A model generated the notes under the pieces. The model had not been told where the DNA came from. It saw nothing but the letters and a program-made list of their open reading frames with translations, and did not search any database. The translations under genes and the position numbers were made by a program. Of a DNA stretch of 64,000 nucleotides, positions 1 through 64,000 are shown one piece after another (position 1 is the stretch's first letter; each line of letters begins with the position of its first letter). The DNA lies in NCBI RefSeq assembly GCF_028693135.1, contig NZ_JAQUVZ010000009.1:1-64000 (forward strand), read 5' to 3'. Origin of the DNA: Methanosarcina sp. Lineage in GTDB: Archaea > Halobacteriota > Methanosarcinia > Methanosarcinales > Methanosarcinaceae.

Positions 1-261
1 CAGGAATGTATATTCAGGAAGTGTGTGGAAGGTGTGGATACCTCAGACCTTGTTGTTGCAATTCTTGACGGTGTGGACGTGGACTCCGGGACAGCCTGGG
101 AGATAGGTTATGCCTATGCAAAAGGAAAACCCGTTATAGGACTCAGGACCGATTTCAGGGCTCTTTCGGACGGAGTCGTGAACCTGATGATTGAGATGGC
201 TATAGTTGCCCTTGCCAGAGATGAAGAAGAACTGCTCAAAATAATGGAAAAGTTCCGATAA
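1..261 (+). CDS. Nucleoside 2-deoxyribosyltransferase-like protein, C-terminal part
   Basis: The reading frame is open from the first base, so the gene begins outside the window and only the last 86 codons are seen. They contain the motif DSGTAWEIGYAYAKGKPV, which matches the segment of nucleoside 2-deoxyribosyltransferase-family proteins that carries the nucleophilic glutamate (E in WEIGYAY), preceded by a DLVVAILDG strand typical of this Rossmann-like fold. Enzymes of this family cleave or swap the base of deoxynucleosides or nucleotides; the exact substrate cannot be told from this part. A T-rich stretch follows the stop codon. The family call is fairly secure, the function is inferred. 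Confidence 0.75.
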   Translation, partial: QECIFRKCVEGVDTSDLVVAILDGVDVDSGTAWEIGYAYAKGKPVIGLRTDFRALSDGVVNLMIEMAIVALARDEEELLKIMEKFR

Positions 262-299
262 CTTTTTTTGTTCCTGTTTATGTGTATACAAACAGACGT

Positions 300-420
300 A
301 CATCTCATTTGCCTCATTTATCTCATTTGTCTCCCTTTTTTCTTCCGATTCATCCCTCTCATTTGTATCTCAATTTGTCTCTTTGTCTCCCTTTTTTTCT
401 TCCGATTCATCCCTCTACTT
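300..420. repeat. Imperfect pyrimidine-rich tandem duplication
   Basis: A segment of roughly 57 bases containing the string CTTCCGATTCATCCCTCT occurs twice (about 339-357 and 396-414), each time preceded by TTTGTCTCCC and a T-run. It lies just downstream of the first gene. No gene is seen here; it may simply be a slipped duplication in a terminator region. Confidence 0.6.
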
Positions 421-698
421 GTCTCTCTGTTTACCATTAAAGGTCATTCCTTTTACCGTTAGAGAGAATCATTTTACAAAAACATAGAGGGATAAAGCCT
501 GTTAACTGGGTCTTAAAAATAACCTTTGTGTTTGCAGACAGATCATAAATATTCGTTTTTGTCGAATATATATTATCTCCCGATTGAGATAAATTTCTAA
601 AAAAGATTCAATATCAGTACCCACAATATATAACGATTATTAATTGGAAATATGTTTATATGGAAGATCCGACATATTAAGTATAGGAGGTTAAAAAT

Positions 699-866
699 AT
701 GACCTTTTCAATGGGATATACTTTTATGAAAGTGAAGACTTCACACGGGCCCGAAGTGTACGTTACCCAGTTCGGGAAACTGGTGAAAGTTGTACCCTGC
801 AGTCCGCAGGTGAAAATATCCGAAAGATATGCAAGCAACTTGATCAGGCAGATCGAGTCAGATTAA
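699..866 (+). CDS. Conserved-looking 55-residue hypothetical protein
   Basis: An ATG at 699 opens a 55-codon frame ending TAA at 864-866. An ideal ribosome binding site, AGGAGG, lies at 685-690, eight bases upstream of the start, and a TATA-like stretch (TTTATATGG) lies at about 655-663. The product starts MTFSMGYTFMKVKT and ends QIESD; it is basic, has one cysteine (PCSPQ), and shows no membrane segment or domain I recognise. The strong initiation signals and the T-rich tract after the stop make it likely that this is a real expressed gene. Function unknown. Confidence 0.65.
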   Translation: MTFSMGYTFMKVKTSHGPEVYVTQFGKLVKVVPCSPQVKISERYASNLIRQIESD

Positions 867-879
867 AAGATAAGAAATT

Positions 880-897
880 ATCCGACTTTTTCTTTTT
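880..897 (+). terminator. T-rich terminator after the 55-residue gene
   Basis: The sequence CCGACTTTTTCTTTTTGAT lies 14 bases after the stop codon. Archaeal transcription commonly ends at such T-tracts; no perfect hairpin precedes it. Confidence 0.4.
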
Positions 898-1154
898 GAT
901 TCGGACAATTTTCGTTAAAGCCCTTTTTTCGGCCGAACCTTTTTCGGTTTAACCTTTTCTGCACAACTGCTACATAGCGTACAGAACCTTTTTTTAACAA
1001 GATCCTGTAATCCGAATTCTCCAGTCTGGCACTAATAAAATTGAGCTTTCCGCATGGAGTCTGTTAACCGGATACTTTTCCAGCAGGAGCTCCTTAACTG
1101 GAGACGAACATGTAGCCCTGGAAATTAACACATCGTCCGAGAGATTGGTTGTCC

Positions 1155-2062
1155 CTTATTAATCGGCTGATTTTTATTCGGATCTCCGAAAATGGAATCT
1201 TTTGTTTTCCTGCTATACCCCTTGCAGGATGAACATGTCTCGTCTGCAACGCAAAAAAGTAACAAAAAAGTAACACGCAGATTCATACTGTCTCCAGGAA
1301 GTAACAAAAAAGTAACATGCGAATTCATACTGTCTCCAGGATAAACTGAATTCAGAACTATCTTCCCTGTCCTAAGAATACTTTTCTTGACCCGGGGAAC
1401 CTCATTCAAATTCACAGACAAATATAAGCACCTCCGCCAGCTTGTCTGGCGGCCCTTCCCAAAAAGAAGAAAGACGTAGAATAGAAAGAAGGAAAGATGT
1501 TTGAGGAAGTAGTAAAAATCGATAGAATCAGATGTGTAATGGATTATTTTCAGGTATAATTAAATTCTGTTTTGATTGCGTTTTCACAGACTTTTTACTT
1601 CAATTTTAATTTATAAATTTTATTTTTGGTCTTTTTTCTTATTTTTTGTCTGAAAGCCGCTCTCCTGCGTTGAGCGTGACAAAAAAGACACAATACAGCT
1701 AATAAGGTTTTACTGGTCATTAATATGTATTCTTCTGCCCATTTGACCTTGCGAAGTTCACATTATAACCTTTAAATTGATCCTCTTGAGCGTAGCGAAA
1801 AGGACAGCGCACTGCAGAGCCGCAACTCTGCCGGGACAAAAAAGACACAATACAGCTAATGCTGTTGCACAGGTCAAAGAGATTTATCAAATAGTCCTCT
1901 TGAATGAAGCTAATTGACATAACCCATCGCTTAGTCCTCTTGAGCGCAGCGAAAAGGACCGCGTACTGTTGCACTTGCAGTGCAACTCCCAGAAAATCTC
2001 CGATTTCCTGAGATCCCAAAGCGCAATTCGGGCGAGGCGCAATTCTGGCAGCAAAACTAGGG
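1155..2062. repeat. Long non-coding dispersed repeat element, copy 1
   Basis: About 0.9 kb without a credible gene. It shares landmarks in the same order with 19200-20065: a TTAATCGGNTGA segment, TTGACC-CGG-AACCTCATT, the hairpin CCGCCAGCTTGTCTGGCGG (1432-1450), GCCGCTCTCCTGCGT, the TGAGCGTGACAAAAA segment, and several blocks of TCCTCTTGAGCGCAGCGAAAAGGAC followed by hairpins. Hairpins here include GCAGAG-CCGCAA-CTCTGC and GTTGCACT-TGC-AGTGCAAC (1968-1986). The GNAT gene follows at once. Reading frames across it are not shared between copies, so I treat it as non-coding. See also 29640-29960 and 43199-43420. Confidence 0.7.
1258..1341. repeat. 42-bp tandem duplication
   Basis: Two adjacent 42-base units, each beginning AGTAACAAAAAAGTAACA and ending CATACTGTCTCCAGGA, differ at only a few positions. 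They lie inside the long dispersed element, and the second repeat copy of that element does not show them, so the duplication is specific to this copy. Confidence 0.75.
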
Positions 2063-2176
2063 ATATCAACCATTTAAAGGTGGACGACCAATAAATTCAA
2101 CCATCCAAAATATAAAGATATAATTTTAATTTTAGATAGAGAAAATAAACCTAACAAAAGAGAGGAATGGGATAAA

Positions 2177-2632
2177 TTGATCAGAACTTACAGGGAAACA
2201 GACCTTGAAGAGATGGTAAGGATCTGGTACGACGCATCAGCCATTGCCCATCCCTTTGTGCCAGCTTCTTTCTGGGCTTCGTATAAATCCGCAATGAAGG
2301 AAAAGTATCTGCCTCTTGCCGAAAATTATGTTTTTGAACAAGAAGGAAAAGTTACAGGCTTTATTTCACTCGTTGGAGAGAGGGTATGTGCCCTCTTTGT
2401 AGCTCCCGACGCGCAGGGAAAAGGAATGGGAAAGGATCTTCTTGAACACGCAAAAGCCCTGAAAGGCAGGCTATCCCTTAAGGTCTACAGGGATAACAAA
2501 AAAGCTATCCTCTTTTATGAAAAGAGCGGACTTAAAGCATACGGAGAAGAGGTTGATGAGCATACGGGCTGCATACAGATTTTTATGGAGTGGGAAATTT
2601 CTAATATGGGGTTTCAAGACTTTGATGCATGA
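2177..2632 (+). CDS. GNAT family N-acetyltransferase
   Basis: A 151-residue protein with the GNAT layout: an N-terminal beta-alpha segment (IRTYRETDLEEMVRIWYDA), a central strand, and the acetyl-CoA pyrophosphate-binding motif in LFVAPDAQGKGMGKDLL (Q/R-x-x-G-x-G/A type) near residues 74-92, then the C-terminal YRDNKKAILFYEKSGL segment seen in RimI/YjaB-like enzymes. It probably transfers an acetyl group from acetyl-CoA to an amine or small molecule; the substrate is unknown. The start is a TTG at 2177, with a purine-rich AGAGGA upstream; no ATG in this frame would keep the first strand. It stands alone after the repeat element. Confidence 0.85.
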   Translation: MIRTYRETDLEEMVRIWYDASAIAHPFVPASFWASYKSAMKEKYLPLAENYVFEQEGKVTGFISLVGERVCALFVAPDAQGKGMGKDLLEHAKALKGRLSLKVYRDNKKAILFYEKSGLKAYGEEVDEHTGCIQIFMEWEISNMGFQDFDA

Positions 2633-2694
2633 AAACTTTGATGCATGTTCAGTTTTAAGTGCACTTACTAAACACAATGGAGTGTCACGAAATT

Positions 2695-2789
2695 AAAGAA
2701 AGAAGAAAGAAAAGAAAGAGTAAAGGAGAGAAAGAAAAGAAAGAGTAAAGGAGGAAGAAAAGAAAGAGTAAAGGAGGGAAAGAAAGGCC
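2695..2789. repeat. Purine-only repeat leader upstream of paralogue A
   Basis: About 90 bases made almost entirely of A and G, built from repeated GAAAGAGTAAAGGAGGGAAA-like units (three to four imperfect copies). It forms the leader of the following gene and ends in its GGAGGG ribosome binding site. The repeated AGGAG boxes could give several ribosome landing sites, or this may be a simple slipped repeat. Confidence 0.6.
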
Positions 2790-3803
2790 ATGAACCATGA
2801 AACCGGAGGTAGATCCATTAAAGGGGTAGAAGACTCACTTTTCCAGCATCTTGCACCCGATACGCCGGAAGTTAAGAAAATAAAAAGCCTGCAGGGTAGA
2901 GAGTATGAATACGCCGAGCACATAGGAATAGCAGAATATTCAATTGCCAGGCATTTTTACGAGGCTGACAGAAAAATAAAGGATAAGGATGCAGTATCGG
3001 CATTAAAGAATATCAGAAAAAACGGCAACAAAAACATTTCTTTTTTTAAAGAGGGGCTTGAAAAAGAAATTGTCAAAAACCTGATAGACCTCCTTGAAGA
3101 AAAACCAGTAACCCACCATGAGTTGAAGCTGGTAATAGACTACGTTTTAGAGATTATCGATAACAGATCATGGATGGAAGATGAACAGGCATACATAAAG
3201 TGGGTAGCTTACGTTATGGACCTTTTCACAGAAGAAGAGAATGAAGAGTATGAGAAGAGCATAAAAAAGCTTGCTGCTAAACTGGGTTTGTCCAGTAAAC
3301 ATGCGGACCTCATACTCCTGAAAGGGGACGAAGAAGATTATTTTGAATTTGTAGAGGGGTATGGAGAAGAAAATGAAGGAGATAAAGGAGAGAAAAGGGA
3401 CGAAGGAGGGGAAAGAGACGAAGGAGAAGAACTGACCGAAGAAGAGATGATAGCAGAAGTGGAAAGCAGTTTCCTTTCAATGGAAGACTCCGAGAAATTC
3501 GATTTCCTGCTGGAAAACGGCCCGGAGTTTTACGAACTTACAGGAGTTTACATCTCCGAACTGTCAGAAAAAGGCGAATTTGAGAGGATTCAGGAACTTT
3601 ACGGCAAACTCACTGAAAAATACGACGACTTCATTTACCTGTACGTTTTCATGGGAGCAACCTACTTTGAGATAGAACCTGCCCTTGCAAAATCCTATTT
3701 TGAAAATGCACAAAACGCCCTCGATAAACTCGATGGTCTTTCGGACTCCACAAAAGAAAGATTAAGAGCCAGCTTCCTTAACCTGATCAAGAAAATAAAC
3801 TGA
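2790..3803 (+). CDS. Acidic helical protein, tandem paralogue A (unknown family)
   Basis: A 337-residue protein and the first of three homologous genes in this region. An N-terminal helical domain of about 150 residues begins with LAPDTPEVKKIKSLQ and contains the family hallmark NRSWMEDEQAYIKWVAYVM. A very acidic, low-complexity linker follows (about residues 190-225, rich in E, D, G and K), then a C-terminal helical segment (FDFLLENGPEFYEL through LAKSYFENAQNALDKL) that looks like degenerate TPR hairpins. No signal peptide or membrane segment. A GGAGGG ribosome site lies upstream of the ATG, in an unusually purine-rich leader (2695-2789) made of repeated AAGAAAGAGTAAAGGAG units. I do not recognise the family; a cytoplasmic adaptor or conflict-system role is possible but unproven. 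Confidence 0.75.
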   Translation: MNHETGGRSIKGVEDSLFQHLAPDTPEVKKIKSLQGREYEYAEHIGIAEYSIARHFYEADRKIKDKDAVSALKNIRKNGNKNISFFKEGLEKEIVKNLIDLLEEKPVTHHELKLVIDYVLEIIDNRSWMEDEQAYIKWVAYVMDLFTEEENEEYEKSIKKLAAKLGLSSKHADLILLKGDEEDYFEFVEGYGEENEGDKGEKRDEGGERDEGEELTEEEMIAEVESSFLSMEDSEKFDFLLENGPEFYELTGVYISELSEKGEFERIQELYGKLTEKYDDFIYLYVFMGATYFEIEPALAKSYFENAQNALDKLDGLSDSTKERLRASFLNLIKKIN

Positions 3804-4143
3804 TTGCAACCGAGGTTGGGAATAAACAGATGAAAAACCGGAAAGCCTTATCAGAAGATCATTTATAAGGGCAACCTTCCCGACAAACTTTTTTTGTCAG
3901 GAAAATTTTATTCACTGCCTGAGAATGAGTCTTTTTTATCCCCATGTCTAAGAAATTCTCCTGCTTTTTAATGGCATGATTATCATTATATCATATTTTG
4001 AATTTTATGATAATTTGGATTAGCATATTTATCAATTCTGAAAAATTACCTCAACTATGCAAACCGTTGAACAATGCCCATAATCAGCAATTTTATAACA
4101 GTTCACGGATTATCCTAAGCCATCATTACAGTGTTGCTCACCC

Positions 4144-4622
4144 ATGGCAAAAAACACAACCGGTTCAAACGGCGCAAACCTCGGTTTTGAAGAAAAACTC
4201 TGGCAGACAGCAGATAAGCTCAGAAACAACATGGACGCAGCGGAGAAGTCCTCTTTATTGACGCCCGGAACATGGGAGCTTTGCGGGACCGCACCCCCCG
4301 CGAACTTACAGATGAAGAAGTCCGGAAAATTTCCGACACTTATCATACCTGGCGTCGGGAAAAAGTAGAATGTAGAAAATACGAATACGTCCCCGGTTTC
4401 TGCAAGTCTGCAAGCCTTGACGAAATTAAGAAGCACGATTATATCCTGACCCCTGGCCGCTATGTAGGTTTTGAAGAAACCGAAGACGACGATGAGGAAT
4501 TTGAAGAGAAAATGGAGAAGCTGACTACTGAACTTTCGGAACAGCTCAGGAAGTCGGAAGAGCTGGAGAAGAAAATAAAAGAGAATCTGACAGGGCTCGG
4601 GTATGAACCAAGTTGGAAATGA
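4144..4622 (+). pseudogene. hsdM: Remnant of type I restriction-modification methylase hsdM with large internal deletion
   Basis: The first about 34 codons read MAKNTTGSNGANLGFEEK then LWQTADKLRNNMDAAE, which is the start of HsdM, the N6-adenine methylase subunit of type I systems. Near 4240-4245 the frame changes: the other frame reads GEVLFIDARNMG, then LRDRTPRELTDEEVRKI, and later DYILTPGRYVGFEE, the usual HsdM C-terminal landmarks, running to a coiled-coil tail and a stop at 4622. The SAM-binding and NPPF catalytic parts are absent; given an HsdM of about 500 residues, some 330 codons are lost. The two ends are joined out of frame, so no methylase can be made. A start inside the C-terminal frame (4272) could in principle give a 116-residue tail fragment. 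Confidence 0.85.
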
Positions 4623-4764
4623 ACAATTAAATACGCCGGTTGAACATAAAAAGAGGTGCTGGCTGAACTGAAAAAATAACCAGTTCAACCACGTAAAAAT
4701 AATTGTATCCATCCATCCCTGTTATTAGAAATCAATACAAATTAACAATCGGAGAGCATTAGTT

Positions 4765-5868
4765 ATGGTTTCTGAAGAAAACAATGAATTTGTTGAGGAC
4801 AAGTTATCTTTGTCCGAATTTCTCGTGCCGGATACTCCGAAGATTAAGGAAATAAAAAACATTTACGAGAACGAATACGAATACAGCGAGTATCTGAGTG
4901 AAATCGAGTTTTCAATTGCCGAATATTATTACAAAGAGAACCGGAAAGTTACGGATAAAGATGTCATAAAGGCATTGAAGAATATAAAACAGAACCGTGA
5001 CAAACCCATCAGTTTCTTTGAAAAAGCTCTTGAGATTAAAATTGTAAAAACCCTGATTGAACCTCTTGAGGAAAGCCCGCTTACCGACCATGAATTCATC
5101 CTTGTTCTTGACTATGTTTTGTGGGTCGTTGACAACAGGTCCTGGTTGCAGGATAAACAGGCCTATGTAAAGTGGATAACGTACGTGTTAGGCTTTTTAT
5201 CAGTGGTAGAGGAGAAAAAATACGAAAGCCAGTTCAAAAAATTTGCCCGCAAAATGGGTGTATCCGGATCTCAGGTTGATATGCTCCTTATGAAAAAAGA
5301 AATGACTGATGATTTCTTCGGTGATGCAGGTTTATTTGACGAGGAAGACCTTTTTGAAGGTATTATAGATAAAACCGGGATTCTTGATGAAGACCGAACG
5401 GCAGATGACCTTGAAACCGGTTTCTTTTTAATGACAGATGATGAAAAATTCAATTTCCTGCTGGACAAAGGCCCTGATTACGTCGAACTCGTACAGTCCT
5501 ATATCTCCGAACTTGCGGAAAAAGAAGATTTTGAAAAGCTGCAGGACTTTTACAAAAAGCTCAGTGAAAAAGAAAAGAAATTCTTCCCCCTGCACCTCAT
5601 GGTGGGGACTGTCTACATCGATAAAGACCCGGCATTTGCCAAATCCTGTTTTGAAGAAACTTTGAGAATTGCCTCAAGGTCAAAAGAAATTCCTGAAGAA
5701 ATGAAGGGCGCCCTGAAACTAAATATCCTCCTTCTGGAAACCCTCCTCCCGGAAGAGCTCACTGAGAAACCAGAGGAAAAAACCGATGCGGGCAAAAAAG
5801 GCAAAAGTAAATGCAAATCCAGAAAAAAAGCTTCAAATCAGGATGTTGAAAGCGAAGAAGATATTTAA
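4765..5868 (+). CDS. Acidic helical protein, tandem paralogue B (unknown family)
   Basis: A 367-residue homologue of the genes at 2790 and 6185. It begins MVSEENNEFVEDKLSLSE, followed by the shared LVPDTPKIKEIKNI and NRSWLQDKQAYVKWITYVL motifs, an acidic middle (DDFFGDAGLFDEEDLFEG) and a TPR-like C-terminal part (FNFLLDKGPDYVEL onward to FAKSCFEETLRIA). It carries an extra Lys/Ser-rich tail (KKGKSKCKSRKKASNQD) missing from the other two. The leader GGAGAGCATTAGTTATGGTT is almost identical to that of paralogue C, so these two copies arose by a later duplication that included the translation start region. The role is unknown; the tail might bind nucleic acid. Confidence 0.75.
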   Translation: MVSEENNEFVEDKLSLSEFLVPDTPKIKEIKNIYENEYEYSEYLSEIEFSIAEYYYKENRKVTDKDVIKALKNIKQNRDKPISFFEKALEIKIVKTLIEPLEESPLTDHEFILVLDYVLWVVDNRSWLQDKQAYVKWITYVLGFLSVVEEKKYESQFKKFARKMGVSGSQVDMLLMKKEMTDDFFGDAGLFDEEDLFEGIIDKTGILDEDRTADDLETGFFLMTDDEKFNFLLDKGPDYVELVQSYISELAEKEDFEKLQDFYKKLSEKEKKFFPLHLMVGTVYIDKDPAFAKSCFEETLRIASRSKEIPEEMKGALKLNILLLETLLPEELTEKPEEKTDAGKKGKSKCKSRKKASNQDVESEEDI

Positions 5869-6184
5869 TAGTAGCTAAAAAGAAGATTCTGAATAGAAGA
5901 TAAAAAGAACTCGAAAGAAACTCCTTATAAAGGGGACAGGCTGGTTAGGCAGCTTATTCTGGAAACGGAACCGCCTGAAAATCTTTTAGTTTGAATTTTG
6001 CCCTTCACTGCGCGGCTTTTTTGCAAGCCTCCGGAATAGATGCAATTGAAAGTACAACCGCCGCCATTCCAACCTTCTGGAAAGAACGATAAAAAAGGCC
6101 GTGAAAAGGAGATTCAGCATACAGAAAAAGGGCAGCCAGAAAAGGCTGAACAGAAAATAGATCAACCACCGGAGAGCATTGTTT

Positions 6185-7129
6185 ATGGTTTCTGAAGAAA
6201 ATAACGAGACTGTTGAAGAAAGAATTTCATTATCCGAATACCTGATACCCGACACCCCTGAAATACTGGAAATAGAGAGCCTGGAATGCAGGGAACCCGA
6301 ATACATCATGTATCTGGGTGCTGTTGAGTATTCGATTGCCCTGTATTATTATGAAGGAGACAGAAAAATAGAGGATAAAGATGTCATACTGGCACTTGAG
6401 AATATAAAGCTAAACTACGAATTGGATCTCTCCTTTTTTAGCAGGGACCTCGAAATACAGATTATCAATTATTTGATCGGGGCCTTAAGTGAAAAACCGA
6501 TTACACATCACGAATTCCGGCTTGTAATTGACTATGTCTTGTGGGTTATTGAGAAGCGGACCTGGATGGAAGATAAGCAGGCCTATGTTAAGTGGATCGC
6601 TTACGTGATGGGCCTTTATTCGGAAGTAGAGTCGATAAAATATGAAACGGACTTCAAAAGGCTTGCTGAAAAACGCGGAATGTCCGAAGAAGATATAGAC
6701 CTTCTCCTTTTGAAAGGTGAAGATGATGACTTTTCCGAAGCGATGGATTTTGAAGGTTTTCCCGGAGAAGATATTGGCAAATCCAAACCGGAGATGGACT
6801 TTGCTTTAATGCCCGATGAAGAAAAGTACAATTTCCTGCTCGAAAAAGGTCAAGAATTTTCCGGAATGCTTGAATTCTACATCTACGAACTTGCCGAAAA
6901 CAAAGAATTCGAAAAAATCAAGGAACTCTATAGCAAACTCAGCGAAAAATACCCGGACTTCATGTATCTGCACTTTTTGATGGGAGCTATTCACATATCC
7001 ATAGACCCGGTCCTGGCAAAGTCCTGTTTTGAAAGAACTCTGGAAATGGCAGAAAAGGATGAGAATGTACCCGAAACTATATTAGAAAGCCTCAGGCTGA
7101 ATATCTCTTCACTGGAAGAACAACTTTAA
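6185..7129 (+). CDS. Acidic helical protein, tandem paralogue C (unknown family)
   Basis: A 314-residue homologue, starting at the ATG at 6185 by alignment with paralogue B (both begin MVSEENNE); an upstream in-frame TTG at 6179 is unlikely since it lies against the GGAGAG ribosome site. Shared motifs are LIPDTPEILEIESLE, KRTWMEDKQAYVKWIAYVM, a short acidic linker (GEDDDFSEAMDFEGF) and the C-terminal FNFLLEKGQEF-like and LAKSCFERTLEMAE helices. No catalytic motif is evident in any copy; what is conserved is a Trp/Tyr-rich helical core and a TPR-like tail, which suggests a protein-binding role. It is followed by decayed DNA of a former restriction locus. Confidence 0.75.
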   Translation: MVSEENNETVEERISLSEYLIPDTPEILEIESLECREPEYIMYLGAVEYSIALYYYEGDRKIEDKDVILALENIKLNYELDLSFFSRDLEIQIINYLIGALSEKPITHHEFRLVIDYVLWVIEKRTWMEDKQAYVKWIAYVMGLYSEVESIKYETDFKRLAEKRGMSEEDIDLLLLKGEDDDFSEAMDFEGFPGEDIGKSKPEMDFALMPDEEKYNFLLEKGQEFSGMLEFYIYELAENKEFEKIKELYSKLSEKYPDFMYLHFLMGAIHISIDPVLAKSCFERTLEMAEKDENVPETILESLRLNISSLEEQL

Positions 7130-7191
7130 GAAGAAATCGAAAAACTGGGATATAAAACAAGGCCAGGTTCATATAATAATCATTAAAAAAA

Positions 7192-7368
7192 TTGTTGGAT
7201 TTAAATATACTAGTTCAGACACTACCTGAGAAACCAAGAAGCCCAAATCAAAAGTACAAAACAAAAGATGAAATTGTAAAAATAATAAAAAACATGTATG
7301 AGCCCCTAATTGATGAGAAATCGAGGCAAAAGCTGAACAAAAAAGAGGCAAAAGCTGAACAAAACTAG
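7192..7368 (+). other. Possible 58-codon open frame or gene remnant
   Basis: A frame opening with TTG TTG and ending TAG at 7366-7368 encodes a Lys-rich helical peptide (DEIVKIIKNMYEPLIDEK is a part of it) and ends with a short tandem duplication of AGGCAAAAGCTGAACAAAA. There is no good ribosome site. It may be a piece of a lost restriction-locus gene. I do not recognise it. Confidence 0.2.
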
Positions 7369-7646
7369 GAAGAAAATCAAACTACCCAAAAACACCCCAA
7401 AAGACTAACTCAAAGACTAAACAACAAGCGCCGGAAAAAAGTTCGGTGAACTCAAAAACAGGGGAGCCGCAATAGCTGTCTTTAACGTGTATTTTCCGCT
7501 CGCAAGCGAGCGGCCTTGCCGATGAAATCACAAAACAAAAAATAACAAAACAAAAAGCCAGCCTCATAAAAACGAAGTGAAAAAATCCACCCTGAGTTCT
7601 AAGGTTTGAGTCAGAAGCCCATAAAAGTAATAAAAAATGACATGGA

Positions 7647-7775
7647 GAAGAGCAATTTGCCTCTGAAATCAAATTCAAAGAAACCGAGATCGGGATGATT
7701 CCTGAAGGTCTCAAATTAAAGATTCTCTTCTTCCTAAACTCATGTCAGGAAAAATTCGTGCTCAGATTTAAATAA
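7647..7775 (+). pseudogene. hsdS: N-terminal remnant of hsdS (type I specificity subunit)
   Basis: A frame from 7647 to a TAA at 7773-7775 includes FKETEIGMIPEG, which closely matches the conserved opening of HsdS target-recognition domains (usually FKETEIGEIPEDW). The match is lost after about ten more residues and the frame soon stops, so only the first codons of the specificity gene survive. Together with the hsdM remnant at 4144 it marks the two ends of a destroyed type I restriction-modification locus on the same strand and in the usual M-then-S order. Confidence 0.55.
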
Positions 7776-7827
7776 GTTCAGAGCTGGCTTAAATTTCAGC
7801 ACTTTATTCTTTTTATTTTTCATCGGA

Positions 7828-7880
7828 ATGGCCGCTCTTCGAGCGTGACAAGACACCACAAAGATAGCTAATACGGTTTT
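7828..7880. repeat. Short fragment of the dispersed repeat family
   Basis: GGCCGCTCTTCGAGCGTGACAAGACACCACAAAGATAGCTAATACGGTTTTACG resembles the block GCCGCTCTCCTGCG-TGAGCGTGACAAAAAAGACAC-ATACAGCTAATAAGGTTTTAC of the long element at 1155. A related hairpin, CCGCTCGCAAGCGAGCGG, stands at about 7497-7514. Confidence 0.5.
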
Positions 7881-7938
7881 ACGTTTTCTAAAAAAACATT
7901 TCTTCAAAGCCGCCTGCCGGACCTTTTTCAAATCAGTT

Positions 7939-8017
7939 CTTTTTGCCGGCTCCGTTTTATTTAATGGATTTTTTGAAAACGATGGACTGCGCCGCCGACA
8001 GAAAAAATATATTAAAA
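7939..8017. repeat. Short dispersed repeat R79, copy 1
   Basis: This copy begins CTTTTTGCCGGCTCCG, continues through TTTAATGGATTTTTTGAAAAC and ends in GATGGACTGCGCCGCCGACAGAAAA followed by ATATATTAAAA. Related copies are at 9441-9527 and 10051-10120. No coding content. Confidence 0.65.
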
Positions 8018-8079
8018 GAGCTATGCCCATTTTGTATTCATGGCCCCCGATTCTAAAGCTGAAAGAGCATATAAGCAGA

Positions 8080-8340
8080 TTACCGCAATATTCGTTTCCG
8101 AAGTTCAATGCTTATGGGATCAAGTTTCCCATTTTTAGCTTCAAGAATTTCTTTTTTTATAAAACGAGTTCTATTTTTAGCTTCAAGATACTCTACTTTT
8201 GCTTGAAGCTTCTCTTTTTTTGATTTAAGTTTATCTTTTTTTGCTTCAAGTTTCTCTACTGTGGATACAAGCTCTTTAAGGTAAGAATCAGCAGCCTCCG
8301 GGTTTGAGCGGGCAAGATTGAGAATATCTTCACGTTTCAT
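8080..8340 (-). CDS. Small coiled-coil protein, possibly a transposase N-terminal remnant
   Basis: An 86-residue product beginning MKREDILNLARSNPEAAD, then a long heptad-like segment rich in Lys and Glu (VEKLEAKKDKLKSKKEKLQ). A GGAGAG ribosome site lies six bases upstream of the ATG. The opening resembles the N-terminal leucine-zipper region of Methanosarcina IS66-type transposases, which also starts MKREDIL-NLA-NPEA; if so, this is the first part of a lost transposase with an unrelated tail. Alternatively it is an independent coiled-coil gene. Confidence 0.45.
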   Translation of the reverse strand: MKREDILNLARSNPEAADSYLKELVSTVEKLEAKKDKLKSKKEKLQAKVEYLEAKNRTRFIKKEILEAKNGKLDPISIELRKRILR

Positions 8341-8514
8341 AAACAGCTCTCCAAAATCCTGTTACTTTTATAATAACCAATATGATGAAGATGACAATTG
8401 AACTTACATGAAATATAAGTTAGAAATAGGTAATGGTAGGAATAGACAATAGCCATACCGGAAGCTCGATCAAAGAAACACCAAAAACGTAGCATTGGAC
8501 TATCAGGCCGCCTG

Positions 8515-8572
8515 TACTAATCACGGTTAGTACTAATTTAGATTAGTATTTTGAAATACTAACAACCTTGTA
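8515..8572. repeat. ACTAAT palindrome element, copy 1
   Basis: TGTACTAATCACGGTTAG precedes the perfect hairpin TACTAAT-TTAG-ATTAGTA (8531-8548), then a T/A-rich tail and CAACAACCTTG-like end. A second copy at 10185-10240 has CACTAAT-CCAG-ATTAGTG, so the outermost pair changed from T-A to C-G while pairing was kept. The element lies 25 bases past the end of the next leftward gene and could act as its terminator. Confidence 0.6.
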
Positions 8573-8596
8573 AATCGCCAGTACATCTCAGAAGCT

Positions 8597-9316
8597 TTAA
8601 AGCTCACCGGCAAACCGGGGGTATACGATCCCTGGGACCAGAGGCTGCCAGATATTGCCTGTTTTTCCTAAAGCGAGGTAGACGGTCCAGCCGACTTTGG
8701 CCTTTGAACTGATCTCCGGAGAAACAATGACAGGACCTACAGTCTGACCTAAGGTATAGTACTCATAAAGCCAGAGCTTGCCGGGTTCTATTTTTTCAAC
8801 CTCGAAATAGCTTGAGAGTCTTTTGGTGTATTTTTTAACAGGGTGAGATTCAATATACTCAAAGAGGAGGAAAGCAAGTTCTTTGGCTGCGGGGACATCA
8901 TCCTTGAGTTCTCGGACATCTTTTTCAGTTTCCTCATACATTTCATCGGCCATGTAGCCATTTGCGTGCAGCCATTTAACCAGATCATGAATAACTTGCA
9001 CGGAGGCTTTCAGGAAATCCATGCCTAAAAACACATTCTGGATCATATAAAAGCTGAGGAATCCTTCCACTTCGGAATCTTCGATGTGTTCGGGACTGAA
9101 GATTTCACAGTACTCCTTGCATTCTTTCTTGCATTCTTTATTGTGCAGGGCATTGAAACGCTCTGCGTCTTTTTTGCTCAGGAAAAGGTAAGCTGAGCGG
9201 TTAAGAAACTGCACAAAGAGATCGATCACTTCTTCATAGTCGCTATATGTTTCAGGATGCAGGCGCTGGCACTGTTCACCAAGAAATTCTTTGAATACTG
9301 TTTCTATAGTCTTCAT
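8597..9316 (-). CDS. Hypothetical protein, 239 residues
   Basis: A leftward gene starting at the ATG at 9316 (MKTIETVFKEFLGEQ), chosen because AGAAGGGTGA lies just upstream; the frame stays open further upstream only because it runs into a non-coding repeat at 9441. The product is helical in its first two thirds, has a Cys cluster NKECKKECKEYCEIF near residues 65-80, and a C-terminal segment of strands (GPVIVSPEISSKAKVGWTVYL) ending VYPRFAGEL. No membrane segment and no domain that I recognise. The HGNGY-like acid-helical style suggests a cytoplasmic protein conserved in methanogens; function unknown. Confidence 0.7.
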   Translation of the reverse strand: MKTIETVFKEFLGEQCQRLHPETYSDYEEVIDLFVQFLNRSAYLFLSKKDAERFNALHNKECKKECKEYCEIFSPEHIEDSEVEGFLSFYMIQNVFLGMDFLKASVQVIHDLVKWLHANGYMADEMYEETEKDVRELKDDVPAAKELAFLLFEYIESHPVKKYTKRLSSYFEVEKIEPGKLWLYEYYTLGQTVGPVIVSPEISSKAKVGWTVYLALGKTGNIWQPLVPGIVYPRFAGEL

Positions 9317-9440
9317 GAAAATCACCCTTCTGAAAATATCCTGCAGAGAATATTGTTCTTCATTGGAATTATGGTTTATGCAGTTTTTACTAATTGATTC
9401 ATATGAAAACTTGAGAGTAGCCATTAGAAACAAAGCAAAA

Positions 9441-9527
9441 CTTTTTGCCGGCTCCGATTTATTCAATGGATTTTTATGAGTTTTTAGAAGCGGTGGACTG
9501 CGATGATTACAGAAGAAATATATAAAA
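9441..9527. repeat. Short dispersed repeat R79, copy 2
   Basis: This copy begins CTTTTTGCCGGCTCCGATTT, carries TTTTTAGAAGCGGTGGACTGCG in its middle and ends AGAAATATATAAAAAA. It matches 7939-8017 at both ends and 10051-10120 in the middle, and lies directly upstream of the gene ending at 9316. Confidence 0.65.
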
Positions 9528-9743
9528 AATGATGTTGCGGTTCTTTTTTCAACTTTCTTATATACCCCATTGTGAATTCCCCATATTGGTTATAAACAAT
9601 CCACGTAGTCGAAAGTTCCCCGAACCACTCAAAAAACGAAGAAAACTCTGAGAATTGATTGAAAAATAAATGACACTTATTTATAAGATTAAACTGTTAA
9701 ATAATTATGTATCTGTATAATTTACTTTACAGAGGTTCATAAA

Positions 9744-10010
9744 TTGGTGACCAGGGAAATGAAAGAACCAGAAAAAAATTTCGACAAAGCGATAGAATTT
9801 GCCGAAAAAAAGAAAGAGGAATCACTAAAGAAAGCAACCAGTACGATTGAAAAAGAGTACTTGGCAAACGCATTCGACAAGGAAATACAGGAACTTAAAG
9901 AGAGAAAGAAAAAATTAGTAGAGAGTCGGGAATTGTCAGAAAAGAAAAAAAATGAAGAAATAGAGAAACGGAAAGAAAAGAGAGGAAAAAAATTAAAGGA
10001 AGAAACTTAA
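9744..10010 (+). CDS. Small lysine-rich coiled-coil protein
   Basis: An 88-residue product starting with TTG at 9744 (an in-frame GTG follows directly), with AGAGG at 9731-9735 as ribosome site. The sequence is almost wholly charged (K, E, R) with a predicted long coiled coil, for example EYLANAFDKEIQELKERKKK. No recognisable domain. The stop is followed by an A-to-T switch and TTTTTAAGC. It may bind nucleic acid or a partner through the coiled coil; it could also be a chance open frame in A-rich DNA. Confidence 0.45.
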   Translation: MVTREMKEPEKNFDKAIEFAEKKKEESLKKATSTIEKEYLANAFDKEIQELKERKKKLVESRELSEKKKNEEIEKRKEKRGKKLKEET

Positions 10011-10050
10011 ATCCGGCTCTCATTTTTAAGCTTATATAAAAGCCATTTTC

Positions 10051-10120
10051 GGGTTGATTCAATTAGTTTTTACGAGTTTTTAGAAGCGGTGGACTGCGCC
10101 GCTGACAGAAAAGACATATT
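10051..10120. repeat. Short dispersed repeat R79, copy 3
   Basis: GGTTGATTCAATTAGTTTTTACGAG, then TTTTTAGAAGCGGTGGACTGCG, CCGCTGACAGAAAAGACATATTG. It matches copy 2 through the AGAAGCGGTGGACTGCG core and copy 1 through GCCGC-GACAGAAAA. Confidence 0.6.
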
Positions 10121-10184
10121 GAAAATGTTAGGGAGTGGGTTGTTTTTCCAGATTTTTTTCAATTTATTCAATCACCGCCAAAAA

Positions 10185-10240
10185 CACTAATCACAATTGG
10201 CACTAATCCAGATTAGTGTTTTTTAAATTCAACAACATTT
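10185..10240. repeat. ACTAAT palindrome element, copy 2
   Basis: ACACTAATCACAATTGG precedes the hairpin CACTAAT-CCAG-ATTAGTG (10201-10218) and TTTTTTAAATTCAACAACATTTT. It is the counterpart of 8515-8572. Between here and the next gene a single copy of the 20-bp motif ATACCTTAAAAATGAAAATG occurs at 10294. Confidence 0.6.
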
Positions 10241-10388
10241 TACAGAGCGGATTTGTTTAGTTGATTACCCCGTGAAACCAGTAAATCAAGGCGATACCTT
10301 AAAAATGAAAATGGAGTGTTGAAATAGGTTCAATGAAATTGAATAGACCTTTAAGGTCTACTTAGAAATTTATAACATCCCTTATTCT

Positions 10389-11075
10389 TTACCTATTTCT
10401 TTTTTTCTCATCGCTAACTAAATTACCATCTTCGAAGGTAATCACTCTGTCAACATACTCAGTATGCCACAGTTCATGTGTTACCATCACAATTGTCTGG
10501 CCATATTTTTCATTCAGTTCTTTAAACACATCCAGTACTTGTTTTGAGTTGTTTGTGTCCAGATTTGCACAAGGCTCGTCAGCAAACAATATGTCAGGCT
10601 TTTTTGCTATGGCTCTTGCGATTGCCACTCTTTGCTTTTCTCCACCGGATAATTCATCAGGAATCCTGTTATGTTTTTCTTTTAGACCAACCTTATCTAA
10701 TGCTTCAAGAGCAATCTCATAAGATTCCTTTCTGGATTTTCCTTCCATCATGGAAAGGATATAAACATTTTCTGCAGCACTCATTTCATTAATGAGTGCA
10801 TAATCCTGAAAGACATAACCGACTTGCGTTAGCCTGTAATAACTTCTTTCTGCTTCAGGCAAGCTGGAAACCTCTAATCCCCGAATGGTATATTCCCCTT
10901 CCGTTGCGTCGTCCAATAATGCCAATATCCTTAACAGAGTTGTTTTTCCGCTTCCGGATGCACCCATTATCGCTACAAATTCCCCTTTCTTTATTTCGAA
11001 CGAAACACCCTTGAGAGCCTTGACAGCAGTTTCCCCTGTCCCATAATACCTTTTCAGGTTCTTAACCAGGATCAC
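10389..11075 (-). CDS. ABC transporter ATP-binding protein, MacB/LolD type
   Basis: A 228-residue ATPase with all ABC landmarks: Walker A GASGSGKTTLL near residues 38-48, Q-loop in YVFQDYALI, signature LSGGEKQRVAIARAI near 142-156, Walker B PDILFADEP, and the H-loop in MVTHE. Its length and motif style fit the LolD/MacB group that powers FtsX-type permeases in releasing lipoproteins, peptides or other substrates across the membrane. Three bases separate it from the permease gene upstream, so the two are surely co-transcribed. It is the last gene of a four-gene leftward operon. Confidence 0.95.
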   Translation of the reverse strand: MILVKNLKRYYGTGETAVKALKGVSFEIKKGEFVAIMGASGSGKTTLLRILALLDDATEGEYTIRGLEVSSLPEAERSYYRLTQVGYVFQDYALINEMSAAENVYILSMMEGKSRKESYEIALEALDKVGLKEKHNRIPDELSGGEKQRVAIARAIAKKPDILFADEPCANLDTNNSKQVLDVFKELNEKYGQTIVMVTHELWHTEYVDRVITFEDGNLVSDEKKRNR

Positions 11076-11078
11076 TTT

Positions 11079-12287
11079 TTATCGACTCCATATGGCTTTA
11101 AGTATGCTCTCTTTTGATACACTCCAGGCAGGGAGTATCCCGGCTATCACTGATAGTGTAAGCATGGTAACTATGCTTTCAATAAGCAGCATATAATCGA
11201 TCTGGGGTCTTATTTCCATAGTCTCGTAGAATACTACCGGATTCACCTGGAAGTAAAACATAAGTGAAAAGTATAGTATCAATCCTGCGAATATTCCTAA
11301 GGAAACATAGAACGTGCTAAGGAATGCATAGGATAGGACTATTGATCTTGGAGTAATGCCTACTGCTTTTAAAATACCAATCTCTTTTTTTCTATTAAGT
11401 ACATTGATATAGATAATGATGAGAACCAGTGCTGCACCTACGATCAAACTCACAAACTTTGACATGGTATCTATAGCACCCATGCTTTGCATTGCTTGCT
11501 TTATGAGAGTTTCTGACTTATCTGCCCATGTAAAGATTTGCTCATTCACCCCGGCTTCTCTTATTTTATCCTTTACTTGATCTTCACTCCCTTGCTTGTC
11601 AACCCTTACAACTACACTGGTAGCTTTACTCTCTTCTAAACCATAAACATCTTCAATTTCTTTGTAGTTAACTAACGCATTAAGGTCAACAAGTTCAAAT
11701 GAGCCTTCCATGATGCCTTTGACTTTATAGGTCCTCTTTACGCCATTGCTGTATGTTACATCAACAAGCGATCCTGGTCTTACTTCACCCAGGTTATCAT
11801 ATATTTCGGACCCAAAACCTGTGCCTGCGATCATAGCCCCAATGATAATCTCATCCCGGGAAAGCTCTCCTAAGAAATCTCCTTCACTGATAATATATGG
11901 GTACTGTGAAACGTCGTACTCTTCTGTGGGAAGTAAGCCTGTAATAGTTGCTCCTACAACTTTCTGCTTATGCTCAATAGATGCTCCAGCGTCCAGTCGT
12001 TTTGTTGCAGCTCTCACACCTTCGACTGCTCTGACTTTCTGCAAGACACTATCAGCATTGTTAATGTAGGTGTTGTCGCCTGACGGTTCAATGACAATAT
12101 CCCCGTAAGGGTAGTCTTGCATCATACCAGTAAATAGAACGGTCATTCCTCCTATCATTGATGGAAGGAATACCAGGTTCATAAAAATGAGCGAGAGAAC
12201 AAAAACTATGAACATTAGTGTTTTTTTGTTTCCTCTTTTTACACTGAAGTATGCAATGAGGGCTCCTACTCTGATATCATTGATCAT
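11079..12287 (-). CDS. ABC transporter permease, FtsX/MacB family
   Basis: A 402-residue membrane protein: one N-terminal transmembrane helix (about residues 24-48), a large extracellular MacB-periplasmic-core-like domain (about 55-260), then three C-terminal helices with the FtsX segment NRKKEIGILKAVGITPRSI between the second and third helices. This is the usual FtsX/MacB topology. It pairs with the ATPase directly downstream and follows a secreted CARDB-like protein, which suggests an export or cell-envelope mechanotransmission role. Substrate not predictable. Confidence 0.92.
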   Translation of the reverse strand: MINDIRVGALIAYFSVKRGNKKTLMFIVFVLSLIFMNLVFLPSMIGGMTVLFTGMMQDYPYGDIVIEPSGDNTYINNADSVLQKVRAVEGVRAATKRLDAGASIEHKQKVVGATITGLLPTEEYDVSQYPYIISEGDFLGELSRDEIIIGAMIAGTGFGSEIYDNLGEVRPGSLVDVTYSNGVKRTYKVKGIMEGSFELVDLNALVNYKEIEDVYGLEESKATSVVVRVDKQGSEDQVKDKIREAGVNEQIFTWADKSETLIKQAMQSMGAIDTMSKFVSLIVGAALVLIIIYINVLNRKKEIGILKAVGITPRSIVLSYAFLSTFYVSLGIFAGLILYFSLMFYFQVNPVVFYETMEIRPQIDYMLLIESIVTMLTLSVIAGILPAWSVSKESILKAIWSR

Positions 12288-12302
12288 GCTGGAGACCTCT
12301 CA

Positions 12303-13541
12303 TTATTTTTCATCTTTAGCAGAATTACCGCTGCCTTCCATCAACTGCTTAATTATCTCATCTTTTGATTTTTTTGTTTTATAATTAATGTAAATTAGTC
12401 CTCCAATAACTGCCAGGATAAGCAATACAATTGCAGCTGTTCCTACTCCACTACTACTTTCGAGGACTATAAGATTGATTTTCTTCTCAATTTGTTCTTC
12501 ACCAAAATCATCACTGTACGTTATGGTTACAGGGATTTCGTATTCTCCTGCTTGATCAACTATAAAAGTAATTACTGCAGGTCCGTCTTCATTTGGGTCA
12601 AGAGTTCCTATGAAGGATTCTTTTAAGCCTTTGAATGGATGGTCAGCATAGACTCTTATTGAATTTATTGTTCTGTCCCCGGAGTTTTCAATTCTCATAG
12701 TCAATTCTACAGTATCACCCGTGTAAGGAAGAACAGGATCAACCTTTACAGATGCAAGATTCAAACTTCCTTTTTTGTCAAGCACAGTTATTCCAATCTC
12801 ATATTCATCCTGTTGCTTGCCAAAATCATCTTCATACTCTATAATGACAGGGATTTTAAACTCCCCTGAACTGTTTGCCTTAAACTTGAATAATGCAGTT
12901 TGACTTTCATTTAAGCCAAGAGTTCCAATTGTAGAAGTTTTAATTCCTTTAAAATCGTGATCCAGGCTAATTGATACGGATTTTGCTATTGCTTCCCCGA
13001 AGTTTTCTATGCCTAACCTTAAGTCAACCGTATCTCCTTCATAGATATATTCAGGATTGGTTTTGACAGAAGAGATTCTTGGTTCTGCATCTTCGCCTAT
13101 CACCCGGATTTCAACTTCATAATATTTTTCTGTGTCAACGGGTGTGTTTGCATATGTTAATTTCATTTTAATCAGATGAGGACCAGGTTTAGCATCAGGG
13201 GTTGTTCTCATGTGATATATCAGGTACCTTTCACTTGTACTATAAGTTAATTTTGAAACTTTAGTAACTAAATTTTCTGTAACTATTATATCTGAAGGAA
13301 TGCTGATTATCTCAAAGGTAACATCTTCAGGAGTTTTAGTACCGCAGCTCTCAAGATTAATTCCCAGGGTGAATTCTTTATCGATACCTATTGAACTGGG
13401 ACTTATTTCCTGTACCTCTGCGTTTACGCATGCATAACTGGAAATTTCGGCTTCAGCAGGAGAAATTCCTGATAAGATAATTGAAAAAACTAAAAGAAGC
13501 AAATATCTCAGCTTTGTATTCTGGCTCATTTTCTGGCTCAT
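12303..13541 (-). CDS. Secreted, membrane-anchored protein with CARDB/NEW3-like repeats
   Basis: A 412-residue protein with an N-terminal signal peptide (LRYLLLLVFSIILSGISPAEA), three repeated beta-sandwich modules (each with a VKTNPEYIYEGDTVDL or VKVDPVLPYTGDTVEL opening and a KGIKTS-IGTL-PNE block), and one C-terminal transmembrane helix (AAIVLLILAVIGGLIYINY) with a short basic tail. Such COG1361-like modules face the outside of the cell. The ATG overlaps the regulator's TGA (ATGA), with AGGTGA as ribosome site inside the regulator's last codons, so translation is coupled. It is probably the extracellular partner of the ABC permease. Confidence 0.85.
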   Translation of the reverse strand: MSQKMSQNTKLRYLLLLVFSIILSGISPAEAEISSYACVNAEVQEISPSSIGIDKEFTLGINLESCGTKTPEDVTFEIISIPSDIIVTENLVTKVSKLTYSTSERYLIYHMRTTPDAKPGPHLIKMKLTYANTPVDTEKYYEVEIRVIGEDAEPRISSVKTNPEYIYEGDTVDLRLGIENFGEAIAKSVSISLDHDFKGIKTSTIGTLGLNESQTALFKFKANSSGEFKIPVIIEYEDDFGKQQDEYEIGITVLDKKGSLNLASVKVDPVLPYTGDTVELTMRIENSGDRTINSIRVYADHPFKGLKESFIGTLDPNEDGPAVITFIVDQAGEYEIPVTITYSDDFGEEQIEKKINLIVLESSSGVGTAAIVLLILAVIGGLIYINYKTKKSKDEIIKQLMEGSGNSAKDEK

Positions 13542-14029
13542 TTTTTAATCACCTCGTTTTGAATTTTTTCCGTAAATTCAACAAGATTTTTAAAAATTAA
13601 ATCCAATGAAATCATTTGCTGATAATAATCTTCGATTATTTTGAGCAGTTCTTCAGAGTCCTCTGCGTTACTATTTTTACATCTTTCGATTATTGCTGGA
13701 AGCTCTTTAATCGCAGGACTGAACATGAGTTCATTTTTGGATTTTACTGCTTTAATTGTCATTGTCAGCATATCTCTTTGAACTGAGAAGTAAAATTTTT
13801 TTGAACCGGCTTTCTTTGTTTTTTCCACTACTTTTATTCCACTGAGCATTTTCATTGCTGCACTAACTGCTGAAAAACTATACCCGGTCATTGTAGAAAG
13901 ATCTTCTAAAGTTAGCGGATTCGATTCAGAGTAAAGTATTGCTAATAATTTGGAGCAAAGCTCATCGAGTCCCTGGGATTTTATCCCCTGATACACAAGA
14001 TTCTCAAATTCTTTTTTTGCGGATTCCAT
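13538..14029 (-). CDS. GbsR/MarR-type winged-helix transcriptional regulator
   Basis: A 163-residue protein with a winged helix-turn-helix at about residues 25-80 (AILYSESNPLTLEDLSTM, then TGYSFSAVSAAMKMLSGIKVVEKT-style recognition helix) and a helical C-terminal dimerisation part. The layout fits the GbsR branch of MarR-like regulators. As first gene of the operon it probably controls its own transcription and that of the ABC export genes behind it; the inverted repeat at 14070-14094 is a candidate operator. Confidence 0.85.
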   Translation of the reverse strand: MESAKKEFENLVYQGIKSQGLDELCSKLLAILYSESNPLTLEDLSTMTGYSFSAVSAAMKMLSGIKVVEKTKKAGSKKFYFSVQRDMLTMTIKAVKSKNELMFSPAIKELPAIIERCKNSNAEDSEELLKIIEDYYQQMISLDLIFKNLVEFTEKIQNEVIKK

Positions 14030-14069
14030 TTAAACGCCCGATTTACAGAATTTACAATATTTCCAGTAA

Positions 14070-14094
14070 TTACTATATATTACAGAAATAGTAA
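14070..14094. promoter_or_regulatory. Candidate operator upstream of the GbsR-like regulator
   Basis: The inverted repeat TTACTAT-(11 bases)-ATAGTAA lies 41 bases upstream of the regulator start within a TATA-rich segment (CTATATATTAC). Its position fits autoregulation. Inference only. Confidence 0.35.
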
Positions 14095-14154
14095 ATATAT
14101 TCTTCGATTATTAAGGCTGTGACCAAAAAGTCAATTTTATTTTCGCGAGATCAG

Positions 14155-14290
14155 ATACTTAAAAACAATATGCTCATCCAAAAAACAGTCATATACCTGA
14201 AAAACATCCAAAATTAATTATGATACCCAAAAAATACCCCTCATACCCAGCAAATACCGGTTTTTGGGTTATTTGCCAGGCAAAATGCTA
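14155..14290 (+). repeat. 20-bp phased repeat array A1 with terminal hairpin
   Basis: Units of the form ATACCYRAAAAA plus a variable 3' part, at 14155, 14175, 14193, 14223 and 14243 (spacings 20, 18, 30, 20). The last unit, ATACCCAGCAAATACCGG, runs into the hairpin GCAAATA-CC/GG-TTATTTGC. The array lies between the divergent regulator and AIM24-like genes. Confidence 0.75.
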
Positions 14291-14371
14291 ATCAACCATA
14301 ATCATATAACATATAAAATCATATTAGTATGTCAACAAGACACATTAGTAGATTATTCATGAGGTGTATAG

Positions 14372-15202
14372 ATGGATGAAAAATTTTACTCCAACATAAA
14401 AGTTGTCGATTCTATCAAAAAAGATGGCTTCACGGTTGAAATTGTTGAATATAACCACCTTAAAGGCAGCAAAGATGCTTCCCTTGCAGAAGACCTGTTT
14501 TATATACAGAATGCAGGGATGTCCCTGAAAATGGTCAAGGTGACCCTTAAAAACAGTGGACTTGTCACCGAATCAGGAGCCCTTTATTTCCATAAAGGAA
14601 ACATCGAAGCCGTATCGAATATAGGAGGAGTGAGCGGACTTGCGAAAAAGTTGATCAAAAGCAAACTCTCCAATGAATCTACTTTCAAGCCCCTTTACAA
14701 AGGGACAGGAGAAATCTTCCTCGAACCATCTTTCAGCCACTACATCATCATGAACCTGGAAAACGAATCCATTGTCGTGGATAAGGGGATTTTTTACTGC
14801 TGCGAAGAGGGAATGGAAATCGGAGTAGCTACCCAGAAAAACCTATCATCGGGACTCCTGGGGGGAGAAGGCTGGTTCCAGACACAAATCAGCGGCACGG
14901 GTATTGTGGTTCTCGAAATCCCCGTCCCGATGGAAGAAGTGCTTAAATACGAACTTGACAACGAAAGAATGCAGGTTGACGGGAATTTTGCCCTGCTCCG
15001 CTCAGGCTCGGTCAATTTCAGTGTTCAGCGATCAAGTAAACAGCTCCTCGGTTCTATGACAAGCGGAGAAGGCCTGCTCCATACCTTTGAAGGCAAGGGA
15101 CAGGTATGGCTCGCTCCAACCCAACCAGTCTACAACCTCCTGAAACGCCGTGGAATTCCACAGATGGGAACCGCAGGAAAGAACATAAATAATTCGACAT
15201 GA
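14372..15202 (+). CDS. AIM24 family protein
   Basis: A 276-residue, beta-rich protein of the AIM24/TIGR00266 type. Typical segments are GALYFHKGNIEA, the GTGEIFLEPSFSHYIIM strand pair, GEGWFQTQISGTGIVVLE and a second half-repeat with FALLRSGSVNFSVQR and GEGLLHTFEGKGQVWLAPTQ. The family folds as stacked beta-sandwiches; in yeast a member affects mitochondrial organisation, but prokaryotic members have no settled function. The ATG at 14372 has GAGGTG at 14361 as ribosome site. It is flanked on both sides by 20-bp repeat arrays and ends in a strong T-rich terminator. Confidence 0.85.
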   Translation: MDEKFYSNIKVVDSIKKDGFTVEIVEYNHLKGSKDASLAEDLFYIQNAGMSLKMVKVTLKNSGLVTESGALYFHKGNIEAVSNIGGVSGLAKKLIKSKLSNESTFKPLYKGTGEIFLEPSFSHYIIMNLENESIVVDKGIFYCCEEGMEIGVATQKNLSSGLLGGEGWFQTQISGTGIVVLEIPVPMEEVLKYELDNERMQVDGNFALLRSGSVNFSVQRSSKQLLGSMTSGEGLLHTFEGKGQVWLAPTQPVYNLLKRRGIPQMGTAGKNINNST

Positions 15203-15221
15203 AATCTAAAAATTTATTACA

Positions 15222-15271
15222 ATCCACTCGCTCAATTTTCGGTTTTTTTCTTTTTTCTTCCTTTTTTTTGC
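15222..15271 (+). terminator. T-rich terminator after the AIM24-like gene
   Basis: CGGTTTTTTTCTTTTTTCTTCC then TTTTTTTT follows the gene by about 35 bases; several T-runs of six to eight in a row fit archaeal intrinsic termination. Confidence 0.55.
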
Positions 15272-15319
15272 AGAGAATTACAATTTGTGTACTGTATACG
15301 CTTTGCTTATAAAATAATT

Positions 15320-15443
15320 TTACCTTAAAAATACACCTTGAATCTAAAAAATAAGGGTGATACCTAAAAAATACCCCCTATACCCGAAAAATACCCCTCA
15401 TACCCAGCAAATAGCTGTTTTTTGGCTATTTTATAGGCAAAGC
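15320..15443 (+). repeat. 20-bp phased repeat array A2 with terminal hairpin
   Basis: Five units in exact 20-base register start at 15320, 15340, 15360, 15380 and 15400. Each begins WTACCY-RAAAAAT (the second is degenerate, GAATCTAAAAAAT) and ends in a variable seven-base part, often ACCCCTC-like. The last unit enters the hairpin AAATAGC-TGTTTTTTG-GCTATTT, and the array ends in the left arm of a perfect 16-bp inverted repeat. Confidence 0.85.
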
Positions 15444-15470
15444 CCACTGTGGCCGCTTTGCCTATAAAAT
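15428..15470. repeat. Perfect 16-bp inverted repeat between arrays A2 and A3
   Basis: ATTTTATAGGCAAAGC at 15428-15443 and its exact reverse complement at 15455-15470 enclose an 11-base loop, CCACTGTGGCC. The right arm continues into the first unit of array A3, just as a near copy of it (CTTTGCTTATAAAAT) precedes array A2 at 15301. Confidence 0.85.
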
Positions 15471-15474
15471 GATT

Positions 15475-15554
15475 TTACCTTAAAAATACACTGTGAACCT
15501 AGAAAATAAGGGTAATACCTAAAAAATAGGGGCGATACCTTAAAAATCCGAATC
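15475..15554 (+). repeat. 20-bp phased repeat array A3
   Basis: Four units in exact 20-base register start at 15475, 15495, 15515 and 15535: TTACCTTAAAAAT, GAACCTAGAAAAT, ATACCTAAAAAAT and ATACCTTAAAAAT, each followed by a variable seven-base part. It lies 126 bases upstream of the 2H-metallophosphoesterase gene. Confidence 0.85.
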
Positions 15555-15650
15555 TGAATTATTAATATATTCATTAAGGCATGCATAAGATGTTGACATC
15601 AGTACTCATTGAGATTAATAATTAAATTTAGATTAAACTGTGTACGATAA

Positions 15651-15659
15651 TTTATATAC
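15651..15659 (+). promoter_or_regulatory. TATA box for a probably leaderless transcript
   Basis: TTTATATAC is centred about 26 bases before the ATG at 15681. Archaeal transcription starts roughly that far from the TATA box, and no ribosome site precedes the ATG, so the message is probably leaderless. Confidence 0.5.
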
Positions 15660-15680
15660 TCATAAAGATTTTATTATTTT

Positions 15681-16868
15681 ATGGTACATTACCTGATTGA
15701 GTTTAGATTCCACGGTAATGCAAAATATGAGATTAGAAAGTGGGTAAATGAAATCAATCAGAAATTCGGACTGAAATCTAAAAGAGCGATTCCTCACATC
15801 ACTTTGGCGGGCCCGTTTAGCACGAACGATGAGATTAGATTAATCCGAGACTTCAATTTGTTATGCTCAAACTACTCGCTAATGGATTTCGAAGTAAATG
15901 GGTTCAGCGCATTTGAGGATACCAAAGTTATATTTCTTGATATTAGTCCAAGCCAAGCATTAGAAAAGTTTAGATGGAATCTTGCTCAAACACTCAAACC
16001 ATACTGCAAGCTTAATCAGTTCGATTATGAAAGAAAATACGAATTTCACTCAACAATTGCAATGAAGTTATCTGATGACAAATTCAAAGAGACAAAAAGA
16101 TATGTTATGAGAAAAGACGGACTGAAATTCAAACATATAATGGTCCGAGCAACTCTTGTGAAAGATCAGTTGATATTACGTGAATATGACTTTCTTTTAA
16201 GGCGACCATTAGGCAGGAAATTGGCGCTGGACAAGGACACTTATGCCCATACACTGAATCTATTAAATGCATACTTTGAAGGGAGTTATAATCCAGGTGA
16301 GTATATAAGTGAAAGAATCGGGGTCCCCCAGAGAAGCGTGGTCGATAACATCAAAAGTGTATTTCGAAGGCCAAGAGTCTTTATAACTTCTGATTTACAC
16401 CTGGACCATGCTAACATTATTAAGTACTGCAAAAGACCCTTTCTGGATATCATCGATATGAATAAGACACTTGTGCAAAACTGGAACAACATCATCAGTA
16501 ATAAAGACACAGTCTATTTTTTAGGAGACCTGGCGTACGGAAAAGGGGGTAGATCAACAGATTATTGGTTAAAACAGTTGAATGGAAACATTATTTTCAT
16601 AATAGGAAATCATGATGAATCGGATAAAATAAATTTTTATGACGATTTTATTCTTGAATATGCAAATCACAAGTTCTTTTTAACACATCGACCTGAAAAC
16701 GTCCCTTCCAGCTGGAGTGGCTGGGTTATTTGTGGCCATACCCACAATAACAATATCCATACGTACCCCTTCATGGATAAAGAAAATAAAAGGATGAATG
16801 TCTCCGTAGAGTTAACAAAGTATAAACCTGTTGATATGAATTATATAATAAAACAGATCGATGAGTGA
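15681..16868 (+). CDS. 2H phosphoesterase (LigT-like) fused to a calcineurin-like metallophosphoesterase
   Basis: A 395-residue two-domain protein. The N-terminal domain (about 1-180) has both 2H motifs, PHITLAGPF (H39-x-T41) and FHSTIAM (near 123-125), as in RNA 2',3'-cyclic phosphodiesterases and 2'-5' RNA ligase-like enzymes. The C-terminal domain (about 230-390) has the full metallophosphoesterase set: SDLHLDH, FLGDLAYG, IIGNHDES, THRP and GHTH. Both active sites look intact. The pairing suggests successive steps on RNA or nucleotide ends, for example opening a cyclic phosphate and removing or processing the product. No operon partner; repeat arrays flank it on both sides. Codon use and AT content suggest possible transfer. 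Confidence 0.85.
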   Translation: MVHYLIEFRFHGNAKYEIRKWVNEINQKFGLKSKRAIPHITLAGPFSTNDEIRLIRDFNLLCSNYSLMDFEVNGFSAFEDTKVIFLDISPSQALEKFRWNLAQTLKPYCKLNQFDYERKYEFHSTIAMKLSDDKFKETKRYVMRKDGLKFKHIMVRATLVKDQLILREYDFLLRRPLGRKLALDKDTYAHTLNLLNAYFEGSYNPGEYISERIGVPQRSVVDNIKSVFRRPRVFITSDLHLDHANIIKYCKRPFLDIIDMNKTLVQNWNNIISNKDTVYFLGDLAYGKGGRSTDYWLKQLNGNIIFIIGNHDESDKINFYDDFILEYANHKFFLTHRPENVPSSWSGWVICGHTHNNNIHTYPFMDKENKRMNVSVELTKYKPVDMNYIIKQIDE

Positions 16869-16928
16869 ACTGCAGACGATTTCTTTTCTATAGTTAACGA
16901 TGTGGTAAATGCTATTAGAAATCACCTC

Positions 16929-17027
16929 ATACTCAAAAAGTTGACTTTATACCTAAAAATCTGCCCCATATCCGAAAATACTCCTTGTACTCATAAGATA
17001 GCGTTTTTTGACGTATTTTATAGGCAA
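16929..17027 (+). repeat. 20-bp phased repeat array A4 with degenerate hairpin
   Basis: Units at 16929, 16949, 16968 and 16987 (spacing 20, 19, 19): ATACTCAAAAAG, ATACCTAAAAAT, ATATCCGAAAAT, GTACTCATAAGAT. The last leads into GATAGCG-TTTTTTGA-CGTATTTTATAGGCAAA, which parallels the hairpin and GGCAAAG tail of arrays A2 and A6. It lies just past the 2H-metallophosphoesterase gene. Confidence 0.75.
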
Positions 17028-17120
17028 ATCGCGAAATATAAAAAAAGTGTAGGAAAATTAAAATGTGTTAATTAATAAATCGATGTCTCCATCGACGTAT
17101 GCTATGTTATGTTATTTTGT

Positions 17121-17492
17121 TCAGACAAACAAGAAGAGTAGACCGACAATATAAACAATTATTGATTTTAGATCTGTGAACGTCCAGTTTTTAACACAAC
17201 TATTAACACCAATCATACCCAAAATCAACACTAATCCAACAACGTTCAGCAGCGAAATTGCTTCAACTAAAAATTCCCAAAAAAACTGTACACCAACAGT
17301 AATCAGTGCTGTGACAGGGACCGATACTAAAAATATCAGGAGTGCTTCAAACTTGTTTCTGAAAAGTCCATCGCTTAAAAATGCGTTACCTACTGGAGTG
17401 TAAAGCGCAATCCCCAATATACTCATTGTGCTACCAGTTAACATCATTACTAAATTCTGGGATATAAACTCAAGAAGGTCAAATCCAGTCAT
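17121..17492 (-). CDS. Small integral membrane protein, unknown function
   Basis: A 123-residue leftward gene. The product is very hydrophobic, with about four predicted transmembrane helices (LVMMLTGSTMSILGIALY, ALLIFLVSVPVTALITVGV, LLNVVGLVLILGMIGV and IIVYIVGLLFLFV). The start at 17492 (MTGFDLLEF) lacks a strong ribosome site but is preceded by a TATA-like AAATATATTTAC, so it may be leaderless. It ends close to array A4 and begins close to array A5. No known domain; a toxin-like or holin-like role cannot be excluded. Confidence 0.6.
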   Translation of the reverse strand: MTGFDLLEFISQNLVMMLTGSTMSILGIALYTPVGNAFLSDGLFRNKFEALLIFLVSVPVTALITVGVQFFWEFLVEAISLLNVVGLVLILGMIGVNSCVKNWTFTDLKSIIVYIVGLLFLFV

Positions 17493-17664
17493 ACTTTATA
17501 AATATATTTACTTGTGTATATTAATTTTTACTAATGTCTTATAAAGATCTTCAAATTCAACTCCCTGCATCAAAGTGCAGTTGAATTCTCTTTTATTACA
17601 TTTCATCTTTTTTCTTATGTTATGAATATCAGGGTTGATGTCAACAGATATAGATATTCGTTTT

Positions 17665-17744
17665 GTACCTCAAAAATCATATCGATACCCAAAAAATCAG
17701 TCCTTTACCCAAAAAATAACCCCTTTACCTTAAAAATAGCTGTT
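17665..17744 (+). repeat. 20-bp phased repeat array A5a with hairpin
   Basis: Four units in exact 20-base register start at 17665, 17685, 17705 and 17725: GTACCTCAAAAAT, ATACCCAAAAAAT, TTACCCAAAAAAT and TTACCTTAAAAAT. The last enters AAAATAG-CTG-TTTTCG-CAG-GATTTTAT, a hairpin whose inner pairs (CTG/CAG) differ from those in the other arrays. Confidence 0.85.
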
Positions 17745-17790
17745 TTCGCAGGATTTTATGGGTATTGCTATTACCGACTGAGGCTTATTT

Positions 17791-17887
17791 TTACCCAAGG
17801 ATTTTCCATTACCTGAAAATTCCTATGCTTACCTGAAAATTCGTTACATACCTATAAATTCAACCACTAACCTAAAAAATGCCTTGG
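17791..17887 (+). repeat. 20-bp phased repeat array A5b
   Basis: Five units start at 17791, 17809, 17829, 17848 and 17868 (spacing 18, 20, 19, 20). They share TTACCTGAAAATTC or a close variant (TACCTATAAATTC, AACCTAAAAAATG). This sub-array carries its own shared 3' flavour (AAAATTC) and has no hairpin at its end. Confidence 0.75.
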
Positions 17888-17987
17888 AACAAAGACCTTT
17901 AATTTTCAATGTTTTTGATCTACCCTAATTTCCCTGAAAAGTCAACTGTCAATGATTTTTTTATGCAGGTTAACAATGCGATGCTAT

Positions 17988-18108
17988 ATACCGAAAATGG
18001 TCGCTTACCCAAAAAGTTGACCTGATACCTTAAAAATACCTCCAATACCCGAAAAATACCCCTCATACCCAGCAAATAGCGGTTTTTTGGCTATTTTATA
18101 GGCAAAGC
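17988..18108 (+). repeat. 20-bp phased repeat array A6 with terminal hairpin
   Basis: One degenerate unit at 17988, then four in exact register at 18005, 18025, 18045 and 18065. The last two, and the hairpin AAATAGC-GGTTTTTTG-GCTATTT with its ATAGGCAAAGCCCAC tail, are almost identical to the end of array A2, which marks a recent copy of the whole array end. Confidence 0.85.
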
Positions 18109-18597
18109 CCACCGTGGCAAAACGTTTAAATATAATGAATACTAACTATGTGTTAGTAACTGGATAACACTAACAATCAAACAGTATCCACAAATAACTT
18201 TAAGATTGGACTCCAGTTACCTGACCAAAAATCTGCGAACAGACTGAAGGTGAACCTGTACCACCTTTAAAAACGGATTTCTCCCTCCACAAGAACGAAA
18301 ATGAGAGCCTCAAACTCTCATATATCTGGCCTGTGAGACATGGAAAGAGCAAACAAAAAATCTCCACTCTTAAAGCTCCACCCCTGGCAGGGTTTCCAGT
18401 CTTTCAGGCAGGTTCTTCGGAGAAAAAAGGAACTGTTTCAAACCTCCACCTCTTATAGATCAGGTTAGAGAATATCAACCAACCGCAATCAGAAATAAAA
18501 TAAAAAATATACGAGCCCAGGGAAATCCGAAAAGAAACCAGTAGAACTAGAAGATAGCTGGAATCTAAAGATAACCTGGAATCAAGTAAGGAGGAAT
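18109..18597. other. Intergenic region upstream of hsp20
   Basis: About 490 bases with no credible gene. It contains short AACTATGTGTTAGTAACTGG and AACACTAAC segments with imperfect dyad symmetry near 18140-18175, which may be part of the heat-shock promoter region. Nothing else was recognised. Confidence 0.4.
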
Positions 18598-18603
18598 TTG
18601 TAC

Positions 18604-19062
18604 ATGAAGCTACCAATAAAGAGACCATCCCGTGACGTGTACAGCTGGGACCCGTTTGATGAGATAAGAAGAATGCAGGAATATATGGAACAGCTGTCAA
18701 GAGCATTTCCTGCACTTGAAACTGGATGCAGAAGCGAAACGTTATCCCCGTTGACCGATGTGGTGGAAGAAGATGACAAAGTAATTGTTACAACTGACCT
18801 TCCTGGAATTGATAAAGAAAATGTCGAACTGAGCCAGAGGGATAATGTCCTTGTAATCAGTGCAGGGAAAGGAAAAGAAGAGGAAACGGAAAAAGAAGGC
18901 TATCTCAGAAAAGAGAGGTCATTCATGCGCTACTACCGTGAAATTCCTCTGCCGGAAGGCGCAACCGAAGAAGGGGCAACTGCCCAGCTCAAAAACGGCG
19001 TATTAACAGTCACCCTGCCAAAAACAAAGTCAGTAACCGGAAAAAGAATCCAGATTGAATAA
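18604..19062 (+). CDS. Small heat shock protein, Hsp20 family
   Basis: A 152-residue alpha-crystallin-domain chaperone that holds unfolding proteins in large oligomers. It opens with an N-terminal arm containing WDPFDEIRRMQEYMEQLS, then the crystallin core: PLTDVVEEDDKVIVTTDLPG, SFMRYYREIPLP and the closing LKNGVLTVTLPK strand, with a C-terminal tail ending GKRIQIE that includes the I-x-I type anchor. The ATG at 18604 is preferred over an in-frame TTG at 18598 because AAGGAGGA at 18588-18595 is correctly spaced only for the ATG. It stands alone and ends in a strong T-rich terminator. Confidence 0.93.
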   Translation: MKLPIKRPSRDVYSWDPFDEIRRMQEYMEQLSRAFPALETGCRSETLSPLTDVVEEDDKVIVTTDLPGIDKENVELSQRDNVLVISAGKGKEEETEKEGYLRKERSFMRYYREIPLPEGATEEGATAQLKNGVLTVTLPKTKSVTGKRIQIE

Positions 19063-19100
19063 AACGAAAAATTCAGAGTAATCCAGAAGTTCAGAATCAA

Positions 19101-19128
19101 CCTTTTTTTTACTTTTTTTACTTTTTTC
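19101..19128 (+). terminator. T-rich terminator after hsp20
   Basis: Three T-runs (TTTTTTTT-AC-TTTTTTT-AC-TTTTTT) lie about 40 bases past the stop codon, as in other archaeal intrinsic terminators. Confidence 0.6.
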
Positions 19129-19199
19129 AAACCATTCTTAAAAATATTTTTCTTCAAATACGTTTTTTAAAAATTTCATAAATGCTTTTTTGGTGGTTC

Positions 19200-20065
19200 C
19201 TGATTAATCGGTTGAAATTAATCAGAATATCCGAAACCGGAGTTATTTCTTTTTTCTTCTGCACCTTGCGGGCCTGAAGCCGTCTCTTCTGCCACGCACG
19301 GAAAAATAACAGGTTAATTCATGCTAGTAATTAATTACTCTGGTGAAATCCTTTCCTTGACCACGGAAACCTCATTTAATTTCGTAGATAAATATAGGGC
19401 GCCTCCGCCAGCTTGTCTGGCGGCCCGTCAAAAAAAATAAAAAGAAGCCCGAATGAAAAATACACTCGAAAAAAATATTGATCAGGTAGAATTTGATTTG
19501 TTCGTTTTTTTCTTTTTGGTGGTTTTCCCGATAGTTTTTACTTTAGGTTTTTATTTACCCTTCTTTCATCTATTTTCTTGTCTGAAGGCCGCTCTCCTGC
19601 GTCGAGCGTGACAAAAACGACATCGTACAGCTAAGGTTGCACGGTTCAGAACGATCTAATTTCGTCCTCTTGAACGCGGTTCAGTATTAACATCCATAAA
19701 CATTCATAATTAAGTCCCCTGAGCAAAGTTCACTGCTAAAATCCATTAAGTAGCCCTCTTGAGCGCAGCGAAAAGGACAGCGCACTGCAGAGCCGCAACT
19801 CTGCCGTGACAAAAACGACACCGTACAGCGAATAAGGTTGCACGGTTCAGAACGACCTAATTTCGTCCTCTTGAGCACAGTTCAGTATTAACATTCATAA
19901 TTTAGTCCCCTGAGTAAAGTTCACTGCTAAAATCCATCAAGTAGTCCTCTTGAGCGCAGCGAAAAGGACAGCGTACTCCCGAGGCGCAATTCGGGCAGCG
20001 AAAAGGACAGCGTACTCCCGAGGCGCAACTCGGGTGGCGCAACTCGGGTGGCGCAACTCGGGCGT
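19200..20065. repeat. Long non-coding dispersed repeat element, copy 2
   Basis: About 870 bases matching the order of landmarks at 1155-2062: ATTAATCGGTTGA, TTGACCACGGAAACCTCATTTAA, the hairpin CCGCCAGCTTGTCTGGCGG (19404-19422), GCCGCTCTCCTGCGT-GAGCGTGACAAAAA, and repeated CTCTTGAGCGCAGCGAAAAGGAC blocks. It ends in a run of hairpin units CCCGAG-GCGCAA-CTCGGG and variants (about 19977-20063) which abut the stop codon of the MFS gene. No reading frame is conserved with copy 1. Confidence 0.75.
19608..19990. repeat. 198-bp tandem duplication inside the dispersed element
   Basis: The segment starting GTGACAAAAACGACATCGTAC at 19608 is repeated from 19806. Both halves carry GGTTGCACGGTTCAGAACGA, TCAGTATTAACAT and CTGCTAAAATCCATNAAGTAG, with about ten percent divergence, so the duplication is older than those at the end of the element. 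Confidence 0.75.
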
Positions 20066-20072
20066 TGGATAT

Positions 20073-21326
20073 TTATCCGGGATTCCCAGCTTTTGCAAGC
20101 TCTTTTACAGGCTCTTTTGCAGGCTCTTCTACTTTTTTGATTACCAGAAAACCCGCAAGGAGCATCAGCAGGGCGCATGCGTAGAAAGGCGTTACAAAGG
20201 TCACGTACCCCGCAAGGAAGCCTCCGAAGATCGGGCCAAAAGCCATACCTGCTGCCTGTGCCGTTGTGATTATGCTGAGCCTTGAACTTAAGGAAGAGCC
20301 GTCCGAGAGGTCGGCTGCAAGCGCCATTGCAGGCGTGTCTATTGAGGCTACAAGGAGCCCCTGAAAAGCCCTGAAAAGAATGAGCTGATTTATGCTTGTG
20401 ATATAGCCCATCCCGACAACCAGAGGGACGCTCAGGAAAAGGCCGCCAACGATCAGTTTTTTCCTGCCTATCCTATCCGAGAGGCTGCCGAGAGGAGCCT
20501 GGAAAAGCAGCCTTGCGAAAATGTAGGCTGAGACCGCAACCCCCAGGGAAAGCTCGGATGCTTCAAGCCTGATCTCATATTCCGGGATAAGGGCAACTAC
20601 CATCATTATCCCGACCATCATCATGAGCATGGCACCCGCAAGGGAATAAACTGAAGCATAGCTTTTTTTGCCGCTTATTTTTTCGGAAACCGGCTCAGGA
20701 GAACCTCTTGTTTCTTTTACAAAAAAAGTCACAAGCACCAGGCTTACCACTCCGAGCAAGGCGCAGAAATAAAATCCGGCATCAAAACCCCAGTATCTGG
20801 CTATTGCTCCCCCAACAACAGGCCCGAGCCCGAAGCCGACACCCCGGATGGTTGTATAGACTCCCACGGCTTTTCCCCTGGTCTCAGAGGTCGAGATATG
20901 CGTAACCATTGCGATAACTGCAGGTATGGTTGCCCCTACGGTAATCCCCTGCAGCAGCCGGATAAAGAGCAGCTGCTCATAGCTTGTTACCTGCGAATAA
21001 AGTAAAGAAAAGAAGGTATACCCTATCAGCCCGAAGATGATGAAAGGTCTCCTGCAGTCAAACCTGTCCGAAAGCCTGCCCATAAGGGGCTGCGTAAGGG
21101 CACTGAAAAGCCCAAAAACCGTCATTACAAGCCCTGCTCTGGCAACAAGGGGAAGCCCGGAAAAAAAGGATGCCCCGAGGTCAGAGATATATAAAGGAAT
21201 TAGGGCAACCAGCATCCCCGAACCCAGATCTTCGCAGAACCTGGACAGGGAGAGAACATAGAGCTCAGGATTAATATTGCCGGTAAATCCCGGAAACGAA
21301 TTTTTCTGCAGGTTACAGGTATTCAT
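20073..21326 (-). CDS. Major facilitator superfamily transporter
   Basis: A 417-residue protein with twelve predicted transmembrane helices in two halves. The MFS signature between helices 2 and 3 is clear (QPLMGRLSDRFDCRRPF) and is echoed in the second half (APLGSLSDRIGRKKLI). The motif FIRLLQGITVGATIPAVIAMV at helix 4 and GVGFGLGPVVGG at helix 5 fit the drug:H+ antiporter group. Probable substrate: a drug or small organic molecule, driven by protons or sodium. The C-terminal tail is rich in KEP-like repeats (EEPAKEPVKELAKA). Monocistronic; the 3' end touches the dispersed repeat. Confidence 0.92.
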   Translation of the reverse strand: MNTCNLQKNSFPGFTGNINPELYVLSLSRFCEDLGSGMLVALIPLYISDLGASFFSGLPLVARAGLVMTVFGLFSALTQPLMGRLSDRFDCRRPFIIFGLIGYTFFSLLYSQVTSYEQLLFIRLLQGITVGATIPAVIAMVTHISTSETRGKAVGVYTTIRGVGFGLGPVVGGAIARYWGFDAGFYFCALLGVVSLVLVTFFVKETRGSPEPVSEKISGKKSYASVYSLAGAMLMMMVGIMMVVALIPEYEIRLEASELSLGVAVSAYIFARLLFQAPLGSLSDRIGRKKLIVGGLFLSVPLVVGMGYITSINQLILFRAFQGLLVASIDTPAMALAADLSDGSSLSSRLSIITTAQAAGMAFGPIFGGFLAGYVTFVTPFYACALLMLLAGFLVIKKVEEPAKEPVKELAKAGNPG

Positions 21327-21775
21327 AAATCCTCAGCAGGAAACCCCTGAGTCTTTAGCGCAGGGGTAATTGACGTTTCTTCGCTCAACTCAACTTAAAA
21401 GTGAATATTATCCAAAAAAGAACAAATATCTTACACTATAAAACAATGTTGAAATCGTTCTGCTCGAACGTTATAAAGAAAATGTGAAAATGAGTAATTA
21501 ATAAAGGTGAACATTTTGGTCGTCCACTGATACAAGGTTGGTGTTTTTAGGATAAAATATCCAATGTGACTTTTGATTGCGTTTTGATGCTTTTGCGACA
21601 CGATAGTTCTACAAATGCCATAAACACGGAAAAAAATGAGAGTAGACGTTATTTCGATTACTGTGGAATAATAACAACTGAATACAAATGAACGACCAAC
21701 GTTTTATGGGGGTAAAAAATAGGCTAAAAAATAGGCTAAAAAATATGGTCAAAAATGATGAGGCGTTCGGAAACC
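21327..21775. other. Intergenic region with an IS200/IS605-type terminal hairpin
   Basis: About 450 bases without a gene. At 21337-21380 stands GGAAACCCCTGAGTCTTTAGC then GCAGGGGTAATTGACG, a hairpin plus GTTGAC-like tail resembling the ends of TnpB elements in this window. The right part has A-rich repeats of TAGGCTAAAAAA (21718-21745). The rest shows nothing recognisable. Confidence 0.4.
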
Positions 21776-22375
21776 TCAAAACTTCTCCTCTATGACTTCG
21801 CCTCCGGGCTCCGTTTCCTTGAAGATCTGCCCCTCGAAACGATAGACTTCTGCTCCATTAACCCAGGCATCCGGAGAAAGGCCGGCTTTCATGCAGGTAT
21901 GGCTCAGGAAGTCAATAGCATCCATATTGTTCTCAGGAGCAACCTGAGGAAGCAGCAGCCCCTGGTAGTAGCCCTGTTTCACGATAAGCCCGTGCTTGCC
22001 GATCTCCACATTATCAGGGAGGTCTTTTGGAGGTACATTGATCTTTTCAGGTTGAGTCAGTATCGTAACCTCAACGACTATGCTGTCCAGTTCTTCCTTC
22101 CCGACCGGAGGAAAGCGCGGGTCACGCGTTGCCGCAGAGACTGCGGAATCCAGAATCGCTTCCTTAAGGGTTGAGTCAGGATAAGGATGACCTATACAGC
22201 CCCTTAAAAGCCCATCTTCAGTCAGTGTAACAAAAACGCCTCTATTCTCCCCAAAAACCGGAGAAAGCTCACTGCCAGACTCCTGATGCCCGGAAAGCTT
22301 TCCCTCCGATAAAAACGTTTCAATAGTTTTTCTTGCAAGCTTGACTGCAGCCCTACCTTCTGTTTCTGTAAGCAT
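21776..22375 (-). CDS. AMMECR1 family protein
   Basis: A 199-residue protein with the AMMECR1 hallmark LRGCIG (in [20 protein letters not shown]), the following [15 protein letters not shown] segment and the closing [23 protein letters not shown]. The family is widespread in archaea and eukaryotes. Its structure is known, but its reaction is not; archaeal members often lie next to MEMO-like or radical SAM genes, which is not the case here. The ATG at 22375 is preceded by a weak GGTG. It appears to be transcribed alone. Confidence 0.92.
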
Positions 22376-22427
22376 GCTTGAACCAACACCTGTGAATTGC
22401 TTTTAACATGTTAATAATGCGCTTAAG

Positions 22428-22475
22428 CTGTGAACTACCCATCATTTAATGACGGGCATCCTGCCTTCGTTTTTC
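22428..22475. repeat. IS200/IS605-type terminal hairpin
   Basis: GTGAACTACCCATCATTTAATGACGGGCATCCTGCC has the form GTGAACTACC, a stem (CCCATCATT/AATGACGGG), then TCCTGCC. This matches the right end of the TnpB element (24857 onward) and the hairpins beyond the pilin genes. No transposase is present, so it is a relic or a non-autonomous unit. Confidence 0.45.
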
Positions 22476-22568
22476 GTAATTTTGATCACTGGTTAAGTAT
22501 GATGGTATGTATGAAAGCTGGTATAACAATATGTTATCGGAGCTGGGGGAACTGCCCCTCCCTAAACC

Positions 22569-23807
22569 TTAAAGCTTTTTAGCTTCCTGATATTTTATTC
22601 GGGCAGCCTTCAGAGCCTCAACTCCGGGCAGCTTTTCCCCTGCAAGATAATCAATACAGGCGCCTCCACCTGTGCTGATATGTGAGAAGCGGTGTTCAAG
22701 ACCGAGGTGTGCAACCTCAACCGAGATGTGTCCCCCGCCAATGATTGAGAAGTCGGATTTAATAGCAGCTTTTATAATTTCATGGGTCCCGAGGGCAAAA
22801 GCATCAATCTCGGAAACTCCTGCAGGGCCATTTAAAACAACGGTTTTGGCGTTCTGGATCTCATTTGTGAAATCCACAATAGTTTCGAGCCCGATATCAT
22901 TAATGGGCAGAGAATCAGAATTAAGCTCTGAAATAGGAGCTTCGACGCGTTTCCTGTCGTCGTTTAAGGCTACATCCTTCGGAAGGCCAATCCTGTCTTT
23001 GAATTTTGCCAGCAAGCCTCTCGCCCTTTCGATCTGGTCTTCGTAACCCTGAGACTTGATGAAATCCATGTTGGCTTTTCCGATGTTTACTCCCGAGGCA
23101 GCAAGAGCAACATTTGCAACCACTCCAGTAAGAAGCACTCTGTCAGCCCCTCCATTTGTGAGGACGTTTTCAGTCACTCTAAGGGAGTCGTCCACCTTTG
23201 CCCCACCCAGCACGAAAATGCTTGGCCTTTCTCCCCCTTTGATTCCTCTTTCCAGAGAGATAAGTTCTTTTTCCATTACTCTGCCGGCTCCCGATGGAAG
23301 GACCTCGGTAAACCCAACAACCGAGAGATGAGACCTGTGGGCTACTGCAAATGCATCGTTCAGAAAAATATCGACAAAAGGTGACAGTTTTTTAACCATA
23401 TATGTATTGGCCTGCTCTGTCGTAGTTCTTTCAAGACTTTCTTCCGAATAAAACCGGACATTTTCAAGCATGATAACGTCCCCATCTTCCATAGAAGCAA
23501 TCTGGGTTTTTGCAAATGTCCCGAAAATGTCATCCACATAAGTAACTTGCCTGCCCAGATACTTGGACAGCAGGTGGGCATGAGGTTTCATTGTAGTGAA
23601 ATCTTTTTTCCCGGGCCTGCTCTGGTGAGCGAGCAGAACGACTTTTGCGCTCTCGAGGTCTTTCAAGGTCGCAATATGGCTCCTGATCCTCATATCATCC
23701 AGAATGTGGCCCTGGGTGTCCATAGGAGAGTTCATGTCGACCCTTAAAAGAATCGTCTTTCCGCGTATGTCAAAATCATCGATCGTAAGAAAGTTTCTGG
23801 CAGTCAT
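22569..23807 (-). CDS. pgk: Phosphoglycerate kinase
   Basis: A 412-residue enzyme that interconverts 1,3-bisphosphoglycerate and 3-phosphoglycerate with ADP/ATP, serving gluconeogenesis and glycolysis in methanogens. Landmarks: ILLRVDMNSPMD near residue 20, the basic substrate-binding HQSRPG, NDAFAVAHRSHLSV, FVLGGAKVDDSL, the hinge NGPAGVSEI and the C-terminal nucleotide loop ISTGGGACIDYLAGEKLPG. Length fits archaeal Pgk. I start at the ATG at 23807; an in-frame GTG four codons upstream (23819) is possible. It has no close partner in its operon. Confidence 0.95.
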   Translation of the reverse strand: MTARNFLTIDDFDIRGKTILLRVDMNSPMDTQGHILDDMRIRSHIATLKDLESAKVVLLAHQSRPGKKDFTTMKPHAHLLSKYLGRQVTYVDDIFGTFAKTQIASMEDGDVIMLENVRFYSEESLERTTTEQANTYMVKKLSPFVDIFLNDAFAVAHRSHLSVVGFTEVLPSGAGRVMEKELISLERGIKGGERPSIFVLGGAKVDDSLRVTENVLTNGGADRVLLTGVVANVALAASGVNIGKANMDFIKSQGYEDQIERARGLLAKFKDRIGLPKDVALNDDRKRVEAPISELNSDSLPINDIGLETIVDFTNEIQNAKTVVLNGPAGVSEIDAFALGTHEIIKAAIKSDFSIIGGGHISVEVAHLGLEHRFSHISTGGGACIDYLAGEKLPGVEALKAARIKYQEAKKL

Positions 23808-23829
23808 TACCCTCAGCACACCTTTGTAA

Positions 23830-24150
23830 ACAAAATTTTATATAGATATGGGAATAAAACTTAAAATATAAAACTATAGAGAATATTATTCATTCAGTAT
23901 TGGTTATCTTTGTCATGGAATTTTTTCCATAAATAAGTTTGTTCCCGTTCACGCCTTAAAAGATGTGCCTCAAAAAATATGCCTCAAAAAATGGATTATT
24001 ATTTTTATATGAAAAACAAGAAAAAAGACAATTAATGCAAGAGAAGAAAACAATTAATACCAGAGGAAAAGGCAGCTAACGCTGGAAGAAAAAAGATATT
24101 GATTAAGTACCGGTTTCAGGAAAAAGCTGTACTCTCAGGATAACAGGGAA
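23830..24150. other. Intergenic region between pgk and the glycosylase gene
   Basis: A divergent promoter region. TATA-like stretches (TTTTATATAGATATG) at 23837-23851 could serve pgk. The right half is A/G-rich with repeated GAAGAAAA and AAAAGA strings and the pair TGCCTCAAAAAATATGCCTCAAAAAATGG (about 23966-23994). No gene seen. Confidence 0.4.
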
Positions 24151-24168
24151 AAATAGGAGGTAAAAGCT

Positions 24169-24762
24169 ATGGCAGCAGAGGAAGAAGACTGTGGAAATTT
24201 AGAAGAGAGGATTCTAAAACTGGTGGAAGCCGGGTATGAGACCGTCGCAAGGGAGGCAATAGCCTGTACACGGTGCTCTCTTCATAAAAGTGCAATCCGA
24301 AGAGTAATAGGAAAAGGTTCCTGCAACCCAAAGGTATTCTTCATAGGAGAAGCTCCGGGAAAGACCGAAAACGAAACCGGGATTCCCTTCTACGGAAGGG
24401 CAGGAAAACAGCTGGACAAAATGATCGAGTATATGGGGCTCTCAGAAGAGGATTGGTTCGTAACAAATACTGTCAAATGCCGCCCTCCGGAAAACAGAAG
24501 GCCAAAGGCAAGTGAAATAGAATGCTGCAAACCCTTCCTTGTTGCCCAGATAACCCTGCTTGACCCTAAAATCATAATTCTCCTTGGCAACACAGCTGAA
24601 AAGTCATACTGCCCCGAAAGAAAACTGAAATGGGGGGTCCCTGTGGAACACGAAGGAAAAACGGTCCTGAAACTCTACCACCCTGCAGCGTTGATTTACA
24701 CGGCCTCGAAAATAGAAGTCCAGAGGGATTTTATAGATAAAAACAGGGAGCTGTGGCAGTAA
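24169..24762 (+). CDS. Family 4 uracil-DNA glycosylase with an iron-sulfur cluster
   Basis: A 197-residue DNA repair enzyme that removes uracil from DNA. The family 4 motifs are present: FIGEAPGKTENETGIPFYG (motif A, about residues 65-83), NTVKCRPPENRRP, and HPAAL near the end (motif B). Four cysteines fit the cluster pattern: C33 and C36 in CTRC, one in VKCRPP, and one in IECCKPF 15 residues on. The ATG at 24169 has an excellent AGGAGG site. No operon partner; an upstream 360-base region has purine-rich A/G runs but nothing else. Confidence 0.92.
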   Translation: MAAEEEDCGNLEERILKLVEAGYETVAREAIACTRCSLHKSAIRRVIGKGSCNPKVFFIGEAPGKTENETGIPFYGRAGKQLDKMIEYMGLSEEDWFVTNTVKCRPPENRRPKASEIECCKPFLVAQITLLDPKIIILLGNTAEKSYCPERKLKWGVPVEHEGKTVLKLYHPAALIYTASKIEVQRDFIDKNRELWQ

Positions 24763-24856
24763 AAAATGACGACTCGGAGAAATCAGGAGCGATAAAACCG
24801 GGCAGGAGAGAGATTCGAAGGAAAAGGTGGCAGAAACTGTAAAAGACAGCCAGTGT

Positions 24857-26250
24857 TCGTGAACTACCCCTCCCTAAAACTCTCGCCTTACAGCTTGAGT
24901 TTTTGAGGAAGGAGCTTCCTGCTTCATACTAGGCGGTTGACGTTTTTTCCTGGTCCACAGGCTCAAACCGTAGTCCCTACGGCAAATTTCTTAATATTGA
25001 TAGCGGCGTTAATGTCCCTATCATGGATATTTCCACATTCGGGACATTGCCACTCTCGAATATCCAACGTTAATTCTTTATTGTGATAACCACAAACATT
25101 GCAGGTTTTTGAGGATGGTTCCCACATACCTATTTTCAAAACGGTTTTTCCTACCCGTTCAGCTTTGTACGTTAATTTCAGTACAAAACTATACCATCCT
25201 GAATCTGAAATTGCTTGTGCTAATTTGTGGTTTTTCTTCATTCCCTTAATGTTCAAAGTTTCAATGGCTATCGCTTGGTTTTCGCTGATTAGCCGATTAG
25301 AAACTTTATGCTGAAAATCATGCCTCTGATTAGAGATTTTTTCATGCAATTTTGCTAAATTATAATTAGCTTTTCTCCGGTTTTTCGATCCAATTACCTT
25401 TTTCGAAACTTTCTTTTGCAAGAATTTCAATCTTTCAAGGGAAGCTTTCAAGAATCTAGGATTTTCAATTTTTTCTCCGGTAGAAAGAGCCGCGTATGTA
25501 TTAATTCCCACATCTATTCCAATCAAGGTAGCATGAGAAAATTCTTGTTTTTCTGGAAGTTTTTCTCCATCATCAGTCAAAATACTAACATAGTATTTTC
25601 CTGTAGGAGTTCTGGAAACTGTTAATGTTCTTAACAATTCTGGACTAGAATCCTTATATATAATGTTTCCTTCTAATACCATTTCCTCAAAAAGTTGCCT
25701 ATGCATCTTAACCTTAATCCATTCCAATTTTGGAATACTAATTTCTGATGTAGCAAAGTTAATAGCATAATGTTGAGGAATTTGAAAGGAAAAATTATTA
25801 TCCTTTTTCTTTTTCTTTTGAGGATATCCAAAACCATCTTTGAAAAAATGGTTGAATGCAGAATTAAGATTTTTGCTTGCCTGTTGCAATGATCCTGAAT
25901 TAACTTCTTTTAGCCAGGGATATACTTCTTTAAGAATCAGGAGGTGATTATTAAGTTCAAATTCAGAGATACTCATTCTGAATTTTTTATAGAGTAAAGA
26001 TTTTATTTCAAAAAGTTTGTTGTAGACGAATCGAGAGCTACCGAAGTGTTTTTCCATAAGGGCTTTTTGTTCTTTGTTAGGATATATACGGTATTGGTTG
26101 CCTCGTTTCATCACATATAATACGCTTTGTAACTACATGAAGATATACGAAATTATAATCTTCGGATTGTGTGGAGGTTGACGCTTTCATCCCCTTCCTG
26201 TCCCATCCGATAGAACCGGACGTACTGAGGAAGGGGTCTTCCCGCTTCAT
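24857..26250 (-). mobile_element. IS200/IS605-type element carrying only tnpB
   Basis: A single tnpB gene flanked by sub-terminal hairpins typical of the family. The right end (lower coordinates) has GTGAACTACCCCTCCCT, a stem-loop and GGCGGTTGACG; the left end (26170-26250) has GGAGGTTGACG then CCCCTTCCTG...GAGGAAGGGG. No tnpA is near, so it depends on another copy for movement. No target-site duplication is expected for this family. Borders are approximate. Confidence 0.65.
24963..26111 (-). CDS. tnpB: TnpB, RNA-guided nuclease of IS200/IS605 elements
   Basis: A 382-residue TnpB. The N-terminal part opens with the usual QYRIYPNKEQKALMEKHFG and RFVYNKL segments. The RuvC-like nuclease has its three acids in IGIDVGINTYAALS (D), AIAIETLNIKGM (E) and HDRDINAAINI (D). 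A zinc finger with CNVCG and CPECG sits between the second and third. It looks intact, so it may still cleave DNA under guidance of an omega RNA read from its own 3' end and the right element end. I start at ATG 26111; a GTG directly before it is possible. The last codons overlap the likely RNA scaffold. Confidence 0.92.
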   Translation of the reverse strand: MKRGNQYRIYPNKEQKALMEKHFGSSRFVYNKLFEIKSLLYKKFRMSISEFELNNHLLILKEVYPWLKEVNSGSLQQASKNLNSAFNHFFKDGFGYPQKKKKKDNNFSFQIPQHYAINFATSEISIPKLEWIKVKMHRQLFEEMVLEGNIIYKDSSPELLRTLTVSRTPTGKYYVSILTDDGEKLPEKQEFSHATLIGIDVGINTYAALSTGEKIENPRFLKASLERLKFLQKKVSKKVIGSKNRRKANYNLAKLHEKISNQRHDFQHKVSNRLISENQAIAIETLNIKGMKKNHKLAQAISDSGWYSFVLKLTYKAERVGKTVLKIGMWEPSSKTCNVCGYHNKELTLDIREWQCPECGNIHDRDINAAINIKKFAVGTTV

Positions 26251-26325
26251 AAGATAAAATATAAATAAAACGATCCCACTATTATTATTTGATTATTTGA
26301 ATTTGAATTTAAAGTATATCTGGAT

Positions 26326-26390
26326 TTGTTTTATATTTGTTTTATATTTGTTTCATATTTGATTCATATTTGTTTCATATTTGATATGTA
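26326..26390. repeat. AT-rich 10-11 bp tandem repeat upstream of an Hsp20-like gene
   Basis: Six imperfect copies of TTTTATATTTG or TTTCATATTTG stand in a row (about 26330-26388), ending in TTTGATATG. The period near one helical turn puts similar sites on one DNA face, as expected of a regulator-binding region. The same DNA can be read as a hydrophobic N-terminal extension of the next gene, which I do not accept. Confidence 0.65.
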
Positions 26391-26415
26391 TCAGCGTGGG
26401 GGTACTAATATATCA

Positions 26416-26706
26416 ATGGTGAAGATGTCACCGGACATATTTCCATGTTCGGACGATGAGGGAAATCTGGACATTGAAATCGAAATGTTTGGGGTAAAGA
26501 AAGAGAATATCGAATTAAAAATGGTTGAGGACGGCTTTTTTGTAAGAGCTAAAAGGGAAGAAAACGGGGTTGGGTATGCTGGGACTTATGCATTCTGCTG
26601 TGGGGTTGTCCCTGAGAAAGCTGTCGCAAGATACGCTGATGGAAAACTCTATGTGAAAGTGCCTTACAGGGAAAGTACAGAGACCGTAAATGTTGAAATC
26701 CAGTAA
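26416..26706 (+). CDS. Short Hsp20/alpha-crystallin-like protein
   Basis: A 96-residue protein that is little more than a crystallin core: MSPDIFPCSDDEGNLDIEIE, the VKKENIELKM strand and the closing YADGKLYVKVPY strand. It lacks the N-terminal arm and the C-terminal I-x-I tail, so it may not build large oligomers. The start at 26416 was chosen because upstream codons fall within a low-complexity repeat; a second ATG at 26425 is possible. It precedes two ferredoxin genes by 36 bases and may form an operon with them. Confidence 0.8.
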   Translation: MVKMSPDIFPCSDDEGNLDIEIEMFGVKKENIELKMVEDGFFVRAKREENGVGYAGTYAFCCGVVPEKAVARYADGKLYVKVPYRESTETVNVEIQ

Positions 26707-26742
26707 AAAACCTGTAATGAAAACATGATAAATGGAGGAAAT

Positions 26743-26934
26743 ATGCATCCGGTAATCGATTATCACAAGTGTACCGGGGCTCTCGCCTGCTATGAGGTCT
26801 GCCCTGGAGATGTTTTTGATGTCAAAGAAAGGGAGGCGGGAAAAAAGGCAGTAGTAGCCCGCCCGGATGACTGCATCGAATGCGATCAGTGCGTAGACGC
26901 CTGTCCTGAAGACGCAATAGAACTTGTAGACTGA
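26743..26934 (+). CDS. Small dicluster ferredoxin, probably of the 7Fe type
   Basis: A 63-residue electron carrier starting at ATG 26743 with GGAGGA directly upstream (an in-frame ATG at 26725 lies before that site). The second motif is a canonical C-x2-C-x2-C-x3-C-P (CIECDQCVDACPEDAIELVD). The first motif is CTGALACYEVCPGDVF: the usual second cysteine is replaced by Ala, giving C-x5-C-x3-C-P. That pattern is typical of ferredoxins holding one [3Fe-4S] and one [4Fe-4S] cluster. It sits between an Hsp20-like gene and a close paralogue. Confidence 0.88.
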   Translation: MHPVIDYHKCTGALACYEVCPGDVFDVKEREAGKKAVVARPDDCIECDQCVDACPEDAIELVD

Positions 26935-27019
26935 ATCAGGAACATTTCAGCAGAAGGTTCCGGATAGAAGGCCTTGTTCGGAAGGTTCCGGATGAGATAT
27001 TATAAAAAGAGGTGAAAGA

Positions 27020-27211
27020 ATGTATCCTAAAATTGATTACGACAAATGTGTGGGTTCGCTTGAATGCTACGATGTCTGCCCCGCAGACGTATACGATGAA
27101 GAAGAAACCAAAGATGGAAAAAGGGCAGTTGTAGCCCGCCCGGACGAATGTACCGAATGCGAGCAATGCATCGATGCCTGCCCAACGGATGCCATAGAAC
27201 TGGTAGAGTGA
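27020..27211 (+). CDS. Small dicluster ferredoxin paralogue, probably of the 7Fe type
   Basis: A 63-residue paralogue of the ferredoxin 85 bases upstream, starting at ATG 27020 with AGAGGTGA as ribosome site. The second motif CTECEQCIDACPTDAIEL is complete; the first, CVGSLECYDVCPADVY, has Ser in place of the second cysteine. Both copies thus lost the same ligand in different ways (Ala or Ser), which points to selection for a three-iron cluster rather than to random loss. The gene pair arose by tandem duplication. Partner enzymes are not evident nearby. Confidence 0.88.
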   Translation: MYPKIDYDKCVGSLECYDVCPADVYDEEETKDGKRAVVARPDECTECEQCIDACPTDAIELVE

Positions 27212-27239
27212 ACTGATAGATTGAAAATAAAACAGAGCT

Positions 27240-27595
27240 TGAAGACGGTCAACTACCTCACGCTCAAGCAGTGGGGCTTGCAAAAGCCCTGGTTGACCAG
27301 CCTGAGTCTTAATTGACTACGTTGGAAATGTCATGATACCTACGAATGCTTCCTCAGTTTGTAGCTCTATCGTGTAGCATTAAAAGTCCTGAGAGGTAGG
27401 GACGGTGTGCTACACCTGACAAGCATATCCAACATTGGCGAGGGGAGACCGTTTTCCAAAACCGTGTTACTTGCTACGGAAATTCGTTTCCAAAGCAGAG
27501 TGGAGAAATCCAAACGTGGAACGGAATGCCAGAAAGTTGACGGCATTCCTCCCTGCGCTAAAGCAACAGGGCTTCCTGCCTGTTACATGTGAATA
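27240..27595 (+). mobile_element. Decayed IS200/IS605-type element (3' end of a tnpB plus right end)
   Basis: GTCAACTACCTCACGCTCAAG then CAGTGGGGCTTGCAAAAGCCCTGGTTGACC opens the segment as a left-end hairpin. Its body contains AAAGTCCTGAGAGGTAGGGACGGTGTGC, which in one frame reads VLRGRDGVLHLTS like the tail of a TnpB, and it closes with GAAAGTTGACGGCATTCCTC, CTGCGC-TAAAG-C and GGGCTTCCTGCC, a right-end hairpin. No intact gene remains. The right part could still give an omega-like RNA. Confidence 0.45.
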
Positions 27596-27686
27596 TAAAA
27601 AAGGGATCTTTTGCCGTAGTTTCATGCCATTTTCAGGATACCGAATATTCCTTTATTTTTCCGAATTTCTTTTTTCCTGGATAGTT

Positions 27687-28211
27687 TCAATCCCGGTCAT
27701 GGGTCTCCTTAACAGGAAAAAGTACGGCATAGCGGGTATGGGCTGGGAGAGCTTCCTGATCATTGTACTTTTTGTCGGAGGATGCACGCTCATCATTTCT
27801 TCCTGAGCCCTCGAAAAGGTTATCTGCCTGTCCAGAAAGATTTGCCCGGCAGTTTTCCAGATTCTTTTCCAGACTATCCAGGACGAAAGGGTCACTATCT
27901 CTGTTTGCCCGGGGAACCAGCAAAACCGGCTGTTCCGCAGGGGCATAAATTTTAACTTCACGGCCTTTGCAGCTCCATTTCACCTGCCCGACCTTTATCA
28001 GGCCAACCTTTTCCAGCACTGCAAGGTTGTATGTCAGTGTATTCAGGCAAAGCCCAAGCTCTGATGCAAGTTCACCTGCAGACATCTGTTTTTTCTGAAG
28101 CTGTTTAAGGATTTGCATAGGAAGGATTCTTGAAAGAGTCCTTGCAAGCAGAGACACCTCAGCCGGTAGCGACAGGACAGGTACGGGAACTAAATCCTCA
28201 GTAATCTCCAA
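27687..28211 (-). CDS. ArsR-like winged-helix transcriptional regulator
   Basis: A 174-residue protein with an ArsR-type winged helix at about residues 25-95: LSRILPMQILKQLQKKQMSAGELASE, recognition helix LCLNTLTYNLAVLEKVGLIKV, and a wing with WSCKGREVKIYAP. The C-terminal part is polar and low in complexity and ends abruptly in ALFPVKETHDRD; homologues often have a membrane segment there and an alternative frame downstream stays open, so a frameshift near 27720 is possible. The start is a TTG at 28211 with AGGAGG nine bases upstream. Targets unknown. Confidence 0.75.
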   Translation of the reverse strand: MEITEDLVPVPVLSLPAEVSLLARTLSRILPMQILKQLQKKQMSAGELASELGLCLNTLTYNLAVLEKVGLIKVGQVKWSCKGREVKIYAPAEQPVLLVPRANRDSDPFVLDSLEKNLENCRANLSGQADNLFEGSGRNDERASSDKKYNDQEALPAHTRYAVLFPVKETHDRD

Positions 28212-28721
28212 ACCTTTTGACCTCCTTTCCAGTTTCCGGAAGCAAACAACTAAAAAACCAAATAACTCAAAAATATTACAATTTCCTTATTCTTATTCCT
28301 TCTCTTATTTCCCTTCTTATGCAGCAGCCACGAAGTTCCGATATTTTTGCAGATCCATGCTGATCCGGCGCAAAACTTAGGCAGCTTCGGGGCTCCCGTG
28401 TTCCCTGAGACGTATCAGAATTCCAAAACCACCGGCAGTTGATTGCGAAAACTATTTCGGGCTGGCATATTAAAAAATAAGAGGATCTGCCGTGGATGGG
28501 ATGGAGAATAGGCTGAAATAGTAAATGAATGGGGCAAAGAACCAGGCAAATAGGCCAGATGAAAATACAGGTAAATGAATAGAGCCGAAAAACAGACATG
28601 TTATGGAGAGATTAAGAAGAAAAGAACTAGAAAAAAGACCTCTCCTGAAAAAAGTAATCAATTTCATCCTTTGTTCTTCAAACTACCAGTTTTTTTAAAG
28701 TATAATTTTTCCTTCTAAGTG
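28212..28721. other. Intergenic region, nothing recognised
   Basis: About 510 bases between two leftward genes. It contains GAAAAATACAGGTAAATGAAT-like direct repeats (ATGAATGGGGCA and ATGAATAGAGCC near 28523 and 28573) but no gene with a plausible start signal and no recognisable RNA. Confidence 0.4.
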
Positions 28722-29468
28722 TCAGTTTATCTTCAACGTTAGCCTCATATCAACTGCAAAGGCTCCCTTTCCCTCTTCCAGAACCATCATGGGATTAATT
28801 TCAAATTCCTCGATTTCCGGAAAATCACAGACAAGCCTTGAAACTTTCAAAATGGTATCCACCAGAGCATCAATATCCGAAGGCTTTGCACCCCTGGCTC
28901 CGGCAAGGACAGGGTAGGTTTTGATCCCTGTGATCATCTCCCTGGCTTCATCTTCATCCACCGGGGCAATTGCAAACCGTACGTCCTTGAGGATCTCCAC
29001 ATAAACTCCGCCAAGCCCGAACATCAACATGGGCCCAAAGGTCGGATCGTGAATCATCCCTATAATTACTTCTTTTCCCCCTGAAAGCATTTGCTGCAGC
29101 TGGACACCTTCAAGGGACGCATCCGGCCTTTTCTTCGGGATCTTTTCCATAATTTCCCGGTAGGCAGCCTTCACCTCATCCCCATTTTGCAGGGAGAGCC
29201 TTATCCCACCCACGTCGGATTTGTGGGAAATCTGCGGAGAAACGACCTTCATTACAAGAGGATAACCTATCTCCTCTGCAGCTTTAAAGGCTTCCTCTTC
29301 AGTCTTTGCAAAAGCAGTTTTCACTGCAGAGATGCCATATGCCTTCAGAATGCCGAAGGATTCAAGGCCCAGTGTGCGCCGCTCAGCGACTCGTGCAGCT
29401 TTGAGAATTTCAGTTGCTAAAACTCTATCTGAACCGGATTCCGGACGGGAGAGGTCTACCTGCTTCAT
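28722..29468 (-). CDS. ADP-forming acetyl/acyl-CoA synthetase, beta (ATP-grasp) chain
   Basis: A 248-residue ATP-grasp protein. It matches the beta part of ADP-forming acetate-CoA ligases: an opening helix with [34 protein letters not shown] (the substrate histidine loop), the [30 protein letters not shown] block and the closing [16 protein letters not shown] metal-binding strand. The family links acyl-CoA cleavage to ATP formation and normally needs an alpha chain with the phosphohistidine, which is not found next to it. Its position beside ackA and pta suggests a role in acetate or other acyl-CoA energy metabolism. Confidence 0.9.
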
Positions 29469-29639
29469 AAGTATATGATACCCTCAGAACAGTTATTCTT
29501 TAAGATTAGTAATTTTGTAAACATGTGATAAAATTGTGAGTTTCTGTTTTAAGGTTGAAAAGGTTTTTACGACCTGTATAAAAGTAAAGATAATGATACC
29601 CTGTGAAAAGTACTTTTAGTAATCCCAAAAACAGCTTTT

Positions 29640-29960
29640 CAATTCACAGATAAACAGAAGCGTCTCCACCAGTTCATCTGATAGGCCTTTCCCAGAAAGA
29701 AATAAAAAAACAGATTCTCCCTCTTGAGCGCAACTTAGCTAAAACCCATCAAGTAGTCCTCTTGAGCGCAGCAAAAAGGACCGCGTACTGTTTCACTTAC
29801 AGTGAAACTCCCAGAAAATCTTCGATTTCCTGCGATCCCGAGGCGCAATTCGGGCAGCGAAAAGGACCGCGTACTGTTGCACTTACAGTGCAACTCCCAG
29901 AAAATCTTCGATTTCCTGAGATCCCAAAGCGCAATTCGGGCGAGGAGCAATTCGGAAAAT
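29640..29960. repeat. Dispersed repeat element, copy 3 (shorter)
   Basis: Contains CACAGATAAA-CAGAAGCGTCTCCACCAG, which parallels the segment around the CCGCCAG hairpin in copies 1 and 2, then three CTCTTGAGCGCA(G/A) blocks, GCGAAAAGGACCGCGTACTG, the hairpins GTTTCACT-TAC-AGTGAAAC (29790-29808) and GTTGCACT-TAC-AGTGCAAC (29876-29894), and CCCGA-GGCGCAA-TTCGGG. The two hairpins differ at a base pair (T-A against G-C) while keeping the stem. It lies directly behind ackA. Confidence 0.7.
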
Positions 29961-29992
29961 AGAAAAAGGTAAAGGAGAAATCTCCTTTACCA

Positions 29993-31219
29993 TCAGACAG
30001 ATATTGAGCTGCGTAGCTTTACTTCTGTCTCACAGATTTCCTTTGTTTCCCTTGCAATTGCAAGTTCTTCATTGGTTGGGATAACAAAGACCCTTACTGT
30101 TGCAGCCGGAGTGCTGATATCGATTTCCTGGCCTCTGATCTTGTTCTTTTCCTCATCGAGCGTTATGCCAAGACCTTCCAGACCTACGAGGATTCTCTTC
30201 CTGATGCTTGCACTGTTTTCTCCAATGCCTGCTGTGAAGACAACCGCATCTGCACCGTTGAGCACAGCTGAATATTCGCCTATGAACTTCTTGACCTTGT
30301 ATGCGAAAACTTCAAGGGCGAGTTCGGCTCTCTGGTTGCCCTGGGAAGCTGCTTCATCGAGGTCTCTGAAGTCATTGCTGAGTCCAGAAACTCCAAGCAC
30401 ACCTGACTTCTTGTTCATAAGGGTATCGACTTCTCTGGTTGTCAGGCCTTCTTTTTCCATAATGAAGGGGACGACTGCCGGATCAATCGAACCGCACCTG
30501 GTGCCCATTGCGAGCCCTTCGAGCGGAGTAAAGCCCATGCTGGTTTCAACGGATTTCCCGCCTTTTACAGCCGTAATGCTTGAGCCGTTTCCAAGGTGGC
30601 AGGTGATGATCTTGGTTTCTTCCTCAGGCTTTCCTAACATAAGGGCAGCTCTTTCGGCAACATACTTGTGGGAGGTCCCGTGGAAGCCGTATTTCCTGAT
30701 CCCATGCTTCTCGTACAGTTCGTACGGGAGAGCATACATGTAGGCATATGCCGGCATTGTCTGGTGGAATGCTGTATCAAAGACAGCAACCATCGGGGTG
30801 CTGGGCATGATCTCCTGACAGGCAGAAATTCCCATCATGTTTGGAGGGTTGTGGAGAGGAGCCAGTTCGAAGCAGTCCATGATTGCCTTTTCTACACCCT
30901 TATCGATCAAAGCCGAGGTGGTGAAATTTTCCCCACCGTGCACAACCCTGTGCCCGACTGCATTGATTTCGCCCATGTCTTTGATGACACCGAATTCCGA
31001 GTCGGTAAGAGCCTTGACGACTTCCTCGAGGGCGGTCTTGTGGGTTGGAAGGTCGGTCTGCTTTTCCAGCTTCTTGCCGTCAAACCTCTTCTGGGTAATA
31101 AATGAGTTGTCGATACCTATCCTCTCGCAAAGACCTACTGCAAGAGCGGACTCATTCGTCATATCAATTAATTGATATTTGAGAGACGAACTCCCTGCGT
31201 TTATAACCAGTACTTTCAT
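29993..31219 (-). CDS. ackA: Acetate kinase
   Basis: A 408-residue enzyme that phosphorylates acetate with ATP, the first step of acetate use for methane formation in Methanosarcina. Signature segments: [20 protein letters not shown] at the start, [32 protein letters not shown] and [14 protein letters not shown]. The length equals that known for the M. thermophila enzyme. I start at the ATG giving MKVLVINAG; six upstream codons in the frame are not expected. It follows pta by about 100 bases and is co-transcribed with it. Confidence 0.97.
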
Positions 31220-31323
31220 GTGTAAACCCCAGTTCAATCCATTGCTTTTCAGTCAAATTTAGAGTTTCCGGATAAATAATACTATATATGAAAGTTAATA
31301 AAACGCTTCCGAAACGTTTTCGA

Positions 31324-32584
<1,261 letters not shown>

Positions 32585-33151
32585 ATGAAAATTATAGGAA
32601 TTTCAGGCAGCCCGCGAAAGGGACAGAACTGTGAAAAAATGATTGTAGCTGCTCTCGAGGTTGCAAAAGAAAGGGGTTTTGAAACCGATACCGTTTATCT
32701 CTCAAACGAGGAAGTTGCTCCCTGCAAAGCGTGCGGGGCTTGCAGAGAGAAAGATTTCTGTGTGATTGATGACGGTATGGAAGAAATTTATGAAAAAATG
32801 AGAGTTGCAGACGGTATAATTGTTGCAGCTCCCGTATATATGGGAAATTATCCTGCCCAGCTCAAAGCCCTTTTTGACAGAAGTGTCCTGCTTCGCCGTA
32901 AAAACTTTGCACTCAAAAATAAAGTAGGTGCAGCTCTTTCAGTTGGCGGCTCAAGAAACGGAGGACAGGAAAAAACAATTCAGTCCATCCATGATTGGAT
33001 GCACATTCACGGGATGATTGTGGTCGGCGACAATGCCCACTTCGGTGGAATTACGTGGAACCCGGCAGAAGAGGACACCGTTGGAATGCAGACAGTTTCC
33101 GAAACTGCAAAAAAACTCTGTGATGTCCTGGAACTTATTCAGAGAAAATAA
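32585..33151 (+). CDS. isf: Iron-sulfur flavoprotein (Isf)
   Basis: A 188-residue flavodoxin-like protein with the compact cysteine motif CKACGACREKDFC (C-x2-C-x2-C-x5-C, about residues 47-59) that binds a [4Fe-4S] cluster in Isf, plus the FMN-binding SGSPRKGQNCEK loop at the start, PVYMGNYPAQLK, and GGSRNGGQEKTIQ. Isf of M. thermophila is an FMN/iron-sulfur electron carrier or oxygen/peroxide detoxifying enzyme and its gene lies by ack and pta, as here. I start at the second ATG (MKIIGISGSP), as in that protein; an ATG three codons earlier exists. Confidence 0.93.
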   Translation: MKIIGISGSPRKGQNCEKMIVAALEVAKERGFETDTVYLSNEEVAPCKACGACREKDFCVIDDGMEEIYEKMRVADGIIVAAPVYMGNYPAQLKALFDRSVLLRRKNFALKNKVGAALSVGGSRNGGQEKTIQSIHDWMHIHGMIVVGDNAHFGGITWNPAEEDTVGMQTVSETAKKLCDVLELIQRK

Positions 33152-33382
33152 AAGAGTTTAAATAAGTGGGTTTAAAAGTTTACGCAAAAATAAGAAAGAA
33201 GACCAGTTTCCTGAGGATAGGATATTGAGAAGAACACCCAAATATTTTATATAAGGATACATTTAAATAAATGCTCGAAATCCTTAGAGCAGAATAAATA
33301 TTTCAGGCAGATTTGAACCTGAAATTACTTTTTTTGCTCATGAAAAATTTAAGCATAAAAAGTCTCAGAGAGGCGCAAACAT

Positions 33383-35152
33383 TTGGAAGTTGACCCAGAA
33401 TCCAAATTCAGATTTCATAACATAAAAGAATACCCCAGGATAACGGAGTATATCTCCCGGTTTGATACTGAGACTACCAGGGTCAACTCAATTGCCATTA
33501 TAATCGGGCTCCTGACAGGGCTCGTAATAGGCGTTTATGACCGCATTCTCCAATACAGCAACGTATTTTTGGGTATGCAACAGGGATACTCATTACACGA
33601 GTTCCCATTCTATTATGTAATATTCACGCCTGCCCTTGGTGGGCTGTTGGTGGGGTTAATCACCCACTTCCTGATAAAAAAGAAATACGGAGTTGAGGGG
33701 CTTATAGAAACCGTAACCCTCCGTGGAGCAAGGATTAAGCTCAAGGATGCTTTTCTGGAGGTCTTTACTTCAATAATCACTATCAGTTCAGGAGGCGCCC
33801 TGGGAAAGGAAGCGCCAGGTGTCCTTGCCGGAGCCGGGACAGGCGCTCTTGTAGGGAGAATCCTGAAGAGCCCGGAAAGGCAACTTCAGACCCTTCTCGG
33901 TTGCGGGGCTGCCGGCGGAATTGCAGCTGCCTTCAGCGCCCCGCTTGCAGGTGTGGTCTTTGTAGTAGAGGTGATTTACGGAGAACTTGAAACCAGGACC
34001 TTTATTCCGATAGTTATCTCTTCAGTCTTTGCAACCCTTGTCTCAAGCACGCTTTTCGGGATAAAACCCATCGAGATCTCTTCCTACCAGTTAGTCAGCC
34101 CCTACAAAGAACTGGGGCTCTACCTTGTCCTCGGACTTCTTGCAGGGATCACCTCTACAATTCTGATCCGGACGCTTTACTACACAAAAGACCTTTTTTC
34201 GGGAATCCCTCTGCATCCAGTCTTCAAACCTGCCCTGGGAGGGCTTGCAGTAGGTATAATCGGCCTTTTTTACCCCCGGGTCCTGGGAATGGGGTATGAT
34301 GTTATTATGGACGCCCTGAACAACCAGTTTCCCTTCAAGCTCCTGCTGGTCCTGCTTTTCCTGAAAATCCTCGCATTTTCCCTGAGCCTGGGTTCTGGGG
34401 GATCGGGTGGGACGATTGTCCCCTCCCTTTTCACAGGCGCAATGTTAGGGGGAGCCTTCGGGACAGCCGCAAACATGTTCTTCCCGGGGATGATTGCAGA
34501 GCCAGGAGCCTATGCTATGGTTGGGATGGGAGCGGTCTTTGCCGGGACTGCCCGAGCTCCCCTTACCGCCATCCTGATCCTTTTTGAGATCACCAGGGAT
34601 TACAGTCTCATCCTCCCTCTCATGTTTGCCTGCGTGCTGAGCAATGTGATGTCCAATGCCCTGTATACGGAGTCCATTTTCACAGAAGGGCTCCGCAGGA
34701 GAGGGTTTAAGATCCGAAAAGGCCGGGAAGTGGATATCATGGTCTCCATGTTTGTAAAAGATGCCATGGTCACACATGTCCAGACCGTCTCCGAAGAAAA
34801 AAACGTGGATATCCTTATTGCACTCATGCAGGCAAGCCGCCATGCCGGTTTTCCAGTCCTTGATTCAAAAGGCAAACTTTCAGGGATAGTAACACTCTCA
34901 GACCTCCGAAGTAAAGTAAAATACGGAGAAGTTGACAAAAAGATAGGGGATATCGCTACCCGGGATGTGGAAGTCGCCTACCCCGACGAAACCCTTGAAG
35001 CCGTCCTCAAACGCCTTGGCTCAAAGCAAATAGGCAGGCTCCCCGTTGTGGACCGCGAGGATAAAACAAGACTTCTTGGCCTCATCACCCGGAGTGACGT
35101 CGTAAACTCATATAACAAGAAAGTCGTGGAAAAAGTCCGGGACACAGACTAA
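33383..35152 (+). CDS. ClC-type chloride channel/transporter with tandem CBS domains
   Basis: A 589-residue membrane protein. The ClC core (about 40-430) shows the anion-pathway motifs SSGGALGKEAPGVLAGAG, with the gating Glu in GKEAP, and GSGGSGGTIVPSLFTGAMLGG, with ten or more membrane helices. The C-terminal part has two CBS domains (about 452-515 and 520-585, with PVLDSKGKLSGIVTLSDL and LPVVDREDKTRLLGLITRSD), which usually bind adenine nucleotides and regulate gating. The gate Glu suggests a Cl-/H+ exchanger, not decided. The start is TTG at 33383 with an AGAGG-like site. Possibly co-transcribed with the following NACHT gene, 85 bases on. Confidence 0.94.
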   Translation: MEVDPESKFRFHNIKEYPRITEYISRFDTETTRVNSIAIIIGLLTGLVIGVYDRILQYSNVFLGMQQGYSLHEFPFYYVIFTPALGGLLVGLITHFLIKKKYGVEGLIETVTLRGARIKLKDAFLEVFTSIITISSGGALGKEAPGVLAGAGTGALVGRILKSPERQLQTLLGCGAAGGIAAAFSAPLAGVVFVVEVIYGELETRTFIPIVISSVFATLVSSTLFGIKPIEISSYQLVSPYKELGLYLVLGLLAGITSTILIRTLYYTKDLFSGIPLHPVFKPALGGLAVGIIGLFYPRVLGMGYDVIMDALNNQFPFKLLLVLLFLKILAFSLSLGSGGSGGTIVPSLFTGAMLGGAFGTAANMFFPGMIAEPGAYAMVGMGAVFAGTARAPLTAILILFEITRDYSLILPLMFACVLSNVMSNALYTESIFTEGLRRRGFKIRKGREVDIMVSMFVKDAMVTHVQTVSEEKNVDILIALMQASRHAGFPVLDSKGKLSGIVTLSDLRSKVKYGEVDKKIGDIATRDVEVAYPDETLEAVLKRLGSKQIGRLPVVDREDKTRLLGLITRSDVVNSYNKKVVEKVRDTD

Positions 35153-35237
35153 AAGCAGTAAACTAAAAAAGGTCCCCTGACAAAAAGAATAGAACCAAAA
35201 AAATGGAATCTATTCGTGCTAAAATTGTGGGGACCTT

Positions 35238-38200
35238 ATGCCTGTAACAGAGAGCATCTCAAAAGGCGGACTGGATAAACTGGATAAATACCTGAAAGGT
35301 TTAATTCAGGAAGACAGTACAGAAGATATCAGTAATTTCTACACCAGTAATTTTTACACCAGTAATTTTTACACGGAACTTTCGGTCAGGGAAATATTAC
35401 CGATCACCCGCCAACTTTTTGAAGAAAAGGTCTGTCTGAACCGTGAATTTGGAGTCCTTCAATTTGTAAAAAAAGAAAAACATTTAATAATTTACGGAGA
35501 AGCAGGTTCGGGAAAGACCTGGACCCTTAGATGGCTGGGTAATGCCTGTGCCAGGAAATGCCTCGATAAAAAAGAAGGCTTTGTCCCCATTTACGCAGCA
35601 CTTGATTCCTACGTTAAAGGCTCTTTTTATGATTATTTGAGAAGGACAACGGGAAAAAAAGGTATATCAGGACCTGATTTCAGGAAACTGCTGGAAGGAA
35701 AAGCCCTGCTGCTTCTGGATGGGCTTGACACGCTTACCCCTTCCGACAATTTTTCTCCTTTCGATGAAATTTCCGATTTTATCTCAGAATACGAAAACTG
35801 CAGATATGTTCTAGCCTCAAGACCCCGGCTTTCCGGCAGCATAAGAAACAGGTTTGCGGTTTGCGAACTTGAAAAACTGACTGATGAAAAAGTCAGGGAC
35901 TTTATAGAGAAGTATATCCCGGATGAGGAACAGGCAAACTTTCTGAAAACCGCTGCCCTGAAAGAAAACAATTCAAATACGGTTCTTCGAAATCCCCTGA
36001 TGCTTTCCCTCTGGCTCGAAATTGCAGAGTCCAGCCGGGGGATAAAAGAAAATGAAAAAAAGATTGAAGCTTCTCTTCCATCCAACCGGGCGGAGATTTA
36101 TAAGGCTTTCATTTCAGAGCTATTAAAAAAATTGACAGAAGAAAAATCAATTCTCAGCGCCGAGAATGTATACTCGGAAAAAGAGAATTCGGAAAAAGAG
36201 AACTCGGAAAAAGAGAACTCGGAAAAAGAGAACTCGGAAAAAGAGAACTCGGAAAAAGAGAATTCAGAAAAAGAGAACTCGGAAAGGATAATAATTGAAA
36301 ATATCCTTATTGATTTATCCTTCAAACTCCAGTGCATGAATAAGGTTTCATGCAAATACAAATACGCCTTTGAAGTGGCAGGGAAATATGTAAAATATGA
36401 TTCATCCGGCAGATACGGTTCATTCTTCAAAAAAGAGGCAAGAAAAATTCTTCAGGCGTGCTTTGAGCTAGGGATCCTGAGAAGAAAAGGTTCCGAAATA
36501 AGATTAGAAATACACCAATCACACCAATCTTTTCAGGAGTACTTTGCTGCCTTAAAGTTGAGAACGTATTTTGAAAACGGCATGGATATCTCAGATGCGT
36601 TTGAGCATCCTGAATGGGAAGACGTGGTCATATTCACCTCTGAGCTGGTTGAATCTGGGGAAGAACTGGTAAATTCCATTATTTTAAGCGGGAATTTATG
36701 CCTTGCTTCAAAATGTGCAGGGAAAACCGGGCCCGAAACAAAGGAAAAATTATGTGCATTGCTTGCCAGGAAGCTTGACAGTAAATTTACAGTGGAAAAA
36801 CTGAGGACAATTCAGAGCCTCGGAAGCCTGGGGACTTGCGGGATTGAAGCTGTTTCGGAAGCGTTTCACGATGAAGAGATAAGTGTGAGAAGGGAAGCTG
36901 TGAGGATCCTTGGGGAAACAAAATCAGAAGCGGCTCTTGCCCCGCTCACGGCCGCACTTGGAGACGGAGATTATTCGGTAAGGAGGGAAGCTGTAAAGGC
37001 TCTTGGAGTGATCGGGTCCGAGAGAGCAACCGAACTGCTCACGAACGCATTTGAAGATCAGGAAAGGGCTGTCCGTCTGGAAGCTACGGAAGCGCTGGCT
37101 CAGATTGAATCGAAAAGAGCGCTCGAAATCCTGGTAGGTGCCCTTGAGGCTAAAGATGATTTTGTGCGCTGGGGAGCTATAGGGGCTCTTGGCAGGGCAA
37201 ACTCCGAAAAAGCAGCTGACCTTCTCATAGAGGCATTCCGGGAGGGAGATAACTTTGTTCGCCTGGGAGCCGCAGAAACCCTGGGCCAGATGAAATCAGA
37301 AAAAGCTTCCGGAATGCTCATAGAAGCCCTGGGAGACGAAGAGGAGTTTGTGCGATGGATAGCAGCAAAAGAACTTGGAAAAATAAAACTGGACAAAAGT
37401 CCTGATATTTTCATCGGCGCACTTGGGGATAAAAGCCACTTTGTCCGCAGGGAAGCGGCAAAAGCCCTCGGGAGGGCAGGGGTTGAGAAAGCAATTTCCC
37501 CTCTGATGTCCGCACTCTCTGATGAAGAAGAGTCTGTAAGAAAGGCAGCCGCTGAAGCCCTTGGAGATATAGGGGCAAAAAAAGCAGTTGACTCCCTGAT
37601 CAGCTTACTCGGGGACGAGAGCCATTCAGTCCGGATAGAAGCAGCAAGGGCACTCGGGATGATAGAATCCGGGAAAGCCGTTTCTCCGCTCCTCCTCGCA
37701 CTTGGAGATGAAAACCGCTTCGTCCGGAGAGGAGCGGCAAATGCCCTTGGACAGCTGAAACTCGAAAAAACCCTCGAACCGCTCATCTGTGCATTCGGAT
37801 CAGGGGACCATTTTGTGAGGCGAGAGGCAGTAAGAACTCTCGGCCTGATAAAATCAGACAGGGCGTTGGAATCAGACGGGGAATTGAACCAGATGCCAGA
37901 TACAGCCTCAGACCGGACCCTTGACATGCTGATTAGTGCCCTTGAAGACGAAGACGAGTTTGTGCGAAGAGAAGCTACAAAAGTTCTCGGAAACCTTTCA
38001 GAAAAAGAATCCGAAAGAGCTCTTAACCCCCTGATAAATGCTCTTGAAGATAAAGATGAGGAAGTTAGGAGGTTTGCAGCAGAGGCTCTTGTGAACCTGG
38101 ACCCCGGAAGATCCATTGAACCCCTGATCTCCACCCTCAAGTCCGGAGACGAAATGGTGAGAAGGCTTGCAGCAGAGGCACTTGGCAGGATAAAATCAAA

Positions 38201-38729
38201 AAAAGCCATCCAGCCCCTGATAGATGTCCTTCTTTACGATGACGCTGGATTTGTGCGAAGGGAAGCTGCAAGAGCCCTTGGAAAAATAAAATCCGAAAAA
38301 ACCATTGACCCGCTTATTAAGGCACTAATTGATGAAAACAATGATGGCAGATGGAGTGCAGCAGAAGCCCTGGGGCGGATTAAAGCCGAAAAAGCAATCG
38401 ATCCTCTAATCAATGCTCTTGCCGACATTGACGATTTCACAAGGTGGGCGGCGGCAAGAGCCCTGGGCAGGATAAAACCGAAAAAAGCAATCGAGCCCCT
38501 AATCAACTCACTCTATGACTGGAACCGCTTCGTAAAAGCAGAGGCTGCATGCGCACTCAGTGAAATCTGTACGATATCCGATAAAGCACAGCTGCAGGCT
38601 TTACTTGCCTCGGAAAATAGATTTGCAGCAAATCTTGCTTTTGAGATCCTAGAAAGCCTTGAAACCGAAGAAAAATCAAAAGCCATATTGTTCCAGGAGC
38701 GGAGACATGTTCACATGGATCATGTTTGA
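35238..38729 (+). CDS. NACHT NTPase with about 18 HEAT repeats (core-only paralogue)
   Basis: A 1163-residue protein. Residues 1-60 are a short leader with three SNFYT repeats. The NACHT module follows: Walker A GEAGSGKTWTLRWL near 87-100, Walker B ALLLLDGLDTL near 155-165, and YVLASRPRLSG. A seven-fold SEKEN repeat (about 313-347) sits in the winged-helix part before FKLQCMNKVSCKYKYAF and IHQSHQSFQEYFAALKLR. Some 18 PBS-lyase-type HEAT units of 31 residues (about 541-1135, consensus KAIxPLIxALxDxDxFVRRxAAxALGxIKSE) fill the rest. It is homologous to 43503-47261 but has neither that protein's N-terminal domain nor its DUF4062 end. STAND proteins of this kind usually sense a trigger with the repeat domain; anti-phage or death-type function is inferred. 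Confidence 0.9.
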   Translation: MPVTESISKGGLDKLDKYLKGLIQEDSTEDISNFYTSNFYTSNFYTELSVREILPITRQLFEEKVCLNREFGVLQFVKKEKHLIIYGEAGSGKTWTLRWLGNACARKCLDKKEGFVPIYAALDSYVKGSFYDYLRRTTGKKGISGPDFRKLLEGKALLLLDGLDTLTPSDNFSPFDEISDFISEYENCRYVLASRPRLSGSIRNRFAVCELEKLTDEKVRDFIEKYIPDEEQANFLKTAALKENNSNTVLRNPLMLSLWLEIAESSRGIKENEKKIEASLPSNRAEIYKAFISELLKKLTEEKSILSAENVYSEKENSEKENSEKENSEKENSEKENSEKENSEKENSERIIIENILIDLSFKLQCMNKVSCKYKYAFEVAGKYVKYDSSGRYGSFFKKEARKILQACFELGILRRKGSEIRLEIHQSHQSFQEYFAALKLRTYFENGMDISDAFEHPEWEDVVIFTSELVESGEELVNSIILSGNLCLASKCAGKTGPETKEKLCALLARKLDSKFTVEKLRTIQSLGSLGTCGIEAVSEAFHDEEISVRREAVRILGETKSEAALAPLTAALGDGDYSVRREAVKALGVIGSERATELLTNAFEDQERAVRLEATEALAQIESKRALEILVGALEAKDDFVRWGAIGALGRANSEKAADLLIEAFREGDNFVRLGAAETLGQMKSEKASGMLIEALGDEEEFVRWIAAKELGKIKLDKSPDIFIGALGDKSHFVRREAAKALGRAGVEKAISPLMSALSDEEESVRKAAAEALGDIGAKKAVDSLISLLGDESHSVRIEAARALGMIESGKAVSPLLLALGDENRFVRRGAANALGQLKLEKTLEPLICAFGSGDHFVRREAVRTLGLIKSDRALESDGELNQMPDTASDRTLDMLISALEDEDEFVRREATKVLGNLSEKESERALNPLINALEDKDEEVRRFAAEALVNLDPGRSIEPLISTLKSGDEMVRRLAAEALGRIKSKKAIQPLIDVLLYDDAGFVRREAARALGKIKSEKTIDPLIKALIDENNDGRWSAAEALGRIKAEKAIDPLINALADIDDFTRWAAARALGRIKPKKAIEPLINSLYDWNRFVKAEAACALSEICTISDKAQLQALLASENRFAANLAFEILESLETEEKSKAILFQERRHVHMDHV
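35331..35375 (+). repeat. 15-bp coding minisatellite, three copies
   Basis: AGTAATTTYTACACC repeated three times in frame gives SNFYT-SNFYT-SNFYT in the leader of the NACHT protein. Nearly identical copies mean recent expansion. Confidence 0.9.
36174..36278 (+). repeat. 15-bp coding minisatellite, seven copies
   Basis: TCGGAAAAAGAGAAY repeated seven times in frame gives seven SEKEN units. The paralogue at 43503 has no such insert at the matching place (between the FVSGLF-like helix and FKLQC), so the expansion is specific to this gene. Copy number is likely to vary between strains. Confidence 0.9.
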
Positions 38730-38760
38730 ACAAAAAGGCAAACCGGAATTGGAACATTGA

Positions 38761-38805
38761 AAAATTAGAAAACTGAAAATTAGAAAACTGAAAATTAGAA
38801 AACTG
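38761..38805 (+). repeat. 15-bp tandem repeat between NACHT gene and methyltransferase gene
   Basis: AAAATTAGAAAACTG stands three times in exact register directly downstream of the first NACHT gene, a third 15-base repeat in this locus. Confidence 0.85.
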
Positions 38806-38834
38806 AAAAAAATCAATAAATAGGAGCCAGAAAA

Positions 38835-39875
38835 ATGGTACAGAATCTCAGGAAAAACTTTCTTAACGCGCTTCAGGGAAAGCCCGTGGACAGAATCCCC
38901 GTTTGCTCCGTGACCCAGACCGGAACTGTAGAACTGATGGACCTGACCGGTGCCGCCTGGCCAGCCGCTCACTCTGACCCGGAAAAGCTGGCAGCTCTTG
39001 CCCTTGCAGGCTACGAGATTGCGGGCCTTGAAGCCGTACGTTATCCCTATTGTCTGACCGTGCTTGCCGAAGCCATGGGCTGCAATGTGCGGATGGGCAC
39101 AAAAGATATCCAGCCCTCGGTCCTGTCTCACCCCTTCTCGGAAGGCCCGGAAAAACTGAAAGTCCCTGAAGCCCTGCTCGAAAGGGGAAGAATCCCCACC
39201 GTGTTCAAAGCAACGGAAATCCTGGCAGCCCGGACAGGAGGAAAAACCGGGAATCAAGAAGTCCCTCTTATCGCAGGGATGGAAGGGCCCCTGACGGTTT
39301 TTACCCACCTTGCGGAAGTCAAAAACTACCTGATCTGGACTATAAGAAAACCCGACTACGTCGACGCCTTCATGGAAACCTGCACCGAAATATGCATTGA
39401 GTACGCAAACGCTCTCTTCGACCACGGCGCAGATGCCCTCTGCATGCCCGACGGCGGAATAGTCGGCTCAAGGATGATGCCCCCTTCGGTTCTGGAAAAC
39501 TCTGTCAAACCCTTCTACAAACGCCTCTGCAAAAAAGTGAAAGGCCCCGTAATCCTGCACATCTGCGGCGATGCAGGAGATTCCCTGAAAACCCTTTCAG
39601 AATGCGGGTTTGAAGCCATCAGCATCGAAGAAAAAGCCAGCATAAAAGCTGCAAAAGAAGCCATCGGAGACAGGGCAAGGTTAATTGGAAACGTTTCTCC
39701 CTCAAGGACTCTGCTCTTCGGAACCCCCGACGATGTGAAAGCAGAAGCAAAACAGTGCCTTTCAGCCGGTGTGGATATTCTTGCCCCGGGCTGTGGGATT
39801 GCTCCGAGAACTCCGCTTGCAAATATGAGGGCACTGGTGGAAGCCAGGGACGAGTGGTATGAAAAGACGAAATGA
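38835..39875 (+). CDS. Methylcobamide:coenzyme M methyltransferase-like protein (MtaA/MtbA/UroD family)
   Basis: A 346-residue protein of the uroporphyrinogen decarboxylase-like fold used by MtaA and MtbA, which move a methyl group from a methylated corrinoid protein to coenzyme M. It opens NLRKNFLNALQGKPVDRIPV, and the zinc-binding set is present: HICGD (His and Cys) and the later LAPGCGIAPRTP cysteine. The length fits MtaA/MtbA (about 340). Which methylated substrate it serves cannot be decided; no corrinoid protein gene is adjacent. The ATG at 38835 has AGGAG. It may lie in one transcript with the NACHT gene, though likely by chance. Confidence 0.88.
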   Translation: MVQNLRKNFLNALQGKPVDRIPVCSVTQTGTVELMDLTGAAWPAAHSDPEKLAALALAGYEIAGLEAVRYPYCLTVLAEAMGCNVRMGTKDIQPSVLSHPFSEGPEKLKVPEALLERGRIPTVFKATEILAARTGGKTGNQEVPLIAGMEGPLTVFTHLAEVKNYLIWTIRKPDYVDAFMETCTEICIEYANALFDHGADALCMPDGGIVGSRMMPPSVLENSVKPFYKRLCKKVKGPVILHICGDAGDSLKTLSECGFEAISIEEKASIKAAKEAIGDRARLIGNVSPSRTLLFGTPDDVKAEAKQCLSAGVDILAPGCGIAPRTPLANMRALVEARDEWYEKTK

Positions 39876-40330
39876 AAAAAAGATGAGAGGAACAAAAGTA
39901 AGGGGAAAATTCAGGCCATATTTTTAGCTGTATCGAGGCATTTACTTAGTATCTTATTAAATGGGCTTAATGGGCTCCTTTTCGATTATATAGTATAAAA
40001 CTTCTCAATGTTCACATATCCTGTCACTCTTGCCACTCCTACACATGGCGAAGTGGTCAGAGAATCTTTTTTTAATAGGGTTTCATGTAACCAAAAAAAG
40101 TTACGATTCAGATAAACAAAACTTACAGGAAAACAAAACATACAGGGACCTGTTCAGCTATAATTATTAAGATTAGTTAAATTTAAGTTCATTTATAGTA
40201 TTATACATATAATACCGCAAAATTGAATAAGATATACACAAATTTAGAAATTTCAGATCGTTACCAGTCTATTTTCGTTGTAAAGTGTGTAAATCATTCA
40301 AAATTAAAAAGGTACATCGGGGGGGGAATT
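39876..40330. other. Intergenic region, promoter for the amidotransferase gene
   Basis: About 455 bases. The T-rich end of the methyltransferase transcript gives way to very AT-rich DNA with TATA-like TTTATAGTATTATACATATAAT (about 40193-40214). A frame open from 40223 runs into the next gene but its first 36 codons show no domain features. No other gene seen. Confidence 0.4.
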
Positions 40331-41461
40331 ATGGCAGAGAATGAATACTTGAAAAGATGTAGTATGTGTATACTGCCCGAAACAACACCAAACATTACTT
40401 TTGATAAAGATGGTGTTTGTAATTTTTGCCATTCTCATGTAAAAGTACAGTATGAAGGGGAATCAAAACTTAGAGAATTACTGTACTCGTACCGCAAAGA
40501 TAGCAGCAAATATGATTGTGTTTTAGGAATCAGTGGTGGGAGAGATAGCAGTTATACACTCCTTAAACTTGTAAAAGATTATAATCTAAAAGTTCTGGCA
40601 GTTAATTACGAAAATCCATTTACGGATCCCCAGGCTAAAACCAATATTGAAAATGCTGTAGAAGCGCTAAACGTTGATGTTGTTAGTTTCAAATTGAAGA
40701 ATAATATTCATGAAAAAACATTTAAACATAATTTTACTTCATGGCTTCGCGAACCATCTCCTGCGGCTATACCTATGATGTGTATTGCCTGTAAATTGAT
40801 TCTTCCAAATGTAATTAAGTACGCAAAAAAGTATGGTGCGGGATGTGTAGTAACAGGAGGTAATCCATATGAGTACATATCTTTTAAAAGGGAATTACTG
40901 AATGTTTCAACAGATGACAATTACATGAATCTCTTAACAAAAAGTTTTGGCATAAAAGGTTTTGGAGGAATTGCGAATGAGATGCTAAAAAATCCTCTTT
41001 ATTGCCATCCGAAGTGTATTCCCACAATGGTAACAGGATTTTTGTACGGAAATCCGTACAGTTTTGGACCCCGGTTTTTGTCCCCGAATATTAAGTTTAT
41101 AGACATATTTCACTACATTCCCTGGAAAGAAGAAGAAGTTTTGTCAAGAATAAAGCGGGAATTGAACTGGGAAAGCCCGAGACGATTCAGTTCATCCTGG
41201 AGATTTGACTGCACTGTAAGTCATTTAAAAGATTTTATGTATATGAAAACTCTCAACATGACAGAAAAAGATGATTTTTATTCCAAAATGGTAAGAGAAG
41301 GTTTAATTACTCGTGAGGAAGCGCTAACAAGGCTAAAAGATGAAAATAAATTACATATGAATGAAATAAGGAAATTACTTGATAGCACCGGAATCACCGA
41401 GATTTCTTACTTAAAAAGGGATAAAGAGGAGCTCATTCGAAAAGAATTACTGGCTGAATAA
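40331..41461 (+). CDS. N-acetyl sugar amidotransferase (PP-loop, WbpG-like)
   Basis: A 376-residue protein. It opens with a zinc-ribbon-like CSMCILPETTPNITFDKDG and GVCNFC, then a PP-loop ATP-binding motif GISGGRDSSYTLL (about residues 70-82), as in enzymes that use ammonia from a partner amidase to aminate UDP-N-acetyl sugars for surface glycans (TIGR03573 type). CIACK and CHPKC cysteine pairs follow. The start at 40331 has an unusual G-run ribosome site (GGGGGGGGAA). Its HisH/HisF-like partners are not adjacent, which is odd for the pathway; it may be a stray member of a glycan cluster. AT-rich codon use unlike the neighbouring methyltransferase gene suggests transfer. Confidence 0.85.
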   Translation: MAENEYLKRCSMCILPETTPNITFDKDGVCNFCHSHVKVQYEGESKLRELLYSYRKDSSKYDCVLGISGGRDSSYTLLKLVKDYNLKVLAVNYENPFTDPQAKTNIENAVEALNVDVVSFKLKNNIHEKTFKHNFTSWLREPSPAAIPMMCIACKLILPNVIKYAKKYGAGCVVTGGNPYEYISFKRELLNVSTDDNYMNLLTKSFGIKGFGGIANEMLKNPLYCHPKCIPTMVTGFLYGNPYSFGPRFLSPNIKFIDIFHYIPWKEEEVLSRIKRELNWESPRRFSSSWRFDCTVSHLKDFMYMKTLNMTEKDDFYSKMVREGLITREEALTRLKDENKLHMNEIRKLLDSTGITEISYLKRDKEELIRKELLAE

Positions 41462-41691
41462 GTAAGATAGTCTCTCTTTAAAGACCTTCTTTAAATACCT
41501 CGAAAAACCGACCAATTTTTCAAGGGCTAATAAACCTTATTTAGCAGGTGAAATTTCGAGGATACAACTTATAGTGAAGGCATTTGCGGAGACAAGGGGC
41601 ATTAGAAGAAGGATTGAATAAAAGGTTAGAGGCGGGTGAAAATAAGGGGAAAAAATAAGACTGAGCCACCTTATAAGCTTTATTCTGACCG

Positions 41692-43198
41692 CCAGTAGTT
41701 CCGATTTACTGTAGTTCCGAATGACTACTCTCACTCATTTTCAATTTTTCCATAATAGTTCACAAGAAAAGCCTTCATTTCATTCCTCTGGAGTATATTG
41801 TTGATAATGTAATCTAAAAATTTCAGTATTGTAAAGTCCCTAAGTAAAATTTGTATATAGTCTCCACTAACCGATTTTATGTTTTTTTGATTATATCCTG
41901 ATATTTATATATCTCTTAATCGGGCGCGAAGCGCCCGACTTCTTTCTCGATTAAATTTCATTAAGTAATCCAGGAATAACTTGACTGGAATATTGCATAA
42001 TGACTCAATTCCATCTGTTACCGCTTTAATAATATCTTGATTAATTACTGATTTCATTTGATATGCTGTAATCTCAAGAACCGATTTTAAGACATTCAAA
42101 ATGTTATACATGATACATTGTATTACAAAAAATAGCGTCCTTGCAACAGGTGATTTAGAGCATGTTCGTATCTTAAAATCGTTTTTTACTCTATATCCAG
42201 TTTCTATATTCCATCTTTTTCTGTATTCTTCAGGTATTTGCTTTACGAATGTGTCTATCATACCCACTTTTTTATTTGTTGCAAATAGGATGTATCCTTT
42301 CTCCTGATCCCACATTGCTATAATGTTAAAAGTTGGTCCTCCTTCCAGAAACCGATATTCAAAAACAGTAGACGTATTTCCATTTTCTTTTGTGTGTTTC
42401 TCAAGTATGCCCTTTATTCTCTTGTTGGATTTAGCTGCAATTACGAAATCCAGTTTGTGTTCATCCATCTTTGAGATCACTTTCTTATTAAAAAATTCTC
42501 TATCCATGTATACAGTTCCCACTTTTACCCCCATATTTTCAATCCTTTCAAATAAAGAATCCATAAGAATCGAATAATCTTTGCTTAACCCATTGATATC
42601 AATAACATCAAATGTTAGCTTAGAATTTCCAATTATATCTAAAGTGCAGAAAGAATATCCCCATGAGGTTCCATTCTTTGGTTTGATTCCCCTTATCAAG
42701 GGAGTGTCTCTACTTCCATAATATGCCTTGTCGTGAAAGTCCACAGCTATGTCATGAACATTATTTTTAAGATTCATCATCTCAAAAATCTCATTATTTA
42801 TTTTTCGAAATGAAGAGAGTACATCTTCAGTGGAATTGGATTTGATGTAATTAAAAATAGTATCAGCTGAAGGAATTCTTAGATTAGGTATTTTGGACCT
42901 GAGATCATTACTTGCAGATTCAAGAGAATTGGAAGAAGATGTCGCCGCATGAAGTAAAACATTAAGAGTTTCTTGATAGCTATAATTTGCTTCAGCAGGT
43001 AAAGTTATTATATCAATGATGCTAAACAATTCAGAAGACACACCCAGTAAACTGGTTGTGTCTATGATCATGGGATCGTTTTTGGTTGGCATTGAAAATG
43101 AATTCCATGATCTATTAGAACTTTTTTTTGGGTTATTAAATATAGTTATAAATGTTCCAAATTCAAAGTTCGGAAATTGGGTTATTCGGAACTACTGG
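41692..43198 (-). mobile_element. IS4/ISH3-type insertion sequence with terminal inverted repeats
   Basis: A 1,507-base element. The 13-bp ends CCAGTAGTTCCGA (41692-41704) and TCGGAACTACTGG (43186-43198) are perfect inverted repeats. The four bases ACCG occur on both outer sides, a likely target duplication. It holds one transposase gene. It sits inside or beside a copy of the dispersed repeat (43199 onward), just upstream of the second NACHT gene. Confidence 0.85.
41905..43092 (-). CDS. IS4/ISH3-type transposase
   Basis: A 395-residue DDE transposase. Acid residues lie in IAVDFHDKAYYG (first D), VYMDREFFNKKVI (second D) and the YRKRWNIETGYRVKNDFK segment, which has the Y-x2-R-x3-E-x6-K signature of the IS4 group. 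The gene is full length and its frame intact, so the element may be active. The tail after the DDE domain is rich in hydrophobic helices (FFVIQCIMYNILNVLKSV). Start at 43092 (MPTKNDPMIIDTTSLL); no strong ribosome site, as usual for transposases. Confidence 0.9.
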   Translation of the reverse strand: MPTKNDPMIIDTTSLLGVSSELFSIIDIITLPAEANYSYQETLNVLLHAATSSSNSLESASNDLRSKIPNLRIPSADTIFNYIKSNSTEDVLSSFRKINNEIFEMMNLKNNVHDIAVDFHDKAYYGSRDTPLIRGIKPKNGTSWGYSFCTLDIIGNSKLTFDVIDINGLSKDYSILMDSLFERIENMGVKVGTVYMDREFFNKKVISKMDEHKLDFVIAAKSNKRIKGILEKHTKENGNTSTVFEYRFLEGGPTFNIIAMWDQEKGYILFATNKKVGMIDTFVKQIPEEYRKRWNIETGYRVKNDFKIRTCSKSPVARTLFFVIQCIMYNILNVLKSVLEITAYQMKSVINQDIIKAVTDGIESLCNIPVKLFLDYLMKFNRERSRALRARLRDI

Positions 43199-43420
43199 AC
43201 CGCTCCTAGCCCGCCCGAGTTTCGCTTTCCGAATTGCGCCTCGGGAATACGCGGTCCTTTTCTCTCCACTTCTTTTCGCTCAAGAGGACAAATTGATGGG
43301 TTATATCAGTGATCTGAGATCAAAAGGACTATCTTATAAGATTTCTGACCAGTACAACGATATTCGCTATACAAAACCGCTTTTGTCACGCTCGACGCAG
43401 GAGAGCGGTCTTTCCCGTAA
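43199..43420. repeat. Dispersed repeat element, copy 4 (inverted)
   Basis: Read on the minus strand it contains TCCTCTTGAGCG-AAAAG, AAAAGGACCGCGTATTCCC, CCGAGGCGCAATTCGG and, at the other end, GAAAGACCGCTCTCCTGCG, TCGAGCGTGACAAAA. This is the same set of blocks as at 1658-2062 and 19585-20065 in inverted orientation. It lies between the insertion sequence and the second NACHT gene. Confidence 0.75.
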
Positions 43421-43502
43421 AAAATAGAAAGAATTAATTTATATGGTTTCAATAAGGGAGCTGATCGAGAAGTAAAGAAGAAATGCTTTTGCCAATGAGG
43501 AT

Positions 43503-46500
43503 ATGATGGTTTTTTCAGAATTAGCTTTAGGCTTTCTTACTAACCTGATATATGATTCTTCCAAGAAAATCCCTAAAGAAATTTCTGATACTTACTCGAA
43601 AGTATATGATAAGGCGATTGAAGAGTTTTCAAATAAGCGTTGTAAATTGAATGGAATACAGATTGATACGTTTTTTCATCAGAAAAACGTGGAAATAGCA
43701 ATCGAAAAATACCTGAAAAACCCGGATAAGCTTGATTGTTCAAATATTTTAATTCAAGAGTTTTTTGATTTATTCAGCGAGGAAGATTTCTCCCGCGAAG
43801 ATACAGATTTAATCTTAAACACTTTTTTTGAAATCATAGATGCTGAGATCGAGAAATATCCTGAGCTTATAAAGTATCTTGACCATTATCTACTAAAACA
43901 AACATATCACAAAGTTCAGGAAATACATAAAATAGTTAATGAAAGTAAAGCGGATCAATGTAGCAAAGAATTAGATACAGATTTCGAGGAATCAATAAAG
44001 AAATACCTGAGTAAGACAATAAATGAACATATAGAAATCAGCGAAATATATACTGAACTTTCAGCTAAAAAGATCTTACCAACAAATCTCAAATTTGGCA
44101 ATGAGAACAATTATAAAAATCAAAGGGATGGGAAAGACGATAAAAAGCAAGAGTTTGGAATTCTTGAACTTGTAGCAAAAGAAGAAAAGTTGATCATTTC
44201 AGGAGAATCTGGTTCTGGAAAAACAACTACGCTTAGATGGCTGAACTGTACCTTTGCCACAAAATATCTAGAAAGGAAAGAAGGTAGTATTCCTTTGTAT
44301 ATTGAACTTAATTCATATACAAGAGACTCATTTTTTGATTATTTTAAATTGCAGATTAAGAAAAAAGGTTTGTCTGAAATCACTCTCGAAACTCTCTTAG
44401 AAGAAAAATTAATCATTCTACTCGATGGTTATGATCTGCTCCTACCTACCGAAAAATTCTTCCCCTATGATGAAATTTCCAATTTTATCGCCAGATACAG
44501 CAACTGCAAATTTGTTATTTCGTCAAGATCCGGCTTTTTTGAATATTTAAGAAATGATTTCAAAGTAGTAGAGTTAGAAAAACTTACCGATGAAAAAATT
44601 GAGATATTCATAGAAAAACGTGTTATAGACAGGGAACTAAAAGTAATTTTAATAAATAATATTCTAAATGACCAGCAATTAAAATCTCTAATTACAAATC
44701 CTATGTTACTTCACCTTGCGATTGAAGTAACAAAGGATAGAAAAGACAGAAAGGAAGATTTACTTCCCTCAAATCGTTCAGAATTATATAATGCCTTTGT
44801 CTCCGGCCTCTTTTTTCATTATGAACGGACAAAAGGGAAAACTCTTTGTGCCAACCGAGTACAGATAAAAAATGCTCTTAAGGAATTATATTTTAAACTT
44901 CAATGTTGGAAAAAGGTTTCATGCGAGTATGATAAAGCCTTGGAAATTATCACAAAGCATACTAAAGATTCCAAATTCGAAGAAAAAACTCCTCAGTGCA
45001 TCTTAGAAGATTGCTTCAAGCTCGGGCTTTTAGTAAAAAAAGATTCTAACATTAAAGGTTTAGAAGTTGAATATGGAATTCATCAATCTTTTCAAGAATA
45101 TTTCTCAGCCTTAAAGCTAAAAGAGCTTTTTGAAAATGGATTTGACATCTCTAAAGCTTTCAGTCATCCCAGATGGGAAGAAGTTGTAATATTTACCTCT
45201 GAAATGATTGAATCTGCTGATGAATATATCAATTCAATAATTCTAAATGAAGAACTATATCTAGCCTCTAAATGTGGGAAAAAGATAAGTTATGAAACAA
45301 AAGAAAAGCTTTGTTCCTTACTTGTCGAGAAACTGAACTCGCAGTTCATGTTGGAAAAAAGAAGATCTATTGAGAGTTTAGGATTGCTTGGAACTGTATC
45401 TATAGACATACTCTCTGAAGTGCTCAAGTACGGGGAAAAAGATTTACAGTGGAAAGCAGCAGAAGCATTGGGAAAGACAAAATCTGAAAAAGCAGTGGAG
45501 CCATTAATAAATGCATTAAAAAATCAAGATGGGCTTGTGCAACGGTGTGCAGCAGAAGCACTAGGAGAAATAAAGTCTAAAAAGGTAGTAGACGTATTGA
45601 TATCTTTTTTAAAAGATGAAAATCTTTTAATGCGACGGGGAGCAGCGAAAGCATTAGGAAAAATGAAATCTGAAAAAGCAATTGGGCCGCTTATAAACTC
45701 ACTGAAAGATGGAGATAATTTCGTGCGATGGGATGTGGAAAATGCACTTGGTGAGATAAAATCTAAAAAAGCAGTAGATCCATTAATAAATTTACTGAAA
45801 GATGAAAATATTTTTATGCGATGGGGAGCGGCAGAAGTATTAGGAAAAATGAAGTGCGAGAAAGCAGTTAAACCACTTATAAATTTATTGAAGGATGATA
45901 TTTACGTTGTAAGATGGGGAGCAGCGGAAGCATTAGGAGAAATAAAAAAGGAGCGTGCAGTGAAACCATTAATTAATGCGCTTAATGATAAAGATTATGT
46001 ATTGAGTAAACCAGATGAAGATTTTGTTGTTAGATGGAGCGCATCAATGGCACTCGGGAACATAAGGTCTGAAAAAGCGGTAGAACCATTGATAAGCTTG
46101 TTAAAAGATGAAAATTTCAATGTACAATGGTGTGCAGTAAGCGCGCTCGGGGAAATGCGGTCTGAAAAAGCAGCGGAGCCACTGATAACTGCACTAAGGG
46201 ATAAGAACTCCATTATGAAAGTAAATATCATAGTAGCTATCATAGATGCATTAGGAAAGATAAAGTCTAAAAAAGCAGTGGAGCCACTAATAGATTCACT
46301 AAAAGACAAAAACACAACAGTAAAAAAGGCAGCATCAGACGCATTAGGAAGCATAAGATCCGAAAAAGCAGTAGAACCACTAGTAAACATGTTAAACGAT
46401 CAAGACACAGAATTAAGAGAGAAAGTAGTAAATGCACTATGGGAGATAAATTCCAAAAAAGCAATTGAGCCTCTAGTAAATAAACTAAAAGATGAAAATT

Positions 46501-47261
46501 CTAACATTCGACAGATAGCAGTAAAAGCACTAGGAATAGGTAGGAATGAAAAAGCAATTGAGCTACTGATAAATACGTTGGAAGACAAGGATGAAGAAGT
46601 GAGAAAAGTAGCTGCAGATACTTTGGGTAAGGTTAGTACTCCTGAAAATAAAAACCGTCTGCGTAATTTACTAAACTCAGACAATGAATTTTTGGTAAAC
46701 ACAGCGTACGAAATACTCCATGAAATCGAGAGAAAACAAAAATCAGAACCTATTTTGTTTGAAGATCTCAAGAAAAGAAGCAAAATAACTCCAAAATTTG
46801 GTATATTCGTCAGTTCGGTGCAAAAGGAACTTGAAAACGAACGTGTAATCATTCAGGATCTTGTAGAAAACGATCCTTTCTTATCGGCAGATTATACTTC
46901 TTTGCTCTACGAGTATGAACCAGCTTCTCCAGAAAAAACATTGGATGGTTGTTTGAACGCCCTTAATGGCTGTCAGGTTTATCTGCTCATCGTCGGGATG
47001 AAATACGGCACTCTTGTAGGAGAAATTTCGATTACTCATAGAGAATACCGCTATGCAAAGGAGAAAGGCTTTCCTATTCTTGTTTTCATTAAAGGAGAAC
47101 GAAACATAGAACGTGAGCAGGGAACTGAAGCCTTGCTCAGAGAAATTGAATCTGACGACTTCAAGTACAAGAGATTCAGGAATGTCATTGAGCTCAAAAA
47201 TGAAGTTAATGAATCCCTGAAAAAACTACTTCGGGACGAAGACAAATTCTTAAAAATCTAA
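43503..47261 (+). CDS. NACHT NTPase with HEAT repeats and C-terminal DUF4062 domain
   Basis: A 1252-residue STAND protein in four parts. An N-terminal helical domain (1 to about 185) of a type often found before NACHT modules; the NACHT NTPase with Walker A GESGSGKTTTLRWL near 234-247, Walker B LIILLDGYDLL and FVISSRSGF; about 13 HEAT units (about 635-1085, consensus KAVEPLINxLKDENxxVRWGAAxALGEIKSE); and a C-terminal DUF4062 domain (about 1098-1250) with KFGIFVSSVQKELENER, LIVGMKYG and THREYRYAKEKGFPILVF. DUF4062 resembles TIR/nucleoside-deoxyribosyltransferase folds and occurs in conflict proteins. Expected role: the HEAT region senses an invader, NTP-driven assembly triggers the DUF4062 effector. 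Defence function is inferred. Confidence 0.9.
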   Translation: MMVFSELALGFLTNLIYDSSKKIPKEISDTYSKVYDKAIEEFSNKRCKLNGIQIDTFFHQKNVEIAIEKYLKNPDKLDCSNILIQEFFDLFSEEDFSREDTDLILNTFFEIIDAEIEKYPELIKYLDHYLLKQTYHKVQEIHKIVNESKADQCSKELDTDFEESIKKYLSKTINEHIEISEIYTELSAKKILPTNLKFGNENNYKNQRDGKDDKKQEFGILELVAKEEKLIISGESGSGKTTTLRWLNCTFATKYLERKEGSIPLYIELNSYTRDSFFDYFKLQIKKKGLSEITLETLLEEKLIILLDGYDLLLPTEKFFPYDEISNFIARYSNCKFVISSRSGFFEYLRNDFKVVELEKLTDEKIEIFIEKRVIDRELKVILINNILNDQQLKSLITNPMLLHLAIEVTKDRKDRKEDLLPSNRSELYNAFVSGLFFHYERTKGKTLCANRVQIKNALKELYFKLQCWKKVSCEYDKALEIITKHTKDSKFEEKTPQCILEDCFKLGLLVKKDSNIKGLEVEYGIHQSFQEYFSALKLKELFENGFDISKAFSHPRWEEVVIFTSEMIESADEYINSIILNEELYLASKCGKKISYETKEKLCSLLVEKLNSQFMLEKRRSIESLGLLGTVSIDILSEVLKYGEKDLQWKAAEALGKTKSEKAVEPLINALKNQDGLVQRCAAEALGEIKSKKVVDVLISFLKDENLLMRRGAAKALGKMKSEKAIGPLINSLKDGDNFVRWDVENALGEIKSKKAVDPLINLLKDENIFMRWGAAEVLGKMKCEKAVKPLINLLKDDIYVVRWGAAEALGEIKKERAVKPLINALNDKDYVLSKPDEDFVVRWSASMALGNIRSEKAVEPLISLLKDENFNVQWCAVSALGEMRSEKAAEPLITALRDKNSIMKVNIIVAIIDALGKIKSKKAVEPLIDSLKDKNTTVKKAASDALGSIRSEKAVEPLVNMLNDQDTELREKVVNALWEINSKKAIEPLVNKLKDENSNIRQIAVKALGIGRNEKAIELLINTLEDKDEEVRKVAADTLGKVSTPENKNRLRNLLNSDNEFLVNTAYEILHEIERKQKSEPILFEDLKKRSKITPKFGIFVSSVQKELENERVIIQDLVENDPFLSADYTSLLYEYEPASPEKTLDGCLNALNGCQVYLLIVGMKYGTLVGEISITHREYRYAKEKGFPILVFIKGERNIEREQGTEALLREIESDDFKYKRFRNVIELKNEVNESLKKLLRDEDKFLKI

Positions 47262-47281
47262 TTTCATGTTCACGCATTCCA

Positions 47282-47343
47282 TCAATTCCGTATCCTCATG
47301 CTTATACGCCGGCGCACAGCAGCAGAGAATTTTCAGCTCCTTT
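47282..47343 (-). pseudogene. Fragment of a cupin gene 3' end
   Basis: Read leftwards it encodes KELKILCCCAPAY then KHEDTEL, almost the same as the last 20 codons of the cupin gene at 51147-51512. It lies downstream of pilin-like gene 1 and shows that the cupin-pilin block was duplicated and then cut down. Confidence 0.7.
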
Positions 47344-47437
47344 TCGGAGAATAAAAGTCCTGAGCCTTTTCCCTGGAAAGGCCCCTTCCTCGGCTCCAAA
47401 GACAGCAGGAAAGGGCGTTTCATTTTCATTCACCATA

Positions 47438-48835
47438 TTACAAAGGGTACTTTACAGTCCCAGCTTTTGTTATATTATCCCATGTGTACGGGGGGTAAGT
47501 TACCCCATTCACCGTAAAGGTGAACGTTAATGTACCACTGTTGTAGTCTACATTTTTTAATACCAAGGGATCTGTCCTCCCTTCGTCGTCCGTTTTCTGT
47601 TTATCAAACGTTTTACTGGCTGCACCGCTCCAGTTGCCGGAAACTTCTGCATTTTCGACCGGAGCATCTTTGTTGTCAAGGATGGTTACAACAGCAGTTG
47701 CGGTAACCTTATTACCTCCACCATTTACGCTTGTTGTAACATTCACACTCCCAATGTGGATGAGATCTCCCTGAGGAACTACAGGAGCGGGTGATTTTTT
47801 GACAATGCAGGGAATATATACCGCAATGTAGTCGATGTGAATGTAATGCATATGACCGTTTCCGGGAATTTTTGCAAATATAGAGACGTTGAGGTTTTCA
47901 AGGTCTTCAGTGGTTGTAATATAGGGCAAATCGAACTCATCTTCAATGTACGTTATTCCATTGTAATTATACATTTTCATATTTTTATCAAAGAGGACAT
48001 GTTCACAGGAAGTTCCGCTTGTCTGGTCCCGTACCTCTAACTTGCCCCACCTAAATGAGTTATCATGTTTTGCATAAACAACTTTGATCTTTGCACCGGA
48101 AATGTTGAGATGTTCATAATCCAAGAACGTGGCTCCGAAAGACTCGAGCACTGATTTATTAAGCCCAAATTCAAAGTATTCACAGGTTGAAGCAGCATTA
48201 TTAGGGTAATATGTTGTGTATTTGTCGTCATCTATCTTCTGAACGTCATCGAGACATGCGGATCCATCAACACTTTTTGTGGACGTGGAATTGTCGAGTG
48301 CAAGAAGCTGGGGCGGAACCCATATGCCTCCTTCATCGTACTCTTCTCCTGGAATTTCATCATCAAGGTAAATAGAAGGAATAAAAGACTTCTGGATCAC
48401 CTGTTTAGAAGGAGTGTGTATGAAGAATATGGTTAAGTCCTCATCGCGGTTTTCGAGATCAAGGCCACACATTTCCGACACATTAATCGAAATGTATTCC
48501 CCCAGATCCCAGTACCCATTATCCCCACATTGTTCAGTAAGCTTGCTGGATAGATTTTCCCCGTTTATAACATACTCTGTACTATCCGACTGCAGAACAA
48601 GTTTAAATTCTTTGATGGGAACCGGTTTGCCCCCATTATTAAAGAGAACGACTGTGTCGTTGAATGGATCAAGTTGTTCATAAAAGTCAATATGAGGGAC
48701 TTCTGAAGGTTTTGATTCAGACAACACAAACGTGCCAATTGATGTCATCACTATAATAATGACGATAGTCAGAAGCACCTCGCCCAATACCTCTGAAACT
48801 GCACACTCGTTATGTATAAATTTTTTTGAATACAC
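47438..48835 (-). CDS. Archaeal type IV pilin-like secreted protein 1
   Basis: A 465-residue protein with a class III-like pilin signal: short basic start, then NECAVSEVLGEVLLTIVIIIV, in which cleavage before AVSEV would expose the hydrophobic assembly helix. The rest is a large extracellular beta-rich part with DPFNDTVVLFNNGGKPVPI (typical of this pilin family), many Asp/Asn residues, a few cysteines (possible disulfides) and a C-terminal Ig/CARDB-like domain (IHIGSVNVTTSVNGGGNK onward, about 380-460). It is much longer than usual pilins, so it may be an adhesin or minor tip pilin. The start is a GTG at 48835. Confidence 0.85.
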   Translation of the reverse strand: MYSKKFIHNECAVSEVLGEVLLTIVIIIVMTSIGTFVLSESKPSEVPHIDFYEQLDPFNDTVVLFNNGGKPVPIKEFKLVLQSDSTEYVINGENLSSKLTEQCGDNGYWDLGEYISINVSEMCGLDLENRDEDLTIFFIHTPSKQVIQKSFIPSIYLDDEIPGEEYDEGGIWVPPQLLALDNSTSTKSVDGSACLDDVQKIDDDKYTTYYPNNAASTCEYFEFGLNKSVLESFGATFLDYEHLNISGAKIKVVYAKHDNSFRWGKLEVRDQTSGTSCEHVLFDKNMKMYNYNGITYIEDEFDLPYITTTEDLENLNVSIFAKIPGNGHMHYIHIDYIAVYIPCIVKKSPAPVVPQGDLIHIGSVNVTTSVNGGGNKVTATAVVTILDNKDAPVENAEVSGNWSGAASKTFDKQKTDDEGRTDPLVLKNVDYNSGTLTFTFTVNGVTYPPYTWDNITKAGTVKYPL

Positions 48836-48837
48836 CC

Positions 48838-49145
48838 TAACATACCCCTGTTCCGTAGAAAAAGCTTACATAGCATGTTTATAAGATTATTGAACCCCGA
48901 TTAATTCAGATGACATAAATATAGATGCACTAGTACATAAACAATTTGTTAACAATGTAAAAGCAGGAAACTGTTGAATTCGTGCAGTACTAATGCCCGC
49001 GAAAAAATTCGTTTATTTCGAGGAATCGGGACAGGAAAGCACAGTAATTACTTTACCCAGCTGGAAAAACCAAACACATATGCGTTGAGGCTGCGGCAAA
49101 CAAGATATGCTTCCGGAATACCTTATCAACAGGGTTCAACTGTCA
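48838..49145 (-). promoter_or_regulatory. Conserved upstream region of pilin-like gene 1
   Basis: About 300 non-coding bases upstream of the gene, matched by 50762-51055 upstream of gene 2. Blocks such as GGAATCGGGACA, AAGCACA-TAATTAC and GGCTGGAAAAACC are kept although the surrounding DNA has diverged. It likely holds promoter and control sites, or a leader RNA. Confidence 0.45.
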
Positions 49146-49347
49146 AAAAAGAAAAACGTAATCTAAAAACACTGGTTATAGGAATTTGCTCAAGTTATTC
49201 AGGAAAAAGAAGTTGAATTGAGTCAAAGTATTCATTTTTAATTTATATCTCCATTCATTTATAATTTAGTTCAGTAATTGGAAAAACCCCTTCCTCGGCT
49301 CCGAAGATATCAGGAAGGGGTAGTTCACTTTCATTCACCATATTACA

Positions 49348-49686
49348 TTAAGGGTAAGCTACCATCCAGGGTACCGTATTTCCATCCCATGTGTATGAGT
49401 CATGCGTAACATCATTCACATAAAAGGTGAACGTTAATGCAGTTCCTGTGTATTTTACCTCATTTGAATAAACCATCACTGTCCCTGCATTTTCCGTTTT
49501 CTGATTAGAAAACGTATCACTGGCTTCACCGCTCCAGTAGCCGGAAACTTTAGCATCTTCGACCGGATTATTGTTGTTGTCAAGGATGGTCACAACTGCA
49601 ACACCCTTAACTTTACCACTGTTTCCCTTTACGCTTGTTGTAACATTCACATCCCCAATGTGGATGAGGTTTTCCTGAGGAGCCAC
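49348..49686 (-). pseudogene. C-terminal part of pilin-like gene 2, cut off by an in-frame stop
   Basis: These 112 codons continue the frame of the gene at 49696-50760 after a single TAA (49696-49698). They encode the Ig-like domain NLIHIGDVNVTTSVKGNSGK to SYTWDGNTVPWMVAYP, aligned with residues 370-463 of gene 1. There is no ribosome site, so it is probably not made on its own. Confidence 0.75.
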
Positions 49687-49695
49687 AGGAGCGGA

Positions 49696-50760
49696 TTATA
49701 TTTTGCCACTACTGGGAATATATACCGCAATGTAGTCGACGCTAAGGTCATGCTTACCGCTTTGTCCATGATTTGCCTGTGCAAGTATAGAGACATTGAG
49801 GTTCTCAAGGTCCCTGTAATTTGTGATGTGGGGCAAATCGAATACTTCATCAGCATACTCTTTTTTGTGTTCAGGGAGGTCATATTCATAGAATTTCCCT
49901 TCCGTTTGATCCCAGACCCGTAGCTTAATCCATTTAAATGAATGGTCGTGCCCACTATAAATCACTTTGATCTTTACATCGGAAATGTCGAGAGTTTTAT
50001 AATTAGAACGCATGACCCCGAAATTCGAAAACGTGACCCCGAAAGACTCGAGCACTGATTCATTCATCCCGAACTCGAAATACTCATACATTGAAGCTTC
50101 TTCATTCGGATAATAAGTTGTAAAACCGCCTCCTATTTTTTGGACGTCGTCGAGGCATGCAGACCCTTTATCGCCTTTGGGAGACTCAGAATTGTCGAGT
50201 GCAAGAAGCCGGGGCGAGATCCATATAGACCCTCCTGTGTACCAGTCTCTTGCAATGCGGTCATTGGGAGTCAGGATATCATCATCAAGGTAAATAGAAG
50301 GAATAAAAGCCTTCTGGATCACTTGTTTAGAAGGAGTGTGTATGAAGAATACGGTAAAGTCTTCATCGCGGTTTTCGAGATCAAGACCGCACATGTCCGC
50401 CACGTTAACAGAAATGTATTCCCCCAAATCCCAGAACCCATTATCCCCATATTCTTCAATAAGCTGGCCGGATAGCTCTTCCCCATTTATGACATACTTT
50501 GTACTTCCCGACTGCAGAACAAGTTTAAAGTCCTGGAGGAAAACCGGTTCACCCCCATTATTAAAGAGAACGATTGTGTCGTTGAATGGATCAACTTGTT
50601 CATAAAAGTCAATATGCGGGGTGTGTGAATGTTTTGCTTCAGCCAACACAACCACGCTAATTGACGCCATCATTATAATAGTAATGAAAGTCAGAAGCAC
50701 CTGGCCCAATACTTCCGAAACCGCATACTCATTAAGTCTAAATTTTTTTAAATATACCAT
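49696..50760 (-). CDS. Archaeal type IV pilin-like secreted protein 2, truncated
   Basis: A 354-residue paralogue of the pilin-like gene at 47438. It has the same signal (NEYAVSEVLGQVLLTFITIIM), the DPFNDTIVLFNNGGEPVFL block, the GDNGFWDLGEYISVNV-MCGLDLENRDED block and the STHTPSKQVIQ-type strand. It stops at TAA where gene 1 goes on into the Ig-like domain; the sequence beyond stays in frame and homologous. So it is either a nonsense-mutated copy or a natural version without the last domain. The TAA is not the pyrrolysine codon, so readthrough by that route is excluded. Confidence 0.8.
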   Translation of the reverse strand: MVYLKKFRLNEYAVSEVLGQVLLTFITIIMMASISVVVLAEAKHSHTPHIDFYEQVDPFNDTIVLFNNGGEPVFLQDFKLVLQSGSTKYVINGEELSGQLIEEYGDNGFWDLGEYISVNVADMCGLDLENRDEDFTVFFIHTPSKQVIQKAFIPSIYLDDDILTPNDRIARDWYTGGSIWISPRLLALDNSESPKGDKGSACLDDVQKIGGGFTTYYPNEEASMYEYFEFGMNESVLESFGVTFSNFGVMRSNYKTLDISDVKIKVIYSGHDHSFKWIKLRVWDQTEGKFYEYDLPEHKKEYADEVFDLPHITNYRDLENLNVSILAQANHGQSGKHDLSVDYIAVYIPSSGKI

Positions 50761-50761
50761 A

Positions 50762-51055
50762 GCAGACCCCCATATATAAGAAGAAGCTTACTAAGCATGT
50801 TTTTAAGAAAATCGAACCCCGAATAAATTTGTTAATATAAAAATGGATGTTTGAATACATAAACTATTTGTTAACAATGTTAACCCGGGAAACTGTTGAC
50901 CTGTTGCATTACTCATGCCGGTGCCGAGATTCGTTCCACCTAAGGAATCGGGACAAGAAAGCACAATAATTACGTTTCCCGGCTGGAAAAACCAAAAACA
51001 TCTACTTTGGGGCTGCGGCAAACAAAATGTGTTTCCGGAATACCTTATCTACCCA
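50762..51055 (-). promoter_or_regulatory. Conserved upstream region of pilin-like gene 2
   Basis: Counterpart of 48838-49145, with the same ordered blocks (ACATAAACTATTTGTTAACAATGT, GGAATCGGGACAAGAAAGCACA, GGCTGGAAAAACC, GGCTGCGGCAAACAA). See the separate observation. Confidence 0.45.
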
Positions 51056-51146
51056 TTAGAAAAAATTAGAAATCACTTAACAGGAATTTATTGATCTGTT
51101 GATTCTTATTGATCTGTTGATTCTTATTGATCTGTTGATTCTTTTA

Positions 51147-51512
51147 TTACTCCAGCAGTTCCGTATCCTCGTGCGAATAAGCCGGCGCACAGCAGCAGAG
51201 AATTTTCAGTTCCTTTTCCCCGGGATTTCGGACCCTGTGCGGAATTCCAGGGGCAATACAAATAGAATCTCCTTTTCTGACCTCGAATTCTTCAGAGCCG
51301 AGGGTCATTATCCCGCTACCTTCTGTAATGTGATAGATTTCTTCGGTTATCCGGTGTTTGTGAAGAAAAGTTTTACCTCCGGCAGGCACGATGGCTTCGG
51401 CGAGGCTCTGTTCTGAGTTACCGTGGACTGTGGGGTGCATAAGTTCGCGGATTATTGAGCCGTCTTTTGTGATGTAGGGTTCTACCTTTTCATATTCGGT
51501 TTTAAGGGACAT
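51147..51512 (-). CDS. Cupin domain protein
   Basis: A 121-residue single-domain cupin. Cupin motif 1 is FLHKHRITEEIYHITEGSG (metal-binding His, His, Glu and His positions), motif 2 PGIPHRVRN. The small beta-barrel binds a metal; such proteins include sugar isomerases, oxygenases and sensors, and the reaction here is unknown. The tail has CCCAPAYSHEDTELLE with three adjacent cysteines, an unusual feature. A duplicate of this tail survives at 47282. The first codon at 51512 (MSLKTEYEKVEPY) is a good start. Confidence 0.88.
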   Translation of the reverse strand: MSLKTEYEKVEPYITKDGSIIRELMHPTVHGNSEQSLAEAIVPAGGKTFLHKHRITEEIYHITEGSGIMTLGSEEFEVRKGDSICIAPGIPHRVRNPGEKELKILCCCAPAYSHEDTELLE

Positions 51513-51721
51513 TCAAAACTACTGGAACTAACAACTATATAAATATTTTACATTTAAAGAGATTGGGGTATTTCGTCTTCCAGAAAAAAGTATCCTTCCA
51601 GATAAAAAGCCAGATAAAAAGCCAGATAAAAAATGAGATAACAGGATGTACAGCTGGAGAGAAATTAAAATCCGTTTATAAATCTGTCTATCGGGCATTA
51701 TAGATCAAGTATCCTAGAAAC

Positions 51722-52204
51722 TCATCTGACCCTTTCCGCCCTTTTTTTAAGGGCATTGTTCATATCTCCAAAGCTGCGTACCGTACCCTTCTCTATAGAC
51801 CATGAAGTGCTGATAATAGGAATTGCAATTCCATTGAATATCTCTTTCTGGATAAAGCGAACCTTGCGGCCTGAAATTTCTTCGAGGATGAGGCTGTGCT
51901 CCCCATCGAGCAACCCAGGGAAAAAGAAACTTCCTTTCCATGTAAGCTCTTTTCCGGGCTCCAGGCGAATGATCCTCGGGTGAATGATCACTCCTTTTTT
52001 TTCCCACTCCGGCTTCATATGGACTTTAATTTTGCTCCCGACCTTTGCCTCCCCACTGATTTCCTTTATGTAGGGGTTCCAGTTGGGATAGGCTGCAAAA
52101 TCCATAAGAATCTGCCAGATGCGGTCCACAGAAGCGAAAATTTCAATTTCTGTGCTGATTTCTTTTTTGAACCCGATGGTTGCAACTCCTCTTTCACTTT
52201 TCAT
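51722..52204 (-). CDS. SRPBCC (START-like) family protein
   Basis: A 160-residue protein of the polyketide cyclase/SRPBCC type: IEIFASVDRIWQILMDFAAY then PNWNPYIKEI, VGSKIKVHMKP, LEPGKELTWKGSFFFPGLLDGEHSLILE and FIQKEIFNGIAIP. The fold makes a deep pocket for a hydrophobic ligand. No function can be assigned. The ATG at 52204 gives MKSERGVATIGFKKE; an in-frame later start is possible. Transcribed alone. Confidence 0.85.
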   Translation of the reverse strand: MKSERGVATIGFKKEISTEIEIFASVDRIWQILMDFAAYPNWNPYIKEISGEAKVGSKIKVHMKPEWEKKGVIIHPRIIRLEPGKELTWKGSFFFPGLLDGEHSLILEEISGRKVRFIQKEIFNGIAIPIISTSWSIEKGTVRSFGDMNNALKKRAERVR

Positions 52205-52302
52205 GTTTTTTCTTAGTCTATCGAAGGCAAACTTATTAACCCTGCTTATTTAGACCGGGAGCAGGGGAGATTAAGTAGAAAAAAGAAGGTTCGGACTATA
52301 AG

Positions 52303-52420
52303 TTCAGTTAACTCAGTCAGTTAACTCAGTCAGTTAACCCAATCAGTTAACCCAATCAGTTAACCCAGTCAGTTAACCCAGTCAGTCAACCCAGTAAATC
52401 AGTCAGCTCAGTCAGTCAGC
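52303..52420. repeat. 13-bp minisatellite
   Basis: About seven clean units of CAGTTAACYCARTY (13 bases, CAGTTAACCCAGT or CAGTTAACCCAAT) then decayed AGTCAGCTCAGTCAG copies. Non-coding, between two leftward genes. Expected to vary between strains. Confidence 0.85.
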
Positions 52421-52462
52421 TATTCTTACAGCTCACTCAAAACTCATTTTGCATAAAGTCCT

Positions 52463-53137
52463 TTAAAACCTTCCGAATAATTTATTTCTCATTTTTCGCT
52501 TTACGCTCCCTGCCATCTGTTTCAGGATTATAGGGGTGGGCGTATTTTTCCCTGCAGGAGCAACTTTACCTTCTCTTATTGCTTTCAAAACGGCTTCAAC
52601 TGTGTTTTCAGAGGCATCAATTTCAGTGTATGCCTGCCCGACCATTTCTGGAATATGGGAATCGCTTCCTGCAACTCCAGGGAGTCCAAGTCTTATTGCC
52701 TCAGCCAGAGCTTCCCGGTTGGCTGAATTGAAAAGGCAGCGAGAATTGAAGACCTCAACTGCATCTATATCAAGCCCTTCCAAACTTCCTATCCCGTGGG
52801 AACTGCTCTTGAAAGGGTGAGGAATAATAACCGTGCCTCCAAGTTTTCGAGCCCTGCGGATAGTTTCTTCCGGACTTAACAGAGGTTCAATATTTTCCCT
52901 GACCCCGAGAACCAGAATATGCCCTTTTGAAGAACTAACCTCTATCCCGGGAATGACTGTGATTTCAAAACCAAGCTCCAGGGCTTTTTTAGCACAGGCA
53001 AGCCCTCCTTGAACCGTATCATGGTCACAGATAGCAAATCCGTCAAGTCCCCTTTTACGGGCAGTCTCAAGAATATCTTCATGGCTTGACTCACTATCTT
53101 TTGAATGCTCGGAATGTACGTGAAGATCGAATTTCAT
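52463..53137 (-). CDS. PHP domain phosphoesterase
   Basis: A 224-residue protein with all PHP metal-binding motifs: DLHVHSEHSKDS, FAICDHDTVQG, IPGIEVSS, IIPHPFKSS and GVAGSDSHIPEMVG. PHP enzymes are trinuclear-metal phosphoesterases acting on nucleotides or histidinol phosphate-like substrates. The closest style is the archaeal YciV/TrpH-like group that removes nucleotides from RNA or pAp. The tail KQMAGSVKRKMRNKLFGRF is basic. Transcribed alone between minisatellites. Confidence 0.9.
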   Translation of the reverse strand: MKFDLHVHSEHSKDSESSHEDILETARKRGLDGFAICDHDTVQGGLACAKKALELGFEITVIPGIEVSSSKGHILVLGVRENIEPLLSPEETIRRARKLGGTVIIPHPFKSSSHGIGSLEGLDIDAVEVFNSRCLFNSANREALAEAIRLGLPGVAGSDSHIPEMVGQAYTEIDASENTVEAVLKAIREGKVAPAGKNTPTPIILKQMAGSVKRKMRNKLFGRF

Positions 53138-53267
53138 GCTAATATAAAAATGAGCGATGAAGTTATATAAATTTTGAAACGGAAACGAAAAAAGAGATAA
53201 AGAAAGGAAGCAGGCACATGATACCTTGCTTTATATCACATAAGAATTCCGAAAAGAGAATCGGGAC

Positions 53268-53368
53268 AACTGAATAAGGATAACTGAATAAGGAAAACTG
53301 AATAAGGAAAACTGAATAAGAAAAACTGAATAAGGAAAACTGAATAAGGAAAACTGAATAAGGATAAA
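53268..53368. repeat. 14-bp minisatellite
   Basis: Seven copies of AACTGAATAAGGAA or a one-base variant (AAGGAT, AAGAAA) in exact 14-base register. Non-coding, between the PHP gene and hflX. Confidence 0.85.
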
Positions 53369-53677
53369 CAAACCGAAAAAAATGACAGGAGGAATAGCGA
53401 ACGGGCAAATGGATATAAAAAATCTGGTGTAGGGGTAGTTTAGGATATTAGGAGGGTCTGATGTATTCAGTAGACACCCGTTCGCAAACAAACAAACAAC
53501 TTTCGGGTATAAATATCTTTCGTAGACATACGAACAATATTCAGGTTATGAAAAAAGAATTTCGGAACAGAAAAAAATTAGGAAATGTATGGATAATATA
53601 CTAATTGATTTATATAATTAGAAAAGCTTTTTATTTTTCCATACTGCCTTAAAAAGTACCAAAAAACGCAATCTTCA

Positions 53678-54958
53678 TCATTCACCCTCATTCAGTTCAA
53701 GAGATTTAATCCTGTTGAGAATCTCTGTTCTTGCCTCATAATCCACTGAAATTCGCTCCCCGTACTCAACATTGTGTACAATACCCTCATCGTACAGCCA
53801 GGAGAGAATTGACATCCCTTTTTCCGAATTTGGAAGGGAAAAGGAGTAGAAAGACCAGGCAGGAAGATGTTTGATTATCTCGGCTTTTAACTCCTGCATG
53901 CCAGCCTTTTCTATTGCGGAAACGAACACAGGATTGGGAGCCATATAGCCAATTTCTTCCATAACAGCTTCAAGTTCGGATGCTTCAAGCAAATCGGTCT
54001 TGTTAAGCACCGTAATCATCGGAACCCCCTGAATACGGTCCCAGAGAGTATCGTGAGCTGTGGAAAGTTTCTGCAGGATTATCTCGGGTTTTTCGCTTAC
54101 ATCGACTACCAGCAGGATAAGGTCGGAAAGAAAGATCTCATCGAGGGTGGATTTGAAGGCGTCAACCAGCCAGTGCGGGAGCTCCTCTATAAACCCTACG
54201 GTATCTGTCAAAAGAGCCTTTCTTCCTCCAAGTTCAAGGGCCCGGGTAGTCGGCACAAGAGTTGTAAAGAGCATATTCTGTGCTTCAACGCTTTCGTCAA
54301 CAATGGAATTGAAGAGAGTGCTTTTTCCGGCATTGGTATAACCAGCAAGGGAAACCAGGGAAAACCCTTTCCTATGCCGGAAAACCCGCAGAGACTCGTC
54401 ATCTTTTTCTGCAGACTCAAGTTCACTTTCAATCCTTGTTATCCTTTTCTTCAGGCCCTGTTCATAAGCGTCCTCATAGTCCCCAAGCCCCATGAAACCT
54501 GCCTTTTCCTCCTTTTTAAGAATGGAAACAATAGCTCTTGCCCTCGGGATCTCGTACCTCAGCCTCGCAAGTTCAACCTGCAGCTTGGACCTTCGGGTGG
54601 TAGCTCTTTTTGCAAAGATCTCAAGGATAAGCTGGAACTTGTCTATTACCTGGCACCCGCAGGTTTCCGAGATATTGAAAAGCTGAATTGTAGATAGCTT
54701 GTTATAAAAGATGACCTTTTCAGCCCTATTTAGTCTCACAAGTTCGGCAAGCTCTTCTATCTTTCCTCTCCCCAGCTGGTACTTGGAATCCGGAAATTTT
54801 GTCTGCGTAAGTTCCCCAACAGGAACATAGCCTGCAGCCCTTGTAAGTTCCCTGAGTTCCTCAAAGAGATATTCGCTGCGTTCAGGGTCAGCCCGCGGAT
54901 TGGTTCTTTTTACGAGAATTACCCGGTTTTCGGTTTCTATATTTTGTTCTGCTGTAAT
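53678..54958 (-). CDS. hflX: GTPase HflX, apparently starting at ATT
   Basis: A 426-codon frame. The G domain has GYTNAGKSTLFN (G1), FTTLVPT (switch), DTVGFIEELP (G3) and VLNKTDLLE (G4). Before it lie the HflX N-terminal domain (NPRADPERSEYLFEELRELT, GYVPVGELTQTKFPDSKYQLG) and a coiled coil. HflX binds ribosomes and helps split or rescue them. The conserved N-terminal domain has no ATG, GTG or TTG in front of it: the frame begins after the upstream gene's TGA with AAC-ATT-ACA. An ATT at 54956-54958 with GAGG just upstream is the best candidate; the first usual start, GTG at 54739, would remove the conserved part. Overlaps the operon with the DUF2209-like gene. Confidence 0.85.
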   Translation of the reverse strand: MTAEQNIETENRVILVKRTNPRADPERSEYLFEELRELTRAAGYVPVGELTQTKFPDSKYQLGRGKIEELAELVRLNRAEKVIFYNKLSTIQLFNISETCGCQVIDKFQLILEIFAKRATTRRSKLQVELARLRYEIPRARAIVSILKKEEKAGFMGLGDYEDAYEQGLKKRITRIESELESAEKDDESLRVFRHRKGFSLVSLAGYTNAGKSTLFNSIVDESVEAQNMLFTTLVPTTRALELGGRKALLTDTVGFIEELPHWLVDAFKSTLDEIFLSDLILLVVDVSEKPEIILQKLSTAHDTLWDRIQGVPMITVLNKTDLLEASELEAVMEEIGYMAPNPVFVSAIEKAGMQELKAEIIKHLPAWSFYSFSLPNSEKGMSILSWLYDEGIVHNVEYGERISVDYEARTEILNRIKSLELNEGE

Positions 54959-54961
54959 GTT

Positions 54962-55357
54962 TCACGCCTCAATGACAAGTTCTTTAATAAGTAAATTTCG
55001 AGCGCTCAAAGAAATATGGTGAGCAAGTTCGATAGCCCTTCTCTCAGCCAGGGACTCCTGGTACTTAAACGCCCCTGAAAACATACTTTCTGGCACCCAC
55101 AGGGGCTGGTTATACATATCCCCTTTTTCTGCCACAATTGTCCCCTCAAAGGAAAGCTGGTTAGCCGTATCCTCAATCAGCTGCACGACGTCAAGCAAAC
55201 CGGGTGCTTTATTAAGCCAGATCGGAAGGATTTTCACCTGCTTAACTTTCTCGATATGGTCCGCAGAAACAGTAAGGGCTGCTGCCGCACAGACCATGTA
55301 GTAGCCGCCTTTGATCCTGTGCCTGCCCGATATGTCCACTGCAATAATATCCCACAT
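54962..55357 (-). CDS. DUF2209-like methanogen protein
   Basis: A 131-residue protein starting MWDIIAVDISGRHRIKGGYY. It has the look of the DUF2209 family restricted to methanogens: an acidic DIS strand near the start, RNase H-like spacing (D-x-S-G-R-H), and a C-terminal helix AERRAIELAHHISLSARNLL. The function is not known. The ATG at 55357 has a strong GGAGGGTGA site. It precedes hflX by three bases, so the two are translated together, and a role in ribosome or RNA handling is a reasonable guess. Confidence 0.7.
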   Translation of the reverse strand: MWDIIAVDISGRHRIKGGYYMVCAAAALTVSADHIEKVKQVKILPIWLNKAPGLLDVVQLIEDTANQLSFEGTIVAEKGDMYNQPLWVPESMFSGAFKYQESLAERRAIELAHHISLSARNLLIKELVIEA

Positions 55358-55558
55358 TTATGCTTCACCCTCCTTCCTGGATGAAAACCAGGTTTTCACA
55401 AAACCCTTAAGAGAACGACGAATGTGTTTACTCAGATCTAATCTACTCAGATCAATAATCTTTACTCAAGCCTGCTCGAAGAAATATAATATGAAATATA
55501 ATATGAAATATAATATGAAATTTCATTTAATATGAAATTTCATTTTGACTCTACGTAA

Positions 55559-56620
55559 TCACATTTTGACTCTGCCAATATCCAGGTACTCGACTCCGTC
55601 CCCTTTCTCGATTGAAAAGAGCATTCGTTTGCGCACGCTGTTTGCAAGCCGGACAGCCCCGGACAGAACCGGAAGCCTGAACTCGTAATCTACAGGGATT
55701 ACGTTTACAAGATACTCGGAATGGGGAATTTTTTCAATGGAATCGACTTTCCTGTAGACCCTGAAATGGGTCCCGAACTTAAAACCTGTCTTGACCACGT
55801 GCCCTGAGTCCCGCAGAGCTTTATAAGCAAGGTATTTCCGCAGGAAAGAACCTTCGATTTCCGAGGCTTTCTCAACAAACTCTTCGAACGAAAAGACCTT
55901 TCCTTTCCTGTCCCTGACAACTATAATCCCCCGCGAAAAGAGGTAGAGGGACTCAACAAGGGAAAGCTGCAGCCTTTCAGGGTCGAGCATTTTTCCGTAG
56001 AAACCTCTGGCATAAAGAGCCCCGGAAGCCTGAGCGTCCCAGGCGATTACCCTGTCTTCGAGGAAAGTTGCATCGGTTTTGACTGCAGGGAAAGGCTCAG
56101 GCATCTCCCCTTCAGGGGCAGCGGTTTTAATCTCGTAGAAGGTGAGGTCACTTTCTTCATCCACCACAGCCAGGATAAACTGCTTGTGCACATTTTCTGC
56201 CGAGACGACTGAATCCTGCAAAAGCTTTACAGAAAGAAGCTGCCTTTCCGACAGGACATGGACAAAAATTTTTGCCGCACTTTTTCCGGGATGGCTGCCT
56301 CTAGGGTATACCCTGAAGTCCACAGCTGAAGGCTGGACATAATACCCCCTCTCTTTGAGGTCTTTGTAAACGATATATTTCAGCTCGAAATTCGGCTGCC
56401 TCAGAGAAGCCTGTTCGAAAAATGCCCTGAAATCAAGCAGTTTTCCTTCAAGCTCTATCTCGAGTTTTCCTCTGAACTGGAGGTATGCTGCTTCCACAAG
56501 AGAGAGTTCAAGCCCGCCGTCCCTGGGACGCCCGAAATAACCAGTTTTGTAAAGCTCGGCCACCGCGTCCGTTCCGGCAAGGACTCGGTCCCCTTTAAGT
56601 TGTGTTTTCAATAGGTTCAC
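55559..56620 (-). CDS. endA: tRNA-splicing endonuclease EndA
   Basis: A 353-residue protein with two related halves, as in the alpha-type archaeal endonucleases that cut bulge-helix-bulge introns from pre-tRNA. The catalytic C-terminal half shows LSLVESLYLFSRGIIVV, FLRKYLAYKALRDSGHVVKTG and the core GTHFRVYRK (His), with the Lys near SEYLVNVIP. The N-terminal half, LSLVEAAYLQFRGKLEIE and KYIVYKDLKERGYYV, has the same layout. The length fits a homodimer of two-repeat chains. The start ATG at 56620. Last of a leftward run after a gap; AT-rich DNA lies on both sides. Confidence 0.93.
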   Translation of the reverse strand: MNLLKTQLKGDRVLAGTDAVAELYKTGYFGRPRDGGLELSLVEAAYLQFRGKLEIELEGKLLDFRAFFEQASLRQPNFELKYIVYKDLKERGYYVQPSAVDFRVYPRGSHPGKSAAKIFVHVLSERQLLSVKLLQDSVVSAENVHKQFILAVVDEESDLTFYEIKTAAPEGEMPEPFPAVKTDATFLEDRVIAWDAQASGALYARGFYGKMLDPERLQLSLVESLYLFSRGIIVVRDRKGKVFSFEEFVEKASEIEGSFLRKYLAYKALRDSGHVVKTGFKFGTHFRVYRKVDSIEKIPHSEYLVNVIPVDYEFRLPVLSGAVRLANSVRKRMLFSIEKGDGVEYLDIGRVKM

Positions 56621-56951
56621 CTGAAAAGAAAATAGAATAAAAATAAGTTTTATGGAATATATTTTGTAATATTCGAGGTTTTAACAATCTGGTTTATAAC
56701 CATCTGGATTATTATTCTGGATTATAATAATCGGGATTATTATTCTGGCTTTTAAAAATCCAGCCTGTAATTCCTGGTGTGTAATAATCTGCTTAATATA
56801 ATATTGTTTTTTCGACCTGCAAAAGCAGGTGACCCGCAACTGACAGCACGATTATGTAACTTTGACTAATGCTTATTATAATTTCGAATAATACCTTTCG
56901 GTTGAAAACCCGGATCGAACCGACAGGAGCACGCAGGCATATATTATATTT
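56621..56951. other. Intergenic region with repeated ATTATTCTGG
   Basis: About 330 AT-rich bases between endA and cfbB. Four imperfect copies of TCTGGATTATTATTCTGG (about 56688-56760) form a tandem repeat with a period near 26. No gene is seen. Confidence 0.45.
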
Positions 56952-58454
56952 TTACCGGGAAGCCCCGGAAGCCTTTGAATCCCTGAACTTACGGGCAGCT
57001 TCGACAAGTGAACCAGCAAGTTCCCTGTATGCGACTCCGTGCAGGTGAGCGTAAGAACCAAGGGTATTGCTGGCAATAAGCCCGTCCCTGTCTCCTTGTA
57101 TTCCGGTTCCCCTTGAGAGGGTTATTGCAAATTCCGCATCATCGGGGATTTCCCGTATTTCGGAGTGGTGGAACTCATGCCCCTTGAAGCTGTTGCCTGC
57201 TTTTCCGAGAATGCAGTCCCTATCAAGGGTCCCGATATTGTAACTGACAACCCTTGTCTGCCCCATAATTGTGTGCCCGGGAAGCGCCCCGACCATTAAA
57301 TAGGTAGACTCGGGCATCGAAGCATCATGGTATGTGCCCTTTCCCGGGACCCCGGTACTGATTTTTTCTGTGAGGTACATGAGCCCCCCGCACTCGGCGT
57401 ATATGGGCATACCTGCAGCAGAAGCTTCTTTGATACTTATCCGCATGGACTCGTTGGCTTCGAGTTCGGCTGCAAAAAGTTCAGGGTAGCCGCCTCCTAT
57501 ATAGAGCCCGTCAACCTCAGGAAGCCGAGAATCTTTTACCGGGCTGAAGTAAACAATCTCCGCCCCGGCAAGTTCCAGCAGGTCGATATTATCATGGTAG
57601 TAAAAGTTGAAAGCCTCATCAAGGGCAATACCTATCCTCGGCCCGGGAGATTCTGCACCAACATCGGGGGAAAAAACACTATTTTCGGAACTTTTCAGGG
57701 GTTTTGCGCTCCCTGCGATTTCCAGGATGCGGTCTACATCAATTCCTTTAGTGATAATCCCTTCAATTCCCCGAAGCCTGTCCTCAAACCCTTCGTCTCC
57801 AAGCCTCCGCCTGCCTTCAAGCGCAGGCATGAGCCCGAGGTGGCGCATGGAAATCTGCATGGCGGGATCCCTTGGAATGATTCCTATAACCGGCACGCCA
57901 GTATAGTATTCTATTGCCTCTTTTGCCTTTTGTGCATGGCGGAGACCCCCGATATTATTAAGGATAACACCTGCAATTTCCACGTCAGGGTCGAAATTCT
58001 TATAGCCGCTTACAAGGGCTGCAGCAGAACGGGTAATGCTGCGGGCATTGATTACGAAAACCACAGGGCATTTGAGGATCTTTGCGATCTGGGCGGTACT
58101 TCCCAGGTCGCTCAAGCTTTCAAATCCCTCATAAAGCCCCCTGACACCTTCGATAATTGCAATGTCAGCTCCGCCCCCGGTTTCACAGGCATGGGAGTAG
58201 ACGTCAAGAATCCCTTCTTCGTCCATCAGGTACCCATCAAGGTTCCGGCAGAACCTGTCGGTGATTTCAGTATGATAACTGGGGTCAATATAGTCAAGGG
58301 CGACCTTGAAGGACTGAACTTTATACCCTCTTGAAACAAGGGCAGCCATAAGACCCATGGAAATCGTGGTCTTGCCTGAAGAGGAACGGTCTGCAGAAAT
58401 AAGGACTCTGGGAATGCTCCCTGCCTCTGTTCCGGATTGTTTGCTGTGGGACAT
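56952..58454 (-). CDS. cfbB: Ni-sirohydrochlorin a,c-diamide synthase CfbB
   Basis: A 500-residue enzyme that amidates the a and c acetate groups of Ni-sirohydrochlorin with ATP and glutamine, step two of coenzyme F430 synthesis. It is like cobyrinate a,c-diamide synthase: P-loop VLISADRSSSGKTTISMGLM near the start, the dethiobiotin-synthetase-like fold, and a class I glutamine amidotransferase end with the Cys in PIYAECGGLMYL. I start at MSHSKQSG (58454), which has GAGGGT ten bases before it; the frame opens 11 codons earlier without such a site. Its place in the cfb cluster supports the nickel over the cobalt pathway. Confidence 0.92.
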   Translation of the reverse strand: MSHSKQSGTEAGSIPRVLISADRSSSGKTTISMGLMAALVSRGYKVQSFKVALDYIDPSYHTEITDRFCRNLDGYLMDEEGILDVYSHACETGGGADIAIIEGVRGLYEGFESLSDLGSTAQIAKILKCPVVFVINARSITRSAAALVSGYKNFDPDVEIAGVILNNIGGLRHAQKAKEAIEYYTGVPVIGIIPRDPAMQISMRHLGLMPALEGRRRLGDEGFEDRLRGIEGIITKGIDVDRILEIAGSAKPLKSSENSVFSPDVGAESPGPRIGIALDEAFNFYYHDNIDLLELAGAEIVYFSPVKDSRLPEVDGLYIGGGYPELFAAELEANESMRISIKEASAAGMPIYAECGGLMYLTEKISTGVPGKGTYHDASMPESTYLMVGALPGHTIMGQTRVVSYNIGTLDRDCILGKAGNSFKGHEFHHSEIREIPDDAEFAITLSRGTGIQGDRDGLIASNTLGSYAHLHGVAYRELAGSLVEAARKFRDSKASGASR

Positions 58455-58523
58455 GATTTCAATACCCTCTGAAGTCAGTTTATCCATTGAACGTATATTG
58501 TGGCACAGGTAAGTTTTTGCGGT

Positions 58524-59321
58524 TCACTTTGTCATTTCCCTTAACCGCTCATCGCTCAGGTGGGCTGCCATAACCTTCTTTTCGTTATTCAGAATTGCTT
58601 TTCCAAGCTGGCGGTAGATTTCAGCAATGTCGGAGTCAGGAGCTTTTTCCATGACAGAATACCCGTCTCGCTCGCAGACCTGAACTACATCCCGCTTGGG
58701 GATAAAAGCCATAAGCTGACTGCCGATTTCCTCAGAAAACTTCCTGACGATTTCCTCTTCCCGGATAGCGTTTCTGGAATTACAGATAATCCCGCTAAGC
58801 GGCATTCCGATTTTGGAAAGCCCTTTGCAGATGTTGTTTGCTGCATAGAGGGGCATATATTCCCCTGAGGTCAGGACGTATGCCTCATTTACATAGCCTT
58901 TTCGGACAGGGGCAACAAACCCGCCGCAGACGATGTCTCCTGGCACGTCGTAGATTATAAAGTCCTGTTCTTTAAGGAGGTCTGCGGAAATGCTTTTCAG
59001 TTTTTGAATTGCAACTATGATCCCGCGCCCTGCACAGCCTATACCAGGCTCGGGCCCTCCGGCTTCTATACATTTGACGCCGGCATACCCTTCAAAGACC
59101 ACATCTTTTTCCTTTACTTCCACCCCTTCGCGGATGAGGTCGAGTATGGTTGGGATTCTCCTGCCCCCAAGAAGGGTTATGGACGAATCGCTTTTGGGGT
59201 CGCAGCCTATAATCATGACTTTTTTCCCTGCTTCCGCACAGGCAGCTGCAACGTTTGAGGCTGTGCTCGACTTACCGATGCCGCCTTTTCCGTAAATTGC
59301 AACGATCTTTTGTTTTTTCAA
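58524..59321 (-). CDS. cfbC: Ni-sirohydrochlorin a,c-diamide reductive cyclase, reductase component CfbC
   Basis: A 265-residue NifH-like iron protein. It has the P-loop [17 protein letters not shown], the switch II-like [14 protein letters not shown] and the cysteines that hold the [4Fe-4S] cluster between two subunits (GIGCAGRG and DIVCGG). Using ATP it hands electrons to CfbD for reduction and cyclisation of the tetrapyrrole in F430 synthesis. The start is a TTG at 59321 ([11 protein letters not shown]) with a strong GGGAGGAA site. It lies 70 bases from cfbB and 93 from cfbD. Confidence 0.94.
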
Positions 59322-59414
59322 ATGATCTTCCTCCCGTTACTTTGATTTTATCCTGAATTTTATCCTGGCTTTATTCTGGATCTTATCCTTACTTTTATCC
59401 TGACTCTTTTCTGT

Positions 59415-60551
59415 TCAGGCTTCATTTACAACTTCTTTTGCAACTTCTTTTGCAACTTCCCTTAATGTGGCTCCGAACTCGGATTCCACTATTTCACTGA
59501 CTCCGAGGGTCTTTGGGTGGAGGTCGATCTCAACCATAACATGCTCGTGCCCCATCTCTTTTAAGGGCAGGACCTGCCTTGGACCATTCGTAACTGAGAT
59601 CAGTTCCATGTGCTGGAGGGTCTCCATCGGGATTGCATGAGGAACGCCTGTGATAACTGCAAAATCGTAATCACTGTATTTTGTCTTTATTAGTTCGCTA
59701 ACCTTTTCCCCCGCAATCGGGTACTCATCCATGCCGCCGATGATTTCGTGAATCTCAATCCCATGGGATATGAAGTCCCGCATGATGAATTTGGCATGCT
59801 GCCTGACCCGCGGGAGCCCGAGTTCCGGGTTGATATTTGCCATATTTACCAGGTTTTCCTGTTTCCCGAGCGAAGCTGCAACCTCATTGACCGCAAGGGT
59901 GATATCTGCAAACATATAGCCTGTTTCTTTTTTGGCGTTCATTATAATGAGGCCTTTCTTGCCTTCCTTGAGGAGTTCAATAAGCCGCCTTGCAACCTGA
60001 TATTTGAGGTCTCCCCTGGAGGGAGCAAGGTATTCCCTGCTCGCAGCCCCGAACCTCTTTTCAACCTCTGTAGCTTTCAAGAGAAGGTATTCCTGGCGCT
60101 CGAATTCTTTACGGTCAATTATCCCTGCATCGAGGGCAGATTCAAGGGCAAAGATCACGCCTTTTGTGTTGTTATGATAGCCTGCGTGCACTTCGACTTC
60201 AATAACAGGGATATCCGGGTTTGCTTCAAGCACGGCGTCGTGCATTTCCTCCCCTATGATCATGCTGGCACAGGTGCCGACAACCCCTATAATTTTAGGG
60301 TTGAAGAGTTCGATGGACTTGTTGATAACCTGTACAAGCCGGTCATGCCCACCGAAAACAAAGCCATTCTCGTCAAGCCCTGTAGTGACTACATGTATCC
60401 CGTCTTCTTCAAGCAGCCTCGCATGTTTGAATGAACAGCCAGGGGGTCCGTGCAGGATTGCAACATCGACGTTTAAGTCCCTGAGGGTATAAAGAGCCGC
60501 AACGATTGAACTCGGACGGGGATGAATAATTGAAATCTCTTTTTGAGTCAT
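59415..60551 (-). CDS. cfbD: Ni-sirohydrochlorin a,c-diamide reductive cyclase, catalytic component CfbD
   Basis: A 378-residue NifD/NifK-like protein that binds the tetrapyrrole substrate and, with CfbC, carries out the six-electron reduction and ring closure to seco-F430. Cysteines for an iron-sulfur cluster are seen in [14 protein letters not shown] and [14 protein letters not shown]. The tail has a repeated [11 protein letters not shown] ending, from short in-frame repeats of GCAACTTCTTTT at 59440. The ATG at 60551 opens [15 protein letters not shown]. Confidence 0.94.
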
Positions 60552-60850
60552 GACAAATCCTCTTATTCTGATTATATGAATGTTGATATGAGTTTCACCC
60601 GGGAGATTCCGGAATCTCGCAGGACTGTGAAACCCGCCTGAACGGGAAGAAGGTATCCGGAAGCAGGATCAGTTGAAAGTTAAACAAGCAATGGAAACGA
60701 ATACAGATTGGAAGACCCTGTATAAAATTGTATCATAAAATTCCTGTGAAAAGCCCGTGGCCTGATCCGGAATTCCTGCCAGTTTTCCAGAGCCGGCCTG
60801 ATAATTATCGAAGGAACAACATGCATAAGAGATCCCCGGAGGAACAGTGC
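60552..60850. other. 299-base gap between cfbD and cfbE
   Basis: A long gap for genes of one pathway on one strand. It contains GGGAGATTCC-GGAATCTCGC (60601-60620, an inverted repeat GAGATTCC/GGAATCTC on the plus strand), and GAAAGTTAAACAAGC. It may carry an internal promoter or RNA switch for cfbDCB. I found no match to cobalamin riboswitch boxes. Confidence 0.4.
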
Positions 60851-62302
60851 TCATCGAAAACATTTCACTGATGAGAGAATTATGTCTTCTATTCCTGCAA
60901 GTTCCGAAGCTTTCAATAGCCCTTCCGGAAGACTGCCTGCATAAGAGATATTAGAGATATTTTTAGCCGCTACTGCCTTCATCCTCTCTCCAACGAGTAT
61001 AATATGCCTGCACTTTGTACCGAACTTTTCTACAAACTCCTGCACTGAGACAGGAGGCAAACCCTCACAGACCTGAGAGGCTTCTTCTCCGAGGACAAGG
61101 ATTATGCTTCCCTTTTTTTCGTCCTTTTTCTTCAGGAGAACGTACTCAAGGGCTTTTTCTGCAGAAAGAATGTCCATTCCGGAGTTGGAATTGTCAACCA
61201 GGGAAACCCCATTAAGCTCTTTTTCTTGCATCCTGCCTGAAAGCCCCCTGAACTCCTCAAGCACCGAAACAACAGCTTTTCGCTCAACCCCAAGTTCGAG
61301 AGCTGCTGCAGAGGCTGCAACAAAAGCTGTCCTGTATGCCGAACTGTTATATCCGGGGCGCAGGGAAGCTGAAAAAAGCTCTTCCCCTCTGCGGAGAAAA
61401 TGCAGGGCAGAGCCTGAAAATTCGTGAGGGGCTGACGATTTTACAGTCCCGTCTTCAGTTTCCAGAACAAAATCAGGCACTTCAGACATATTTACATGGG
61501 AATCTGCATAAAATGGATCTTTAAAGATGAGAACCTTTGCCCGGCTTCCTTTTGCAGCTTCAAGGGCTTTTTCTGCCCCGGCATTAAGAAGAAGGGTGCT
61601 TTCGGGTTTTGCGTTCAGGATAAGCTGGAGCTTTGCGTCGCTTGCAAGGGATGTATTGTTTGCAATCCCATAATCAGGGGAAAGGGTTGTAAGGATTCCG
61701 AAGTCTGCGGCACCCGTACCTCCGATAGAGATTTCAAAGATAAAGAATTCCGGCCTGATCCCTGCATCAAGGCTTTTTTCGATGGCTGTCAGGATACTTC
61801 CCGGAGTAATGCTCAGGCCCCTTTGAATAAGAGACGAAGTTCCCTCTTTCCAGGCTTCAAGCCCGCGCGAGGTATGGAGCACGACTTCGAACCTGCGGGA
61901 GAGCATGTCAGCGAGCAGGGACGCAGTGCTTGTCTTTGCTTTTACGCCTGTTATCTCAACTATTCTTATATCCGAAAGCTCCGGGTCATCCTGCAGGATT
62001 TTCCCTATGGCTTCGTGGTGTGAGATAACTGTTTTTCCTTCCGACCTGGCTTTTGAAAGCATAGGATAGGCTGGGTCCAGATGCACAGGCGCTATAAGAA
62101 GATCGAATTCGGATAAAGGGAGAGGAGCTTTTGAACAGCGTATGCCGTACTTATCCTCAAGCTCCCTAAGCAGCGCCTGGTCCACGGTCCCGTAAACGTC
62201 TACTCCGGATACATCATTTCCCAGAGCTGCGAGTTTTTTTGCGATAGGAATGCCGCCGTGGGTCAGATCGAGCACGGCGAGCTTCTTCCGAAAAAGGTCC
62301 AT
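60851..62302 (-). CDS. cfbE: Coenzyme F430 synthetase CfbE (MurF-like ligase)
   Basis: A 483-residue Mur-ligase-like protein. It has [20 protein letters not shown] in place of the usual GTNGKTT P-loop, [19 protein letters not shown], and the C-terminal ligase part with [27 protein letters not shown] split into the usual GRMQ and DNSN motifs. It uses ATP to activate the propionate of seco-F430 and close the carbocyclic F ring, the last step of F430 synthesis. Start ATG at 62302 with AGGTCCGG upstream. It lies 28 bases from cfbA. Confidence 0.92.
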
Positions 62303-62330
62303 AATAAAAACCGGACCTGGATGTTCAAAT

Positions 62331-62723
62331 CTACAGGGATTCCTGGACCCTTTTAAAGACGAGTTCAGCTACCAGGGAGTCGGCTCCGAGGGGTTTTGCG
62401 TAGCAAAGAGGAACTGCTTTCCCATCAATTTCCAGGGTTCCGCAGCCGTTTTCATCCAGATTCAGAATTTTTGGGATATCCTTTGTGATATGGACACCTG
62501 AAGCCAGGAAAACAGGTACTGCTGAAATCTTTGTTACTCCTGTACCTGAAAAGCCTGCAATTGCTTCTTCCAGAGTTGGCTCACTGTTTTCCATAAAGCC
62601 GGCTCTAACAACAACATCAGAGTGATTCTGTGCAATGTAATCTGCGATCTGGCTAACTACTTCTTTATTGTAAGGCAGTTTGCTCCCGTGACCGATGGCC
62701 AGGATTCCTATTTTTTCTGTCAT
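62331..62723 (-). CDS. cfbA: Sirohydrochlorin nickelochelatase CfbA
   Basis: A 130-residue small (one-domain) chelatase of the CbiX-S type that inserts nickel into sirohydrochlorin, the first committed step to F430. The first metal-binding His is in [13 protein letters not shown] and the second in [14 protein letters not shown], as in the family. The length is that of the homodimeric archaeal chelatases. First gene of the leftward cfbA-cfbE-(gap)-cfbD-cfbC-cfbB run. Confidence 0.95.
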
Positions 62724-63240
62724 TTTTGAGACCTCATTTTAAGTTTAAACTTAATAACATTATCAGAATTTGTTTAACACAATTTGGTTAATTTGTAACA
62801 TCACAGGGTTTAACATAGTTAGGATTTATGTGATATAATATCTTCGTTTCTAAAAGGAGATATGTATTAAGTAATTTAGCAAGTCGTCTGCAACCGTTCC
62901 ACATCATAAAAAACAGGAGAATTCCAAAAATAGTTAAGGCGGCAATTGATAAAAACTGGGGCACTGTTTATATTATAACATAGTGTAGGCTCTCGACTTG
63001 ATCTGAGCTAATTGAGTGCCAAAAATTTGAGTGCCAAAAATAAAATTGCGTGCGGTCACCCCACCCTAAAAAGGCTGTCCGACAATTACCCTTAGTAAGA
63101 ACTGAATTTCGTCGGTCTTGTTTTGGTGACAAGAGTAGCTAAATAATCGGTCAAATGGGAGTCTTTTAAGACACGCTCTTTTTTAAGACAAGCTCTTAGA
63201 GGGGTAACTTTTTCTTTCATTTCTCTGTAATAATTTATAT
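62724..63240. other. Intergenic region upstream of cfbA
   Basis: About 515 bases. Near cfbA it is very AT-rich with CATCACAGGGTTTAACATAG and TTAACAC-type boxes (possible promoter). At 63000-63030 there is a direct repeat GAGTGCCAAAAAT and at 63165-63200 one of TTTTAAGACA-GCTCTT. No gene or RNA was recognised. Confidence 0.4.
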
Positions 63241-63627
63241 TCACAGCTGTGTATTAAAGTGTTCCACCGTAATAACCAGTGCCCCTCTTGCCCAAGAAAA
63301 TTTCGATTTTACCATATCAGCGAGTTTTCCTGATGTTTGAATTTCACCTTTTCCAGAGATGCTACATCCCTGCCCAGGACCATTGGTCCCCTGGACTTTA
63401 CTTGAAGCAGCCAGCAACTCCACCTGGTTATTTTTTTTGAGGTTATTCTCGGTTATATTATAAAATCCGGCAGGAATAACGATTATTCCACTATTTTCAG
63501 TTTTTAGTGCTTTCACATACCCACCCCATGTCGCAACTAGATGAGGACCACTATCTCCACAGGTTACAATGGCAATCCATTCTGTTTTATCTAGAACTTC
63601 CTTGCACTTCCCTTCTATTTGTACTAT
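63241..63627 (-). CDS. Pyridoxamine 5'-phosphate oxidase-like FMN-binding protein without a usual start codon
   Basis: A 128-codon frame of the PPOX split-barrel type: VLDKTEWIAIVTCGDSGPHL, VATWGGYVKAL, GIIVIPAGFYNITENNL and NNQVELLAASSKVQG, then GKLADMVKSKFSWARGALVI. Such proteins bind FMN or F420 and reduce small substrates. The conserved part starts with I-V-Q-I-E-G-K, where related proteins have Met: the codon is ATA at 63625-63627, with AGGGGGA seven bases upstream at good spacing. The first ordinary start is a GTG at 63516, which would remove the first strands. So either ATA is used, or the gene is damaged at its start. Confidence 0.7.
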   Translation of the reverse strand: MVQIEGKCKEVLDKTEWIAIVTCGDSGPHLVATWGGYVKALKTENSGIIVIPAGFYNITENNLKKNNQVELLAASSKVQGTNGPGQGCSISGKGEIQTSGKLADMVKSKFSWARGALVITVEHFNTQL

Positions 63628-64000
63628 ATTGTTTCCCCCTGTTAACTATAATGGCTCTTCGTTGTTTTGTGTGGATATCCTCATAAAAACCAACGCAACC
63701 TTGAATTGAAAATCATTTTATCCACAGAGAATGACGAGGAGCAACTATAATTAAGTGATTTTGATCCTATATCCTCCTTTTGACAGGTAACTTGTTTTTT
63801 TAGTAACATTTTACTGATAGCGTTTTTGCTGGAAAATACATTATCCCTGATACTAAACATTATTGCAAAAATGGTTCATTATCTATATGTCGTGAGATTT
63901 TGGCCATATGTTAACCAGTTTCAAATACATCACAGATTCATAGAACGTTTGAAAAACGCCATCTACATAATGTCTAAAAATTTAATGTCGACCTGCCGAA
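63628..64000. other. Right-end intergenic region, nothing recognised
   Basis: About 370 AT-rich bases between the PPOX-like gene and the window end. No gene, no known RNA; the part beyond 63900 may belong to a feature outside the window. Confidence 0.35.

Follow-up and report, generated by a model that had tools for sequence, protein, structure and literature searches.

Genes of the family here called FAM, three of which lie close together in a decayed restriction locus of Methanosarcina, remain intact and under purifying selection after the operon that housed them has been lost, and they therefore probably serve a protective function in their own right. We tentatively read FAM as an accessory cargo family of adenine-methyltransferase-based restriction operons, whose products would be non-enzymatic adaptors with their own role in defence or regulation. 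New defence functions are often to be found among the accessory genes of restriction operons, genes that are mostly taken to rely on the operon that carries them. FAM is common to two unrelated restriction systems and outlives both under demonstrable selection, which makes it worth testing alone, and it provides a rare archaeal case in which intact, decaying and orphan states can be seen side by side, some of the genomes apparently being laboratory type strains.

The window, by which we mean the whole stretch of 64,000 nucleotides that was analysed, belongs to a Methanosarcina genome of 4.2 Mb in 89 contigs (G000). Its FAM genes (Table 1) stand in a hotspot with the order argC, a nucleoside 2-deoxyribosyltransferase-like gene, a GNAT gene and a variable island. 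The original prediction had placed three paralogous frames here, and all three were found in place as clear paralogues, copy A being 43% identical to B and 48% to C. The motif R-[ST]-W-[ML]-x-D-[EK]-QAY-[IV]-KW, the acidic linker of variable length and the helical tail ascribed to them are all real, and so is the leader said to be common to B and C, whose immediate leader reads GGAGAGCATT..TTATG. Remnants of hsdM between A and B and of hsdS 3' of C had also been called correctly. The first is a fusion of two distant segments of the gene, the larger of which still matches Pfam N6_Mtase (E 5e-11) and PADLOC MTase_I (E 8e-34), and the second is real though tiny. The earlier description overlooked the tail of a Schlafen-type gene immediately 3' of C, a type of gene that commonly adjoins FAM where type I operons are intact. 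As for the phrase "wrecked restriction locus", it suits this locus but not the family in general, since the same genes occur in intact operons of other genomes.

Table 1. FAM genes, restriction-gene remnants and flanking gene in the window
Feature	Position	Strand	Remarks
GNAT acetyltransferase	2177..2632	+	host-side flank of the hotspot; outside the cargo
FAM copy A	2790..3803	+	337 aa; subfamily A; relatives adjoin hsdM, just 5' or just 3'
hsdM remnant, codons 1-34 of about 520	4144..4246	+	internal deletion joins the next piece (4236..4622)
hsdM remnant, codons 393-519	4236..4622	+	inside ORF 4272-4622; 157 bp before FAM-B
FAM copy B	4765..5868	+	367 aa; lysine-rich C-terminal tail; subfamily B
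FAM copy C	6185..7129	+	314 aa from ATG 6185; 316 aa from in-frame TTG 6179; subfamily C
Schlafen AlbA_2 / HATPase_c_4 / HTH gene, 3' end remnant (residues 430-492)	7130..7317	+	E 4e-22
hsdS remnant, codons 2-22 then directly codons 405-423	7659..7765	+	E 2e-4 and 3e-4

In our sample of the phylum, FAM is confined to the Methanosarcinaceae. Full-length members were found only there among 393 genomes, and the four hits outside that family are weak and partial. Within the Methanosarcinaceae the family is present in 42 of 112 genomes and 9 of 14 genera, including 24 of the 31 Methanosarcina genomes. Sequence and profile searches of Pfam, NCBIfam, PADLOC, PHROGs and the PDB gave no family match, the PDB search with FAM profiles returning nothing useful, and we found no paper on the gene family or on restriction cargo of Methanosarcina. 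Sequence searches recovered no relatives from plasmids, phages or viral contigs, and thus no direct conflict partner, a counterpoint to autonomous defence. Matches to GatB or tRNA-amidotransferase families (E 0.003, NCBIfam and PHROGs) came from a single copy, lay far below cut-off and were taken as chance; those to FBPase, RsbR, AntA, DUF2989, Uteroglobin and DUF5856 were weak and inconsistent. The earlier statement that the proteins carry no known domain and have no known function agrees with these results, as no known enzyme family was matched in sequence or structure searches. The N-terminal domain also occurs alone, in 177-aa proteins at four loci (L053, L089, L093 and L139), and profile-profile comparison matches it to unnamed archaeal proteins of about 150 aa (L108:8505-8948 and L109:7997-8461; hhalign E 7.5e-6, probability 84%). 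These small proteins differ from FAM in lacking the C-terminal domain, belong to no Pfam family, and are encoded outside restriction operons in both loci read.

The AlphaFold2 model of FAM is all-helical: an N-domain (about residues 13-180) is followed by an acidic linker of low confidence, and a helical C-domain begins at residue 217. Modelled alone, the N-domain reaches a pLDDT of 91.5 and a pTM of 0.87. It shows no recognised fold when compared with solved structures (the best Foldseek hit has E 3.1, and the best VIA hit has Z 5.5 over 95 residues), and Foldseek returned nothing at E 0.001 with either the whole model or the N-domain. The lack of a match among solved structures is no proof that the modelled domain has a new fold. 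An experimental structure of it would be worth having. The modelled C-domain (residues 214-337) aligns by VIA to many TPR chains at Z 8-10, and these C-terminal 120 or so residues are modelled as helix pairs like those of the TPR proteins SycD/PcrH, CHIP and Sti1, to which the N-domain is unrelated. Scores of Z 8-10 are common for helical repeats and show no function, a further counterpoint to autonomous defence. No TPR Pfam model exceeded its curated cut-off, the nearest being Sel1 (best E 0.006, in 6 of 36 members) and TPR_1/TPR_6 (0.027 in one). Of the TPR-like tail that had been proposed, the helical character holds; the resemblance to TPR chains is that of a predicted model, within the range common for helical repeats, and membership of a TPR family at the Pfam cut-offs is not borne out.

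No catalytic, effector or nuclease domain was detected in FAM at useful scores in Pfam, NCBIfam or PADLOC. The lack of an effector or nuclease domain likewise runs counter to autonomous defence. An active site in the N-domain was considered and dropped, because its invariant acids, D60 and E105, are located at helix starts in the model, as expected of a T-x-x-E capping box and an aspartate preceding a helix. Given this placement and the lack of a catalytic family match, we read FAM as non-enzymatic, and the model would make it a scaffold rather than an enzyme.

FAM genes are codirectional with intact hsd genes, and lie inside or directly beside them, in several genomes and at several sites. 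The intact type I operon L035 has the order A-hsdM-Slfn-B-hsdS-DUF6884-x220-hsdR, and the intact operons L043 and L045 are ordered hsdM-A-hsdS-hsdR. In L083 and L085 a member of subfamily E leads the series FAM-hsdM-Slfn-..-hsdS, and in L087, ordered hsdM-FAM-Slfn-hsdS, an intact hsdM overlaps FAM. In the BREX locus L090, FAM sits between pglX and pglZ (pglX-FAM-pglZ-brxL-Mrr), and L091 holds broken remnants of the same order. In these operons the immediate neighbour of FAM is usually a methyltransferase gene, hsdM or pglX. A place for FAM among the core components of BREX was rejected, as its presence there is limited to L090 and the remnant L091, and it is absent from the components named in the available text of PMC12839542.

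Core genes of type I or BREX systems, or their fragments, were present at 26 of 44 FAM loci and at none of 22 equally long control stretches (P 6e-7). Most of the controls were drawn from a few complete Methanosarcina genomes, and the queries, used alike on both sets, were partly proteins of FAM loci, a choice that makes detection at those loci easier. Orthology links many of the loci; when they are sorted by visual inspection into about 17 separate host sites, about 10 of these are positive (P 3e-5). The original prediction had tied the genes to defence loci and had named in advance two outcomes that would count against it, homologues mainly in housekeeping contexts and a clear match to a known enzyme family. 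The excess of restriction genes bears out the tie, and neither outcome was found. Other members occur in surroundings without recognised restriction or defence genes (L041, L042, L049, L053/L089, L092/L138, L094 and L136/L137), so that defence need not be the only possible role of FAM. FAM-bearing Methanosarcina genomes also have more type I hsdM matches per genome (Mann-Whitney P 0.01); genome size and completeness confound this difference, which was set aside.

Within type I operons, FAM is optional cargo and not a core subunit, because near-identical hsdM genes also occur without it. Seven hsdM genes share 90% or more identity with the L035 gene; FAM is next door in five and missing in two (L132 and L133), and it is likewise missing from the type I operons L134, L140 and L141. 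In related operons the same slots are filled by other genes, among them Schlafen-type genes, DUF6884, a 224-aa protein and genes labelled RloA and RloB by sequence appearance. The Schlafen AlbA_2/HATPase_c_4/HTH genes share the slot between hsdM and hsdS with FAM in L035, L083, L085 and L087. They are unrelated to it in sequence, and they decay with the operon, leaving remnants in the window, L034, L036 and L039, while FAM is kept.

The fate of FAM after operon loss can be followed at 13 loci that retain hsdM only as fragments (the window, L036, L037, L039, L044, L047, L048, L051, L056, L060, L084, L086 and L088). At least one full-length FAM gene persists at 12 of them, the exception being L051, where FAM is broken. 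What is left of hsdM usually comes from its FAM-proximal end, a pattern that would follow if deletions halted before reaching a gene under selection. Forty FAM coding sequences were translated without encountering a stop, and their pairwise dN/dS values, obtained as simple Nei-Gojobori estimates, range from 0.10 to 0.43. The comparison of L054 with L056 is the strongest test: their hsdM stubs carry the same lesions, so hsdM was already dead in their ancestor, and the FAM-A genes of these two loci give a dN/dS of 0.16 (bootstrap 0.09-0.27). Against L034, window copy A gives 0.27 (upper bound 0.43) and window copy B 0.40 (upper bound 0.58).

The single-contig genome G002 keeps FAM-A without a recognisable intact type I or BREX system. 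A search for type I hsdM gave nothing there at E 1e-10, N6_Mtase was matched once and weakly, HSDR_N was confined to short frames (169 and 399 aa), and PglZ was absent. Survival here and at the decayed loci shows that retention of FAM needs no intact operon of either kind. About 90 bases 5' of FAM-A are nearly identical between the intact operon L045 and decayed loci, which suggests that FAM may have its own promoter.

Given the proximity of FAM to methyltransferase genes, we considered that it might modulate the methyltransferase complex or be an additional subunit of it; FAM would then bind HsdM or PglX through a common feature and tune modification against restriction. This would account for its position beside such a gene in two different systems, with an overlap of the hsdM stop in g21. 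The available text of PMC12839542 describes the N-terminal helical domain of BrxX (PglX) as homologous to that of HsdM, so that one partner could fit both. We nevertheless rate such a modulator as rather unlikely, since operons exist intact without FAM (L132, L133, L134 and L141), and since FAM stays under purifying selection once hsdM is lost and persists in a genome where neither a type I nor a BREX system can be recognised.

FAM might also be an everyday regulator or housekeeping adaptor of the host, found by chance at the sites where restriction operons insert. Purifying selection without the operon, several copies in non-defence surroundings and the conservation of the leader between intact and decayed loci would fit such a host role, which we still consider unlikely. 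FAM lies within operons, between hsdM and hsdS or between pglX and pglZ, at several chromosomal sites and with stubs of hsdM adjoining, and therefore travels with them; it is also missing from 7 of the 31 Methanosarcina genomes.

The acidity of the proteins had raised the possibility of DNA mimicry. Full-length members are net negative, at -4 to -17 charges per 100 residues (-7 to -13 for the window copies) against a median of -2 for the other long ORFs in these loci and beside the window copies; the proteins are thus acidic as described, to a moderate degree only. A DNA mimic or other anti-restriction protein that restrains the adjacent restriction genes would suit this charge, and the DNA mimic Ocr binds the methyltransferases of type I restriction-modification and of BREX and so inhibits both (PMC7261183), the same two systems that house FAM. 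However, acidity varies about four-fold within the family, K+R content is roughly 9-16%, and members in intact operons can be barely acidic (L087, -5.5 per 100, with 45 K/R), while B copies have a basic tail. Much of the acidity is located in the linker, which is predicted to be disordered: in copy A the linker has 4 K/R to 17 D/E, whereas the N-domain is mildly acidic, with 26 K/R to 34 D/E. Dense, conserved negative charge with few basic residues on a folded surface was not found, and FAM further differs from Ocr and ArdA in being larger, in having two domains and in lacking homologues on mobile elements or viral contigs; a restrainer would also have no obvious use once the operon is lost. 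DNA mimicry is accordingly not supported, and an anti-restriction role in general appears very unlikely.

That the FAM copies are passive leftovers whose decay is still to come is scarcely credible, for although they stand among pseudogenes and three are broken (the first copy of L038, L051 and a fragment in G025), FAM is full-length at 12 of the 13 loci with shredded hsdM, and dN/dS is 0.13-0.40 with 95% upper bounds of at most 0.58, also for the pair that inherited an hsdM already broken.

Returning to FAM as accessory cargo, its placement and logic are comparable to those of other restriction-operon cargo such as PrrC or the Schlafen-type genes. PrrC, embedded in a type IC locus, is the studied case of an accessory gene that senses the inhibition of restriction (PMC12707154). 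Like FAM, it is an optional gene of an hsd operon that encodes no M, S or R subunit; PrrC, however, is an anticodon nuclease, whereas FAM has no recognisable nuclease or ATPase domain, occurs in BREX as well, and is kept without its operon. A PrrC-like guardian with an ABC ATPase and an anticodon nuclease is not supported, no such match having been found in FAM at useful scores in Pfam, NCBIfam or PADLOC. On our reading, the helical N-domain would recognise one partner and the TPR-like tail would bind a peptide of another, and FAM would act as a self-sufficient second layer of defence or as a regulator of defence. A more specific version, which we put forward as doubtful but possible, is that a Methanosarcinaceae-specific adaptor, with a new helical N-domain and a TPR-like tail, is a portable partner of N6-adenine-methyltransferase systems (type I restriction-modification and BREX) that serves as an autonomous sensor or guardian against counter-defence, being kept and collected in several versions after each operon is discarded.

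The history of the copies was traced in a tree of 46 members, where the window copies A, B and C each belong to a different, well-supported clade. Each is joined there by members from other genomes of Methanosarcina or its relatives: A by L034 and L035, B by L034, and C by L036 and L086. The three are therefore distinct old lineages with orthologues in other species, and the local triplication or expansion that had been proposed is not borne out. The simplest reading is that copies pile up as leftovers of operons with different FAM versions; the adjacent copies in the window would have arisen in this way, the hsd genes being deleted from inside and the FAM genes kept. L035 is one living operon with both an A and a B. 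Elsewhere, L036 contains three FAM genes and two hsdM stubs, and L056 contains two FAM genes, each with its own hsdM stub upstream.

In type I operons of Methanosarcinaceae, Schlafen-type genes encoding AlbA_2, HATPase_c_4 and winged-helix domains lie between hsdM and hsdS and are a further repeatedly seen cargo. They degrade together with their operons. Downstream of copy A, the acidic-family gene at 2790-3803 of the window, positions 3856-3900 read YKGNLPDK.., in agreement with the Schlafen remnant 3' of copy A in the compared locus L034. A second Schlafen scrap is therefore likely present there.

The hsd genes themselves decay by internal deletion, with both gene ends retained and joined together; in some, just 20-30 codons are left per end. 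Between hsdS and hsdR, a pair of genes was seen repeatedly: DUF6884 first, then an unnamed one of 220 aa whose product has no Pfam match. Candidate RloA- and RloB-like genes, named by eye, occupy this interval in one Methanosarcinaceae type I operon (L134), which is without the acidic family.

A chromosomal hotspot, bordered by argC, deoxyribosyltransferase-like and GNAT genes on one side and a phosphoglycerate-kinase-like gene on the other, contains type I operons, Mrr, SIR2, or remnants of these in many Methanosarcina genomes. Unnamed archaeal proteins of ~150 aa with a GY-L-x-W-I motif are remote kin of the family's N-domain; the two listed have no Pfam family, and ruvC and ruvA adjoin one of their genes.

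Features in the window and compared loci
Feature	Location
Schlafen-type gene	L035:10118-11575
Schlafen-type gene	L083:5296-6771
Schlafen-type gene	L087:7505-8950
Internally deleted hsd genes	L036, L056, L088; window 4144-4622, 7659-7765
DUF6884 + 220-aa genes	L035:14386-15469
DUF6884 + 220-aa genes	L083:1884-2955
DUF6884 + 220-aa genes	L132:10189-11761
RloA/RloB-like candidates	L134:8603-10549
Hotspot	window 1-2632; L034-L052 (many)
~150-aa protein	L108:8505-8948
~150-aa protein	L109:7997-8461
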